Positions 1 through 64,000 of a stretch of DNA of 64,000 bases are shown here, in pieces; position 1 is the stretch's first letter, and each line of letters opens with the position of its first letter. The notes under the pieces are model-generated. The model was not told the DNA's origin and ran no database searches. It worked only from the letters and a program-made list of their open reading frames with translations. The stretch is from Apostichopus japonicus (lineage: Eukaryota > Echinodermata > Holothuroidea > Aspidochirotida > Stichopodidae), in contig NC_092576.1 in the NCBI RefSeq assembly GCF_037975245.1, positions 7,084,501 to 7,148,500 of the forward strand. The letters are read 5' to 3'. Both the position numbers and the translations under genes were made by a program.

Positions 1-144
1 TCTTGGTGTCATCCTGAAATTAAAAAAAAAAAACGTTGTCATTATCAAAAATAGACATACAATCCGTCGATCTGCCTGCGCCATCGATCGATACCTGCGC
101 GATCTACCGATGGTTGCGCTAACGACGGATCCATAGATAGCGCA

Positions 145-181
145 GCGCTATCGATCGATGGCGCAAATCGATCGATAGCGC
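145..181. repeat. Perfect 15-bp inverted repeat (GATC-rich palindrome)
   Basis: GCGCTATCGATCGAT at 145-159 is the exact reverse complement of 167-181, with a 7-base spacer. Related GCGC/ATCGATCGAT blocks lie just upstream at 75-140. The palindrome sits directly beside a long TA microsatellite, so this end of the window could form cruciforms. No gene is visible around it. Confidence 0.9.
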
Positions 182-189
182 ATAACATA

Positions 190-191
190 TG

Positions 192-269
<78 letters not shown>

Positions 270-333
270 ATGAAAATATATAAGTATATGAAATATATAT
301 ATAATTTATATGAAAATATATAAGAAAATTAAA

Positions 334-366
<33 letters not shown>

Positions 367-440
367 CTATATATAGATATATACAGATATATACATATAT
401 ATTAACACTCATATATATATATATATGTATATATCTATAC
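190..440. repeat. (TA)n microsatellite block
   Basis: Almost pure alternating TA from about 194 to 262, then interrupted TA/TATG repeats to about 440. No coding content. Confidence 0.95.
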
Positions 441-1649
441 ATTGTGGTAACAGAAAATTCGTATGGTTTATGGGGTCTTCTCCCCTAGATCAACATAAAG
501 GCAGTAGAATGATATAGTCGAAATAAATGTAGGAATCTGATCAGGACATATTTCGAATCTTCTCATTTCAAATCTACAATTGTGTTCCTTGACCAAAATT
601 TCTGTAAAATTGCAACATTTTACAATGTCACAAAGGGGAGTTAAGTTCTAGCATATAGAACATCGTGGGAAGGGAAGGGAGTGGGGGGGGGGATTGGTAA
701 GGGAAATCACACTCATGTCGAATGTGAAATCCTTTAAAGAACAGTTTCCTTGACCACTTCAGGATCAGACCTTAATTTGTTTTACTATTATATTACTCTA
801 GTACTCTCAACGTAGGAATCTGATCCGAGCATGTTTTGCATCAATACTACAATTGTGTTTCTCAATCGATGGATCAGACCCAGATTAGTAATACTACCGT
901 TGTATTCGTTACCAATAAGGGACGAGGGTTTCATGTGTTTGCTCTATACTCCCGAAGTTTTTTTACAGGATCACTCCATAATTGTGTTCGATCTTCCAGG
1001 AGTGGATTTTTCGTCTGCTTTACATATTAGGCCGACGGACTGGTCGTAGGAAAATCACTCGAATGACAACTGGACTCGACAAAAACATCAAACATTATTT
1101 TCTTTCTTGGCAAATCTTCTTCAGCTAGTTTATATCAAATCTCATATAGCAATATTGTTATATTTAAGATAGATGTGTAGAACTGTCATTTATAAAATAA
1201 AAATATCAGAGAGAATAGATAATGATAGCAAACTGTTTATTTACTGTAAAAAGTTTGAGTAGGTAAAATTTTAAAGTTTGAAAACCTTACGTTTCGATCC
1301 CAGGTCTTCTCACACCCTAAAGCTTTTAATAAAACCATAAAGCCAACTGGCTTAGTGATTCCTAACCTTAGAGGTTTATACTTTATTCGATATCACTTGA
1401 TTGATAGAGAAAAATATGTCTTGAAGTCAAGTAGGCTACCAGAACATCATACCAGATAACTTGATCATTAATATTGCAAAGGTATTTCCCTTTAGAATGT
1501 TGATGACAGATAACAGTCATTAGTGGATGTGGAAAACCCTCTAGGCAATATAAAAGAGTAAAGGTAAAATCCTATGACAGTTAGTGACATAGAAAAAGCA
1601 TTCATCTTATAAATTACTGAGTTTGCAAGCTAATTACAAGGTTTCTAGA

Positions 1650-3030
1650 CTTTGACCTCTGTTGAATTCAAATGACCTTCCATCAGCATCATATTTGGGC
1701 AAATATTAGGACAATATCTGTCACTAAATGTACTTGTTGAAATAACAAGGACTAATAAGGGCAACTGTATAAGGTTAAGGTCAATTGTTTTGTGTCAAAG
1801 TAAATCCCTGAGATTTGTTGTTGTTGAGAATTCAGAGCAGTTTACAGACACTGTGCATCAATTTCTGATTAAACTTACTAGATACAAATGACATCATAAA
1901 CAATATCTAAAACCGGTATTAATTAAGTATGGTGAGGACATAAATGTATACTAAGATAGTAAGAGCAATGAAATATTATCCTGGCATGGTATAAGCTTTC
2001 AGGAATAACTAATTAGGTTCTTCAAAATGCAAATCATTTTGAATTTCAACAATAACAATTAAGATCTGACCAATTATATGCTACCTGTACACCATGTCCT
2101 TGCACAAAATGTCATGCTGAAACCCGAAGCTTATTACTGTCCACTCCCTAACTAAGAAGATTGGTTTTCAGGGATTGAGTTCTGCTGGCCTTAAAAAAAC
2201 ATTAACATGAAGCAAATTAGGAGTGTCAACTTGAAAAACAAAATTATCCAGCTACAGTACTTTTAAGGATATAACATATAAATGCTGACCTTAGATGGCA
2301 TTTGACCTTTACAAAGAATTACTGGGTTCTTGTACTCATTATAAGAAAGTTATATGCCAATGGAAATACCATATTTACATAGTGTTCAATTTTTGAAACT
2401 TGGTGACCTAAATGAACCCTGACCTACATCAAATTGTGTAGAAACTATACAATACACAATGCTGTCATACTGTGCATACATGAGGGCCTTTCATGTTCTG
2501 GGTCTGGAGATATAGCACTTTTAATATTTTACATTTGACCTCTGCTGATCCTAAATGATCTTTGACCTCCACCACAAACATTAGGGCTCGCTGAACTAAT
2601 TACAGGAAACCAACTTGTCAAATACAGGAATTAAATAGGTGATCTTCCTTGTGATATCATGTTCACATGATTTTCATACTGTTTCCGTCAGTTGACCTCA
2701 CATGACCTTTGATATTCATGAAAACACTGGAGACCGTCTACTCACCAACAGCACGCTACACACCAAGTTCAACTCCCGGTAACTTGTACTTCCTGAGATA
2801 TTGAGTGATCAAAGTTTTCAGACTTTGACCCATGCTGACCTAAAATGACCTTTGGCAAATACCAACAAACACAAACATGTTCTACCTAAGAGAAACTACA
2901 TACTACATATGAAATTTACCCTAGTTACCCTTCTGAAGTTAGAGCGTATACAAAAGCACGCACACACAACCACGCCCATATACACGCCGTCACCATCTCA
3001 TAGATTCCTTCTGCCTTCGGCAAGGAATAA
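1650..3030. repeat. Degenerate repeat cluster with TGACCT/TGACCTTTGACC motifs
   Basis: The cluster repeats modules of roughly 100-150 bases containing phrases such as TTTGACCTCTG, AAATGACCTTTGACC and CACAAA, and ends in a CA-rich stretch followed by CTTCGGCAAGGAATAAC. Related modules occur at 51,510-53,095 (the duplicated copy) and 31,050-31,330, and in reverse orientation near 19,620-19,960. It is a dispersed, tandemly arranged repeat. No gene is seen here. Confidence 0.7.
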
Positions 3031-3324
3031 CAAATAAGACACTACTGCATGTTGTAAAGATCTTTATCCCTTTTGATTTAATGAATGGGCAATTCCTTTG
3101 ACGTAAAGTGGTAATGTCTCGCATCTAACCGTTTATTGTGATATTACGGAAACACACTCAGTGCATTTGTGTTCAATCGTATTTGCGTGGGAGTAGATGC
3201 CATTACACTGACTGTAATAAACAAAGACAGGGACCGTCAGCAAGAAAAAGCAAATAGTACAGAACGTGACAAAATCAACAACAACAAACACAGAAGCTTA
3301 GACCTAGTAGCCTATCCGTATGTT

Positions 3325-4172
3325 TCACAATGAAATGACTTTAATGCGTTTGTTACCAGCATCAACAACCATCAAAAATTTCTTATTTTGACAACGGTAA
3401 TAGTGAAGCCCACGAACAAAGTCTAAAGTTTTGCTTTCCCAAAACCACGGTTTCGGACTATTCTCTAACGTTATCCACCTCTTCTTGTGTTGGATGTAGC
3501 GCAAGATACACTCGTCTTGTGCTTTATATCCGGGATTTCTCAGTGCAATATAAATGTTACCCTTGTTATCTATGTCCATTCCTCTGCAATGGTTATTTGT
3601 TTTTACAGTATAAAGTCGGTTTATAAAATTATATGAATAAACATCAACTGCCATTCTTGCAAAGTCAGAAATGAAAAACTCATCTGAGCTACTTTTCTTG
3701 ATGTACCAAGGATCTTCAAGACTATTACTACAATAACATCTTAAGTATCTACCATCGGAAGTAAATTTGGCTACTTCAGCCGACTCTTTCTTCCTACCTG
3801 TCAATACGTAAATATTTCCTCTCTCACATGACGTAATACCTGCAGGTTCTATAATGTATGGTTTACCAAACCTTTTCTTCACCTTCAATGCTTCATCAAA
3901 TGTTATGACACATTTACTCTTCTTGTCTGTAACACATAAAGTAGCTCCCAGGAAAGTTGCGGCAAATGGTTTAAAACCATCTTCTTGGTAACGCTTAATC
4001 CTGTTTCCTTCCATGTCATAAGCGTAGATTCCTCCATCCATCAATATAAAAATCTGATTTTTGAACGTTGTGACGTCGTGAGGTTGTAGTATACCTGATA
4101 TTTCTTCGAATCTTGGCGGTGCGTTGGTTTCTTCGAGGCTTTCGTTGATTTTATTTTGAGTTGTTTCTTGAC
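3325..4172 (-). CDS. NHL-repeat gene copy 1, terminal exon (six-bladed propeller)
   Basis: This is the last exon of a minus-strand gene, about 281 codons ending in TAG. It starts after the acceptor TTATTGACAG (intron phase 1). Six blade-like segments can be counted, each with a hydrophobic strand ending in a short turn; examples are QIFILMDGGIYAYD, AGITSCERGNIYVL, FFISDFARMAVDVY and FLMVVDAGNKRIKVISL. This is the pattern of NHL propellers, which bind RNA or protein partners in TRIM2/3/32/56/71-type proteins. Fold recognition is by eye. The coiled-coil exons lie upstream at 5.1-6.4 kb. The paralogue at 53,495-54,330 is close over its whole length. The partner and the function are unknown. No RING or B-box is visible, so calling it a TRIM is inference. 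Confidence 0.85.
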
Positions 4173-4239
4173 CTGTCAATAAGATATAACTTTAAGGAGA
4201 TGTTGGTATACAAAATGGAGTAGGGATGAATCGGGAGGC

Positions 4240-5110
4240 AGCAAAGCTGGAACCGGGAATGTAGGAACCACGGGCCAGGAGGGGGTTGAGGGGGATTCAG
4301 GAAAGCACAGAAGTAAGGAAGAGTAAGGTAGAGAGCAGGGAGTCAGTAAACAACAGGGATGTATGGAGCAGATAGGCAAGTAGACAGGGCGGTAGTAACA
4401 TAAGGCGGCACAAAGGATATGATGCAGAGAGGCAAGAAGGCATGGAGTCAGGGAGACAAGGAGACAGGGGGCACGGAGGCAGGGAGGAAATGAGGCAGGA
4501 AGAAAGGGAGTAACGGAGGCATTTAGGCCGGGAGTCAAAGAACAGATAGACAGAAAAGTATGGAAACGGGTTAACAGGAACCACTCACAGAGGGGATTTA
4601 GGAGGGAACAGCGGTAAAGGAGAGTAAGGAGCACCCGATACACATAGAGACCACATTAACTACTTGTATCTCTTTAAGTTATGTACCAAATTAAAAGCTG
4701 GATCGTGCTAAAAATCAGTAGCATGTGCTATTAGGGTTACAGCAAGAACCGAGGATACGTGTAATCCCAACAAATCTAGTTTGATGTATTTGTTGGGATT
4801 ACACATATCCTCATAGCACATGCCACCGATTTATCAGATTTTTCAGCACATTCCAGTTTTTATTGTGTTACAAAGTTTTAAGATTTACAGTATACCGTTA
4901 TCTCTGTTTGAGTCGGTTGAAGGGAGGGAGAAGGGATGAGAAGGGAGCCAGAATACAACGGGGATATGTAGAGCAGGGAGGCAAGGATGCACTGAGACAG
5001 AAAGTGAGTCACGGAGGCATTTAGGGAGGGAGGTCGCGAGACATGTGGGAGATAGACAGAAAAGCAATGAAACAGGGACTCAGGATGGTAGGGAAGCAGG
5101 GAGAATGAAA
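4240..5110. repeat. Purine-rich GGGAGGCAAGGAGGCA-type minisatellite in intron
   Basis: The intron between the terminal exon and the short exon holds imperfect short repeats built from GGGAGGCA, GAGACAGG and AAGGAGG (about 4,240-4,630 and 4,915-5,105), interrupted by the MITE at 4,692-4,861. The same repeat type fills the matching intron of copy 2 (54,440-54,730). Apparent reading frames across it, rich in Pro/Leu/Ser/Cys, are artefacts of the repeat. Confidence 0.8.
4692..4861. mobile_element. Palindromic MITE-like insertion
   Basis: The element is almost entirely self-complementary. The core arms 4,751-4,775 and 4,788-4,812 are 25 bases long with one mismatch around a 12-base loop. Outer arms (GTAGCATGTGCTAT against ATAGCACATGCCAC, then GTGCTAAAAAT against TTTTTCAGCAC) extend the pairing to about 170 bases. 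It is missing from the equivalent intron of copy 2, so it probably inserted after the duplication. The superfamily is not determined. Confidence 0.75.
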
Positions 5111-5132
5111 AGAGTAGGGAGAAATGATATAC

Positions 5133-5193
5133 CTTTTGACTTATCGGTCACTTTGCCACTAGAAGATTGATTGAACGGCTTATACTGGGAACA
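5133..5193 (-). CDS. NHL-repeat gene copy 1, short linker exon
   Basis: This 61-base exon lies between the acceptor TTGTTATTTCAG and the donor AAAAG|GTATATC. It reads open as CSQYKPFNQSSSGKVTDKSK and leaves one base (phase 1) that joins the terminal exon. The upstream exon ends in phase 0 and the frame runs through. The equivalent exon of copy 2 is 127 bases, 22 codons longer and still in frame. It is a polar linker between the helical region and the propeller. It was assigned from splice sites, phase and the paralogue. Confidence 0.75.
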
Positions 5194-5695
5194 CTGAAAT
5201 AACAAAAAAATAGGTTCAAATGTGGTTTCTCATTTTTTTTTTGCATGCTTCAATGTATAGATGTGTGTTTTAACAGAAAGTCAAGTTGGTGCTTCCTATT
5301 CATTTCAAAGTCGAATGTGATGCACACCCCTCTCTTGTCCAAAGTATAGTAATTAGCACAACCTTTCCTGTACTAGACTTAAATGATAACCTAGCTATGT
5401 CTCATAATGCACCATTTTACGTCTAAAATGTTAATTATATGTCTTTTTTTTCTGGCGGGCGGGAGTGGGGGAGGGAAGGAGAGGGAGGGGAGTGAGGAGT
5501 ACCATCAGACCCCTTACATAGCAGTCCGCTCCCATTACCTCAGCATCACAAATGCTTTACTTTAAATTCCTGGGTCCACCTCAAATTTCGATATTAAGTA
5601 AAATAGGTATATTTATATATATATAAATCTTTCTACGCTAGATCCTCCTATATAAAACCAAATAAACTAAATTAGATTAAGTCTATGGGACCTAC

Positions 5696-5871
5696 CTGTA
5701 ATGCCAATTTCAACCTTTCCTTCGCTACCTGCAGTGACTTGTTTGATTCAGAAATCACATTTTCCAGCTTAAGTCGTTTTCCAAACTGGAATTTCTTTAA
5801 CCTGTCTCCGCTGACATCTGTCAATATTTTCTCCAAATCTTTTTGTGTACTCTGCACGACTCCTAGTAATC
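5696..5871 (-). CDS. NHL-repeat gene copy 1, helical exon 2
   Basis: This 176-base exon runs from the acceptor TTTATAAAG to an excellent donor, TTACAG|GTAGGT. It encodes about 58 residues rich in K, E and L with heptad-like spacing (for example KSLQVAKERLKLALQ), consistent with a coiled coil as found between the B-box and NHL parts of TRIM proteins. Phases fit on both sides: one base comes from the previous exon and it ends in phase 0. The paralogous exon at 55,335-55,516 is two codons longer. Confidence 0.75.
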
Positions 5872-6146
5872 CTTTATAAATAATTATTGAAAATAAATAA
5901 ATTTAAACAACATAATCAAAACAAACTAAATAGTATTCCACAGAGAACGTAAAACATTTCACAAAGTCCCCGGACTCTCGCAGGATAACGCGTATATGGA
6001 CGCCGACGCATAACATTTAGAAGGAAGGGAGGGGGTCAGGCAAGATTGTTAATGAGGATCAAAGACTGCTGGAATAGGAAGGCTATAGAACACGGCCAAC
6101 GATGGAAGCCCCCGCCCCTATAATTGTATGTTAATCCATATATTAC

Positions 6147-6374
6147 CTCCTTCATAATTACCTGGGTCGGTGTTGACATTAATCTTTTTCTTCAAATCTT
6201 TGAGAATGTATTTCACACAACTTATATCATTGCATAGGTCCTCACATTGTTGTTTCTTATTGCCGAACAGTGTCTGCTTGACTTGGGATATCGATGAGTG
6301 AATATCTTTACACAATTGTATAGCGGATGTGACTTCACCGGTCATCCTGACTGTTCTGTACTTGTCGAAGCTCT
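6147..6374 (-). CDS. NHL-repeat gene copy 1, helical exon 1
   Basis: This 228-base exon follows the acceptor AATTTTCAG and ends at the donor GGAG|GTAATA, with phase 1 on both sides. The frame begins SFDKYRTVRMTGEV and continues as an amphipathic helical stretch with four cysteines. It need not start at the internal Met; the splice acceptor upstream indicates a preceding exon. The paralogous exon of copy 2 (55,775 to about 56,004) aligns but differs at most residues, whereas the neighbouring introns stay similar. No RING or B-box signature is present here. Confidence 0.7.
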
Positions 6375-9040
6375 CTGAAAATTAAACTGAAATGTTGAAA
6401 GATCAATATTCTACAATTACATAGCAATTTCTAGTGGCGTCAATCTGAATGATTATCCGTTACGTCGGTAGCAATACAATATTAGTGTCACGTATATTAA
6501 GTGCCAATTTGATTAAAAGACAAGGTCAAACAGTCAATTAAGCAAATAAACAATCAAAAGAAGACCCCCTCCCCCCGTTAGTTCAATCAAACGAATAATT
6601 TTAAATTAGATCCATGGAGCCAAGTATGAACTTGCATCTTTTGTTTCACCTGTGACAAAAATACTTGAAAGATACCTTTCTCGACTTTAGCAAAAACCTT
6701 TCGATTTGAATTTAAGGCATGTAAATGCTACCCCTTATTCTGTTTAACGGAACTCTGCAATATGTTTCTGAGCAGAAAAACAAAGGGGTATGGTAAGGGA
6801 GTAAAAGGGTAAGGGATGTAAGAGGGTAATGGAGTAAGGGAGTAATGGAGTAATGGAGTAAGGGAGTAAGGGATTAAGGGAGTAAGGGATGTAAGGGAGT
6901 AAGACAGTGAGGGGGTAAGTGGGTAAGGGAGTAAAGGATGTAAGGGGGTATGTTTAACGTTAAAAAAATTAACCGGTTAAGAGTTAATATTTGTTTGATG
7001 GAACGGAAAGACTGGCAAAGAACGCAAACTACCACGACTACAGAAGGGTTTTTTTTTTCTTAATACAAGCTGTAAGAAATCACTTGTTACATTTTCAAGC
7101 ATATTTTATTCCATATGATGCAATCTGTAAACTATTGATAATCAAAAGTATTCTTTAACAACTACATATTGTAGTCTAGTAATATTTAGGATGTTGATCG
7201 GCAAACACTACACAAGGAAAGAGTCAATCCATACAAATTTTATAGTAAAAACAAAATCATGTTACGATCGAAATCCGATCTTGCTTAAATGAAAAAAAAA
7301 GGAACAAACAAAAAATCAACACCTACAACAAAGAACAAAAACAACAGCAACAACAACTGAAAACAACAACAACAACAAACACTAACTAAATAAGGAGAAG
7401 TAATAATTTTGGCTATTGAAACATGTTTAAGCAACAATATTCTCCTTCAAAATATACACAACAGTCAGACAGTAGCAAGTTTACTATAGATATTATGAAT
7501 TTTGAGGGAATGCACTTACTAAACCACCATAGGGAATCAACAAGGTGTACTGGAAAATAATGTCACTGGAAATCCGGGTGAAACAAATGCCTTGAGGCAC
7601 ATATTTTCAAACTGAACATCTGGACAGAACCGAAAGGGTCAATGTTCAACGTTTGGTACTATCCAGCCATGTACATGAAAATATTACTTTACAAGACAAA
7701 TTAAATGACTGAAATTATATTCCGGTAATACCCTAAAACATCAGTATCAATCTAACAGAATGGTACCATACCAGCAACACTAAGATTGCTGTTTACAGCT
7801 CCTTTATGTGAGGTTCTATATCATTAATGATCACCTTGCTCCATCTGTACAGAGACTGAATGATCTCCTCGGGTTATGATTGCTAGATATGGGATTACAA
7901 ACATTAATATGATAAAATCAGTCCACGAGATGTCTGTGTTGGTTGATCACAAACAATCTAAATGGTTCACCTTTATCCATGCCAGATCCTGAATATAGAG
8001 ACAGCACTTATAAGACATGCAATCTAGTTAAAATTATTATATAACCAAGACCAGAAAATAAAATCTGATAGGCATAAACTTTAAAATACAATCTGATAGA
8101 CATAAACATTTCAGAGTGAAAATCTGATTATATTGGTATAACTGATAATCCCATGTTATGTTTCTGTATTTTCACTATATGCTACATATTCAATTCATAT
8201 ACACACATAGTGACCATTCATTGATACCATTCGCATAAAGTTAATCTCTGCTTCACCATATTCGTTACTAGCCCAGCATACCATTTGCATTTGCCAGCGT
8301 TCACAAACACTTCCCAAAAAAAAAAAACATTAACTTATACATGATTTTTCAGAAAATGGTATTCTTATGGACTGCAAAGAACTTTCCGTTTTATCCCCAA
8401 AAGGGGTATAGAATCCTTTTAACTTTTACGGTTTCTACTTTTCCATATTTACCTAGATGAAGTCTGTAATATTGAAACAAACAGCTAATAGTTACCATTT
8501 GATAAATATGCAGATGTACACAGGATACATCCCTACATATCTAATTTGGCACCTGTTGTAGCTATATTATGCACAATATGCATCGCAGTGTACAGTACCA
8601 TTTAAGTATACAATTTAAATGATTTTCAGAGAGGAGGGGTATCATACCCAAAACTCCACTAGAATTTTCGGTACCATATTTGTAATGTTAGCAATTACAA
8701 CTACTTTGCACCCCCTTCAAATGGACCCCACCCTCCCCGTCCCCTTTCAGCTTCGAGCTGGATCTGCCACTGTTGAACAGTGTTGCCACTGACCCAGCTA
8801 AGCAACAGTAGTAGCTTATTGTACTATAAATACTAGTTTAAATATCCTTCTTTATTGGGCTTTATTGGAAACACGTATTCATATCTTGTTGTATACACCT
8901 TGTCACATATGAAATACGATTTACTTTGTATGATTGTTATTATTAAAGCTTATGGCCTAAACTTACAGGCCTAGATGTTAGGGTATACAGCAGCCAATTG
9001 TTCAGCTTTATATTTGATTTCCACACAAATAAATATATGT
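6375..9040. other. Intron or intergenic sequence upstream of NHL-like gene copy 1
   Basis: No convincing gene. It holds a GTAAGGGA minisatellite (6,795-6,955), the right edge of the duplication (to about 7,105), an AAC-rich stretch (7,320-7,385), and near 8,773 a sequence ending GATCTGCCACTG that resembles a hAT-type terminus. If the candidate exon at 9,045 is real, most of this is intron. Confidence 0.6.
6795..6955. repeat. GTAAGGGA/GAGTAAGGG minisatellite
   Basis: About 17 imperfect units of 8-10 bases (GGAGTAAGG, GGATGTAAGG, TGGAGTAA). The matching position in copy 2 (near 56,400-56,440) has only a short G/A-rich remnant, so the array expanded in copy 1 or collapsed in copy 2. Confidence 0.85.
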
Positions 9041-9044
9041 ATAC

Positions 9045-9192
9045 TTTTAGCTAAGCTCTGAAGTTCTGAAGCAACTCGGAATGAAACATGGTCATACACC
9101 ACTCTGTGTGATTGTATTACTGTTGACGCCATCGAGCAAAACCTGGAGGTTTCATCACACAGTAAATCCTCGTACCAGTCATAGAGGGTCAT
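9045..9192 (-). CDS. Candidate 5' exon of NHL-repeat gene copy 1
   Basis: A minus-strand frame begins at an ATG in the context TAAATGA (position 9,192) and reads 49 codons to a possible donor AAAA|GTATAC, leaving one base. That phase matches the phase-1 acceptor of the helical exon at 6,374. The sequence starts MTLYDWYEDLLCDETSRF and has no domain I recognise. No equivalent is visible upstream of copy 2. Phase agreement alone is weak support, so treat it as a hypothesis. Confidence 0.25.
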
Positions 9193-9719
9193 TTACGGTA
9201 ATGTGTAGCAGTGTGGTACTGGTTACTGCGTTACACTCCAATTGCCCATTGTGATTTACTCAACTATAGTTAAAGTATATGTTGACTCAGGGCAACACAC
9301 AATTACGCAGACAAATACAGCAGGTTATGAAATCAAAATGGTAAACATGAGTCATGCACATACCGTAGTTGAGGGAGTACCGATGCTTAATTATAATGAC
9401 AAAACAATCTTGTGGGTTTTAACATACGTCATTTCTATTCATTATATGAACGGTGAACTGTTAGCTTGTGTATTGTATTAAACATTTAGTGACTGTGCAT
9501 TGTAGTCTCTAGTACTGTATGTATATATGTTCTGGGACTAATGGATTCTATTCTCTTTCTTCGCTTCGTTTCGTTTTATAATTTTACCCCCTTTCTTTCT
9601 TTGTTCCCCTTCTTTTTCTTGTATTTAAATGCCCACCACTTCATTAGTTAATGAAGTATTCCCAATAAGCAACTTAAATGTACTTTTTTAACTTCTATCA
9701 ATAATATCAGTATCAAAAA

Positions 9720-10261
9720 AGAGTAACTGAGACTTGGCTCAACACTAATTATACTGTTTCAATGTTTAGTAAACCTGCTTCTAAATGAAAGCATAATGAC
9801 AGAGAAACAGGCAGAGACGGAGGTGTAGCACTGTAATTCAACGATACGTACACTAATACTGATGTAAATATTGAGTTAATTTGTACAACATTTGAACATC
9901 TTTTTGAGCAGGTTAACTCAGGTAACAAATATACTTTTATTGGTGTGATTTATGAACCCCCAGTTCAAACTGTACGTTGTTTATTGAAGAGCTTAAAAAA
10001 CTGTTAATTTGTTTGCGTGCAACCTTCAAAAATAAGGACACCTACATTATGTAAATAATCTGATGCAATAAGTAACTGCATACAGTATACTTTAGAAATT
10101 CATAACCATTATGCACGCATTGCTGCTTTTATTCGTAATATTGAGCCAAAAACCGAGCTTAGAAAAATATGCATTTATTTTACTGGTATACATCTCTTGA
10201 ATTACTTGCCAAATATTATAAAGGAAAGTCGTACAGTAGATATCTTTAAGAAGAATCTTAA
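9720..10261 (+). mobile_element. CR1/Jockey-like LINE fragment, left part (LINE A)
   Basis: Decayed remains of a non-LTR retrotransposon ORF2. An endonuclease signature is readable with interruptions: ETWLN near 9,730, then a Gly/Asp-Gly-Gly-Val-Ala-Leu block, and GVIYEPP near 9,940. After an internal deletion the C-terminal end follows (FTGIHLLNYLPNII, then ESRTVDIFKKNLK, 10,180-10,260), which is the usual tail of CR1/L2/Jockey reverse transcriptases. There are stops and frameshifts throughout. The tail is duplicated at 10,925-10,994 by insertion of another LINE. Confidence 0.8.
10192..10261 (+). repeat. 70-bp target-site duplication, left copy
   Basis: Matches 10,925-10,994 at 67 of 70 positions by direct reading and brackets the LINE fragment at 10,262-10,924. 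The duplicated sequence is the 3' end of LINE A. Confidence 0.9.
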
Positions 10262-10924
10262 GCGGTGATCAGTGGTGATCACATCTCTACTGTATGGTTT
10301 CGAGACATGGACCCCGCATTCTCGTCACATATTAAGAAAAATGGATCGATTTCACCAAACCTGCCTCAGGAAAATTTTCAACATTACATGGCAACAGAAG
10401 GTTCCTGATACAGAGGTACTTCAGAGATCCACATTACCCACCATTGGTGCAATAGTAATGAAATCCCAACTAAGGTGGGTTGGTCACTTGGTCCGTATGC
10501 CTGACGACAGAATGCCCAAGAAGTTATTCTATTCCGAACTTAAATGTGGCAAGCGATCCCTGGATGGAAAGTACAAGAGGTACAAGGACTCTCTAAAGAC
10601 TAACCTGAAAAGATGTTACATAGCCACTAACTCATGGGAACAAGTAACATGATCGCAACCTTTGGCGCCAGTCTGTTTATGTTGGCACTGATGCATATGA
10701 GACCAGCCGTATGCAGGGATCACAAGTAAACAGAGCCCAGCGTAAAGCACGCAGATCAAATTAACGTGATTCATTTGAGTTTTTCTGTCACCCATGCAAC
10801 AGAAGTTTCCATGCAAGGATTGGCCTGATCAGCCATCAGCGTGCCCACCAGCGAAATTCAATCGTAGTTAGAGATAGATAGATTAGCTGTCATCATCGAA
10901 TACGATGGACAACCATTATCATTA
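10262..10924 (+). mobile_element. RTE/CR1-like LINE 3' end nested in LINE A (LINE B)
   Basis: A 5'-truncated endonuclease/reverse-transcriptase C-terminus of the type often annotated in invertebrates as 'craniofacial development protein 2-like'. One open frame at 10,272-10,652 contains LLYGFETWTPHSRHI, RFHQTCLRKIFNI, QLRWVGHLVRM and RYKDSLKTNLK. After a frameshift near 10,645 the text continues as DRNLWRQS and ends in a degenerate zinc-finger-like segment (CHPCNRSFHARIGLISHQ). The 3' end is GTCATCATCGAATACGATGG followed by short ATT repeats. The 70-bp flanking duplication marks it as one insertion event. Confidence 0.88.
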
Positions 10925-11180
10925 ATCTCTTGAATTACTTGCCAAATATTATAAAGGAAAGTCGTACAGTAAATATCTTTAAGAAGATTTTTAAAGTCCA
11001 CCTTACTAAAGCATGATTACACATGTGTGTAATAACATAGTCTACTTGTCTCTTTTACCCTTAATATGTTGCTTATTCCGGCCCCTCCCTAATTGTTTGT
11101 TTTATAACTACTTACATTTATTATTTTCTTGCTGTTTGCGCTGTGATGATAAATAAATGAATTAATGGAATGAATAAATA
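10925..11180 (+). mobile_element. LINE A 3' end, right of nested insertion
   Basis: Begins with the right copy of the 70-bp target duplication (10,925-10,994), continues as the last codons of LINE A's ORF (KVHLTKA then a stop) and runs to an AATAAATGAATTAATGGAATG-like tail near 11,140-11,180. With 9,720-10,261 it forms one older element. Confidence 0.75.
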
Positions 11181-11404
11181 TATTAGTTGCTTCACCAAAA
11201 TGTGGATGGAAACATTTTGCATGTTGTTTAACTTTATTGTGTTATAAAATGTGGCTGAATGGACATGCATATCTTATATATATTTTATTTGTACGACAAA
11301 AAATCACACCACTTTGACATTTGTTATTTAACCCCAAACTACGCCAGTCACAAATTGGTGTATAAAAGTTGACGGAAAATGTTATGTCCGAAACACTGGT
11401 CCAC

Positions 11405-11517
11405 AGTAATAACATGGTGTTAAAGTCAGCGGGATATTGAAGTGCGGTGAAAAGAATTGTGCCTCTGTCACACAACGCGGAGTAAATCATGCATGTCAAC
11501 CTAACCAAAGACAGGTA
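11405..11517. repeat. Dispersed repeat, copy 1 (pair with 18,783)
   Basis: Shares about 110 bases with 18,783-18,895 in the same orientation, including AACGCGGAGTAAATCATGCA and the following TGTCAACCTAA. The two copies flank the LINE/gypsy nest. The family is not recognised. Confidence 0.8.
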
Positions 11518-11639
11518 TAATACTTTACAAATGCGTTTTGTGTAAAGGTTAGGACGTGTTTACCCCTTTCCACAGGTAAGAAAAACACATGTGTAGTTAA
11601 CTACACCGTGCTGTGTAAAGTACATGCATGCTAAGTAAG

Positions 11640-12852
11640 TTAGTCAACTTTATCGAATCCCAGAAGGAAATTAAATATCTGCGGTGAGCAACACAATGAA
11701 TGATACCAAATACAAAGAAAATTGATAATATACAACAGTTATATGCAGTCTATACAAAATATGCACTAACTAGCTCCAACAGCGCAAGTGAGTCCTTGTT
11801 GTGAACACTAATGGCAGTGCCTATACACGAAAGACGATGTCTACATGTGTGTGACGTCAGCGACCCCAACCTACCACTACGAGCGATGATACGGCTGGCT
11901 AGATGATTATGCAATGGGTGACTGTGATCTTTCCACATGGACAGCAGCTTGTCTCGTACACACTTCTCGTAGACCGAGGCCACTGACTTTTCCTAATAAT
12001 TTTACCAGCATCTTTAATAACATCATCCAGAACCAATCTGCTGGTTCTTCCCGCATTACCTCCCCAGCAAGTAATACAATAGGTCTAAACACTACAGATT
12101 ACAAAGTTATAGATGATGGCAAGAATATTTGGATTTATATTAAAAGAATTCAGCTTACGTAAGCAGTATAATCTTGGTTTTAGCCGTTTTCAACATAATC
12201 TGTGTTCTCCCCAATTTAATTTATCATCAATTATTACCCCTAAATATTTGTAACTATACTAACCCTTTCAACAATACCACCTTTAATTATCACATTATGC
12301 ACTTTATGTCTAGTTCAAAAAATAAATTACCATCTCTTGTAGCTTTAGTTACATTTAATTCCAAATAGTTTCCATCACAATAGTCTACGAATCTGCTAAT
12401 CTGTTCACTGTACATGTTATGGTTGCCATCAGAAACCAAACAAATAAGGTCAATGTCATCAGCAAATTTCACTAAGGGTTTGTTGAGCGAATTTCAGATG
12501 TGTAGACAGTAAACATAAATGATGCTAGAACTGTACCATGTGGGGCACCAGTAGGCTACTGCAATGAGTAATATCGGAATTAACGTTTTCTGGTAGTTGA
12601 ACATACTGCGAGTTGTGAGAATACAGCTTGTCTAACGAATATAATATTGCGTCTTCACTACAGCGATCCTTACTGTAGGCGAATTTTAACGGTCCATATG
12701 ACAAAATATTAAAGACTTAAGATAAGTAAGGACTAAACGCTCACAGGTCTTCATGGCAACCGAAGTTAAAACAATAGGTCGAAGATCATTCATGCATGAG
12801 ATTATTGGCTATTTGGGCACAGGGATGATACATGACTCTTTCTAAATAGATT
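11640..12852 (-). mobile_element. Rex1/Babar-like LINE, 3' part (RT to 3' end)
   Basis: Minus-strand non-LTR reverse transcriptase with stops and frameshifts. Read from 12,852 downward: CIIPVPK, a MNDLRPIVLTSVAMK block, the SSPTGAPHGTVLASFMFTVY motif (equivalent of the GxPQGxxLxPxLF core), then KFADDIDLICLVSDGN with the catalytic ADD, and LELNVTK. The C-terminal region (VYEKCVRDKLLSMWKDHSHP, then SGRLGSLTSHTCRHRLS) ends near 11,755. The 3' end near 11,645-11,675 has TTTCCTTCTGGGATTCGATA, the typical tail of this clade. The 5' continuation lies across the gypsy insertion at 17,647-18,012. Confidence 0.87.
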
Positions 12853-12979
12853 TGTAATGTATTGGTTGTTTCTGAGTGCCCATTCAGCGTTCGTAAAAAG
12901 CAGTTACAACATAGCGTTATCCATAACCAGTTACCGAGCCCTCGATTGTTACAATAATATTGACTATAAGTATATAACA
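12853..12979 (+). repeat. Gypsy 5' LTR
   Basis: Starts TGTAATGTATTG and ends TATATAACA, 127 bases. It aligns with the 3' LTR at 17,512-17,646, which carries a small extra stretch after CTCGATT. TG...CA ends are present. The next bases, TGGTAGACTGAC, may be the primer-binding site; I cannot assign a tRNA. Confidence 0.8.
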
Positions 12980-13285
12980 TGGTAGACTGACTCAAAATTA
13001 GTTCCGATGAGGCACACTGTCAGAAGCAAGACTTTGAAATCACGTAATTTACGGCAATTTGTGTGAACTGTGATGTACCTCTGCGTGGCCTAGTCTTCAT
13101 GTAAGAGCTTAGCCTAATGCTGTACAATACCACAGGTAGTTTAGCATAGTCTTCCGTTAACATAGAATGCTTTTTTTCGAGCTAGCCTTAGTGTTTGCAG
13201 TTGGAATCGTGAGTAGCTGTGAATGCATATGTGTACGTTATACATGTACCTTCTATCATACGCAAGACCTTCCAATCGCTCTAGG

Positions 13286-14080
13286 ATGGCGTCGGGAGGA
13301 GATAAACCAAACATGAACTGTCATGCGGAAGATTTGCACAAAGAATGGAGAAGATTCAAGCAACATTGTGAATTCACTTCCAATTGCCATTTGCAAGCAG
13401 GACTGAAGTAGAAAAGGGTGAATTATCTCATGAACTACATTGGGGACAAGGGCAGGGAGATTTATCAAACCTTTCAATGGAGCTCAGGAAGAGTAAAGAA
13501 TGAAGTTAATATTACAATATATCCTAATATACAAGGAGTCTACAACAAATATGAAGCTTATGTGAAACCCCCCAAAAAATGAAATCAGAGCAACAGTGAA
13601 TTTTCATTGCAGAAAAAAAATGGAAGGTGAGAAGTTTGACAATTTTGTGACCGGCCTTAAGATCCTCATTAAAGATTGTAATTACACAGAAGAAGAGAGA
13701 ATGTTAAGGGATACCATCGTTGTGAGGTCCCTTAACCATGCAGTGAGAGAAAAATGTCTTGATGAAGGTGATTCACTCACATAAAAATAGGACAAAGTTT
13801 TGAATTTGCCCAAGTCTCGATTAAAGTAATAAACAAGGAAGTGTAAGTGCCCGCGATGCAACAAAGGCGACCGAGAAAGAACTTTCATCAGAAAGGCAAG
13901 GCAGACAGGGCTAAATTCAATACAACAGATACTTAGAGAAACTTAAAAATAATCCTGGGAACCAAAAATGCTCCAGATGTGGGTATGTACCCAGTCACAA
14001 AGATTGCCCAGCCATTGGGAAGACGTGCGCAAAATGTGGAAAACTAAACCACTTTGCGTCAGTGTGTCGTTCGGAAAGTG
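13286..14080 (+). pseudogene. gag: Gypsy gag with zinc knuckles, frameshifted
   Basis: The frame starts at ATG 13,286 (MASGGDKPNMNCHAEDL) with a KEWRRFKQHCEFT segment typical of invertebrate gypsy gag. It breaks near 13,390, and the matrix/capsid part continues in other frames (for example NFVTGLKILIKDCNY near 13,640). Nucleocapsid fingers are readable at 13,965-14,075: an irregular CSRCGYVPSHKDC, then a canonical CAKCGKLNHFASVC (CX2CX4HX4C). Several stops separate the parts, so no intact gag is made. Confidence 0.8.
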
Positions 14081-14204
14081 CGGCCAATAGGGTAGAAGAT
14101 ACCCGTAGACAAAACTACGAACAGGACAGGGTTACGGAAGTATGCGAATCATCAGATTCGGTGGCAAAGATCAAAAGATACAGGGTGACGAATAGTACGA
14201 GACA

Positions 14205-14340
14205 GTAAAGGTGAAACAGAAGTACCTAAGAGTTCAGATAGACACAGGGTCGACTCAGTCCATAATGCCACATCATGTCTATCAGTCGTTGGGATGTACA
14301 CAATAACTAAATAGCTCGAAACACAGATTTGCATCTTACA
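14205..14340 (+). pseudogene. Gypsy aspartic protease remnant
   Basis: The active-site tetrad DTGS is at 14,241-14,252 in the context VQIDTGSTQSIMP, the start of a retropepsin domain. The frame is closed by stops just upstream (GACAGTAAAGG region) and downstream (CAATAACTAAATAG). Confidence 0.75.
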
Positions 14341-14357
14341 CCAGTCATCAGCTACAG

Positions 14358-15180
14358 GTGAAGGGATGTGTGAGGCTGCCTGTCAAACACAAGGACAAAC
14401 GCGTAAACGTCAAGTTTTACGTGATCCATGTTGACAATAAGTTGCCATTATTATCAGGTGATGCCAGTACGAAGCTACACCTAATTAAAAGGATTCACAA
14501 CATAGACCAGTACTCTGAGTTGAAATCCACGACTGGCACTCTACCAGGTACCTATACTTTAAAGATAGATCCAACAGTCCCACCTGTGGTTCACGCTCCA
14601 ATGAGACAGCCACATGCTCTCATGGATAGAATTAAGAAGAAACTAAGTGAGATGGAAAAGGAAGGTCACATAGCCAAAGTGACAGCAGAGCCCACAGACT
14701 GGGTGAATTCAATAGTCACCGTCGTGAAACAGTACAAGGTCAGAATTTGCCTTGATCCCAAGGATCTAAATCGAGCTACCAGAAGAGAACATTACAAGAT
14801 ACCGACCGTGGAGGAAATCGTGGCATCAATACCTGATGCAACAGTGTTCTCTGTTCTTGATGCAAAGTCGGGGTTCCTACAGATAAAAATATACTATGAA
14901 TCCAGTTTGCTGACAACATTCAACACACCAATCGGTAGGTACAGGTGGTTTCGCCTACCTTTCGGCATAAAGAGTGCTCCAGAGATGTTCCAGCGAATAA
15001 TGGACAACATGCTCTAAGACATTGAAGGAGCAAGAGCCATAATGGATGATGTCCTGATTGCATGAAGAGACATCACATCCCACGACAAGATCGTCAACCA
15101 GGTGATTGCCAAGGCCACAGAATGGAACTTGAAGCTAATTTTTGCTTAGTGCCAAATTCGACAACCCAAAGTGAAGTATG
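14358..15180 (+). pseudogene. pol: Gypsy reverse transcriptase, interrupted by stops
   Basis: The frame 14,358-15,017 carries the N-terminal connection and RT palm: VRICLDPKDLNRA, FSVLDAKSGFLQI (14,847-14,885, with the catalytic Asp) and RYRWFRLPFGIKSAPEMFQ. A TAA at 15,015 stops it. The second catalytic box, IMDDVLIA, follows at 15,036-15,060 in the same frame and is closed by TGA. The motif set is Ty3/gypsy, where YxDD/xxDD and LPFGLxxAP are diagnostic. Confidence 0.92.
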
Positions 15181-15244
15181 TTGGCCATCTGGTAACTAGC
15201 ACATATCTCTTGCCAGAGGAAGAGAAGGTCCGGGAGTAAAAGAT

Positions 15245-15934
15245 ATGCCCAGACCACAAAATCAGCAAGATGCCAAACGCTTTCTCGGCTTCCTTCAGTA
15301 CCTCTCCAAGTTCATCGAAGGACTGAGTGAGATAGATAAGCCTCTCCGAGTGCTGACAAAGAAGGAAGTGATTTTCCACTGGGACAAGCCTCATGAGGAG
15401 ATTTTCAAGCATCTTAAGGAGTTATGCACAGCTCCAGTCCTTACCTTCTATGATGTTTCAAAAGATGTACAAATCCAATGTGATGCGAGCAGCTATGCAC
15501 TTCATGGAGTACTCCTGCAGGACGGCAAACCCGTTGCTTACACGTCAAGAGCAATGACGCCTACTGTGATGCGCTATGCGCAAATCGAGAAGGAAATGCT
15601 AGCCATTCTCCATAGCTGCGAGAGGTTTTATCACTATATCTTTGGCAAAAGAGTAAAAGTGCACTCAGACCACAAGCATTTGAAAGCATTATTTAGTAGA
15701 CCGTTGCTAAAGGCACCCATGAGACTACAGTCTATGATGCTAAGGCTCCAAGCATACGATCTTGATGTATGCTATAAGCCTGGCAAAGAGATTCCAATAG
15801 GAGAGACCCTTAGCCGATCTAACATACCAGATGTCGAACCAGACAAACCATTAATTTTAGTAAACATGATTGACACCTGGCAGTGTCCAAAGAGAGATAT
15901 ACACAGTTTCAGAAGTGCATTGCAAACGAGCTGA
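15245..15934 (+). pseudogene. pol: Gypsy RNase H and tether domain
   Basis: Open frame of 229 codons. It begins with RT thumb text (RFLGFLQYLSKFIEGLSE), followed by the RT-RNase H connection and an RNase H domain: QCDASSYALHGVLLQDGKP (first Asp), YAQIEKEMLAIL (Glu) and KVHSDHKHLKALF (Asp, His). It ends with a linker (YKPGKEIPIGETLSR, where the usual 'ADxLSR' is changed). The frame is lost at 15,934; integrase continues in the +1 frame from 15,883. Confidence 0.9.
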
Positions 15935-17070
15935 ACGAGCTTCGCAACATTATACAGAAAGGATGGCCAACCAACAAGCAGGAAACAACACACCCCATTA
16001 GAGAGTATTGGAGTATCAGAGATGAATTATCAGTGATGTACGGACTGATAGAGAAAGGTATGATAATTGCTGTACCACCAAGGATGCGATCCAACATGCT
16101 TGCACAGATTCATGGCACTCACATGGGATTTGTGAAATGTAAGCAGAGAGCCAGAGAAGCATTATACTGGCCAAGCTACCAGATTTACCTTGGTCTGAAG
16201 TAGCATCCGACCTATTTGAATGGGAGGGCTCATCATTTATCGTCACAGTTGTTTACTATTCCAAATTCATCGAAATTTATCAGCTATCTGATATCACCAG
16301 TTACTCAACAACTCAAGCTCTGAAGGGACATTTCAGTCGCCATGGAATTCCTGAGACACTGAGAACCGATAATGGCCGCCAATATGTGTCAGCAGAATGT
16401 AAGGCATTCTGTGAAGATTACAACATAGAGCGCAAAACATCGTCACCTCACCATTCGCAATCGAATGGTGAAGCAGAGCGAGCAGTATAGACAGTGAAAC
16501 GTCTTTGGAGAAAGTGCAAAGACAGACAACTCGCTCTTCTGAACTATCGGACAACACTGCTCCCCAGCTATGGTTTGTCCCCAGCACAACTGTTAATGGG
16601 ACGCAGACCCAGGAACGTGCTACCAACTTCAAGGAAACTACTCCAACCTAATCCGCCTAATCCGCAGGTCTTAATCTAGCAGCCTTACAGCCAGACGATC
16701 CTGTTAAAATGTCACCACTTCCAGGAACTAAACAATGGCTACCTGATATGGTGAAGGAACAACATAGCAGTCCACGTTCATATGTGGTTGAATACAACGG
16801 CAAAAAAATGCCGTCGTAATCGACACCATCTTAGAACAGCAACCCAAGGTACCAACCTACACCAACCAGTGGCTTTTCGAAGATCAACGTTCCAACCGTC
16901 AGACAGGAATGTGAAGCCGACATCTACAACGGAAGTCCCAGAACAAACACCGCCTCAGCCAGGCAGCCCAATCAGGGACAGACGAAAACCAGTCCAATCC
17001 GAGACAGGTTCTCACTATCAGACTAGAAATGGTCGTTTTAGCAAGCCGCCTAACCGTGTCGATCTGAGAC
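15883..17070 (+). pseudogene. pol: Gypsy integrase with zinc-finger deletion
   Basis: The N-terminal HH of the HHCC finger is seen (IHGTHMGFVKCKQRAREAL, near 16,110-16,165). The sequence then jumps from YWP at about 16,170 directly to LPDLPWSEVASDLFEWEG, so the two Cys of the finger are deleted. The core has Asp in ASDLF, TDNGRQY near 16,365 and SNGEAERAV near 16,460 (the D,D-35-E set), with a TAG right after. The C-terminal tail ends near 17,065 with RNGRFSKPPNRVDL, the usual end of gypsy pol. Several frames are needed, so it is inactive. Confidence 0.88.
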
Positions 17071-17511
17071 TTTATATGTGTATTAAAAATATATATATCG
17101 AAAAAAGGTTCTTATTTCTGTCAGCAACTCAAACAAGTTAGTCAAAAGACAAGTAACAAAAATGATCAGTTCTGATTTGACATGATATATATATGTATTT
17201 CTTCTTTGGGTAGATTTGTGTTGAAAATAAAATGAGTACACCACAACAGAAATGATAAAACATTAATTGCTAAAGCCAATTTAATCGTGTAGGGACCTGG
17301 ATGGTAAAGATCCAGTTCAAGGGTGATTGTGCTAGTAACCTCTCCCCTTTAGCTAATTACTGTACGCTTAATTCATTGTGTTTGTTTCTTTTAGCTGTTC
17401 ATGTGCTCTTACATGCTTAAATCTTAAAGCGATAAAGTTTTACGAACTTCGGACTCATTGAACTTGATTTTGATGTAAACTAAGGTTTCATCTTCTCCAG
17501 AAAAAGGAAGA

Positions 17512-17646
17512 TGTAATGTATTGATTGTTACTGAGTTCCCATTCGGCGTTCGTAAAATGCAGTTACAACATGGCGTTATCCATATCCAGTTACCGAGTCC
17601 TCGATTATCTTTTGTTTACAATAATATCGGCTATAAGTATATAACA
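17512..17646 (+). repeat. Gypsy 3' LTR
   Basis: Starts TGTAATGTATTGATTG immediately after the polypurine tract GAAAAAGGAAGA (17,500-17,511) and ends ATATAACA at 17,646. It is 135 bases long because of a short insertion compared with the 5' LTR. Confidence 0.8.
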
Positions 17647-18012
17647 GATGGAATGGACTGTGTAGTGAAACACATATTGAAGATGTAAGTAAATATACCA
17701 GCTAACTGACTTGCGCAATCTCTAAGCACACGGGGGGGGGGGGGGGTAGATTATCAGGGAAAACAGCCTTAGATGGAATAATCTTTCTAAATTTATACCG
17801 AACTTCCTCTTCAGTGACCGTAAAAAGGGCACGGAATTGTGAGAATTAACATATAGGAGGTTGTCATCTCTGGTCGAAAAATCATGACAATCAAAACGGC
17901 TGCAAAATGTATTCAAAACATTGGCATTATCAAGAGACATATTAGGTAAGACACTACGTTTGTTGTCGTTCACATACCCACTCATTAATCGCAAACCGTC
18001 CACATACACGTT
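17647..18012 (-). mobile_element. Rex1/Babar-like LINE, 5' part (pre-RT region)
   Basis: Read on the minus strand from 18,012: WDGLRLMSGY-like text (one residue changed), the linker NVLNTFCSRFDCHDFS, then EEEVRYKFRKIIPSKA, and, past a C-run corresponding to the G-run at 17,731-17,746, VLRDCASQLAGIFTYIFNM. This is the segment between endonuclease and RT in Rex1-like elements. It stops exactly at the gypsy 3' LTR and resumes at 12,852. The element is 5'-truncated near 18,012. Confidence 0.87.
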
Positions 18013-18119
18013 TCATGTTATTGCCGGTGAAAAAACTTTTCCTTATATGTTACATGTCGACGTGTAAACCCGTACCATTTGAAACGCGTTCGATACCGCG
18101 CCTGTGAACAAACGACAAC

Positions 18120-18193
18120 GTGGAGGCCACCTTAAATTCAAGAGCTGTGGAACAATTTCTGGAAAACATCGGATTTGAAGCCACAATTCAGAG
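18120..18193 (+). CDS. Candidate first exon, start of a SAM-like helix
   Basis: A frame from 18,120 reads EATLNSRAVEQFLENIGF and a few more residues to a good donor, CAGAG|GTAGGA. The pattern AVEQFLENIGF resembles helix 1 of SAM domains. The codon where a start would be expected is GTG (AACGTGGAGG) rather than ATG, and I find no downstream exon completing a SAM domain. It may be a decayed or alternatively started exon. Confidence 0.28.
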
Positions 18194-18488
18194 GTAGGAT
18201 GATGTATTTCGTGCGGCATGCTAGGCCTAGGTATGCCTAACGTTAGGTCTAATAATATTAGTGTGTTCTAACGCTATAAGGTATAATATTAAGGTAAGTT
18301 ACGCATATAGGTTAGAGGTAGAGGTTTGAGGAACGTACCGTAGTACTACTCTACAGATCATGGACAGGCCTAGGGTAAGGTAGCCCTAAATTTAACACGC
18401 TATTCTTTGCACCTCGTACCTCTCTCTATTTTAATTACATTCAGCCTACGAATACAGGAAGATACATGCAACTTGTAAATGTAAGTAG

Positions 18489-18702
18489 CCAATAGGTGTG
18501 GGCGGAACGACGTCATTGACATAGCAACACCATTGTTACCTGCAGTTGCGCGACACTTGCCGGGTTTTCGCGCCATATGTCAACAGGGTTTTATGTACTA
18601 AAGTGAGAACAGCTACATTTTAGACTACTCAGAAAGAAAAGAGATTTTTTTTACCATCTCTAACTTACTCTAGAATAATGGCAGATAAAACTAGGCCTAA
18701 AG
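18489..18702 (+). promoter_or_regulatory. Promoter-like site cluster and short first exon
   Basis: Within 86 bases there are CCAAT (18,489-18,493), a GC box GGGCGG (18,500-18,505), a CRE-like GACGTCAT (18,509-18,516) and an E2F-like TTTTCGCGCC (18,565-18,574), followed by an ATG at 18,678 that reads MADKTRPK and reaches a donor-like AAAG|GTGTGT. The surrounding sequence is less AT-rich than average. This suggests a transcription start for a plus-strand gene. I could not connect downstream exons with certainty. Confidence 0.4.
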
Positions 18703-18782
18703 GTGTGTTTTTGTCTTCTAACATGAAAAAACCTGAGTGTATTTTTGCCTTTTATTCACCGTTGTTTATGTATGTACACATT

Positions 18783-18895
18783 AAAAACATGGTGTAAAAG
18801 TCAGCGGGGTATACAAGTGCCGGGTAAAGAATTGTGCTACTTTCGTACAACGCGGAGTAAATCATGCATGTCAACCTAAACAAAGACAGGTACAA
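18783..18895. repeat. Dispersed repeat, copy 2 (pair with 11,405)
   Basis: Same orientation as 11,405-11,517. Both share an ACATGGTGTNAAAGTCAGCGG-like start and the AACGCGGAGTAAATCATGCA core. It lies beyond the 5' end of the LINE nest. Confidence 0.8.
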
Positions 18896-20330
18896 ATCGC
18901 AGTAACTCAGTAATTGCAACGACAACAGAATATTGGATAAAGGGCATACCATTACTGTGTTGATGTATGGATGGAACCGTACTGTTTTTTATGTTCCTAT
19001 AAGAACATCAATGTCATCACATAGGTCAATTGGTAAATTTGCAATAACTCCACGAGAACTACTATATTGAAAGAATAGTCCAGACAAAATACAGAGTTGC
19101 TGATATGAAAAGGGTAGGAAAACCACACTCAATGGCAAACTCACAATAAGTTTGATTTTTGAGATATTGAACCAGACCAGCTTTTTATTTTATTTAAGAA
19201 TCTGGGATTACAGATACACAATGAAGGTTTTATTGTTATTTTTATTGAAATATTTTATCTTTAGAAATATAATCTTCAATCAACCGCTTTACTACACATA
19301 TTTCAAATATATTCCAAACGTTTCAATTGATATGATAAAAAACATGTCAAATTATAAAGAATAATAAGAGTTTTCCAACCCAAGTGAAGTGATGACATCA
19401 CAAATGATGCCAAATGCTTAATTAAAATAAAGGTATCAATTTATTAAAAACAATAATGTCACGTTCAACTATTATAAGTGCAAATGTGATTGGACATCTA
19501 CCAGTGAGTTGGATTTTGATTCCTTTCCGGAATTGATGGCGTGTATATGTGTGTGACACCTCGGCTTGTAAACACGACACCTCAAAAAAATAAAGTTGCT
19601 TGAACTTTAAACTTCATACATTGATAGCCCTTGGTGAGTACATGATACGTGTTATTTAAGGTCAACAGAAGCTATGAAAACCTTATACACAGAATATATA
19701 TCTCAAGAAGTTCAAACTGGTTGAAACAACTTATTTGTCTTGTGGCCAGTGATTAGAAAACCTGAATCGATATTAATGGTGGTCATTTGAGATCAACACA
19801 GGTGAAAGTTAAACACCTTTTAAACATGATATTTCATTTCGATAAGTTAACGTTTGTATGTAGGTAGGTAGCCTTTGGTGAGTAGTAAATGATCCCTGTT
19901 GTTTTCAATGAGGTCACAGGTCAGTAGATGTAACACTACGATAAAGTCTGATTACCGAAGAAGTAAAAGTTTGTGGATCAAACCTTAACAATGTAGGCAT
20001 TTATCAGTCAGTGCAAAACCCTTGCATCACTGTTCACTTCCGTCAGCAATGGGGAAAGTTGGAATATCTTTTTTTCCAAAGTTTCATCTTATCTTGGGAA
20101 GGAAATCACAAAAGTAAGTCCTTTGACGTTCTGGTTCCTCTTTTATGTATCAGAGATTTTGATTTGTTTTTGTCTGGCTATTCTTTTGATGTGAAGATAC
20201 AGTTCAAGTTAAAAAACAGTAGTTTCATTAAAGTGTGAAATTCCACGAACACGAAACAAAAAATAAGTATTGCACAGTATATTATTGATTTGGCTCTTTT
20301 TGTATTAGTTTTACTTTTTTCACTGTTTTT
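18896..20330. other. AT-rich sequence, no clear gene
   Basis: AT-rich non-coding text. At 19,620-19,960 there are reversed modules of the TGACCT repeat family (AGGTCAACAG, GAGGTCACAGGTCA). A frame at 20,011 reaches a good donor, CACAAAA|GTAAGTC, near 20,114, but it has no recognisable product and no confirmed partner exon. Confidence 0.5.
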
Positions 20331-20340
20331 GTTTTGTTTA

Positions 20341-20505
20341 CAGATTGAACAGGCATATGAGAAGTTATTTGGTGTAAAGAATAACCTCTTGTATCAGAAA
20401 TGGCCGGTGGTATATGCTTTTATGTTGTCCTATGGAAATAGTATGTGCCCCAAATGGAAAACGATTCTAGAAGTAGATTTATCAAAGGAGCAACATTTTA
20501 CAGAG
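20341..20505 (+). CDS. Candidate exon of unknown gene
   Basis: Follows a T-rich acceptor, TTTGTTTACAG, and stays open (IEQAYEKLFGVKN, KWPVVYAFMLSYGNSMCPKW, ILEVDLSKEQHF). The text is protein-like, but no family is recognised and the 3' boundary has no good GT donor. It could be an exon of a plus-strand gene starting near 18.6 kb, or chance. Confidence 0.28.
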
Positions 20506-21162
20506 GGTTCGTATGCTATTCACTATATAACATCATAAAGTATAATTGGAGCAATTTCATTTTCTTTTAGTAAGTAAACATTGAATGTTAATGTCTCACA
20601 TTTTCAGTGGAAATGTTCTTTAACTTGCCATGAGGAGTTGCCTTCAAATTGCTGAATTGAATATAGTCACTAATAAATGGTATGTGTCTGTTTATGTAAT
20701 AAAGGAAGATAAGCATGGGGTCACTCTCAGCATTTGTGTTGTTTGGTACTCAGCTGAAAGTGGGCTTTGCGACATGTTTTCATAAAAATTTATAAACCAA
20801 AATTGTCTGGTGATCATCTCAATTTGGTCAGAATGTTTAATGGTACCTCAACAACAAAGGTTATATAGCACAATGAAAACTCACCTTCTCAGTTCAACCA
20901 GTACACAGAGAATAATAAGAGAGATGGGTAACTGATCCCATGCTACTCCTGAAACCACCATTTTATGTTATCATCTCACAGACACAAGCAAACCCAAACT
21001 TTGATCTTTTACGTAATGTCAAGAGAGCGCACTTAACCTTTCCAACACAACTGTATTTCAGCCACAGTACACAAGACTTTTTGCAAGGGAATCCCAAACC
21101 CAAACTGCATGACAGAGAGATGGGAAGTCCAAGAACACATTCACTTCACATGCAGCTGCGAT

Positions 21163-21323
21163 GAGAATTTATGTGATGTTATAGGAAATGAAATAACTAA
21201 TTTATATGTTTTTGGTGTTACAAATGAACGGATGTGTTTGGCATTTTGTGCTTTGCCATTGGTTTTTGAAGGAAGAAGAGTACAAAAGCAAGAAAACAAT
21301 GGACTGTTTTATAGATTTCCAGA
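21163..21323 (+). CDS. Candidate exon of unknown gene
   Basis: Between the acceptor TTCACATGCAG and the donor CCAGAAG|GTAATG the frame reads CDENLCDVIGNEITNLYVFG, NERMCLAFCALPLVFEGRR and ENNGLFYRFPEG. It ends in phase 1. If joined to the GG of the T-rich acceptors in the tandem array (22,688 and equivalents), it would read about ten more codons to a stop. No homology is recognised. Confidence 0.28.
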
Positions 21324-21835
21324 AGGTAATGATATCATTTTTCAACACAGGATGTAAGATTGAGCTTGCTGCAACAAAAATACCTTGTATTTTTTCAGTT
21401 TGGCGTACATATGTAAATGTACTGTATGCATGTGTGCTTACCTATATGGTATGTGATAACAAAGGGTGATGGGTCATTGCCATACTTGGTGGGTGAATGG
21501 CCCATAGTTATAAGAGGAAAGTTATTGTTTCTTATGCTTGTCTCATCAAAACTATGGATGAAGTTAGTAGGTCAAAGGTAAACATATTAAAATGGCAACA
21601 ACTCTTTAACCAAAAGTCGGATTATATCCATACTTGGTATGATCATCTTGGTGGACATGAATGTTAAATTTATTATGATACATAGTTCTGAGTGAGTTGG
21701 GCTGGTCTTACAAGATGGAGTAATGAATCATTGTCATATATATTTTTGAGATTGTGATCAATATCATTGCTTTTATATCATAACTTGTCTTCTAAGGAAG
21801 TCGTAAACTTGGAACAATAATTAAGTCAGTTTGAA

Positions 21836-24800
21836 CGGTAGGCACTGGAAGTAGACACTCTCCTTGCAGCCATTGACTTGTGCTATAAGGCTTAACAGAT
21901 TTTCGATCTCTGCTATACACCTCAGGCTATGGGGGTATGGAATGCGTTAGACACTCTAATTTATGATGTCAAAATACCCATTGAGACAGGGTCTATGAGG
22001 GCATTTAGGGCATACTATCATTTCAAAGCAACTATCTAAGTCTGCGGATAGCAACATGTAATTCCTTTCGTTGCTTTTAAACAAGGGAACTATAGTATCA
22101 GCCAAAGTTGCTCTTTGTCATCATTGAATGGAAGACACTGCAAAAGTAAACACATTCTTTGTAGCAATGATTTGACCTGTGCTATATCAGCTATTCACCT
22201 TAGGCTATGGGGGCATGGAATGCTTTAGACAGTTTCATTTAAAATAACCCATTAATTCGGGGTCTAACAAGGCATTTCGGGCAATGTCATATTATCATTT
22301 CAAATCAACTTCCTAAGCCAGCTGTCAGCAACATGGCATTATTTTATTGTTATTTAATTTGTTATTAATTAGGAGATAAGGAATATCATAAATTCATTTG
22401 GTCATTACAATAATGGAGGTTCTGAGCCCCCTGCTCAGCCTCAATAATAGTTCCAGCAATAGCATGTTCATAAATCTGCAGTAATTGCCATGGACGTGTT
22501 TACAGGATTGCTGGCACTGCATGTAATACATATCTCATTTGATACTTTAACAAAGCTTCAAAGTTGATTGATAATTGAAAAGCATGGTCAAAAAGATTTG
22601 CCTCAAATAATTATTGCAATATTTCATGACTTATTCAAGAGAAATCTTGAAAAGACAAATTAGACATATTTTTTTATGTTTTTTTTAGGGGAAATTATAT
22701 GCACTGCAGCATACAGAGATTAACTTTATCAATACATGTTCGGAAACACTGTATGACTTTAGAGACTCAGACACTTCTGGGCCCATCTATGCTTTATATA
22801 CTGGAACTGGTGCCAAATCTGTAAAGAACTTTGAACTGGTTTGCCTATCCTGTTTTAACATGTTAGTGATTATTAGTTTCAAGGGAACTATAGTATCTCT
22901 TTGTCAACATTGAATGTAAAACACTGCAGAAGTAGACACATTCTTTGTAGCAATGATTTGACCTGTGCTATATCAGCTATTCACCTTAGGCTATGGGGGC
23001 ATGGAATGCTTAAGACAGTTTCATTTAAAATAACCCATTAATTCGGGGTCTTACAAGGCATTTCGGGCAATGTCATATTATCATTTCAAATCAACTTCCT
23101 AAGCCAGCTGTCAGCAACATGGCATTATTTTATTGTTATTTAGTTTGTTATTAATTAGGAAATAAGGAATATCATAAATTCATTTGGTTATAACAAAAAT
23201 GGAGATTCTGAGCCCCCTACTCAACCTCAATAATAGTTCCAGCAATAGCATGTTCATAAATCTGCAGTAATTGCCATGGACGCGTTTACAGGATTGCTGG
23301 CACTGCATGTACATATTTCATTTAATACTTTAACAAAGCTTCAAAGTTTATTGATTATTGCAAAGCTTGTTCAAAAAGATTTGCCTCAATAATTATTGCA
23401 ATATTTCATGACTTATTCAAGAGAAATCTTGAAAAGACAAATTTGACATATTTTTTTTAGGGGGAATTATATGCACTGCAGCATACAGAGATTAACTTTA
23501 TCAAAACATGTTCGGAAACACTGTCTGACTGTAGTGACTCAGACACTTCTGGGCCCATCTATGCGTTTATATACTGGAACTGGTGCCAAATCTGTACATA
23601 ACTTTGAACTGGTTTGCCTATCCTGTTTTAACATGTTAGTGATTATTAGTTTCAAGGGAACTATAGTATCAGCCAAAGTTGCTCGTTGTCAACATTGAAT
23701 GTAAAACACTGCAGAAGTAGACACATTCTTTGTAGCAATGATTTGACCTGTGCTATATCAGCTATTCACCTTAGGCTATGGGGACATGTAATGCTTTAGA
23801 CAGGTTCATTTAAAATAACCCATTAATTCTGTGTCTTACAAGGCATTTCGGGCAGTGTCATATTATCATTTCAAATCAATTTTCTAAGCCAGCTGTCAGC
23901 AACATGGCATGTTTATTTTTATTTAATTCATTATTAATTAGGAGATAAGGAATGTCATAAATTCATTTGGTCATAACAAAAATGGAGATTCTGAGCCCCC
24001 TACTCAAACTCAATAATAGTTCCAGCAATAGCATGTTCGTAAATCTGCAGTAATTGCCATGGACGTGTTTACAGGATTGCTGGCACTGCATGTAATACAT
24101 AACTCATTTGATACTTTAACAAAGCTTCAAAGTTTATTGATAACTGCAAAGCATGGTCACAAAGATTTGCCTCAATAATTATTGCAATATTTCATGTCTT
24201 GTTCAAGAGGAATCTTAAAAAGACAAATTAGACATATTTTTAATTTTTTTTTTTAGGGGAAATTATATGCACTGCAGCATACAGAGATTAACTTTATCAA
24301 TACTTGTTCGGAACCACTGTCTGACTTTAGTGACTGAGACACTTCTGGGCCCATCTATGCTTTTATATACTGGAACTGGTGCCAAATCTGTACATAACTT
24401 TGAACTGGTTTGCCTATCCTGTTTTAACATGTTAGTGATTATTAGTTTCAAGGGAAATATAGTTTCAGCCAAAGTTGCTCTTTGTCATCATTGAATGTAA
24501 AACACTGCAGAAGTAGACACATTCTTTGTAGCAATGATTTGACCTGTGCTATATCAGCTACTCACCTTAGGCTACGGGGGCATGGAATGCTTTAGACAGT
24601 TTCATTTAAAATAACTCATTAATTCGGGGTCTAACAAGGCATTTCGGGCAATGTCATATTATCATTTCAAATCAAATTTCTAAGCCAGCTGTCAGCAACA
24701 TGGCATTATTTTACTGTTATTTAATTTGTTATTAATTAAGAGATAAGGAATATCATAAATTCATTTGGTCATAACAAAAATGGAGATTCTGAGCCTCCTA

Positions 24801-25050
24801 CTCAACCTTAATAATAGTTCCAGCAATATCATGTTCATAAATCTGCAGTAATTGCCATGGACGTGTTTACAAGATTGCTGGCACTGCATGTAATACAATC
24901 AATACATGTTCGGAAACACTGTCTGACTTTATTGATTTAGACACTTCTGGGCCCATCTATGCTTTTATATACTGGAACTGGTGCCAAATCTGTACAAATT
25001 TTTGAACTGGTTTGCCTATCCTGTTTTAACATGTTAGTGATGATTAGTTT
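21836..25050 (+). repeat. Tandem array of ~0.8-kb units
   Basis: Units start at GGGAACTATAGTATC: 22,084-22,882, 22,883-23,654, 23,655-24,450 and 24,451-25,050. A diverged partial unit lies at 21,836-22,083. The last unit has an internal deletion near 24,895. Each unit ends with a T-run, TTTTTTAGGGG, then a conserved ~150-base block (TATGCACTGCAGCATACAGAG, then CTTCTGGGCCCATCTATG). That block is exon-like, but its frame is not preserved between units. The units are very similar, so the array is young. Confidence 0.93.
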
Positions 25051-25814
25051 TCTCCTATGTGGATGTTTCTTGGTTTCAAAGTTGTGTTGTATTTGTTGTG
25101 ATATATGTTAGATTTTTGAGAACAGCTTAGGTGAGTTTTATTCTGCAGCTGTGATATCATAGAGGTAAACAACTTTACTTGTGGATAATTTTATGGTGTT
25201 TTCAAAAAGTTGTACTACATTTGAGAAATATGACAACTTAGGTGAGTTTAACAGGGCTTTATAAGCTGCCTGCATGGTTTATTCCACATGTAATAATTAT
25301 CACTTTAGATTAACTCCAAATAATACTGCCTGAGCCTTGGAAAAAAAATCTGAACAACTTGTTGACAAGGTCAACTTTTCTTGGTAGAGGCAAGAAAGAG
25401 CAAGGAAGATGTGTAAAGTTTAAACATCTGTTGACCATGTTTCCTTTTTTTTACACCATACATACTCCATGTTGCGCAATTATTTTTTTACATGACTTTG
25501 CAAGTCGCCATTTTGCTAATTTTGGTGCTTTAACGTGAACAGACCCGTTCACCCGCAGAGCCTTCATGAATAAACTAGGCGTAATCCTAATGAAAATTTC
25601 GAGGCAGAATACTGCCAAAAACAAAAGAATACCATACAGTGACTTGTGGAATCTTGCTACAAACTTCGTTACTAACCTGGTTGGTCGAAAACGGCAGGAT
25701 TCGGGTAAGAAAACGGCAGTAAAGACGTAGACAAAATTGGATTTAAAAAAAACAATGTTTCACTACAGAGTGGTACAGGACATGACAGGGTGTAGGAACC
25801 GGTGCAGCGGGGGG
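25050..25814. other. Sequence between tandem array and gypsy fragment
   Basis: No gene recognised. There are T-runs, two GGTGAGTTT donor-like sites (25,129 and 25,242) without a confirmed exon, and a 12-base G-run at 25,809-25,820 where the gypsy fragment ends. Confidence 0.5.
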
Positions 25815-27190
25815 GGGGGGGTTACAGAGGGCGCAGTGCAAAAATTATATCAGTGGCGCTTTGGTAGATGCCCAGCAAGCACGGAACTTCCTTTATCGGC
25901 TCATTCAAGACAATTAGGGCGCATACGACAAGGTTTACTCTTGCAATCTTCATCTTCAAATCGACGCCACCCACAAATGGAACCTCTAATCCATTACCTT
26001 TTGTCAGTTTCAACCAATTTGGAGGGTCTTTTTGAATGTCCCTTGCTGAAAGTCGTTGTGAGAGGAATTCGTGGGTCACTGTTGTCACTTGTGACCCGGT
26101 CTATGAGGCAAGTGGTGAAGGCGCCACCAATGAGAATATCAATAGTTAAATAGTCCCCTACAAATTTAGTTCTTATATCATGTGTTAGTTTTCTTTGTTC
26201 CAAGGAGCCTGTTGTTGACAACACATCCGCCGTTTGGCTCGCAACAGTAGATTCAATTGGTTTAATGGATTCTGTGATGATTGGAATTCCTGTTGTCCAG
26301 CAGCTTTTTTTACGGCACAGTCTTTCAATGTGTCCTGCAAATTTGCAAAACCTACATATAAGTCGGCCTTCAGGAGTATAGTGGTCATTAGGTCGACCCG
26401 GGTACCTGTTTGTTTGGGCTGGGGCCGTCTGTAGCTTGGCAACCTGCTTACACAGGTTCTTAACTGTCTGCTCCATACCTCTCTGCAATGACGATAACTG
26501 TTGTTGTAGTGAGGACACATCACTTATGGCACCATCTCTCTGCGACTGATATGCTGTTGCAGCTCTGACTTGGCTGTGGATTACCGGTGGTTCTGTCAGA
26601 AATTCCTGCTCCAGGTGAAGCGCTCATTCTTTCATCTCATTAAATGACATTTCCTTCTTCCTCTCGCCGCAACTCTATCTGTATGGCACTATTCCTGATG
26701 CCCGCCAAAAACCGATCTATAAGGGCCTTGTCCTTGTGTACCAGGGCTCTGGGAATCTCGAAATAACTCGTTGTTGCAGCTCTCTCAAGCAGAGTGCAAA
26801 GTTTTTGATATTCTCATCTGCCAGTTGGCTTCTTGCAAATAATGTGGCCATTAGTGTGATTTCCGGTGTCTTATACCCATTTATATGCCGTAGTAAGTCA
26901 AATACTTTGTTCGAGGTGGTCCTGTTGGCTTCCTCTACAACGCAGACCTCCCTTTTAGCATCTCCTCCTAAGTACCCAATAGCGTTCCAATAGCTAAGTA
27001 CCCAAATGGTCGTTTGGCGTATTCCATGCATGGTAGGCTGCTTTAACAGATGCAACCCAATCAGTTAGTGAGGGGTAATTATCATTTTTGGTGTGACCCG
27101 TAAAAGTAGGAATATGAACATTTGGCATAAACATATATGACACTGTTGCCCACCTATGTTATTACTAGTGGTAGCTCTATCATCATTCAT
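25815..27190 (-). mobile_element. Second Ty3/gypsy element: gag-protease fragment
   Basis: Minus-strand reading from about 27,190 gives a gag start (MNDDRATTSNN), capsid text (ANRTTSNKVFDLLRHINGYK, then LMATLFARSQLADENIKNF) and a coiled SSLQQQLSSLQRGMEQ. A nucleocapsid finger CRFCKFAGHIERLC (CX2CX4HX4C) follows near 26,340. The protease begins as GGAFTTCLIDRVTSDN, where the expected Asp-Thr-Gly is lost. Post-protease text (EVPCLLGI) ends near 25,830 at a G-run. At least three frameshifts are present. No RT follows, so the element is truncated. It differs from the 12.8-kb element. Confidence 0.87.
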
Positions 27191-27199
27191 TGTGAGAAT

Positions 27200-27790
27200 G
27201 CTTACCAATAACAATAAAAATGAAAATATATATATATCTCTGAAATTTAATTTGTTTCACTACAGTTGGATTAGGCTTTGTCTTTCTGATCAGTTTAATC
27301 ACCCCACTCGTACTACCAATTAAGTAAGGGTGTTAGCCACTGAAAATAAATGTTTGTTCTTAATCAGAGAACTCTGGGTTTAGTGTGAAGACCAAACACA
27401 GAGCAAGACACATACAAAAAATAGAAAACTCAACTGGATTGGATCAAAGAAATTATAATTATGAATAACAAACAATATACAGCTGATCTTGGCTGAGTCA
27501 AAGAAATAAAGAGAATAACTTACATTCGAGAGGTGCGCACCCAAAACTTAAAGTAAATACACTTAATTTAAAAGTCTGTTCTGGTGGGTTGGCCTCAGGG
27601 GCGTAGCGAAGGGGTTTTTGTTGGGGGGTGTGGAGAATTTGATTTGCCCCCTCCCCTTTGGCAATTTTTTAGATTTGAAACGTCCTTAGATGCAATCTGG
27701 TGCATATTTTAAGTCAAATTTGAATTGCCGACGGATATGGAAGTGGAATTACGATCTTCCTTACCGGTTTCGAACCTCTGGACATACAAT
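27200..27790. other. Probable 5' leader of gypsy fragment and repeat debris
   Basis: Sequence upstream of the minus-strand gag. Part of it may be LTR/leader, but I found no second LTR to define it. At 27,596 the text CAGGGGCGTAGCGAAGGGG resembles a hAT-type terminus. Confidence 0.4.
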
Positions 27791-27792
27791 CA

Positions 27793-27865
27793 GCGTCCAT
27801 AGCCTAGTGGTTAGGGTGTCCGCGTACAGAGCGGGAGGCCCGTGGTTCGAATCCCGGTGGAGGCT
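27793..27865 (+). repeat. tRNA-derived SINE head (tRNA-like)
   Basis: A 73-base tRNA-like sequence. The acceptor strands GCGTCCA/TGGAGGC pair except at one position. The D region contains an A-box, TAGCCTAGTGG. The anticodon arm TCCGC-GTACAGA-GCGGG gives ACA. The B-box GGTTCGAATCC is intact. Two T-stem mismatches, and the AT microsatellite that follows, favour a SINE or tRNA pseudogene over a working tRNA. Confidence 0.7.
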
Positions 27866-27911
27866 GAAAGTTTTTTCACTGTTCTTGATTTTCCAACTCA
27901 TTACGATTTTC

Positions 27912-28018
<107 letters not shown>

Positions 28019-28055
28019 CATTGGTATATTTGTTTACTTCAGCGCATGATAGCTG

Positions 28056-28110
28056 GGACTTAGGTTTACCTCGGGGATAGGTTTACCTGACACCAGGTAA
28101 ACCTAAGTCC
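28056..28110. mobile_element. Hairpin MITE remnant with CTTAGGTTTACC termini
   Basis: GGACTTAGGTTTACCT at 28,056-28,071 is the exact reverse complement of 28,095-28,110. The same terminal sequence bounds a ~163-bp element at 46,240-46,402. It is probably an internally deleted copy of that MITE. Confidence 0.65.
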
Positions 28111-28129
28111 AGGGTCTTCTTGTTCAATC

Positions 28130-28975
28130 AATTTCACTTCCTTTGAGGAATGATTATTTCGAGTTAAGAGAAAACCTCATAAACTTTTCAATTCCGAAGT
28201 TACAAAAAAAAAATCGTTCATTTAAAGGGTAAAATTTCCCCTCAAAAGTGGAGGTAATTCCGAAGGGTATATAACAGAATTACGAACATGGTATATATGT
28301 TGATCCCAACTTTACACCTCGATTTTGACCAAATGCGGCTATATATAGTTCCGAAACTTAAAGGTTCCTCTAATTACACTGAAATCTTCGTAATTGTACT
28401 TTTTCTTCCATTAATTTGGGATATTTAAGAAAATAAGAGTTTCTATTTTAACTGGCAAATTTACACGTAACGAAACAACGCCCCCACACATAAGCAGTTC
28501 TTTTTGTGTTCGGTGGCAGGGCAGTCGATCGGATCGTATCGTTGCTATCCCAATAGCCTACATTCAACGTTACTTTATGTGGCCTAGCCATGTAGTCTAC
28601 AAAGGAAAGTGCCGCAGGTTACCGTAAACGTTGCCCATTTGAAGTTGGCTTTTGGACTTTGGTGCAGTATATGCATTGTAAGTAAATTCCTTAAAAGTGT
28701 TCCGGATATATTAATAACATTTAGAGTAAATACCTTCATGCTGAACACAAATAAATTAAGACCATGGTTAGAGTTAGAGTAGACTAGCCTAGGCCTAACG
28801 TTAGCCCTAATTGGACCTATCAGTATTACTGGCTATGGTAAATCACAGCTGCCTGCTACTGCCTTTGTTGATACTCGGAATATAAATGTGATACATAAAT
28901 TAAAGTATATACTTGTAACAGACTGGTCAACCTACACTTTTTGCAGCCGGGTGATCTTCCAGATCTTTTAAAGTA
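28130..28975. other. Non-coding region with possible 5' UTR
   Basis: Mostly featureless. Near 28,500-28,680 the sequence is less AT-rich and ends at GCATT|GTAAGTAAA, a strong donor without an upstream ORF. It could be a non-coding first exon of a plus-strand gene. AGGCCTAACG and GTTAGCCC text occurs at 28,790-28,810. Confidence 0.35.
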
Positions 28976-29395
28976 AAGGCTTAATAATTGACGCACCTCC
29001 AAATATTACTAGGCCTACTAGGCCTAGTAGCATACTACTATTACTATACTAGCCTACTACTACTGTACTGTAGCTAGTACTAGCAACTATACAGCAGGCA
29101 ACCATAACTTTTCGCAGCCGAGCAGAGTTAATATTTCATGAGTTTGAATCCATTTCAGGTATTTGCTGATCAAATTGTTTCTGTGTATGTTTTGGGGCAT
29201 TTGGAAATCTTACTCCCTAAAAATAACCAAAATTACCTCAATATAATACCACTAATCTCTGGGACCTGACCTTTCTGAAGTTAGAGGCTCAGAGCATAGC
29301 AAACAGCATCCAAAGATAATGGATGTTTACTTAGGCCTTCACTACAGTAAGCTCATCGACAGATGTGTCAATTTAGGAGTATGAAAGAACTTGCA
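28976..29395 (+). mobile_element. Partial MITE of the AATTGACGCAC family
   Basis: Begins AAAGGCTTAATAATTGACGCACC and matches 44,880-45,275 over most of its length (shared blocks CAGCAGGC, ATTTCATGAGTTTGAATCCA, GAGGCTCAGAGCATAGCAAA). The right terminal repeat is not found, so this copy is truncated. Confidence 0.8.
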
Positions 29396-32300
29396 TTCGT
29401 GCGATGCAATTTTGAACCATTTCACGAAATATAAATCTTTGGGTATGTCTCAATCTCTCTGACATAAAATAAGGCAGTCAGAAAGTCACAACTCCACAAA
29501 AACAGATACACAAGCAAACGGAACACTACAGTAAAAGAAAGGGCCTGACAGATTCCATAAACGAGTTACAAAAGTAAAAAATGTGAAAACGTTTGCCGTC
29601 TCAGTACAATATTCATCCCCACAATATTCTCTATATGTGTTAGTGTGCATCACTAAGCCCTGTGCGTACAGTAGTAGTGGTGTGTCATTGGTTCTGATTC
29701 AGAGAACTAAGTCACACAGGGCCTCAGTGTAGCAGTGTACAACAATTTTTTGTACTGTAACATGAGTTTTTTCCCCCTGCACCTATGAGTATTCATTTTA
29801 GAATAACAACGCAATCATGGCTAAGTAATTTAGGCATTTTGATATTAACGTTATGATGTGGGTAGTGTTAATAGTGCTGAAGTAATAGCTTTATCAAAAG
29901 TATTCCTCAAAGTCCCACAATGCCTTCACAGGGTGACCTACTGTACAGTCACTTGAGCACTTAGGAGTTTTTGCAAAAAGAGCAAATTCCTTGTCCAAAA
30001 TTGCTAGGTTTGATCCAGTTTTACGGAGTCTCATAACAAAAAAACACAGTCTGTGATATATCAATGGAAAAGTGTAAAGATTCAATGTAACATATTTGAA
30101 AGGATTAGAGTATGTTGAAAAACCACCAGCTATGCATTTTAAGGAAATAAACAGTACCTCATTGAACCTTGCATTGTGTTCACACTAATGAGTTATGAAA
30201 TAGTGTCTTCATCATTAAAAGCTTTTAATTAGGTTGATCAATGGTCTCACATATTAGTGCAATCACAGAGGTTAAATTTCAATCAGGTTATAACGCCAAG
30301 GGAATCCAGACCTAAAAATTCATGGCTCCTATAAAAATCATTCATGATAAAAACCAGCATACATACAGTATGTGCAACTAAAGTAGTTTCATATTGGGTA
30401 TCATGTCCAAATAAAAGCTCTTGATTGTATTCAGTTTTTATACTTTTAAAAATGACCATCTGTGTGCAGTAATTTGGTGTTAGTAAGTAACATGAAAATG
30501 CACAAGACTAATGTTCAACAGGCACTAGATAGTTCTCATGTCCATAGCACAAACCAGGGAGTTGTTCCATTACAACTCCCTGCACGAACAGGCTATTATG
30601 ATCAGAGTTGTTATGGAACAAATAAAACTCCCTTGTATGATGTTAGAACTGTACTGTGTGACAAAACACTTATATGCATACATGTGGTAACATGTTGCTA
30701 TGATCCGATACTAGCTGGTTGGGTGTATAAATAGATCACCATTATGCAAACTGCACTGCACATGGTTTCCATTATGTAATAAGTTTCATTTTATGAATTT
30801 GTCAATCTGACATGTATGCTACTGTATATATGTGTAGGCTGCATGTACAACTTATTGTATCTTAATAATATACAGCAAAAAACTATTGAGAACTGTGATA
30901 AACAACATTTTCAAAGTGACAGTTGGGGATCTAAAAAGACCACTGAAAGCCTTCTGTAGCGATATAACATGATACTAAACATTATATATCTCTGCAAGCT
31001 AGTGTACCCTGCTTTGAGACGCATGGTTTAAATAAGGTTTTCACAAGTTTGCCCTGTTGACCCAACCACTGGCCTAGACATACCAATAAATAGATCTATC
31101 CATGCTTCAAATTGAGTTTTCACAATTTGACCATTTTTACCTAAATTACCTTTGACCTTCACCAAAAACAATAGGCTTCTTGTACTTGTGATGCATCTAT
31201 ACATACATACTGTACCAACTATGAGATCTGTCCAATAAAGCTTACTGTCATGAGAAACTGTGTTTACAAGCTAGGATCACAAACACAGTACTCCTACCAA
31301 TGCACACGCACACATATGCCATCGTGAGTGGAAAGTTTCAACATCATTGAAACCAAACATTAAAAATGAACTCAGTCATAATGCCAAAGTCTGTGTACAC
31401 GAGTAGTCCTGAGCTTAAACCCCAAATGATACGTTGAGGGACTAAATGTACCGGTATACATAGTCTAGGGTGCATGCAATTTTTTAGTAAATGAACTGCA
31501 TGCGGGATGAGGCATTGAACCATGCATGAATACTCAGTCAATCTCTTGAAGTGATTGCATGCTAAATTCCTGGGTACAACTTACATACCAAATAATAGAT
31601 CAATATTCAAACTTAGTAGTGTGGCATTTTTCTCAATTGTTGCATATGCGGTTTCCATGAAAAAAATGATAGCTACATTAACTAAACTGACATCAATATT
31701 GGACAACATGTACACTAAGTATTGACATCAAATAGGGAACTGCACTGTCAAGACTTCCACTTGCAATTTATGAAACAATTATCTGGACTTATTTATGTTC
31801 ATTTTCTTGTCAGAAAAGATGGCTCAAATTTGGCACAATTTGAGGAATGCATGAATGCAGAATGAGAACACCACAGCAGATATGCTCCACTTTATTGCAA
31901 GAAGTACAGGGCTGCAATTTCAAGGTCGACACAGGATATCAAAATACTGTAACTTTGAGCTGCTGGTTCATGCTGACCATGGGATGCAGAGAGAAATGGC
32001 TTATATGGAAATAAGGAGCTCCCACAAGCATATATTGCAAACATCCCAGTTGTCTTTAATATTCAGTAAGTATTGACTGTGAGATATATTTTAAATCCCT
32101 ATGACCTGAAGTTAGTTTTCTAAAGTCTTCCCTTTAATATCCTCTAAGTCTGATCAACACACACTATACATAATATAAATTTACTGTACTAAGTTTCAAC
32201 ACGAACAAAGATGATGAAAATTTGCTGTTTATTTTCAAAAACTGTAAACGATCTAAGGCAACGGCTAACAAAGTAATGTAAGAAAGACTTTCCACTTCCC

Positions 32301-32635
32301 ACCAAGTCCACTGCCAAACCTTTTGGTTTACTTTGCTACTTCCACCATCATAGAATGTTATCCGAATTGAAATGACTTTATGTGTAGTCTTTGAAAACCA
32401 AATGTACTGTAAATCTGCCATCTGGCAGGCTGGAATGAATTGTAGGTAGGATTGTGAAGCAAAGACTTGAGGTGTTAACACACCATCACATTTTAACCTT
32501 GATTATGATGTGTTTATTTGTACCTTTTGCAACAATGTCAATATCAAAATGTGAGGCTTTAAAAAAATATTTACATGGAATGTACTTCAGTGAAACTTTG
32601 ACATATGATTGAAATGTTGTTTTGGTTCATTGTAG
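29396..32635. other. Intergenic or intronic, no clear gene
   Basis: No recognisable product. At 31,050-31,330 there is one set of TGACCT-family modules (TTACCTTTGACCTTCACC, then a CA-rich end). Short frames (30,462-30,734 and 31,855-32,076) have no known domain. The second approaches a donor-like TTCA|GTAAGTA. Confidence 0.5.
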
Positions 32636-32783
32636 GTTAACGAGAGCTGATGGAATTTCTCCACAAGAGAAGGAAGTACTGTCATCAATAAAATCTGCAG
32701 ACAGAAGAATATTTTTACTGAAGATCAAAATTTTCAATGAAAGGAAAGGCTTTCGATTAAACTTGGACAAACAACTTCTGTAG
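32636..32783 (+). CDS. Candidate terminal exon of unknown gene
   Basis: After the acceptor TTTTGGTTCATTGTAG a frame of 48 codons reads LTRADGISPQEKEVLSSIKS, then RRIFLLKIKIFNERKGF, and stops at TAG 32,781. AATAAA occurs near 33,080. The charged, helical text looks protein-like. No family is recognised and the upstream exon is not identified. A longer minus-strand frame overlaps it and looks less protein-like. Confidence 0.3.
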
Positions 32784-33123
32784 ATATAATGAGGACTAGA
32801 TTTATATGTCATTGCTTGGAGCCAGGTACGGTGCATTCTATGAGTTTGAATTTTTCTTTTTAGTTTCTGGACAGGTATATGACATGCAGCATACAAATTA
32901 AAATTTGTTAATGAATTTTCTTCCTTTACAGCATCATAAAATTCATTATTAATAATCCATTTATACAAATTCTTATGTTGCTGTATTTGAGAATAATTTT
33001 CGTTAGTAAAACAAAGATTTTAATCATATTCATTGCATTAACTATTATTCATGTAACTCCCTTACTTCACTGTATCAAATAAAACATTGTTTCACCAATC
33101 CATTATTCCAGTTGTTATACTGC

Positions 33124-34459
33124 TGGGAGGGGAGACACCAAGGTCTTTTAATACTTCAGTTACCCAATTAATGCTAACTAGATGCTCAATAATGCTTCCC
33201 ACAATGGGGATGTTGGGTCTAACAAACCTTAAGTCTAGTGGACCCTCAATGTAATGGGCATCCTCCCCCCCCCCCATGTTGGTACTGCATGTGGTATACT
33301 TTTGTTAGTGAAACTAAGAGTTTCATCCTAGTCATTACATTGAGGGATGCTCTTTATTAAACTCCTTTTCTTCACTGCAGCGTATTGGTAATCAACTATT
33401 CTAGTTGTAATGTTGCTAGTACTGTATTTGAGAATCCTTTTGTTAGTGAAACGAAGAGTTTAATGCTATCCATTACATTTAGGAGTACTCTCTAAGTGTC
33501 TACCTTCACAACATCATATCATAAATTATTAACAATCCATTATCTCTTTATATTTATGGCAGAGCTGTAGTCGAGTCCAATTACCCAGAGCCCGATCCAA
33601 GTCCGAGTCCATCTTGTCTGAGCCAAATACAAGACCTTTCAAGTCCGAGCCGACTCCAGATACCAAAGATCACCTTTGGTAAAAATTCTTGAACTGTTAT
33701 GATAATTATGCACCCAGGAGGAAATTTACCTCATGCTATAATTTTTTGGACCAGATAAGTGACAGCAAGCTCTTCTTGGTTCATAAATGTTATAAAACTA
33801 CTGGGAGGGGAGACACCAAGGTCCTTCAATACTTCAGTTACCCAATAAATGCTAACTAGACGCTCAATAATGCTTCCCACAATGGGGGTGTTGGGTCTAG
33901 CAAGTCTAGTGGACTCTCAATATAATGGGCATCCCTCTTGTTGGTGCTGCATGTGGTATCCTTTTGTTAGTGAAACTAAGAGTTTTATCCTAGTCATTAC
34001 ATTGAGGGATGCTCTTTATTAAACTCCCTTTCTTCACTGCATCGTATTGGTGATCCATTATTTTAGCTGTAATGTTGCTAGTACTGTATTTGAGAATCCT
34101 TTTGTTAGTGAAACGAAGAGTTTAATGCTATCCATTACATTTAGGAGTTAACTTTCTAAGTCTCTACCTTCTCAACATCATATAATAAATTATTAACAAT
34201 CCATTATCTTTTTATATTTATGGCAGAGCTGTAGTCGAGTCCAATTAGCCAGAGTCTGAGCCAAGTCCGACCCCACTTGGTATGAGCTAAATCCAAGACC
34301 TTTCAAGTCCGAGCCGACTCCAGATATTCAAATATCATCACTTTTGGTAAAAATTCTTGAACTGTTATGATAATTATGCACCCAGGAGGAAATTTACCTC
34401 ATGCTATAATTTTTTCGGACCAGATAAGTGGCAGCAAGCTTTTCCTGGTTCATAAATGT
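33124..34459. repeat. Two-copy tandem duplication, period 679 bp
   Basis: GGGAGGGGAGACACCAAGGT starts at 33,124 and again at 33,803; the copies run to about 33,802 and 34,459 and are very similar. Each contains shorter internal repeats of roughly 140 bases (TTTTGTTAGTGAAACNAAGAG) and a GAGTCCGAGTCC-like block (33,570-33,660 and 34,240-34,325). No gene is seen. Confidence 0.92.
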
Positions 34460-37085
34460 TCAGCCCGGGCGCTCAACTTTCAAACCATGCAGGGAGAGGC
34501 AAAATCATATTCAAACCACGACCACCGCCAGGTTAGAACCTGCTTGTGAGAACCCTGCTCTACTAAAAGTGAAATTCTAGTTACATTTAGGATTGCTCAT
34601 TAATATTTTCAAATCATCATCATTGTCATGGTTGCTACTTTTTCTGATGTCATCATCATTTGTGAATTATTGTGATTGTTGCCATGTTACATTTGCCAGT
34701 ATCAATTTTGCTTATTGTTCTCTCAAAATTGCAGAGTAGAAGGAAGAAATGTTAGCTAATAGTTATTATACTATATGTTCTTGGTCTCTAAATTGTTTAC
34801 TCTGAGGTCAGTATGTTTATAATAGTTTTCCTTTCTGTTAAAGTATTTTCTGAATCATTTCATTAATTTTATATTTATACTGGAATTTTCAGTAGGTGTT
34901 GGCCTCATTGAGGGTCAAGGCTACTCAAGGTCAGTAGAGTAACATAGAGCATCTAACTCAACAAGGAAAAGTTGGTAGTCATATGTAGTGCATATAGGTT
35001 TCTGACATTGAGTACTATTCTATAAACAGTATAGCAGAAGCCCATGTGAGATAACCAGATATCTGAATCTGAAAGCCATGTTAACATGATAGTTCAATAT
35101 TGGAATGATGAATGGAAGTTTGTATGCAGGTGTATCATGTGCTGAGCTATTAGCCAAGCCAAAGGTTATTTGAGGCCAAAATAGGTAAAATCTGAAAACC
35201 TTCATGATCCCATACTATCTAGTATCTGACTAGTAGCTGCTTTAATAGCTGAATCTTAGGGCAATTAATATATTTATCAGAACAAGTAATGTACCTCAAA
35301 AGACTTCTTAAGCTCTTTTGAGCCCCATTCAATATTTCAGTGTATTAACTTCATCATTCTTTTAACAAATTTACTCCAAATTGCTAGTTTCATGTTCTGG
35401 CAATGAACCTATGTCATATCATGTTGCATGAGTGCTGTAACTGGTTTACAAGCTTGCAAAAGTCTTAAAAGGAGGATAGGGTGTTGGGATAAATAGTTCA
35501 AATAATATTAACAAAATTGTACCATATTTTGCTTTTCTTTTTTCCCATATGTTGCCACTGCTTGAATAAGACTAGTTGATAGGACTTTTTGTGAGCTCCA
35601 CCTTTGACAACAAGGTACAGTAGACTTCAACTGCATCTTGTTGGCAACATCCTAGGAAAGTTTCAATAAACACAGATGTTTCTATAAATGAGGAATCTGA
35701 TGAACATTCCAATACTGCAAGTCTTTATTGGACATTTCAGCAGGAGGCAATAACCAATTCTGCTATCGTTACATACTGTAGGTCCTTCATAAAATGCCAC
35801 TTAAAGAACTGTATTACTTCCTTGGAAGGTGAATTTTATTGTCAAATACAACATCTGTCAAATATTTAGTTTCCCAACCTGTCCAACACCTCCCCCCCCC
35901 ACCCCTCCATTTATCACGAGTAGTTTACAGAAACTGGGACAGAACATTTTTTGTGGGAAACAAGGTTAAATAATGTTGTTTGAGGTATTGAGCATTTATC
36001 TATATGTCCCTTTCGAAACTAGATAGGAGGAAGTAGCAAACAATGCAAGGAAAACATGAAGTTCAAGTGGATGCTTTAATTGCTTTTACCCAAAACATTG
36101 CTATATTCATTGATAAATATAATCCACTTCAAATTCAGTACCGTTATACAACATGCAAAAGAGTTATGATATTGATGTACTTTCTGAATTTAGACCATTG
36201 CAGGTGAACAAGTTTAACATTGGTTTTTAATTTGACTGTATGTAGAAAACACCGGTTACATAATGAACCTCAGATACAATGTCGTGCAAATGCATATAAC
36301 TGCTAGGAGCTGTTTAACAAACAGTGAAAGAAAAATTTATTACTTGACTATCAAAAGATTCGCAGAACTCCACTCCTTCAACAATATTTACAGTGGTGCA
36401 GACTTCAAAGCAGTGCAAGGGCAACAACTGTCTATCTCTTTAAGAAATTTCCAAGTGCTTTCATTTCTAGCATTTGCATATGTTCAAAAGAAAAATGACA
36501 AATTAAAAGATGTGGTCTTTTCAACATGTTACCACATCTCCCCCCCCCTCTCTCCCCCATCAAAAAAGTATTGCATGTACAGCAGTAACCCTTTTTGTAC
36601 ATGTGCAATATATGGGGCAGAGCCTTATTCATGACTTGACCAAGCCCTTTATCCATTTGAATAGCACAAGTTATGTCAGTGGTATTCACATCAATGCCTC
36701 ATTGAAAATGTGCATCATGGTGAATTTTCTAGCTGATAGCATGAATGTGAATGAGCTGAAGTTGTTGAAGTTGCTTTGTTTATATATTTCTGAAAGTAAC
36801 ATGAAATTTCATATTGATTTTTAATGAAAATATTTGCATTTATCAGTAATAAACAGAAAGAAGACATAATGATTTCTGCTAAAGTGTCTTATCTCTGCCT
36901 CTTATGTTACAAATATGTTCATTGGTTGGAGCTTGTACTTCGAACATATTGCTCCCTAACTCAGCTGGGAAGTGTTATTTCCAACGATCTAGGAGGTCTT
37001 TATAGCTGAAAATTTCCCGTATGCTGAGCGCCAACCCATATGGTGGCACTCCACTCAGGTAGTAACAAGACGCCCTCCCAGGAAT
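34460..37085. other. Intergenic, no gene recognised
   Basis: AT-rich sequence with short C-runs (35,890 and 36,541). Short open frames at 36,263-36,824 have no recognisable domain and overlap on both strands. Confidence 0.55.
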
Positions 37086-37089
37086 TGTT

Positions 37090-37145
37090 CAAGCCCCCCC
37101 CAAGCGCCCACCCCCTCCACTGGAACAATCCTGGCTACGTCACTG
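37090..37145. mobile_element. Isolated DNA-transposon terminus
   Basis: Ends AATCCTGGCTACGTCACTG; the reverse complement, CAGTGACGTAGCCAGGATT, is a common type of MITE/hAT terminus in animals. No partner end is found nearby. Confidence 0.4.
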
Positions 37146-37343
37146 CATGTACCACAGGTTTATCTGATATCAAAGTGAAAGCGGCTTTCCACAAGAATAA
37201 AGAAAGCATATCTACATTTTTGTGTAACACCTACACAACTCAATCCCCACGCAAACAAGACTACCTACGTATAGTTTTCATTGAGGATTCCAATAATTCC
37301 TGCAATTTCCTACCAATAACATATGGAAAGTCACTCCTGTTAT

Positions 37344-37719
37344 CGTGGCGGAGCTAGGGGTATTGGTAAGAGGGGGTGAGAATGGTCTGTATGGGCGCTT
37401 TCGACTTTATCTAAGCGGAGCGCCACCACAGGTTGGCGCAGAGCGTACAGAGATTTTTTGAGTAAAGATACTCCCTATATGGCCGGAAATGACCCTTTCC
37501 GGCCTTGTTAATTTGCAGATAAACGAAGAATAAATAGGTGTCATCGCCAACAAAATTTGACAAATGTCAATAGGTAGATGAGAGCGCCATAAAAAAGTCA
37601 ATACTCGCGAATAAGTAAAAGAAGTGATCAATAGCTGAAAAGGGCGCCAGCAGTCCATATTAGTCCGTTGAGGGGGGGGGGGGCATCCGCCCCCTGACTG
37701 TATTGACGCTCCGCCACTG
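37344..37719. mobile_element. hAT-like MITE, copy E1
   Basis: 376 bases with inverted ends: 5' C(A)GTGGCGGAGC (the A is lost) and 3' GCTCCGCCACTG. It matches E2 (39,443-39,778) throughout, including CGACTTTATCTAAGCGGAGC. Flanks are CCTGTTAT on the left (37,336-37,343) and TTGGGAGC on the right (37,720-37,727). It has no coding capacity. Confidence 0.9.
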
Positions 37720-37727
37720 TTGGGAGC

Positions 37728-39434
37728 TCAGTGTAGGAAGAGAAGGGGGGAGAGGGAGGGTATTTTTTAACGGTTTGGGTGAGCGTCTGCAATGATTCGT
37801 AATGACATGTTATCACAAGCGTTCAACATGCTCAAATAAAAAGAATGAATGAGGAGGAGTTCATATCACTTTTTAATCATTTTTTGAAACAAATTGAGTG
37901 AATTGATCGCTAGTAATCTTGAAATTGGTTTTATCACGGTCATTGTCATGTTTCTCATATGTACCTTTCTCATATAAAAGAATTCTGTACGTAATGTTAT
38001 CAGAAATACTTTTAAAATGACACCAAAGAGATTAAAAATTCTTTTCGAATTTGTTAATAATATTGTCTTTTAAGAGACACCGTAGACACGTTGCTCGGTT
38101 GGGTTTACTGCAATAGTGGCAAATGGAGACCAATATCCGCACTTAGTGGACCTAATGTTATAGTCGTGCATTGACCTTGAACAGAGGGGCCTACCGTGAA
38201 AACGTACGGAAAATTCATCCTTTTATATCTCAGCGAGACAATTCCACTGGATACAATAATACGACTCAAAAGTCCTTAGATGTGGTTATCATAACAATCA
38301 CAATAAAAGATATGTATGAAAAGCAGAACAAAGATATGATGGAAACTCAAATGTGGACCAAAAAACGATGTCCCTATGGATGCCGTTTAGTGACATTTAC
38401 ATAATTTGTGTGTAGTAGGTTCCGTAGCTCTTTTGTGGAAAAACTTTATAATATGCTTAAAGTTGGTAGTTCATCCATGCTTTAGATTAATGAGAGACAC
38501 AGATCATCACGTTTTATGAGGAGGGAGGCTATTTTTAAAAATCTGGGTAATAGGTACTGTAACTCTTTTCTTGGAGAAAGCTTGGAATAGGCGGATAAGG
38601 AAGAAAGTTTCGAGTTCCTTCCACGCATTAGATAAATGAGGGACCTAGTTCATCACGCTTTGCGAGGATATCTCATATATTAGGTGTAAGAGAAGCGGTG
38701 ATTGTAAGGAAGGGAAGGGGAGAATGGGGGGGGGGGGATAAATGATGTTACCAGGGGACCTAATAATATGTCCTAAATGAGATTTAAAAAATTCATTAAT
38801 GTAAGTAAATTTCATTACTGCCTGCTCTCGCTGATTTCTTTTAACCCTATAGAGCGGAGTGTGTGAGGTGAAGAAGGGTAGGGCAGGATGGGGGAGGGAT
38901 GATAAATGACGATGTAACCAGGGGGCTAATAATTCGTTCAATAAGAGATTTCAAAATATATATATATATATGTAAGTTAATATCATTACTGCCTGCTCCC
39001 ATTGATTTCTTTCAAACCTAAGTTACGCTTATCGGAAGACTATACGCCGATAATACAATTCTTTAACAAGGAGATGCTTCTAATTTATTAAACTGTGTAA
39101 CTTTCACTAATCTATTTGGAAAAAAATATGCTTTTAAGTTGAAAGACTCAGTAAGGATCAATTAAGTAGAACAAGGATCGTTGCGTGCTGCGTGTAACGA
39201 TGAAGTTTCCTACATTGGGATGGAAGAGTATCAGGGAGTGTAAGATTGAGTGGGAAGTTAAATGACGGTGTAACTGAGAAATTAAAAAAAATCTTAGTGA
39301 TAAAATCATTATTGCTTGCTCTTTGCTGATTTAACATTAGAATAAGTGTCTCTAATCATTAGATATTCCTTTAACATACGAGGTTCGGTTGGGGAAGGGG
39401 GGGGGGGGTCTAGACGGTTTGACGGGGAAGAAGA
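37728..39434. other. Interior segment of the composite hAT insertion
   Basis: Bounded on both sides by TTGGGAGC. It contains degenerate tandem modules: a ~150-base pair at 38,410-38,680 (ACTCTTTT...GAGGGACC-like), and three modules near 38,720-38,850, 38,880-39,015 and 39,225-39,330 sharing GATAAATGA, ATGTAACCAGG and TCATTACTGCCTGCTC. G-runs occur. No gene is recognised. Confidence 0.7.
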
Positions 39435-39442
39435 TTGGGAGC

Positions 39443-39778
39443 CAGTGGCGGAGCTAGGGATATTGGTCAGAGGGGCGAGAAAGGTCTGTACGGGCGCTTT
39501 CGACTTTATCTAAGCGGAGCGCCACCACAGGTTGGCGCAGAGCGTACAGAAATCTTTTGAGTAAAGATACTCCCTATATCGCCGGAAATGACCCTTTAGG
39601 TATAGGTGTCATCGCCAACAAAATGTGACAAATGTCAAAAGGTAGATGAGAGCGCAATAAAAAAGTAAATAATCGCGAATAAGTAAAAAGTGTTGAATAG
39701 CTGAAAAGGGCGCCAGCTTCCCATTTGAGTCCGCCCCACCCCCCCCCCCCGCCTGACTGTATGGACGCTCCGCCACTG
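39443..39778. mobile_element. hAT-like MITE, copy E2
   Basis: 336 bases, same orientation as E1, with intact CAGTGGCGGAGC and GCTCCGCCACTG ends. Flanks are TTGGGAGC on the left (39,435-39,442) and CCTGTTAT on the right (39,779-39,786), the reverse arrangement of E1's flanks. A ~45-base stretch present in E1 after ACCCTTT is missing. Confidence 0.9.
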
Positions 39779-39949
39779 CCTGTTATGACATTAGAAACAA
39801 ATACTGATATGAGATGAGTGTGGTATATACCTACTGGCGACTGATAACAGTATTATAGCGCATGTTCTAGCCTTTTGACATCGTATGAATCTCACGGACA
39901 ACGTACAGGTACCGTCTGGTACCATTATCCGTTTTGAGTGATATTTAGG

Positions 39950-40845
39950 GGTTCTAGGACAAAATCCCCCGGACAAAATCCCCCCAGACAATATCCCACT
40001 GACCCATACAAAGCCGGCCTGCAACAACCAGCGATGGCCCAGGTGTGACAGTCGAGGCATGGGACATTGCACTAGTTAGGGTACCGTTCAGGGGATTGGT
40101 CAGGGTACTAGTGAGGGTACTGGCGAGTGTAACTGTGAGGGCTCCTGTTAGGGTACCTGTGAGGGTACCGGTCAAGGTACTGGTCATGTGACTGGTCAGG
40201 GTACCGGTCATCATACTGGTCACTCTACCAGTCAGGGTTCCACTCAGTGTACTGGTTAGGGTACTGGTCAGGATACTGGTCAGGGGACTGGTCCGGAGTT
40301 CATTGAGGGTAATTGCAAGGCTACCTGTTAGTGTGGCCATGGGATATAGCTCCATGTTGTGACATTTAAGGGACCGGTCAAGGTACTGGTCAAATTACTG
40401 TTTATTGTACCAGTACTAGTAAGGGTACGTGTCAGAGTATGTGTCAGGGTGCCTTTCAGGATACCAGTTGGGATACCGGTCGAGGTACCGGCCGGGGTAC
40501 AGTCCAGGGTACTGGTCAGGGAGGAGTACCGGTGGGGGTAACTGTCAGGCTCACTATTAAGGTACCGGTCGGGGTATGGTCGGAGTACTGGTCCGGGAAC
40601 CACTGAGAGTACCAATGGAAATACTGGTGAGGGTACCGGATGACGGTACTGGATGACGATACCGGGGACCGGGATGATGCATTTTTGTAAAGAATTGATG
40701 GGATTTTTTATAGCTTGGGGAGATTTTGGCTTGGGTGGATTTTGTCCTAGGGGGATTTTGTCCAGGGGGATTTTGGCTCTGGGGGGCTCTGGGGGATTTT
40801 GTCCTAGGGGGACTTTGTCTGGGGGATTTTGTCCTGTCACCCTAT
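39950..40845. repeat. Foldback-like element with GGTACCGGTC minisatellite core
   Basis: The left arm (39,955-40,000) repeats GGACAAAATCCCCC. The right arm (40,730-40,845) repeats the complement, GGGGGATTTTGTCC, several times. Between them (40,075-40,660) lies a minisatellite of ~12-base AGGGTACYGGTC units, in direct and partly reversed order. Inverted arms made of short tandem repeats are a feature of foldback elements. Open frames across it (Thr-Leu-Thr-Gly repeats) are artefacts. Confidence 0.75.
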
Positions 40846-40859
40846 TTAGGTATTAGTAT

Positions 40860-43800
40860 TGGACCAAAAACAGTATTAATGTCGGCACAAAACAAACGTT
40901 AAAGAAAGCTCAAATGTTGTTTGTCCATCTCTAACATCCCTGGTGGAACCATGGAAATATTTGAAAATTGTCAGCACTGTGGCAAGTCCCCAGACATTTT
41001 GATATGTAACCATTATAGTTAACAAATTGGGTAAGCCTGTTCAGGGAATGATGATAAGCAGCCCCTCCACTTTTATGTTTTTGACAAAATACTATACACT
41101 CAAAGCCAGATTTTTAAAGCAAAAAAATTATGGCTCAGGAACTAATGGTATACTGGCAGTTTTGAACTAAAATCGACAGTGAATATTACATGAATTTCAT
41201 CAGAACATAATTTAAGTAATGTATAAATGCATGCGCAGTTGCAACTGTTCACTGTATGTTTATTTTTTTTTCACTCCTCAGAGGAATACTGCTACAAACA
41301 GTCAAACAACAAACAATTTTCAATTGATCAGGAATACAACAGAAAGTGTCCCTTTCTGTACACTACTGTACAGTATACTGTGTTGCTGACTCAAAACATA
41401 AACAGAGATAGAGGCAGTGAATGTGATTGCTTAAAATTCATCAAAAATTGTTGACGATTTGCTTTTTTAAACTTCTACCCAGAAATCTGGCTTATTACCA
41501 AACACATACAGTAGTGGAGATTAGCATGATATTAAAAGACGAGACACAATAAAAATTGTACAATCGTATTCAAGCAGTTGATTGTAATTTCAATCCCAGT
41601 TTATATTTTCCACAAGATTTATTTCACATAAACCAGGATACTTGCACTATTACATTACCTCAATTTACTGACCTCTCTCATACATGAGAACCATTTTGGG
41701 AACTAACTTATACCTCAAGTATTTATCTAGACTTACCAGTATAGGCTGTATCTAATACCGTAACCAATGCAAATTACCACAATATCATGGAGTTTCCATG
41801 CTTGGAGGGACAAAATGATACACAATACCCCTTGATTGATACACAATACCCCTATAGTTACAAATGTTGTGGTTTTACAGTATGTTTCATTGGGCTGCAC
41901 TAGGTTTCCATGACATTGGTGCTAGTTGCATGTGCCTTTGCTGTATTCACTCCCCTCAATTTTGAGGGGAAATAATTTAATTTTGTTTAAAGAATAAACT
42001 GGATCTTGGTGTAATAAAAGACCACAAGCTTTCAGTAATTAAGTCAGGCCTAACATTGTAAACTTTTCCCATAGCATAACCCCTGAACCCAACTTGTAGA
42101 ATTGTGAAACTGTGGTTCAGGAACAATGCAGTGTACCCCTGGAGATTTTGAGGGATAAAAGTTTGAAAGATTTTTATAATAGTAATCTGCTTAACAAATA
42201 CCCTTAGTCCTGCACAAGTATCTGTGTGGTGGTTGTTGAAAATTACTGTACTATGGCTTGCTGATCTTGCTTGGAATACAAAATTAAAACATCTTAAAAC
42301 ATGAGAAATGCATGTAAGAACAGTTAAAGCAAGGTAAGGCAGCAAAATATCCAGTAACCTCAACACTTAAGCATCAGGACCACTTCAGTTGTATAACAAG
42401 TTCCATGTTCTTGACAAGCAGCTGCAAATGTTCCCTAATACTTGTAGTGCCACAATGTCACCAAACTGAAATATTTCAAGAAGTACATTGCAAAAGAATG
42501 AGTCCATTTATACAGTTAAATATGTAGAAGACTTCCCATGAAGACTGGTCTGCATTCTCTTGGTTCTGTCTGCTTGAAGCTTATAATATTAATTTCCTCT
42601 ATCTTTTATATGGTGTAACAGTGTAACATATCCTGGAACTAGTTAGTTTTCTGTTACTGCTACTACATTACTGTGCCAATCCACCAACTATTCCCAGCAA
42701 CTTCCTAACTCCATTGAAAGATGTGCTGTGTCCCAGAGGATATACATGAGATGTGTGAATCTACTTCGCAATTTACAGGACATACTTTTGCTTTGCTTGG
42801 CATCGGCTTCTATGCAAGCTTTTAATTGATAAGCCCAACAAGGAGCTACTGTATACCACTATGTACAGCATGATGAAAAGCTTGGTTGATGATTGTATTC
42901 ACCCCACTGTAAACTGTGTGATAATCTCGCCTGGCATTTCTAATTAGAGCATATCCTTTGCTGTATTAGCCTGTAGATCTATCCATCTGTTGGTACAAAA
43001 AGAAAAGCTTTCTCTTAAAGATATGCTGATTTGGTCCCAATTATAGCACGCGCAATATAGCTTGGAATGTTTTGCGATTACCGAATAGACCTCACACTCT
43101 ACAAATGAAGAAAACAATGAACTGCTTTACAAAACTAAATCTCCTGTAATTCAGCCAATATTTTAATCATCTCACAACCTTTCATATATACTATTTTCAC
43201 TGTAAATTTCAATTCGTTTATCCATCACATTTTGGGCCCATTAATTCTTGATTCATCTTGCCTTGTATACAACATTACACATTTTATTTATGCAGCCATG
43301 CATTCAATTGGAGCTGAAACAGCTCCCTACCATAGCAAGTGCTTTTAAAAGTTGCAAGTCATTCAAGCTTTACCAATTGTAAAGATTTCAAAATTTAAAT
43401 ATGCATGTACATTTTATGTGGACCTAGCCTGACAATTTGGTGTTGTCTTGCATTGACCTTTAAGATTAAAAACCAGTGAGTGGATATAGCTCTAGTGTAG
43501 TTAAATACTATGGAGATAGAGGAAAAGATACCACCACATTAACCAGATCATACAAAAGTTTTCATCCCTTCTGATTGTTTCTTTCTTCATTCCATAACTT
43601 TGGAATAAATTACCTCAGATGTTACTCGTATTTGAGATAATAGAGTCCTATGGTATCAAGTTTATGCGATGTCAAACCTACAGAATATTAACTTACTTTT
43701 TGGTTAATTCAGAAAATATCTTCCATTTTGCTGTCAATGATGCAGTAGGTCACCACATCAGTCTGTCCCAGACGGCATCTGTGCTCTAGCTATGATTGCT

Positions 43801-44090
43801 GTCGTTCCAACATTGACTTTTTCACTGCATGGCAGCTACATCGTACAGTGTTATTCCCTTGGATAGTGGGCTGTTGTCATTCATCTTGAGATTGAGAATG
43901 TTGATCATCAAATTTGTCTGAGAAAACATTAACAGTGCCAATCAAATAAATATCAAATGGTCACAGTGTAGATGTGCATTATTTCAATTTTTATTGTACA
44001 CTTCTCTCCAATATATTTTGGGCCAATACAGAGCTCAGATCTTAAACACTGAATATTGCACATTTAGTCAACTTGGTATTACTTATGGAT
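40860..44090. other. Intergenic, no gene recognised
   Basis: AT-rich, no recognisable coding or RNA feature. A minus-strand frame of 129 codons at 41,977-42,366 has no domain and unremarkable composition. Confidence 0.55.
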
Positions 44091-44107
44091 CTAAATGTAT
44101 GTATGTA

Positions 44108-44340
44108 TATGTGATCTTCCCGCAAGCAGGAACTCGCGAAAGAAGCCATGGAGGCTTATAGACTCGCAAGCTGACCGAAGCCAATCTCTCGGCACACATC
44201 CATTTAACGTCCATGTCAGGAAGTTGTTATTGAACAACACCCTTGCCAGACGACACACCTTGCTGTCGGCGGGGAATCGAACCGAGGATCTCATGACTGG
44301 GAGACGCCGGCGTTAACCACTAGGCTATACACTCCGCCTG
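44108..44340 (-). mobile_element. tRNA-derived SINE
   Basis: On the minus strand the head (44,267-44,340) reads GGCGGAGTGTATAGCCTAGT with an A-box TAGCCTAGTGGTTA and a B-box GGTTCGATTCC. A tRNA-unrelated body follows (GACAGCAAGGTGTGTCGTC, then CCATGGCTTCTTTCGCGAG) down to GCGGGAAGATCAC. The 3' end is an ATAC/ATGT microsatellite at 44,094-44,110. The layout is that of a Pol III SINE. Confidence 0.82.
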
Positions 44341-44882
44341 GACTTAACAAAATAGACTTAACAAAATGACTTACAGTATATGCAAGGGAGGGGATAGAAG
44401 GCTTTATCAAATTTTTGTGTTATATAGATTTTTGGAGGATGGTAACTTTTAATTAGGTGCACTCAGCTTTTGTAATAGTTACATTATGGAAATGTACTGA
44501 CTCAATAACCTTTTGGATGCATGGCATTGTTATTTTGTACAAATTTTGGCTAGTTATAAATAAGACACTTGAAACACAATGCATCACTTGAGAGACTTAG
44601 ATTAAAGGTATTCTGCATTGGCCCAAATTTGATGCTGGATTTTCTAGTATTATATCCTTTAACTGTTTTTATTGATACCCTAACTGGGATATTCAGACAT
44701 CTTACAGTACAGTGGTGTCTAGAATGTCTGAGAATATTTTGGAGAGTAAAGACTTCCAAGAGCTTTTTGAAAAGTTCTAGCAATTATAGCATCTTTTATT
44801 CAATACAGGCTACTTGTAAGTTACATTTGCATGGTGACTTCAGTCTATAATAATCTAGGCATAGCTACTGTACAGTATAGTA

Positions 44883-45466
44883 AAGGCTTCATAATTGACG
44901 CACCCCGTAATTGACGCACCTTAAATTATTACTAGCAACGATACAGCAGGCCACCTAAACTTTTTTGCAGCCAAACAGAATTACATATTTCATGAGTTTG
45001 AATCCATTTGAGGTATTTGCTGACCAAATTGTGGTATTTTTTAAGCTTTTAACACCCTCCCCCCAGTTTTGCACATTTTTTTGGCCATTTGGAAATCTTA
45101 CACCCTTAAAATACCCAACATTACCTCAATATGAGAACACTACTCTCTGGGACATGACCTGTCAGAGCTTAGAGGCTCAGAGCATAGCAAACAGCATCTA
45201 AAGTCAATGGATGTATACCAAGGCCTACACTACAGTTAGCTTATCGAAGAATGTGTCAATTTAGGGGTATGAAAGAACTTGACACGGCAGACATTTTGTG
45301 GTCAAATTCTGCTCAATTGTACGGTGCATAAGCACAGAACCTTAAATATTTGAGATTAGAACATTTCTGAGTAACTACACATGAAAAACACATACATTTG
45401 AGTAATTTGGATTTTTCCTTGATAGATATCATTGATCAAATCCTTAAGTGCGTCAATTATAAGCCC
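44883..45466. mobile_element. MITE with AATTGACGCAC terminal repeats
   Basis: Left end AGGCTTCATAATTGACGCAC; right end GTGCGTCAATTATAAGCCC is its inverted match of ~18 bases. A second AATTGACGCACC follows the left end directly. Total about 584 bases, with no coding capacity. A truncated relative is at 28,976-29,395. The target duplication is not clear, so the superfamily is open. Confidence 0.8.
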
Positions 45467-45469
45467 ACC

Positions 45470-46239
45470 ATGCTACAGTATCTGGTCATGATTAGGGCAA
45501 TGTACAGTAACATAATTGTCCAGCAAAATCTAAGGCCATATATGATACATACATGCACAGTAGGCTAAGAAGTTAAGCTGACCTAGGCCTACTGTACTTG
45601 AAATCTAATTTCTCTGGCAGTTGGTATTAATTTGTAGCTCAAACTACAGACCAGTTTATCCTTGACCCAATGCTAAGGTAGTGTTAGGACTTGGACTATG
45701 GCCCTAGGCTACAGCCGAACGTAGGCTAGGCCTTACAAGTTTTAGGCTAGAAGCTAGTCTAGACTATAGTATTGAAATATGGGTATGAACAATTAACGTG
45801 AAGCTGTATGCAACAACGTTACAATATCAACGTTATTAATATCACCAAACTTTATTGACTAATTTCATGGACCTTACCTGAAGTTGTTGGTGAGACGTTT
45901 TCGTTTTAACGGTACTTTTTTAAGAAAAAGTCAACAAGGAAAGAACCTGGGCACGAAAACCAAACTACCCGGCGAACGACTGACCCGATCTCAAGCCCAG
46001 TCCCCTTGCATCGAGAGGAAACAGATACTACACATCATCTTATATTAGCCGAAACTGTTATTGGGTTGCATGCAATGCAGCCGACGGGTATGCTTTAGCG
46101 TTAGCCCTGGCGTATACAGTGTACACAGTGTAGAGCGTATACACTGAATACAGGCTACTGCCGCTGTCAAGAAAACTACGGATGCCTGTACGTCAGGTCA
46201 ACTTATATACCAACTGGGGGATATACTTTGAGAGCAAGA
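45470..46239. other. Non-coding, possible minus-strand 5' UTR
   Basis: AGGCCTAC and CTAGGCC-rich text with no ORF. Near 45,880 the minus strand reads AACTTCAG|GTAAGGTCC, a strong donor preceded by a less AT-rich stretch to about 46,010. It may be a non-coding first exon. Confidence 0.3.
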
Positions 46240-46402
46240 CTTAGGTTTACCGTAAGGGTTTGACCAATTGGATTTTTCCTTGCCAAATGACCCAAAAAGT
46301 AGGAAGCAACTTATAACGACTGATATGCAGTCCTAGTACCATAAGGTATACTGATGTAAAATTTCAAGTTGATCCAATCATTTCACCTCAGGTAAACCTA
46401 AG
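46240..46402. mobile_element. MITE with CTTAGGTTTACC terminal repeats
   Basis: CTTAGGTTTACC at 46,240-46,251 and its exact complement GGTAAACCTAAG at 46,391-46,402 bound a 163-base non-coding element. The same termini form the hairpin at 28,056-28,110. Both copies lie next to a TA microsatellite. Confidence 0.7.
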
Positions 46403-46442
46403 CACCAACTTGGAGAAGTAAACGTAAATACCAATCCAGTGC

Positions 46443-46457
46443 TATATATATATATAC

Positions 46458-46520
<63 letters not shown>
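46443..46520. repeat. (TA)n microsatellite
   Basis: TA repeats with a few CA steps, directly abutting the Penelope-like fragment. Confidence 0.95.
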
Positions 46521-46521
<1 letters not shown>

Positions 46522-47565
46522 GAATTGGCCGAATTAATGCAACTTATCTTGACCAGCAATTATATGGAAATTGGCAACAAACACTACCTCCAGATTCATG
46601 GCACAGCAATGGGTACCAAAATGGCTCCTTTTCTTGGAAACATATTTATGGGACACCTCGAGAAAGAATGTCTATGTCGACAAACATGGAAACCACACAC
46701 GTGGTTACGTTTCATTGAAGATATCTTCGTGATATTGACTAATGGTGAGACATATCTAAAACTCTTCATTGCTGACACAAACTCGTTTCATCACGCAATC
46801 AAATTTACTGCAGACTTTTCTTGATATGACGTTCACTTCCTGGACACCATTTTGACCCTGCAAAATCGCTCACTCAAAACAGACTTGGTCATTAAACCCA
46901 CCAACAAGCACAACTAACTCTAACCAAGCATTTGCCATCCACGTCTTTGTACCAGATACATTCCATACAGTCAAGCGTATTGCATTTGATGCATATGCTC
47001 CTCTGAAGTCGATTTTGATACTTGCACCAAAGAAATGTCACAACACCTCCTAAACAGACAGTATTTTCGGGGTACTATTGAAATGCCATAAAAAACCAAA
47101 AGCAAACCCCGCACCAAAACATTGACGTACAAAACTCGTCAAACCAGTTCCAAAATGGTACCATTGGTTACTGAATTTCACCCTGGTCTCTCACCAAAGG
47201 CAAATGTAATTCAGAAGAATTTTCAAGTCTGAAATCAGTTTTCTCGGAACCACCTGTCCTTTCATTTACAAGACCCATAAATCTACGGGACATTTTCGTT
47301 CGGGCATCTTTTCAGGATAACACCCCATCAGGAAAAAAAATATATATACAGGATCATCACCCTGTACACAAGAAGTGCTTACCTGTCCATTCTACTGGGC
47401 CTTTCAGAGCAACCAAACTACACGCACGTTCCGAATCCGGCAGAAAATAAACTAAAAATGCAATTTACCTCATTTAATGCAAAAGTTACAACTTACAATA
47501 CGTTGGAGAGTCAAAAAACACCTCTGTTGCAAAAGTATCATCTTTGTCATTGCAGTACTTCTCTA
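46521..47565 (+). mobile_element. Penelope-like retroelement fragment
   Basis: Starts inside the RT palm right after the TA repeat. RT motifs: YLQIHGTAMGTKMAPFLGNI, then WLRFIEDIFVIL (one catalytic Asp of the usual IDDI changed to Glu), a stop at 46,824 and HFLDTIL. The text continues through frameshifts (KPTNKHN, VFSEPPVLSFTRPINLRDIF, then LTCPFYWAFQSNQTT) to the start of a GIY-YIG-type endonuclease segment (QKLQLTIRWRVKK in one frame, with C-K-S-C-N-L-like text). It breaks off near 47,560. The RT plus C-terminal GIY-YIG order is diagnostic for Penelope elements. It is inactive. Confidence 0.88.
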
Positions 47566-50407
47566 GATGGGAATTGTTCCTCTTCATATTTCTTAAAGAT
47601 AACATTTTATTTTTTGTAAATTTGAATTGGTATTTGGATCAATAAATATCTATCATCTAACTCTCATGCTTCTCATAAATAAACATAGCAATGTACGTCG
47701 GTTACGACAACTCTCCCGCCTAACTGACACCCGACTGGTTTCATGCAAATATCTTTCACAACCATTTCGCCTAGCATATGCCAGCGGTCACATTTTTCAT
47801 ATAGCTTTAAACTCCAGAGGGAAACTCCGGAGGGAGTTTGTGAGAGAAAGGTGAAATAAAATATGCACATAATTTGCTTTAAGCCTTTGCAGTCAAATAA
47901 GACAGTCTTAAGAAGAACAAGCACATGCGGTAATATGATGTGAATTCTGGAAAAACTTGAGGCCTGTTATAATTCATGTTTTGTCCTCATATTATGTTAA
48001 AGCTAGTTACAAGTTATGTTCATCAGATTGAATAGTCATGTTTCAGTTCACAAAAAGAAATGGAGTTACACACGATCAGTATGTTGTCGTTCCTGGGTGC
48101 AACTCAAGTACAGACATAGAGATTACCCTACAACAAACTGCTTGCTTGTTTCAACCAAAGTGTATTCTGATCCTGTATGCATGAGACCTTTGCAAAGTAA
48201 CTTCTGTCATCGTTTAAATAACATTTCATTGAAATTAGGAGCATTTGAATATAAAAATAAAACTACCTAAATAAAAGATGGCGCTACATCACTACTCAAC
48301 AATCGGTTTTAATGAAAAGTCTGTAAATAAATGCGGTGAGTAATCGACGACCAGCTCATGACAAAATCCAGGTTATTGTTTATTGTGTTCAGTTTAGATC
48401 TTATTTTGTATAATACAGGTTCTCATAAATTAGGGCAAAATACGAACTCGATGTGATACGTACTAGAGGTCGCTTTCTCATCTTATCTGCAGGAATTGTT
48501 AAAAGCAATTGTGAAATTTATTGAATGAATGTAGCCTATATACACATAATGTCAGTGTTAGCTACGTATATGGTCATAACATCAGGCTGAACAGTAATCA
48601 CTAGAGCGAAATTGATAAGAATATGTAATTACGTACTGCAGGCTAACTACAATTGCCACCTATGTGCACTGGTCACATCTTCAATGAAGGTCTATTTTCT
48701 GTACAATTATAATAAAACACAAACACAACAAAATATATCAAACTAACGAATAGAAACAGCAATTGACATATTCAATCTTAGAAATATCTAGTATTTAATC
48801 AATGTAATAATACTTTACAATCACGAGCATTATGATAGATACATTCTTTTTCTTCACTTTCACAAAATACGTATGTAAGTTATAAAGTTGATTATGTCAT
48901 CTATCTATTCGTGGGAAACCATTTCTTTTTTTGGCAATGAGTACTAAAACAAGAATGAAAGTATAATTACTAAGTAGCTTATCACCTAATGACCTCTCAA
49001 AAATAGTTCCCAGAGTATGAGTTTCTGTTTGCCACCTTTGAGCTATCAATACCAGTTTTGTTAAGACTGGGTTCTCGAAATGGGATCAGGTTAGGAGTTA
49101 TACACAGTACGAAAAGGTCAAAATCTAATCTTCAACAATCTTCCTATAGATTTTGTTAAATCAGTTTATTTTGATCCAGTAGCGTGTGCAAGTGGGAGGG
49201 ATGCGGTGGCGCGAGGTGGGGTGGGAGGGGGGTGGGGACATTCACCCCACCTCCAAAATTCACTCGAAGTAAATAGTTCTTTCGGGGCACATTTGTTTTC
49301 AGGCTTGGTAGAATTGGACCACTACTACCAGATGTTCATCGCTCACCCTGTTTTTGACACATTACACAAAGTATTCCTTAGCGTAACATTCCATTGAAAG
49401 CCAGTGATATAGATCTAAGTTATAGTCTAAATATGCTGCAGAATACACTACTTAACTTCTACTTGTACTTTTTTTCTGGGAGAGGACCCCCCTCTTTCAG
49501 CCCCCGTACACGAGAGTCAGATGCATTGACCCCACCGCAGCACCCATCCCATATGACATACTTAACCAGCCTCTGACACTCCCATAAAGATTCACTTACT
49601 AATTCTTTCTGGGGAATTTTGAATTTCTTATTGTTTATCATAGCCAACTTTTACCTTTTTGGATTCTAATATGGACCTATCTTATGATCTTAGTTCGCCT
49701 CAGAATGCACCTGTAGACGTCAAATTGTTTTCCAATAGTGGAGGATCCGAAATTTCCTTTCATATGAATCGGCTTTAAAGACCCAAAGGCAGCACCAGAT
49801 CCATTTTTAAATCCTTCTTTCGCCTTTGGCCTTTAATAAAAGTTCAGCCCCTATCTAATCAGTGGCGAAAATGTTGAATATCCCCACCTTTGAAATATTT
49901 TGTACCCTACTGGCATTGAAGTCCTTGTCAAAAATGAAGCCTACACTAAGTTTAAATATTCTTAATGACATAAAGAGAAAACGATTGGTTTAATAAAGCG
50001 ATATCAGCCCGAGACAAATGAACCTGATGAGATAAAATATCACTAATCAATCTATGTATTTAACAAAGTTCAAATACTTAGCAAATACTAATAATGTATT
50101 TCGTTAAATTTATATCTTAAATTCCAATTATTATCTGACACCTCGCCATTGGTCGAGAGGTTTGACGGGTTTATTGCTGCAATAACTAGAGTATTGTCAA
50201 ATATTCAGACAATCTTTTTCCCATAGGGTAATCAATATATATTTTTTCTGACGTATCGTTGCTAACACATGAATAGACCAGTTCATCGCTATCGATTTTA
50301 TCATCACCATCGTCGTCATTGGACTAGAGGGAACACAATTTTACATGGAAATATCATTATAAAACTTATTGCTTCATCAACATATTCGAAAATATATGAA
50401 ATGGTTT
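47566..50407. other. Intergenic, no gene recognised
   Basis: AT-rich. GC-richer patches at 49,180-49,260 (G-run text beginning CAGTAGCGTGTGCAAGTGGG, a possible transposon terminus) and 49,480-49,560. Nothing codes convincingly. Confidence 0.55.
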
Positions 50408-53400
50408 ACATCATTACGTTATTGTGTTCTTCTACCAAAATTGGAGAGAAATTTCTGCAAAATTGCAACATTTCACAATATTACAAAGATGAACTCATTA
50501 TAGCATATAGAAAATCGTTCGGGGTAAGGGGGATGGGGGTGGTGAGGGAAATCACAATCATGTCGAATGTGAAACGCTTTTACAAAGCAGTTTCCTTGAG
50601 CACTTCAGGATCAGACCTTAATTTGTTTTACAATTATATTACTCTAGTACTCTCAACGTAAGAATCTGATCCGAGCATGTTTGCATCAATACTACAATTG
50701 TGTTTCTCAATCGATGGATCAGACCCAGATTAGTAATACTACTGTTGTATTCGTGACCAATAAGGGACAAGGGTTGGATATGTTTGTCCTAAAACCCGAA
50801 GTTTTTTTTTTACATTTTACAGGATCACTCCATAATTGTGTCTTCGATCCTCCAGGAGGGGATTTTCGTCTGCTGTACATATTAGGCCGACGAACTGATC
50901 GTAGGAAAATCACTCGAATGACAACTGGACTCGACAAAAACGACCAAAAAAAATCTTTTTGGGCAAATCTTATTCAGCTGTATTACATATCAAATCTCAT
51001 AAAGCATATTGTTATTATTAAGAAAAATGTGTAGAACTGACATTTATAAAATAAAAATATCAGAGAGAAAAAATAATGATAGCAAACTGTTTATTTACTG
51101 TAGAAAGCTTGAGTAGGTAAAATTTTAAAGTTTGAAAACTTGACGTTTTGATCCTTGGTCTTCTCAGACACTAGCTTTTAATAAAACCATAAAGCCATCT
51201 TGCTTAGTGATTCCTTGCCTTAAAGGTTTATACTTGATTCGATATCACTTGATTGATAGAGGAAAATATGTCTTGAATTCAAGTAGGCTACCAGAACATC
51301 ATACCAGATAACTTGATCATTAATATTGCAAAGGTATTACCGTTTAGAATGTTGATGACGGATAACAGTCATTAGTGGATGTGGAAAACCCTCTAGGCAA
51401 TATAAAAGAGTGAAGGTAAAATCCTATGACAGTTAGTGACATAGAAAAAGCATTCATCTTATAAATTACTGAGCTTGCAAGCTAATTACAAGGTTTCTAG
51501 ACTTTGACCTCTGTTGAATTCAAATGACCTTCCATCAGCATCATATTTGGGCAAATATTAGGACAATATCTGTCACTGAATGTACTTGTTGATATAACAA
51601 GCACTAATAAAGGCAACTGTAATAGGTTAAGGACAAATTTTTTGTGTCAAAGTAAATCCCTGAGATTTTGTTGTTGTTGAGAATTCAGAGCAGTTTACAG
51701 ACACTGTGCATCAATTTCTGATTAAACTTAGATACAAATGACATCATAAACAATATCTAAAACCGGTATTAAATTATGAATTAAGTTTGGTGAGAGCATA
51801 AATGTAAACTTAGATAGTGAGAGCAAGGACATATTAACGTGGCATGGTATAAACTTTCAGGAATAACTTAATAGGTTCTTAAAAATGAAAATCATCCTGA
51901 ATATCAACAACAATATCAAGATCTGACCAATAGGTGCTTCCATGTACACCATGTCCTTGCACAAAATGTCATGCCGAAACCCAAAGCTTCTTACCTGGCC
52001 ACTCCCTAACTGAGAAGAGATATTATCAGGAATTGAACTCTGCTACCTATTAACAATCATTGACTTGAAGAAAATTAGAAGTCTCAACTTGAAAAGAAAA
52101 TTATCCAGCTGCAGTGCTTTTAAGGTTTTTTAACACTTATAACCTGATGATTTCGGGTGACCTTTGACTTTCACAAAGAATTACTGGCCTCTTTTATTCA
52201 TTATATGAAAGTTATTTGCCAATATGACATCTGATGAAACTGCCTATCTTATGATCTCATGTTTACATTTTTCAAAGTGTAACCTCTGCTGAACCCAAAT
52301 GACCTGTAGGCTACCCTCCACCAGAAATAATAGGGTTATTGGATCATTATAGAGAAGCTATGTATACCAACTACTGCAGTTTCATATCTGGAAATATTTA
52401 CATTGTGTTCAAGTTTGAGCACCTGGTGAACTTAAATGAACTATGACTTACATTAAATTGGGTAGAAATTATACAATACACAAGGCTATCATAACATTCA
52501 TATATGAGGGCCGTTCATGTTCTGGTTCTGGAGATATAGCTCTTTTGATATATTCACATTTTGCCCTCTGCTGACTCCAAATGACCTTTAACCTCCACCA
52601 CAAAAAAAAAAAAAAAAAAAAAAACTAGGTAGGCGACCTTCCTTGAGATATATTTACATGATTTTCACACTTTTTCTCTGTTGACCTTAAATGACCTTTC
52701 GAATTCATGAAGAATACTACAGACCGTCCTACTCTTGAGATATTGTGTGCCATTGGCAGTAGAAAATATTTTTGGCATGGGCCATTCAGTACTTTTTGGC
52801 ATTCATGCATTAAGTTGGCATTGGTTTCAAGTGGTACCTCGCTCGTTTGATCAAATGCATTTTTGCGCCCCCTTTAACCGGCCCAAGGGCCACATGCAGC
52901 AGAGGGAACGAGGCAGACATCAACTTTTGGATATACTGCGTTTTTCCAAAAATGTTCAAATATGCAGATATTGGTACCTTGTTCTTTTGATCAAAGTGCA
53001 CTGGGCTACTGGCCTAGCACACACATACCATCCTCCGCCCATACACACACCATCACCATCTCATATATTCCTTCTGTCTTCGGCAAGGAATAACAAATAT
53101 GAGCCTTCTACATGTTGTAAAGATCGTTGTCCCTTTAATTTAATGAATGGGCAATTCCATTGAGGTAAAGCGTTAATGTTTCGTATTTAACAGTTACTGT
53201 GAAATCATGGAAACACACTCATTACATTGGGCGTAATAAACAAAGATCGGGACGTCAGCATCAAAGGGTTAATAATACAAAACGTGACAAAATGAAAAAA
53301 CAATAAAGTTAACCCGCCCACCCCCCCCCCTCCCTAATAAAAGCAATACGTTCATACTTCAAACTTATAAGCACAAAGCAAAGTAACTGTTACTTTGCTG

Positions 53401-53494
53401 AAAGTATACGCTCACACACTTACACTCTTTCGGATTTAACGTGACTGTGAAAAACAAAGAGAGACGCGTAAGCTTGGTAGCCTATCCGTAGGCT

Positions 53495-54330
53495 TTACAA
53501 TGAAATGACTTTAAGGCGTTTGTTACCAGCATCAACAACCATCACAAATTTCTTATTTTGACAACGGTAATAGTGAAGCCCACGAACGAAGTCTAAACTT
53601 TTGTTTTCCCAAAACCACGGTACTGGACTATTCTCTATCAAATCCCACTCCTTCTTGTGTTGAATGTAGCGCCGGACACACTCGTCTTGTGCTTTATTTC
53701 CGGGATTTCTCAGTGAAATATAAATGTTTCCCTCGTCATCTATATCCATTCCTCTGCAATGTTTATATGTGTTTACAGTGTAAAGTCGGTTACTAAAATC
53801 ATTTGAATAAACATCAACGACCATTCTTGCGAAGTCAGAGATGAAAAAACGATTTGAGCTACCTTTCTTGATGTACCAAGGATCTTCAAGACTACCTTTA
53901 CAATAACATTCTATGAACTCACAATCGGCATTAAATTTTGCTACTCTAGCCGACTCTTTTTTCCTACCTGTCAATACGTATATACAATTTTCCCTCTCAC
54001 ATGACGTAATACCTGCAGGTTCTTCCATGTTATCTTTACCAAACCAATTCGTTACATTAAATGATTCATCAAATGTTACGACACATTTACTCATCTTGTC
54101 TGTAACCCATAAAGTATTTCCCAGGAAAGTTGCGGCAAATGGTTTAAAACTATCATCTCCTTTGTAAAACTTAATCTTCTTTCCTGCCATGTTGTATGCG
54201 TTGATTCCTCCGTCCATCAATATAAAAATCTGATTCTTGAACGTGATGACGTCGTGAGGTTGGATTATGCCTGATATTTCTTTGAATGTTGGCGGTTCGT
54301 CGTTGATTTCATTGTCAGTTGTTTCGTGAC
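53495..54330 (-). CDS. NHL-repeat gene copy 2, terminal exon (six-bladed propeller)
   Basis: Paralogue of 3,325-4,172. It starts after the same acceptor, TTATTGACAG (phase 1), and ends in the same codons, AGNKRLKVISL, then TAG. Six blade segments are visible, for example NQIFILMDGGINAYN, AGITSCERENCIYVL, FFISDFARMVVDVY and FVMVVDAGNKRLKV. It is four codons shorter than copy 1, mostly in the acidic N-terminal linker. There are no stops or frameshifts. The molecular role is unknown; NHL propellers bind protein or RNA partners. Whether it is expressed depends on the upstream splice site discussed under helical exon 1. Confidence 0.85.
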
Positions 54331-54439
54331 CTGTCAATAAGATATACATTTGAACAGATTTAAGTATTAAAAATGGGGTAGGAAATAAGAAGGGATCAAA
54401 GCTGGAACCGGAGATGTAACGGGGCAGGAGAGGGTGGCC

Positions 54440-54740
54440 AATCCACCCCTTAAGGAATGCACAGAAGTAAGGACGAGTATGGGAGAGAGCAGGGAGTCAG
54501 GGAGCAGCAGGATTGTAAGGAGCTGGGAGGCAAGGAGGCAGGGCGGTAGTGATAAAGTGAGTCACGGATGTATTCAGCCAGGGCAGGGCACGAAGGAAAG
54601 GAGAAAGAGAGCCAAGGAGGCATGGAGACAGGGAAACAGGGGTAAGGAGGCAGGCAGGAAAGGAGACATAGGGACAGAAAAAACAATAAGACAGGGACTC
54701 ATGAAAGTAGGATGCAGGGAGAAATAAGAGAGTAGAGATA
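54440..54740. repeat. Purine-rich minisatellite in intron of copy 2
   Basis: Imperfect GGGAGGCAAGGAGGCA/GACAGGGA repeats matching the type in copy 1's intron. Open frames here are artefacts. Confidence 0.8.
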
Positions 54741-54750
54741 AATGCTATAC

Positions 54751-54877
54751 CTTCTGACTCAGCTGTTTCACTACCCCTGCCATCGGTCACTGTGTCTTCG
54801 AAGTTACCCGTTATGTCGTTAGCCGTGTTAGCTGCCGCATTACTAGAAGATCGATCTGATGACATATACTGAGAAAC
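54751..54877 (-). CDS. NHL-repeat gene copy 2, linker exon (expanded)
   Basis: 127-base exon between the acceptor GTTTTCAG and the donor CAGAAG|GTATAGC. It reads VSQYMSSDRSSSNAAANTAN, then a segment rich in D, T, G and E, in the same phases as copy 1 (0 in, 1 out). It is 22 codons longer than the copy 1 exon: the ends align, and the middle (roughly NAAANTANDITGNFED plus a few residues before the donor) is extra. Confidence 0.75.
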
Positions 54878-55334
54878 CTGAAAACAAGAAAGTGATGTTC
54901 AAATGTGCATGTTTCTTTATTTTTGTTTTGCCTGCTTCAATGAATAGATGTGTGTTCTTACAGAAAGTCAGGTCGGTGCTTCCTATTGATTTAAAAGTCG
55001 AAGATGATATACACCCCTCCCTGTTCAAAATTGTAGTAATAAGCACAACCTTGCGTGTACTAGACTTAACCTAAATATGCCACAGAATGCACCACTTTGC
55101 GTCTAAATTTTTTTAATATGTCTTTTTTTTCGCGGGGAGGAAGGAGGACTCTCAGACCCCCTACGTTGTAGTCCACTTCCATTACTCAGCATAATAACTG
55201 CTTTTTTCCTGGTTCCACCCCCAACGTCGATATTAAGTAAAATCGGTATATTTATATAAATATAAGAATGTTTACGTAAGATCCTCCCGTATAAAACTGA
55301 ATAAAGTAATGTAGATTAAGGCTATGTGACCTAC

Positions 55335-55516
55335 GCTCATTGCCAATTTCACCGTCTCGCTCGCTTGATGCAGGGACTTGGTCTTTTCGTCAATGATCCG
55401 TTTTAAACGATCTCGCCTTGCACTTCCAACATGTTGCATTTCCAAGCGGGCTCCTCTGACAGCTGCCAATAGCTTATCCAAAACTGTTTGTAAGTTACGT
55501 ATGGCATCTAGCAATC
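55335..55516 (-). CDS. NHL-repeat gene copy 2, helical exon 2
   Basis: 182-base exon from the acceptor TTTATAAAG to the donor ATGAGC|GTAGGT. It encodes about 60 residues with heptad-like pattern (LDAIRNLQTVLDKLLAAVRG, then KSLHQASETVKLAM). Phase matches both neighbours. Alignment with copy 1 is clear at the ends, while many central residues differ. Confidence 0.75.
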
Positions 55517-55774
55517 CTTTATAAATAATTATTGAAGATAAATAAATTAAACCAAAATAATAACAACAAACTTAAGGATATTCCACTTAGAACATAAACA
55601 TTTCACAACGTCACCGGACTCTTGCAGGATAACACTCATACGCATAACATTTAGAAGGGAGGGGGGGGAGGGGCAGGCACGATCATTAATGAAGAACAAA
55701 GAGGAAGGCTAGAACACGGCCAATTTTGGAAGCCTCCTAAAGGAGTATACTCGTTATGTTAATTCATACATTAC

Positions 55775-56004
55775 CTTGTTCAGAATTCCTTGAGTCGGTG
55801 TTGCTATTAATCTTGTTCCTCAAATCTATGTAAATTTGTTTAATAATACTTAATTCCTGGCATAGATTCTCATATTGTTGTTCCTGATTGTTGTACGTAG
55901 TCGGCTGGAAGTTAGATATCAATGAGTGACCCTTTTCACACAACGTCATGAAAGTGGATATTTGACTGAGCATGGCGGCCATTCTGTATACTTGGCGGAG
56001 TTCC
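55775..56004 (-). CDS. NHL-repeat gene copy 2, helical exon 1 (acceptor altered)
   Basis: Aligns with 6,147-6,374. Donor AACAAG|GTAATG, phase 1. The frame is open (ELRQVYRMAAMLSQISTFM, then LCQELSIIKQIYIDLRNKIN). At the 5' side the acceptor AATTTTCAG of copy 1 is AATTTTCGG here, with one base deleted, so no AG remains. An AG lies 13 bases further upstream, but it would give a different phase. Residue differences from copy 1 are many. The exon may be skipped, re-spliced, or part of a decaying gene. Confidence 0.6.
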
Positions 56005-56606
56005 CGAAAATTAAAACTGAAATGTTGAAAGAACAATATCGTACATTTCATTGTAATTTCTAGTGGCGTCAATCTGAATATTTATCCGTTACGTCGGTAG
56101 TAATTCAATTTTAGTTTCTTGTATATTATGTGCCAAATTGAGTAAAAACAAAAATTCAAACAGTCACTCACTTAAGCAGAGAAACACCAAAAGAAGATCC
56201 CCGGTAGTTCAATCAAACACATAACTTTAAATTAGGTGTATGGAGCCAAGCACAAACTTTTATAATTTTGTTGCAAAATACCCGAAGGCGTTCCTTTTTT
56301 GCTTTGTGTAAACTTCCATCGATTGAAATTTAAGGGATGTAAATCCATACCCACTTTCTAATTAATGGATCTCTTGATATGTTTCTGAGCAGCAAACAAT
56401 GGGGATAACGGGGCAAGCAAAGGAGGAAAGGGGGAAAAGCAAATTTCGATCCTCTGTTAACCGTTCAACTTAGACTTAACTGGTTAAGAGTTAACTTTTG
56501 TATTATGGAACGAAAAGACTGGCAGTTGAACGCAAAATACCAAAACTATAGATCTAGTTTTTTTCCTAATACAAGCTGTAAGAAACCACTTGTTACATTT
56601 TCAAGC

Positions 56607-57270
<664 letters not shown>

Positions 57271-58953
57271 TACGATAGAAAGAGAGAATGTAATTATAAC
57301 TTACAACAGACTGGGTCACAAGTTATCCCTTAGTTGTCAACGACAGGCTGTTACACATAGTCTTTCAAAATGAAAGATGAAGTCATCTATGCAGCAATCA
57401 CCTGATTTACACAGCACGGCCCAGAATTCACTGTGGTACAAAGCATTAAGATATACAGTACTTACTGTGTTCTCTGCGTGTATCAGGTACAGCATTACAC
57501 TACCAATGGACTCTGTACTATTTAAACACTGTCCGGGTTTTGTAAACAAAAACATGATTAATCATGTAAAATAATTACCCTGAGACAATCCAGGATTGAT
57601 AACAAATGCCCTTTATAATGCCCTTGCATAACATTAATAGACTTCAGACTTATGCGTTTGATGTTACTAACATGAACAGAATAATAACCTAGAAATTGAT
57701 GAATAATAATTAAAACCCGTAGAAATTTGAAAAGTTGTTACCGGTAATCTTATCAAAGTTGACAATATCAACTACTAGTTAACGTTATCATCCAGGACTT
57801 AACGCAATAGCTATGCATTAATGCATATTAATAAAAACAAGTAAGGCACGCGTTAAGTAAAATGATCCGAGTTATTCAAATTCCCGTGTATGCATTAACT
57901 TGTTAATTGTTAGAAGGGTCACATCAAAATGTTTCAGGCATTCCAGGTTATAAATTCGTGAAGAGTGGAAGAACTGTTGACACCAAGGGTGAGGTAACAG
58001 AGGTGGTGGTGGAAGTGGTGTGGGGGGGGGGGTAGGGGGAGTGAAGGTTCCGACATAACTGTACTAGGTTTGGCGATAATATAGTGAATTATATTTTATT
58101 GAAGGGAATTATCACAATGTGAAAAGGTATGGAAGCTTCGACAATGACAATTTCAAGAGGAAGTTAATATATTTTATTCAGTTTACATTTAATAAGTGTC
58201 CTCTAAAGTTTCCTTTTAATTGTTTTCTTATTTTAACAAAACTAATATAATAAGCAATGATATTAAAAGCACGCACCTGTTTTGCCCTACCTCTCTTTTC
58301 GCACGCCTTCCTTTGCGCACGCCTCCCTTTGGGCACGCCACTGAGTATCAGTTACCAATAGTCCGACAGTAGATTAGGCCAAACATCAAAATAATTTAAT
58401 CATATACGTTCGCAAACGTTCAAATTCCGAAATGATCAATCATTTATATTGAGTTTAACAGTTTGTTGAACCTCCGGGTCGGACACTCACCCTCAACATA
58501 AATATATCATTGTGTCTATTAAGTTATCGTGTTTACGAGGTAGAGTTATTATATATTGCTCTGTTCTGTATATAGATATAATTTTACGACATTGTTAAGG
58601 CAAGGGTTACCTCGCACAAATTCGTATCAGTCTGTCATTAGATAACGCGAGGACAGTGCAACGTGGCTGTCAATGATTGCCATAATAACAATTGACAACA
58701 TATATTAAACTAAATGCCCGAATGGGTACGATAAGATTAGAGCAAAGGTTATTACTTTGGTGCTACGTGACTATTTATCTATCTTCGCCGCACTCGTAAA
58801 CTTTGTCTCTTATCTTTCATAATAAGTTATTTTAACAATGAGATAAGACAGCAAAATGAAAGCATCAAATTCCAGTTCTATTTTAATTTTGTTAGATCTT
58901 GAATACGAGGAATTTTGGTCAGCTTTCAGTGCGGTATACTTTTCTAGATTTAG
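57271..58953. other. Intergenic, no gene recognised
   Basis: AT-rich. G-run at 58,020-58,032. Near 58,300-58,342 the text GCACGCCTCCCTTTGGGCACGCCACTG looks like a DNA-transposon terminus with a repeated GCACGCC motif; its partner end is not found. Confidence 0.5.
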
Positions 58954-59445
58954 AGCATCCATCCATCCATCCATCCATCCATCCATCCATCCATCCATCC
59001 ATCCATCCATCCATCCATCCATCCATCCATCCATCCATCCATCCATCCATCCATCCATCCATCCATCCATCCATCCATCCATCCATCCATCCATCCATCC
59101 ATCCATCCATCCATCCATCCATCCATCCATCCATCCATCCATCCATCCATCCATCCATCCATCCATCCATCCATCCATCCATCCATCCATCCATCCATCC
59201 ATCCATCCATCCATCCATCCATCCATCCATCCATCCATCCATCCATCCATCCATCCATCCATCCATCCATCCATCCATCCATCCATCCATCCATCCATCC
59301 ATCCATCCATCCATCCATCCATCCATCCATCCATCCATCCATCCATCCATCCATCCATCCATCCATCCATCCACCCACCCACCCACCCACCCACCCACCC
59401 ACCCATCCATCCATCCATCCATCCACCCATCCATCCATCTATTCA
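58954..59445. repeat. (CATC)n microsatellite
   Basis: About 490 bases of CATC, with a CACC block near 59,372-59,403. Frames encoding Ile-His-Pro-Ser or Met-Asp-Gly-Trp repeats on either strand are artefacts. Confidence 0.97.
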
Positions 59446-60157
59446 AACACCAAACTACATATGATGATATCAAAACGATCCCAATTGTTGAAAATAAAAA
59501 CCACATGCCATATTTTGACTATTTCGCAATTTTGAGTTGAGAAATTTCATAAATAAATTATGAAATATTACAATCCAAACTTAAAGGGGCGTGGTCGTCA
59601 TGAAATATCGACAGCAATTTATTTTTCAATTTTCTCATTGGTTTAAGGTTTGTTGCCAAACGGCATTGTTCATTGTGATGTAAGAGGTTTTCACATGGGA
59701 AAAAATAAATTCGTTTTCAGTATTCAATGTCTAGCTTTTAAAATTTTAAAATATATAATTTACACCATTATAAATTATTACACTATGCGTAAAGATCAGA
59801 AGTGACTGGTAAGATGGATTCTACTTTAGGTAAGAGAGAAGTATAAATGGTATCTGACCACTAATTTCCAAGAAGTCTGCCGAACACATGTGTGCAAAAC
59901 ACAGGCGCTGTTGCCACAGCGGCAATATGAAGTGCATGCGCTACATATGTACAGTCATCATCGCACTAACCGAATCGGAACCGTTGCTGTGTGTGCTGTA
60001 TGTGTGTCTACAGACTTACAGTACAGGCAACCAGTTGACAACTCACCTTCAACATATGACAGTACCACCGCCGAAACATTCACTCGAACGTATATTTTGT
60101 GGATTTCGAAAAACCGTCTTTGAAAATTACAAACAAAGATGTCATCTGAACTAGAGT
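59446..60157. other. Upstream region of the P2X7-C-like gene remnant
   Basis: AT-rich, with two overlapping short frames at 59,888-60,154 of no known family. The second lies in the same frame as the Cys-rich exon but ends in TAG at 60,152. Confidence 0.4.
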
Positions 60158-60346
60158 AACAATCATCATGGGATTCACAATTTTCCGGTGGAATGTTGTA
60201 ATTGTAATAACACCTGTCAGAGACAGCCCAGCACTAGGACAAGGGGCCGAGCAGGAGCTGGGTGTCCGTGCAAGGGACTAGGGGCCTACTGCAATTCTTT
60301 CTGTACTTGTGGGACAAAAAGGAAAGCTTGCCAGAAGAAACCTACG
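60158..60346 (+). pseudogene. P2X7-C-like gene remnant, exon 1 (Cys-rich module)
   Basis: The frame reads VECCNCNNTC, then RGRAGAGCPCKGLGAYCNSF and CTCGTKRKACQKKPT, ending at a strong donor ACG|GTAAGTT in phase 0. The spacing of about ten cysteines suggests a metal-binding CXC-like module, which in several invertebrate proteins precedes a P2X7-C-type domain (from memory, to be checked). No ATG lies in frame between the stop at 60,152 and the first Cys; an ATG at 60,169 is in another frame. The start is therefore lost or lies in an upstream exon. Confidence 0.6.
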
Positions 60347-60767
60347 GTAAGTTAATAACTGTCAACACAGCGTCTAGGTTAAGGTAGGCTAGGCCTAAAT
60401 GTGTCATTAATAAGCCTAGGCCTAGGTCTATAATGTAATGGTACAAGGCGAAGGGTAATGGTGCTCTCGGTGTGCAAACGAATCGTCAAATATAATGCAT
60501 GGTTGGAAGGGAGGGTGGCAAATGCACTTACAATTTGAAGTTTAATGTACAGGGCCTTATTTCATCAGCTAAGAAATTATTTATTTATTATTACTATATT
60601 AGGCCTAGGCTAAGTCTAGTAAGTTAAGTGTATATATAGGCCTAGGCTATGCCTATAACTATAAACCAAATAAAAGTAGCCCTATAGGCTTGGGCGCTTG
60701 ACATAAATAGGGTTAAACGAGAATATGACATTGCTTTGGAGAGTGGGGCGATTAGGGGATGGTTGTG

Positions 60768-61030
60768 GGATTAGGGGATGGTTGTGACCAGCATGGCAAG
60801 CCCTGATACAAACATGGTAATAATCTAGGACTATAGGATTAAGCTGGTAAAGTACTTTAGATACAGCAGTGGTTATATACCGAGGGGTGCGAGTCAGGGA
60901 TTAGGGGATGATTGTGACCAGCATGGCAAGCCCTGATAAAAACCTGGTAAGAATCTAGTACTAAAGGGGTATTGCTGGTATAGTACTGTACGCACAGCAG
61001 TGATTCTTTACCGTGGGGTGCGAGCAGGGG
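60768..61030. repeat. Two-copy tandem repeat, period 130 bp, in intron
   Basis: GGATTAGGGGATGGTTGTGA at 60,768 recurs at 60,898 with few changes. Both copies contain CCAGCATGGCAAGCCCTGAT and GGGGTGCGAG. They lie between exons 1 and 2 of the P2X7-C-like remnant. Confidence 0.88.
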
Positions 61031-61204
61031 AGCTATACTCTGTATGAATAACAACTGTCCGGACAGATTAAAGCCCATATGCCTATACTATAATGATATC
61101 TAGAGCATCGCCATCTGATATCTACACTCAAACAGGCTCAAAGCAAGCAAAGCAAGAAATGTAGCATTCATAAGTGTCTTTTGATTTTTTTTTTCTTTAT
61201 ACAG

Positions 61205-61321
61205 GATTTGTCAGACACTGGTGATAGTGAGGTCTCACCAAATGAGCATGCAGCAGGTGAAGATGATAGTGCACCTGGGTAGCAGAATGTGGCTTCAAAC
61301 AACAATGAATCTCAACTTCAG
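61205..61321 (+). pseudogene. P2X7-C-like gene remnant, exon 2 (acidic linker)
   Basis: 117-base exon after the acceptor TTCTTTATACAG, ending at CTTCAG|GTTGG, with phase 0 on both sides. It reads DLSDTGDSEVSPNEHAAGED, then DSAPG, a TAG at 61,280, and QNVASNNNESQLQ. The length is an exact multiple of three and joins exons 1 and 3 without a phase change. The internal TAG is the first disabling change. Confidence 0.6.
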
Positions 61322-61394
61322 GTTGGCATAGCACACACTTTCCACTTTACTAAATATTGACATTACGTTGATGATCATAGACCACAAAAATCAT

Positions 61395-61578
61395 ACATAT
61401 GCAGATTATGATGCATATAATAATGTACCGTAGTACAAGGTTATGTCACAATGGGCAACTGCCAATGATATCAGACCAAAATTTGTCCAGATTTTATGAT
61501 GCATATAATACAATGTTGTACAAGTTGATGTCACAATGTGCAACTGTGCCCACTGTTATCAGACCAATATTTGCTTAT
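61395..61578. repeat. Two-copy ~90-bp tandem repeat in intron
   Basis: AGATTATGATGCATATAATA and AGATTTTATGATGCATATAATA begin two copies that share TGTCACAATG, GCAACTG and ATCAGACCAA. Confidence 0.85.
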
Positions 61579-62406
61579 TTTTCTATTTATAATTTATGTT
61601 GTACCGAATTCTTATAACAAAGAATATTGTCACACATACATTGGTGCAGTTGGACACCTTAGTGTCAGACACACCTTGAAATCTCCAGAGAGTGATATTC
61701 AGATTGCAGCCAATATTACAGGTTTACGAAGTTCCCTAACAGAAGCAAACTATGTGATGTCACCATGCATGATGATTGGGCTGAACCACCCCCCCCCATT
61801 CATAATCCCAAAATAATTTATTCACACCAGATATTCATTCAAAATATTAAAGTTTAATGAAATTCAAACTCATAATACATTTCCAGATAAAAATTTAACA
61901 TTCCAAAATATGTCAGATTTCAAGGTTTTAAGTAAATAAAGATTAGAAAATGAAAGTATAGCTTCTGAGGAATGTCAGTCTTTGTGAAATAAAAAAAAAC
62001 CACATTTTGTCTCTTTCAATGATAACCAAACTAGTTATCTATCAAGATGAGTATTATGTTTTGTTTCACGTGAATGGCTGCGGTCGGAATTTTTTGGTAT
62101 GAAATCAAATGAAATGTTTGTGTTCAATTCTTTCTTAAAGGGATATTCCAGTGGCTGAAAATGTGACATTTTTGTGGAATGAAATAGCTCATAAATAGTG
62201 CCATGATTGCATCATTCACTCTGCTTTGTTCCACATGCATTCACAAAATACCAAAAATTCAAAATTTCACCATTCAGAGTGTTATGAGGTAGTGAGTTTG
62301 ACCCCAAAAAATATTCTGCATTTTTACTAGCAGCCAATTGCCCTGCTATCCCTTAATATGTTCATGATTGTACTGAAGAAATAAGCTGTTTTCAATTGTC
62401 CAACAG

Positions 62407-62884
62407 ATGTATGTACAAGGGTTGTCATGAGAACAGTTAGAGCAGGTTGCAGTAGAGCTCCGCAGAAACCCAGATGCTCACAGTGATCTCACTGCGCCAA
62501 ACCAAACTGAGGAAGTGACTGCTTCTCGTGAAATGTCTGCAATGTGTAGAGATGCTAACTGATGTGGAAAAGAAGTGCTGCACAAACAGGGTGCAACAAT
62601 GTGTAACTTACTCGAATGCATTTAGTGATATTTGCCTTAATGCACACATCTTGGGTGTAAATATGCACATGCGAGAGGATGATCTTGCTTTGGAAGAAAA
62701 CAGAACCAACAGGAACTACAGACATTATGCTTACAGAAATTTTATTTACTGGAAGTTTGGTCGCCTAGGTAGAGGAAATAGAATGGTATTGCCATCCTGT
62801 TGCATCTTAATGATAAGGGAAAGATATCCATCTGTGGATGGACAATATGTAGGATTCAATCCTGGCAACAACCTCATCGATTAA
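62407..62884 (+). pseudogene. P2X7-C-like gene remnant, exon 3 (P2X7 C-terminal-like domain)
   Basis: After the acceptor TTGTCCAACAG the phase-0 frame reads MYVQGLS, TGA (62,428), then EQLEQVAVELRRNPDAHSDL up to about 62,527. A one-base shift there moves to a 118-codon frame with KCLQCVEMLTDVEKKCC, a central CLNAHILGVNM, NRNYRHYAYRNFIYWKFGRL, then GRGNRMVLPSCC and RERYPSVDGQYVGFNPG, ending in TAA at 62,882. The CxxC...CC, AYRxFxxW and GNRxVLPSC pattern is that of the cytoplasmic C-terminal domain of P2X7 receptors, which also occurs alone in many invertebrate proteins. The stops and frameshift suggest a recently decayed gene or a misassembled one. Confidence 0.8.
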
Positions 62885-62959
62885 GAGAGAAAACAATTTG
62901 AAAAGAAACCATATTGGCACAGTGATAGTGATAAGAGTGGGGTGATGCGGGAAGAGCAG

Positions 62960-63320
62960 GGGGGGGAGGGGTGAGGGGTTACTGTTACTCCAAGAAGTGC
63001 AACATTGTTGAAGGTAAACTGATTACTTCATGGTTTGTGATAGGGATTTCAATCCTATCAACAACCTTTGGTAGAGTGATGATAATTTCTTTCGTTTGTT
63101 TATAGACAGTAGTGACCTATGTGGGATGATGGTGGGTGGGGCTGTGGGAGGCGTTTTTGTTACTCCAAGCAGTGAAACATTGGTGAATGTTAACTGATTA
63201 TTTCATTGTTTTCAAGTTTATAGAGAGTGGTAACCTAAGCAGGGTGGAGGGGAAGGGGTGTTATTGTTCTTCCAAGGAGTGAAAGAAGTTTGCAAATTAT
63301 GCTGAAAGGTAAAATATTTA
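62960..63320. repeat. Degenerate tandem repeat downstream of P2X7-C-like remnant
   Basis: Three modules (near 62,975, 63,155 and 63,255) share GTTACTCCAAGNAGTG, AACATTG and AACTGATTATTTCAT-like text, each preceded by a G-rich run. Confidence 0.75.
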
Positions 63321-64000
63321 TTTCATGTTTTGAAAGGTATGAAACGACACAATCAGGGGAAAAAGTTAGAATGTACCTGTAGGTGACAAATAGCAAATGC
63401 AGATCCAATAATACAGATGTGAGCACTCCAAATAAAGGTATAAAAGTTCAAATATAGTTGATGACAATGTATTCTCTTTTCTTTCTCTCAAAAATGAAGT
63501 ATTATCATAGCCATTGTGATGTGTTATAGACAGTTAAAAACCATGAATACTATCAGACCAAGTTGCCAAGATTGTACTACTTTTAATTTTGATAAATGAC
63601 CTCTTAAACAGCCAAGTTTCATCTATTACAGGGGCTGGACTACAGTAGGTAGTCTAACAAAGATACTAGAACATCATAACCCTACTAAAAGCCCCATTCA
63701 CCTGCATGTTTAACCATTACAATAATATGTTCTTAGTCTAGATAGAAGTTCTGACTAAATGCTACTCACCACTGGATAAGACTGCAGTTTGCCACCTCAG
63801 ATGCATGAAAAACTCAGTGGCAATACTTTAGACTTTAAGGCATCAAGTGTGTTACAAGTATAAAATGGTATTGAATGTAATCCAAGGGCTCTGTTTTTGA
63901 CATGAAAATCAAAGAACATGCTTTGCTTGACTTGTAAAATAGTAATATTAAAGTGGATTTAAATCAAATGAACGAGTAAAGTAGGGAGTCTTTAAATAAC
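63321..64000. other. Intergenic, nothing recognised
   Basis: AT-rich sequence without ORF, RNA or repeat structure that I can support. Confidence 0.5.

What the first reader, a model, noticed from the sequence alone, without database searches (positions are those of the whole stretch)
37336..39786. Two hAT-like MITEs with crossed 8-bp flanks form one composite insertion
The sequence reads CCTGTTAT - E1 - TTGGGAGC - 1.7 kb - TTGGGAGC - E2 - CCTGTTAT, with all four 8-mers exactly at the element ends. hAT elements make 8-bp target duplications, so the outer pair dates the insertion of the whole block, while the inner pair is the old duplication of a single E. Two models fit. In one, a circle carrying one E recombined into a resident E. 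In the other, a re-replication 'composite insertion' formed, as described for maize Ac/Ds, where right and left flanks of one donor E are joined. I know of no report of this in such an animal genome.
Basis: partly seen in the sequence, partly recalled or inferred. Interest (0 to 1): 0.88.

Follow-up and report, generated by a model that had tools for sequence, protein, structure and literature searches.

The report
Composite insertion built from two MITEs
In what is very probably a sea-cucumber genome, two copies of a small jumping element bracket 1.7 kb of other DNA, and swapped 8-letter tags at their edges suggest that the block descends from a single older insertion, although the route it took is not settled.

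Summary
The window reads CCTGTTAT (37336-37343), E1 (37344-37719), TTGGGAGC (37720-37727), 1,707 bp, TTGGGAGC (39435-39442), E2 (39443-39778), CCTGTTAT (39779-39786). E1 and E2 are directly oriented and hAT-like by form (12-bp inverted ends, 8-bp flanks); E1's left end has lost one base. Two window 8-mers agree by chance about 2.5-6 times in 100,000; here two pairs agree, crossed. Independent insertions do not give this: both inner flanks should descend from one E insertion, and the outer pair from one receiving site.

The host is very probably Apostichopus japonicus.

The route is unresolved. The search of the window's own genome answered 'busy' at all 18 tries, so no donor, empty site or genomic E copy outside the window was seen. 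I favour en-bloc movement of E-X-E as a macrotransposon, after a tandem duplication or a re-replication composite insertion. Recombination with a resident E (gap repair or a circle) is a strong rival. E1 and E2 differ at 20 of 320 aligned sites, plus a 31-bp gap and a changed G/C run, so the block is old or its copies were never identical.

The parts
37336..37343 (+). outer 8-bp flank CCTGTTAT, left copy (target duplication)
37344..37719 (+). E1, 376-bp MITE, hAT-like by its ends; left terminus one base short (CGTGGCGGAGC), right terminus GCTCCGCCACTG
37720..37727 (+). inner 8-bp flank TTGGGAGC, left copy
37728..39434 (.). interior, 1,707 bp; donor flank(s) carried inside the block; no Pfam match in six frames; any right/left-flank junction would lie here
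38704..39020 (.). diverged tandem duplication (period about 164-171 bp, 1.9 copies) inside the interior
39435..39442 (+). inner 8-bp flank TTGGGAGC, right copy
39443..39778 (+). E2, 336-bp copy of the same MITE with perfect 12-bp inverted ends; lacks 31 bp net in the middle and has a changed G/C run relative to E1
39779..39786 (+). outer 8-bp flank CCTGTTAT, right copy

Best explanation
A single E MITE once sat between two copies of TTGGGAGC at a donor locus. That locus gave rise to an E - TTGGGAGC - X - TTGGGAGC - E arrangement, either by an ordinary tandem duplication of about 2.1 kb that included E, or by a re-replication composite insertion from sister copies of E. A hAT-type transposase acting in trans used the left end of E1 and the right end of E2 and put the 2.4-kb block into CCTGTTAT, duplicating those 8 bp (a macrotransposon). 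Shown: the anatomy, the direct orientation, both exact 8-mer pairs. Inferred: descent of both inner flanks from one insertion, the transposase, en-bloc movement, and which of the two origins made the pair.
For: Crossed, exact 8-mers at all four ends, each pair with a chance of about 2.5-6e-5. Inverted 12-bp ends and 8-bp flanks have the form of a hAT MITE (the hAT rule is recalled). A block of 2.4 kb is small for a macrotransposon: in maize a 10.3-kb Ac block is reported to have reinserted and a 28-kb one to have excised (passages of PMC9910405). Re-replication composite insertions with 8-bp duplications are documented for Ac (passages and Discussion of PMC4270019). Perfect duplications are compatible with the E1/E2 divergence: 16 unchanged sites have a chance of 0.36.
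Against: No donor locus, empty site or internal junction was seen; the own-genome search did not complete. E1 and E2 differ at 20 of 320 sites, by a 31-bp gap and by the G/C run, while both versions of this model start them identical, so all of that must be later. No transposase was found (interior: no Pfam match; the rest of the window was not scanned for one). E1's left end is now damaged. Recombination models predict the same four 8-mers.
Confidence: 0.48

Rival explanations
1. Ectopic two-ended gap repair. A resident E already lay between two CCTGTTAT. After a break in it (for example an excision attempt), both ends invaded a donor E flanked by TTGGGAGC, copied past its ends into the right and left donor flanks, and the two overshooting ends were joined. 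The block is then repair DNA, not a transposed unit.
For: Gives the same crossed flanks in one event (inference) and allows E1 and E2 to differ from the start, as they do. Exchanged target duplications together with chimeric elements were taken as proof of ectopic recombination in a Drosophila Galileo inversion (passages of PMC2775673).
Against: Homology of only about 330-370 bp, and overshoot on both sides is required. Chimerism could not be tested because no other E copies were obtained beyond one diverged relative in the window.
Confidence: 0.2
2. A circular DNA of about 2.1 kb carrying one E with TTGGGAGC on both sides recombined with a resident E at CCTGTTAT.
For: Predicts exactly A-E-B-X-B-E-A with a single E on the circle; the size is small. 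Allows E1 and E2 to differ from the start.
Against: No circle or contiguous donor seen; rejoining the interior ends gave no convincing continuity with interior repeats, which is a weak test.
Confidence: 0.15
3. Repair or unequal exchange using a tandem array of E-bearing units as template, which inserted one unit into a resident E.
For: Same product as the circle model (inference).
Against: In the 64-kb window the interior has no match over 57 bases and the 200-bp outer flanks match elsewhere only in short pieces, the best at a minisatellite near 40.7-40.8 kb. An array elsewhere in the genome could not be looked for.
Confidence: 0.07
4. Two unrelated E insertions, or an X transposon that landed between two E copies, with chance-matching 8-mers.
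For: MITEs of this kind may cluster: a third, diverged relative lies inverted at about 36957-37145.
Against: Chance of one pair about 2.5-6e-5, two pairs and crossed; the interior's ends carry no inverted repeats of their own (by eye; none among the 5 pairs).
Confidence: 0.03
5. Assembly error or haplotype mis-join.
For: Cannot be excluded without reads.
Against: A collapsed or falsely duplicated repeat would not place two different exact 8-mers crossed at element ends; E1 and E2 differ in sequence and length.
Confidence: 0.03

Closest known systems
Maize Ac/fAc composite insertions (re-replication after reversed-ends transposition)
   Same: Outward-facing hAT ends, outer 8-bp target duplication, inner DNA made of former donor flanks.
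   Different: Maize donors hold two nearby elements, and re-replicated segments there range from 4,781 to 18,866 bp per fork; here identical inner flanks point to one donor element and the interior is 1.7 kb. No internal junction has been shown here.
Ac macrotransposons
   Same: A pair of element ends moves with the DNA between them; 8-bp duplication at the site (passages).
   Different: Here both copies are short MITEs, in an echinoderm; excision or re-insertion was not shown.
Drosophila Galileo inversion by ectopic recombination
   Same: Exchanged target duplications at two element copies (passages).
   Different: The Galileo copies are in opposite orientation at the breakpoints of an inversion; here they are in direct orientation and flank an insertion. 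Chimerism is shown there, not tested here.
Hybrid element insertion
   Different: The outcomes drawn there are inversions, some with a deletion or duplication, not an E-X-E insertion.
Macrotransposition proposed for a chimeric Anopheles P-MITE
   Same: A pair of related elements proposed to move en bloc in an animal (passages of PMC1562414).
   Different: Inferred there from two different subfamily ends; crossed duplications are not mentioned in the passages seen.

Membership tests
hAT-superfamily MITE (E1, E2) | short terminal inverted repeats of hAT form | tested here: met
   E2 CAGTGGCGGAGC...GCTCCGCCACTG perfect over 12 bp; E1 left end one base short; 'hAT form' is recalled
hAT-superfamily MITE (E1, E2) | 8-bp target duplication | tested here: met
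   met only as crossed pairs: neither copy has its own pair; no other copy could be checked
hAT-superfamily MITE (E1, E2) | multi-copy family with a cognate hAT transposase in the genome | tested here: inconclusive
   own-genome search unanswered 18 times; in the window one further, diverged relative
Composite insertion by re-replication (maize Ac type) | outer 8-bp target duplication around two outward-facing element ends | tested here: met
Composite insertion by re-replication (maize Ac type) | interior is right and left donor flanks joined at a new junction | tested here: inconclusive
   no donor locus obtainable; rejoined interior ends showed no decisive continuity
Composite insertion by re-replication (maize Ac type) | donor with two nearby elements | not tested
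   identical inner flanks argue for one element or a duplicated one; donor not seen
Macrotransposon | element pair and intervening DNA moved together with one target duplication | tested here: inconclusive
   anatomy fits; empty site not available
Ectopic recombination between two TE copies (Galileo type) | exchanged target duplications | tested here: met
Ectopic recombination between two TE copies (Galileo type) | chimeric element copies | not tested
   needs other E copies; the terminal repeats are too short for a within-copy test

The most novel reading that the evidence does not exclude
Probability: 0.18. Interest if true: 0.72.

Novelty: new variant of a known kind. Interest (0 to 1): 0.47.

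Why it matters
If E-X-E blocks with crossed duplications arise from single MITEs, then very short, abundant elements can copy and move kilobases of neighbouring DNA in animals, as macrotransposons do in maize. The crossed 8-mer signature can be searched for by simple means in any assembly, so the frequency of such events is directly measurable.

Tried and rejected
Chance 8-mers: rejected on frequencies. X as a transposon of its own with a TTGGGAGC duplication, landing between two E copies: rejected, its ends carry no inverted repeats (by eye; none among the 5 inverted pairs). LTR-like direct repeats: rejected as a reading, because E has terminal inverted repeats and the flanks are 8 bp (retroelement lengths recalled). 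Protein content of the interior: six frames with X at stops gave no Pfam family at E up to 1.

Were the two interior ends once contiguous? They were rejoined across TTGGGAGC and compared with interior repeats, 12 comparisons of 300 shuffles each. The right-flank start resembles 38521-38562 (1 of 300 as good) and the G-rich repeat at 38690-39030 (9 of 300); the left-flank end does not match the first (263 of 300) and matches the second weakly (12 of 300); the joined piece reached 5 and 38 of 300. Of the other six, four were unremarkable and two were trivial self-overlap (0 of 300). Not decisive.

A window-wide scan for inverted ends with exact 8-bp flanks gave 3 strict hits (2 in a TA run) and 8 loose ones (2 in the TA run), against 0-5 loose hits in 20 shuffles; none has ends like E's, and the scan missed this block because E1's left end is damaged.

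Polarising with the third relative: of 38 differing columns in a three-way alignment it has a base in 10, agrees with E2 in 5 (two of them poorly aligned) and with E1 in 1. It runs about 12 bases into the segment that E2 lacks (E1 position 167; to 190 in a looser alignment), which suggests, no more, that the gap is derived in E2. Longest identical run of E1/E2: not unusual (P 0.30).

Pattern scans: viral contigs with three E patterns gave 0, 1 and 0 stretches; in the one (L001) the 701 bases that I read showed no resemblance to E beyond the 17-base match. Genome contigs gave 0. A paper search for the end motif found 22 papers, 15 listed, with no title about transposons.

Full report
What is there. 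TTGGGAGC occurs only at these two places in the window, and CCTGTTAT at these two and once more at 47963; such numbers are ordinary for 8-mers, their placing is not. E1 (376 bp) and E2 (336 bp) lie in the same orientation and align end to end. E2 has perfect 12-bp inverted ends, CAGTGGCGGAGC and GCTCCGCCACTG; E1 has the same right end and a left end that lacks one base, so its boundary on that side rests on E2. Two 8-mers drawn from this window are equal with probability 6.2e-5, or 2.5e-5 from base composition; two matching pairs at fixed positions are not chance.

What the pattern demands. If E1 and E2 had inserted independently, each would have its own pair. Instead E1 carries CCTGTTAT on its left and TTGGGAGC on its right, and E2 the reverse. 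The inner flanks should therefore both descend from the two sides of one E insertion (or a copy of it), and the outer flanks from the two sides of one target. Moving two unrelated neighbouring copies together would give two different inner 8-mers and is rejected by the same arithmetic.

Host. The protein read from 53495-54349 on the minus strand matches an Apostichopus japonicus protein at 100% identity over 98% of the query, on a 46-Mb contig; of 14 hits 12 carry that species name and 2 have no name. The window is thus very probably sea cucumber.

Routes that fit. (i) The donor E lay in a segment that was tandemly duplicated, giving E-TTGGGAGC-X-TTGGGAGC-E, and transposase then moved this pair en bloc. 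(ii) A composite insertion by re-replication, as in maize; there the donors hold two nearby Ac elements, the outer duplication is 8 bp, and the former flanks are fused inside. (iii) Gap repair of a resident E from an ectopic donor E, overshooting into both donor flanks. (iv) A circle with one E recombining into a resident E. (v) A tandem array as template. The first two start with identical E1 and E2 and read the outer 8-mers as a new target duplication; the last three read them as the older duplication of a resident E. I put the first two together at 0.48 (about 0.3 and 0.18), mainly because each step is ordinary for hAT ends, and the other three together at 0.42. This is a judgement, not a calculation.

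What the copies say. In a gapped global alignment E1 and E2 differ at 20 of 320 aligned sites, 7 transitions and 13 transversions; E2 lacks 31 bp net in the middle, and the G/C run near the right end differs. Other alignments give other numbers: 38 differing columns, 79.7% identity by BLAST with gaps counted. A third relative, diverged and inverted, lies at about 36957-37145 (105-base match, 68%, E 2.8e-9) and runs about 12 bases into the segment that E2 lacks, which suggests that the gap is derived in E2. At a divergence of 20 in 320 the 16 duplicated positions would all be unchanged with probability 0.36, so perfect 8-mers do not argue against an old block. The divergence fits either an old block with once-identical copies or two copies that differed from the start. 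It does not separate the models.

What the interior says. Its longest match to any other part of the window is 57 bases at 65%. It has no Pfam match in six frames, and contains diverged local duplications at 38409-38668 and 38704-39020, with a 23-bp echo at 39252-39274. Rejoining its ends across TTGGGAGC gave no decisive continuity with these repeats. No junction can be placed.

What is missing. Hence no donor, no empty site and no family tree. Nothing here tests which route was taken.

Known kinds. Exchanged duplications are described for a Drosophila inversion flanked by chimeric Galileo copies in opposite orientation (passages of PMC2775673). Composite insertions and macrotransposons are known for Ac (PMC4270019, passages and Discussion; PMC9910405, passages; PMC3744419, three passages). 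En-bloc movement of a pair of P copies was proposed for a chimeric MITE in Anopheles (PMC1562414, passages). The coelacanth 'composite insertions' of PMC4255032 are LINE/SINE composites of another kind (passages). I saw no report of a directly oriented MITE pair with crossed duplications in an animal in the listings (12 of 12 papers listed; 20 of 650; 13 of 13; 10 of 859; 6 of 6; 8 of 8; 2 of 2; 10 of 1,061). Those listings were read by title and opening of the abstract, the library is open-access only, and one search was a poor search because 'hat' matched words such as 'hatching'. One relevant paper, on excision and re-insertion of Ac macrotransposons, was not held (its title is from the reference list seen). 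'New variant' therefore means new to what I saw.

Verdict. Real, well observed, and more specific than chance or ordinary clustering of MITEs. The mechanism is open between en-bloc transposition and recombination with a resident copy; the tests that would decide it are simple once the assembly can be searched.

Noticed in passing
36957-37145: A third, diverged and inverted relative of E (68% over 105 bases), with an end reading CAGTGACGTAGC on the minus strand from 37145; its other end was not found.
   Followed up: partly
14307-15934: Reverse transcriptase and RNase H reading frames (Pfam RVT_1; RT_RNaseH and RT_RNaseH_2), Gypsy-like by my reading.
   Followed up: no
3325-4191 and 53495-54496, minus strand: Two reading frames, 50 kb apart and alike by eye. 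The first has a Pfam NHL match, the second none; part of the second matches TRIM71/nhl-1-like proteins of Apostichopus japonicus.
   Followed up: partly
39957-39997 and 40716-40836: Short tandem arrays of GGACAAAATCCCCC-like units in opposite orientation on either side of a 12-bp minisatellite (40078-40293), just right of the block.
   Followed up: no
56608-57272 and 58956-59439: Long microsatellites, a TAATAA-type array of 665 bp and a CATC array of 484 bp.
   Followed up: no
39028-39066: A short stretch of the interior reads by eye like a reverse-transcriptase YADD-type motif (LYADNTIL) followed by a stop; Pfam gives no match.
   Followed up: partly
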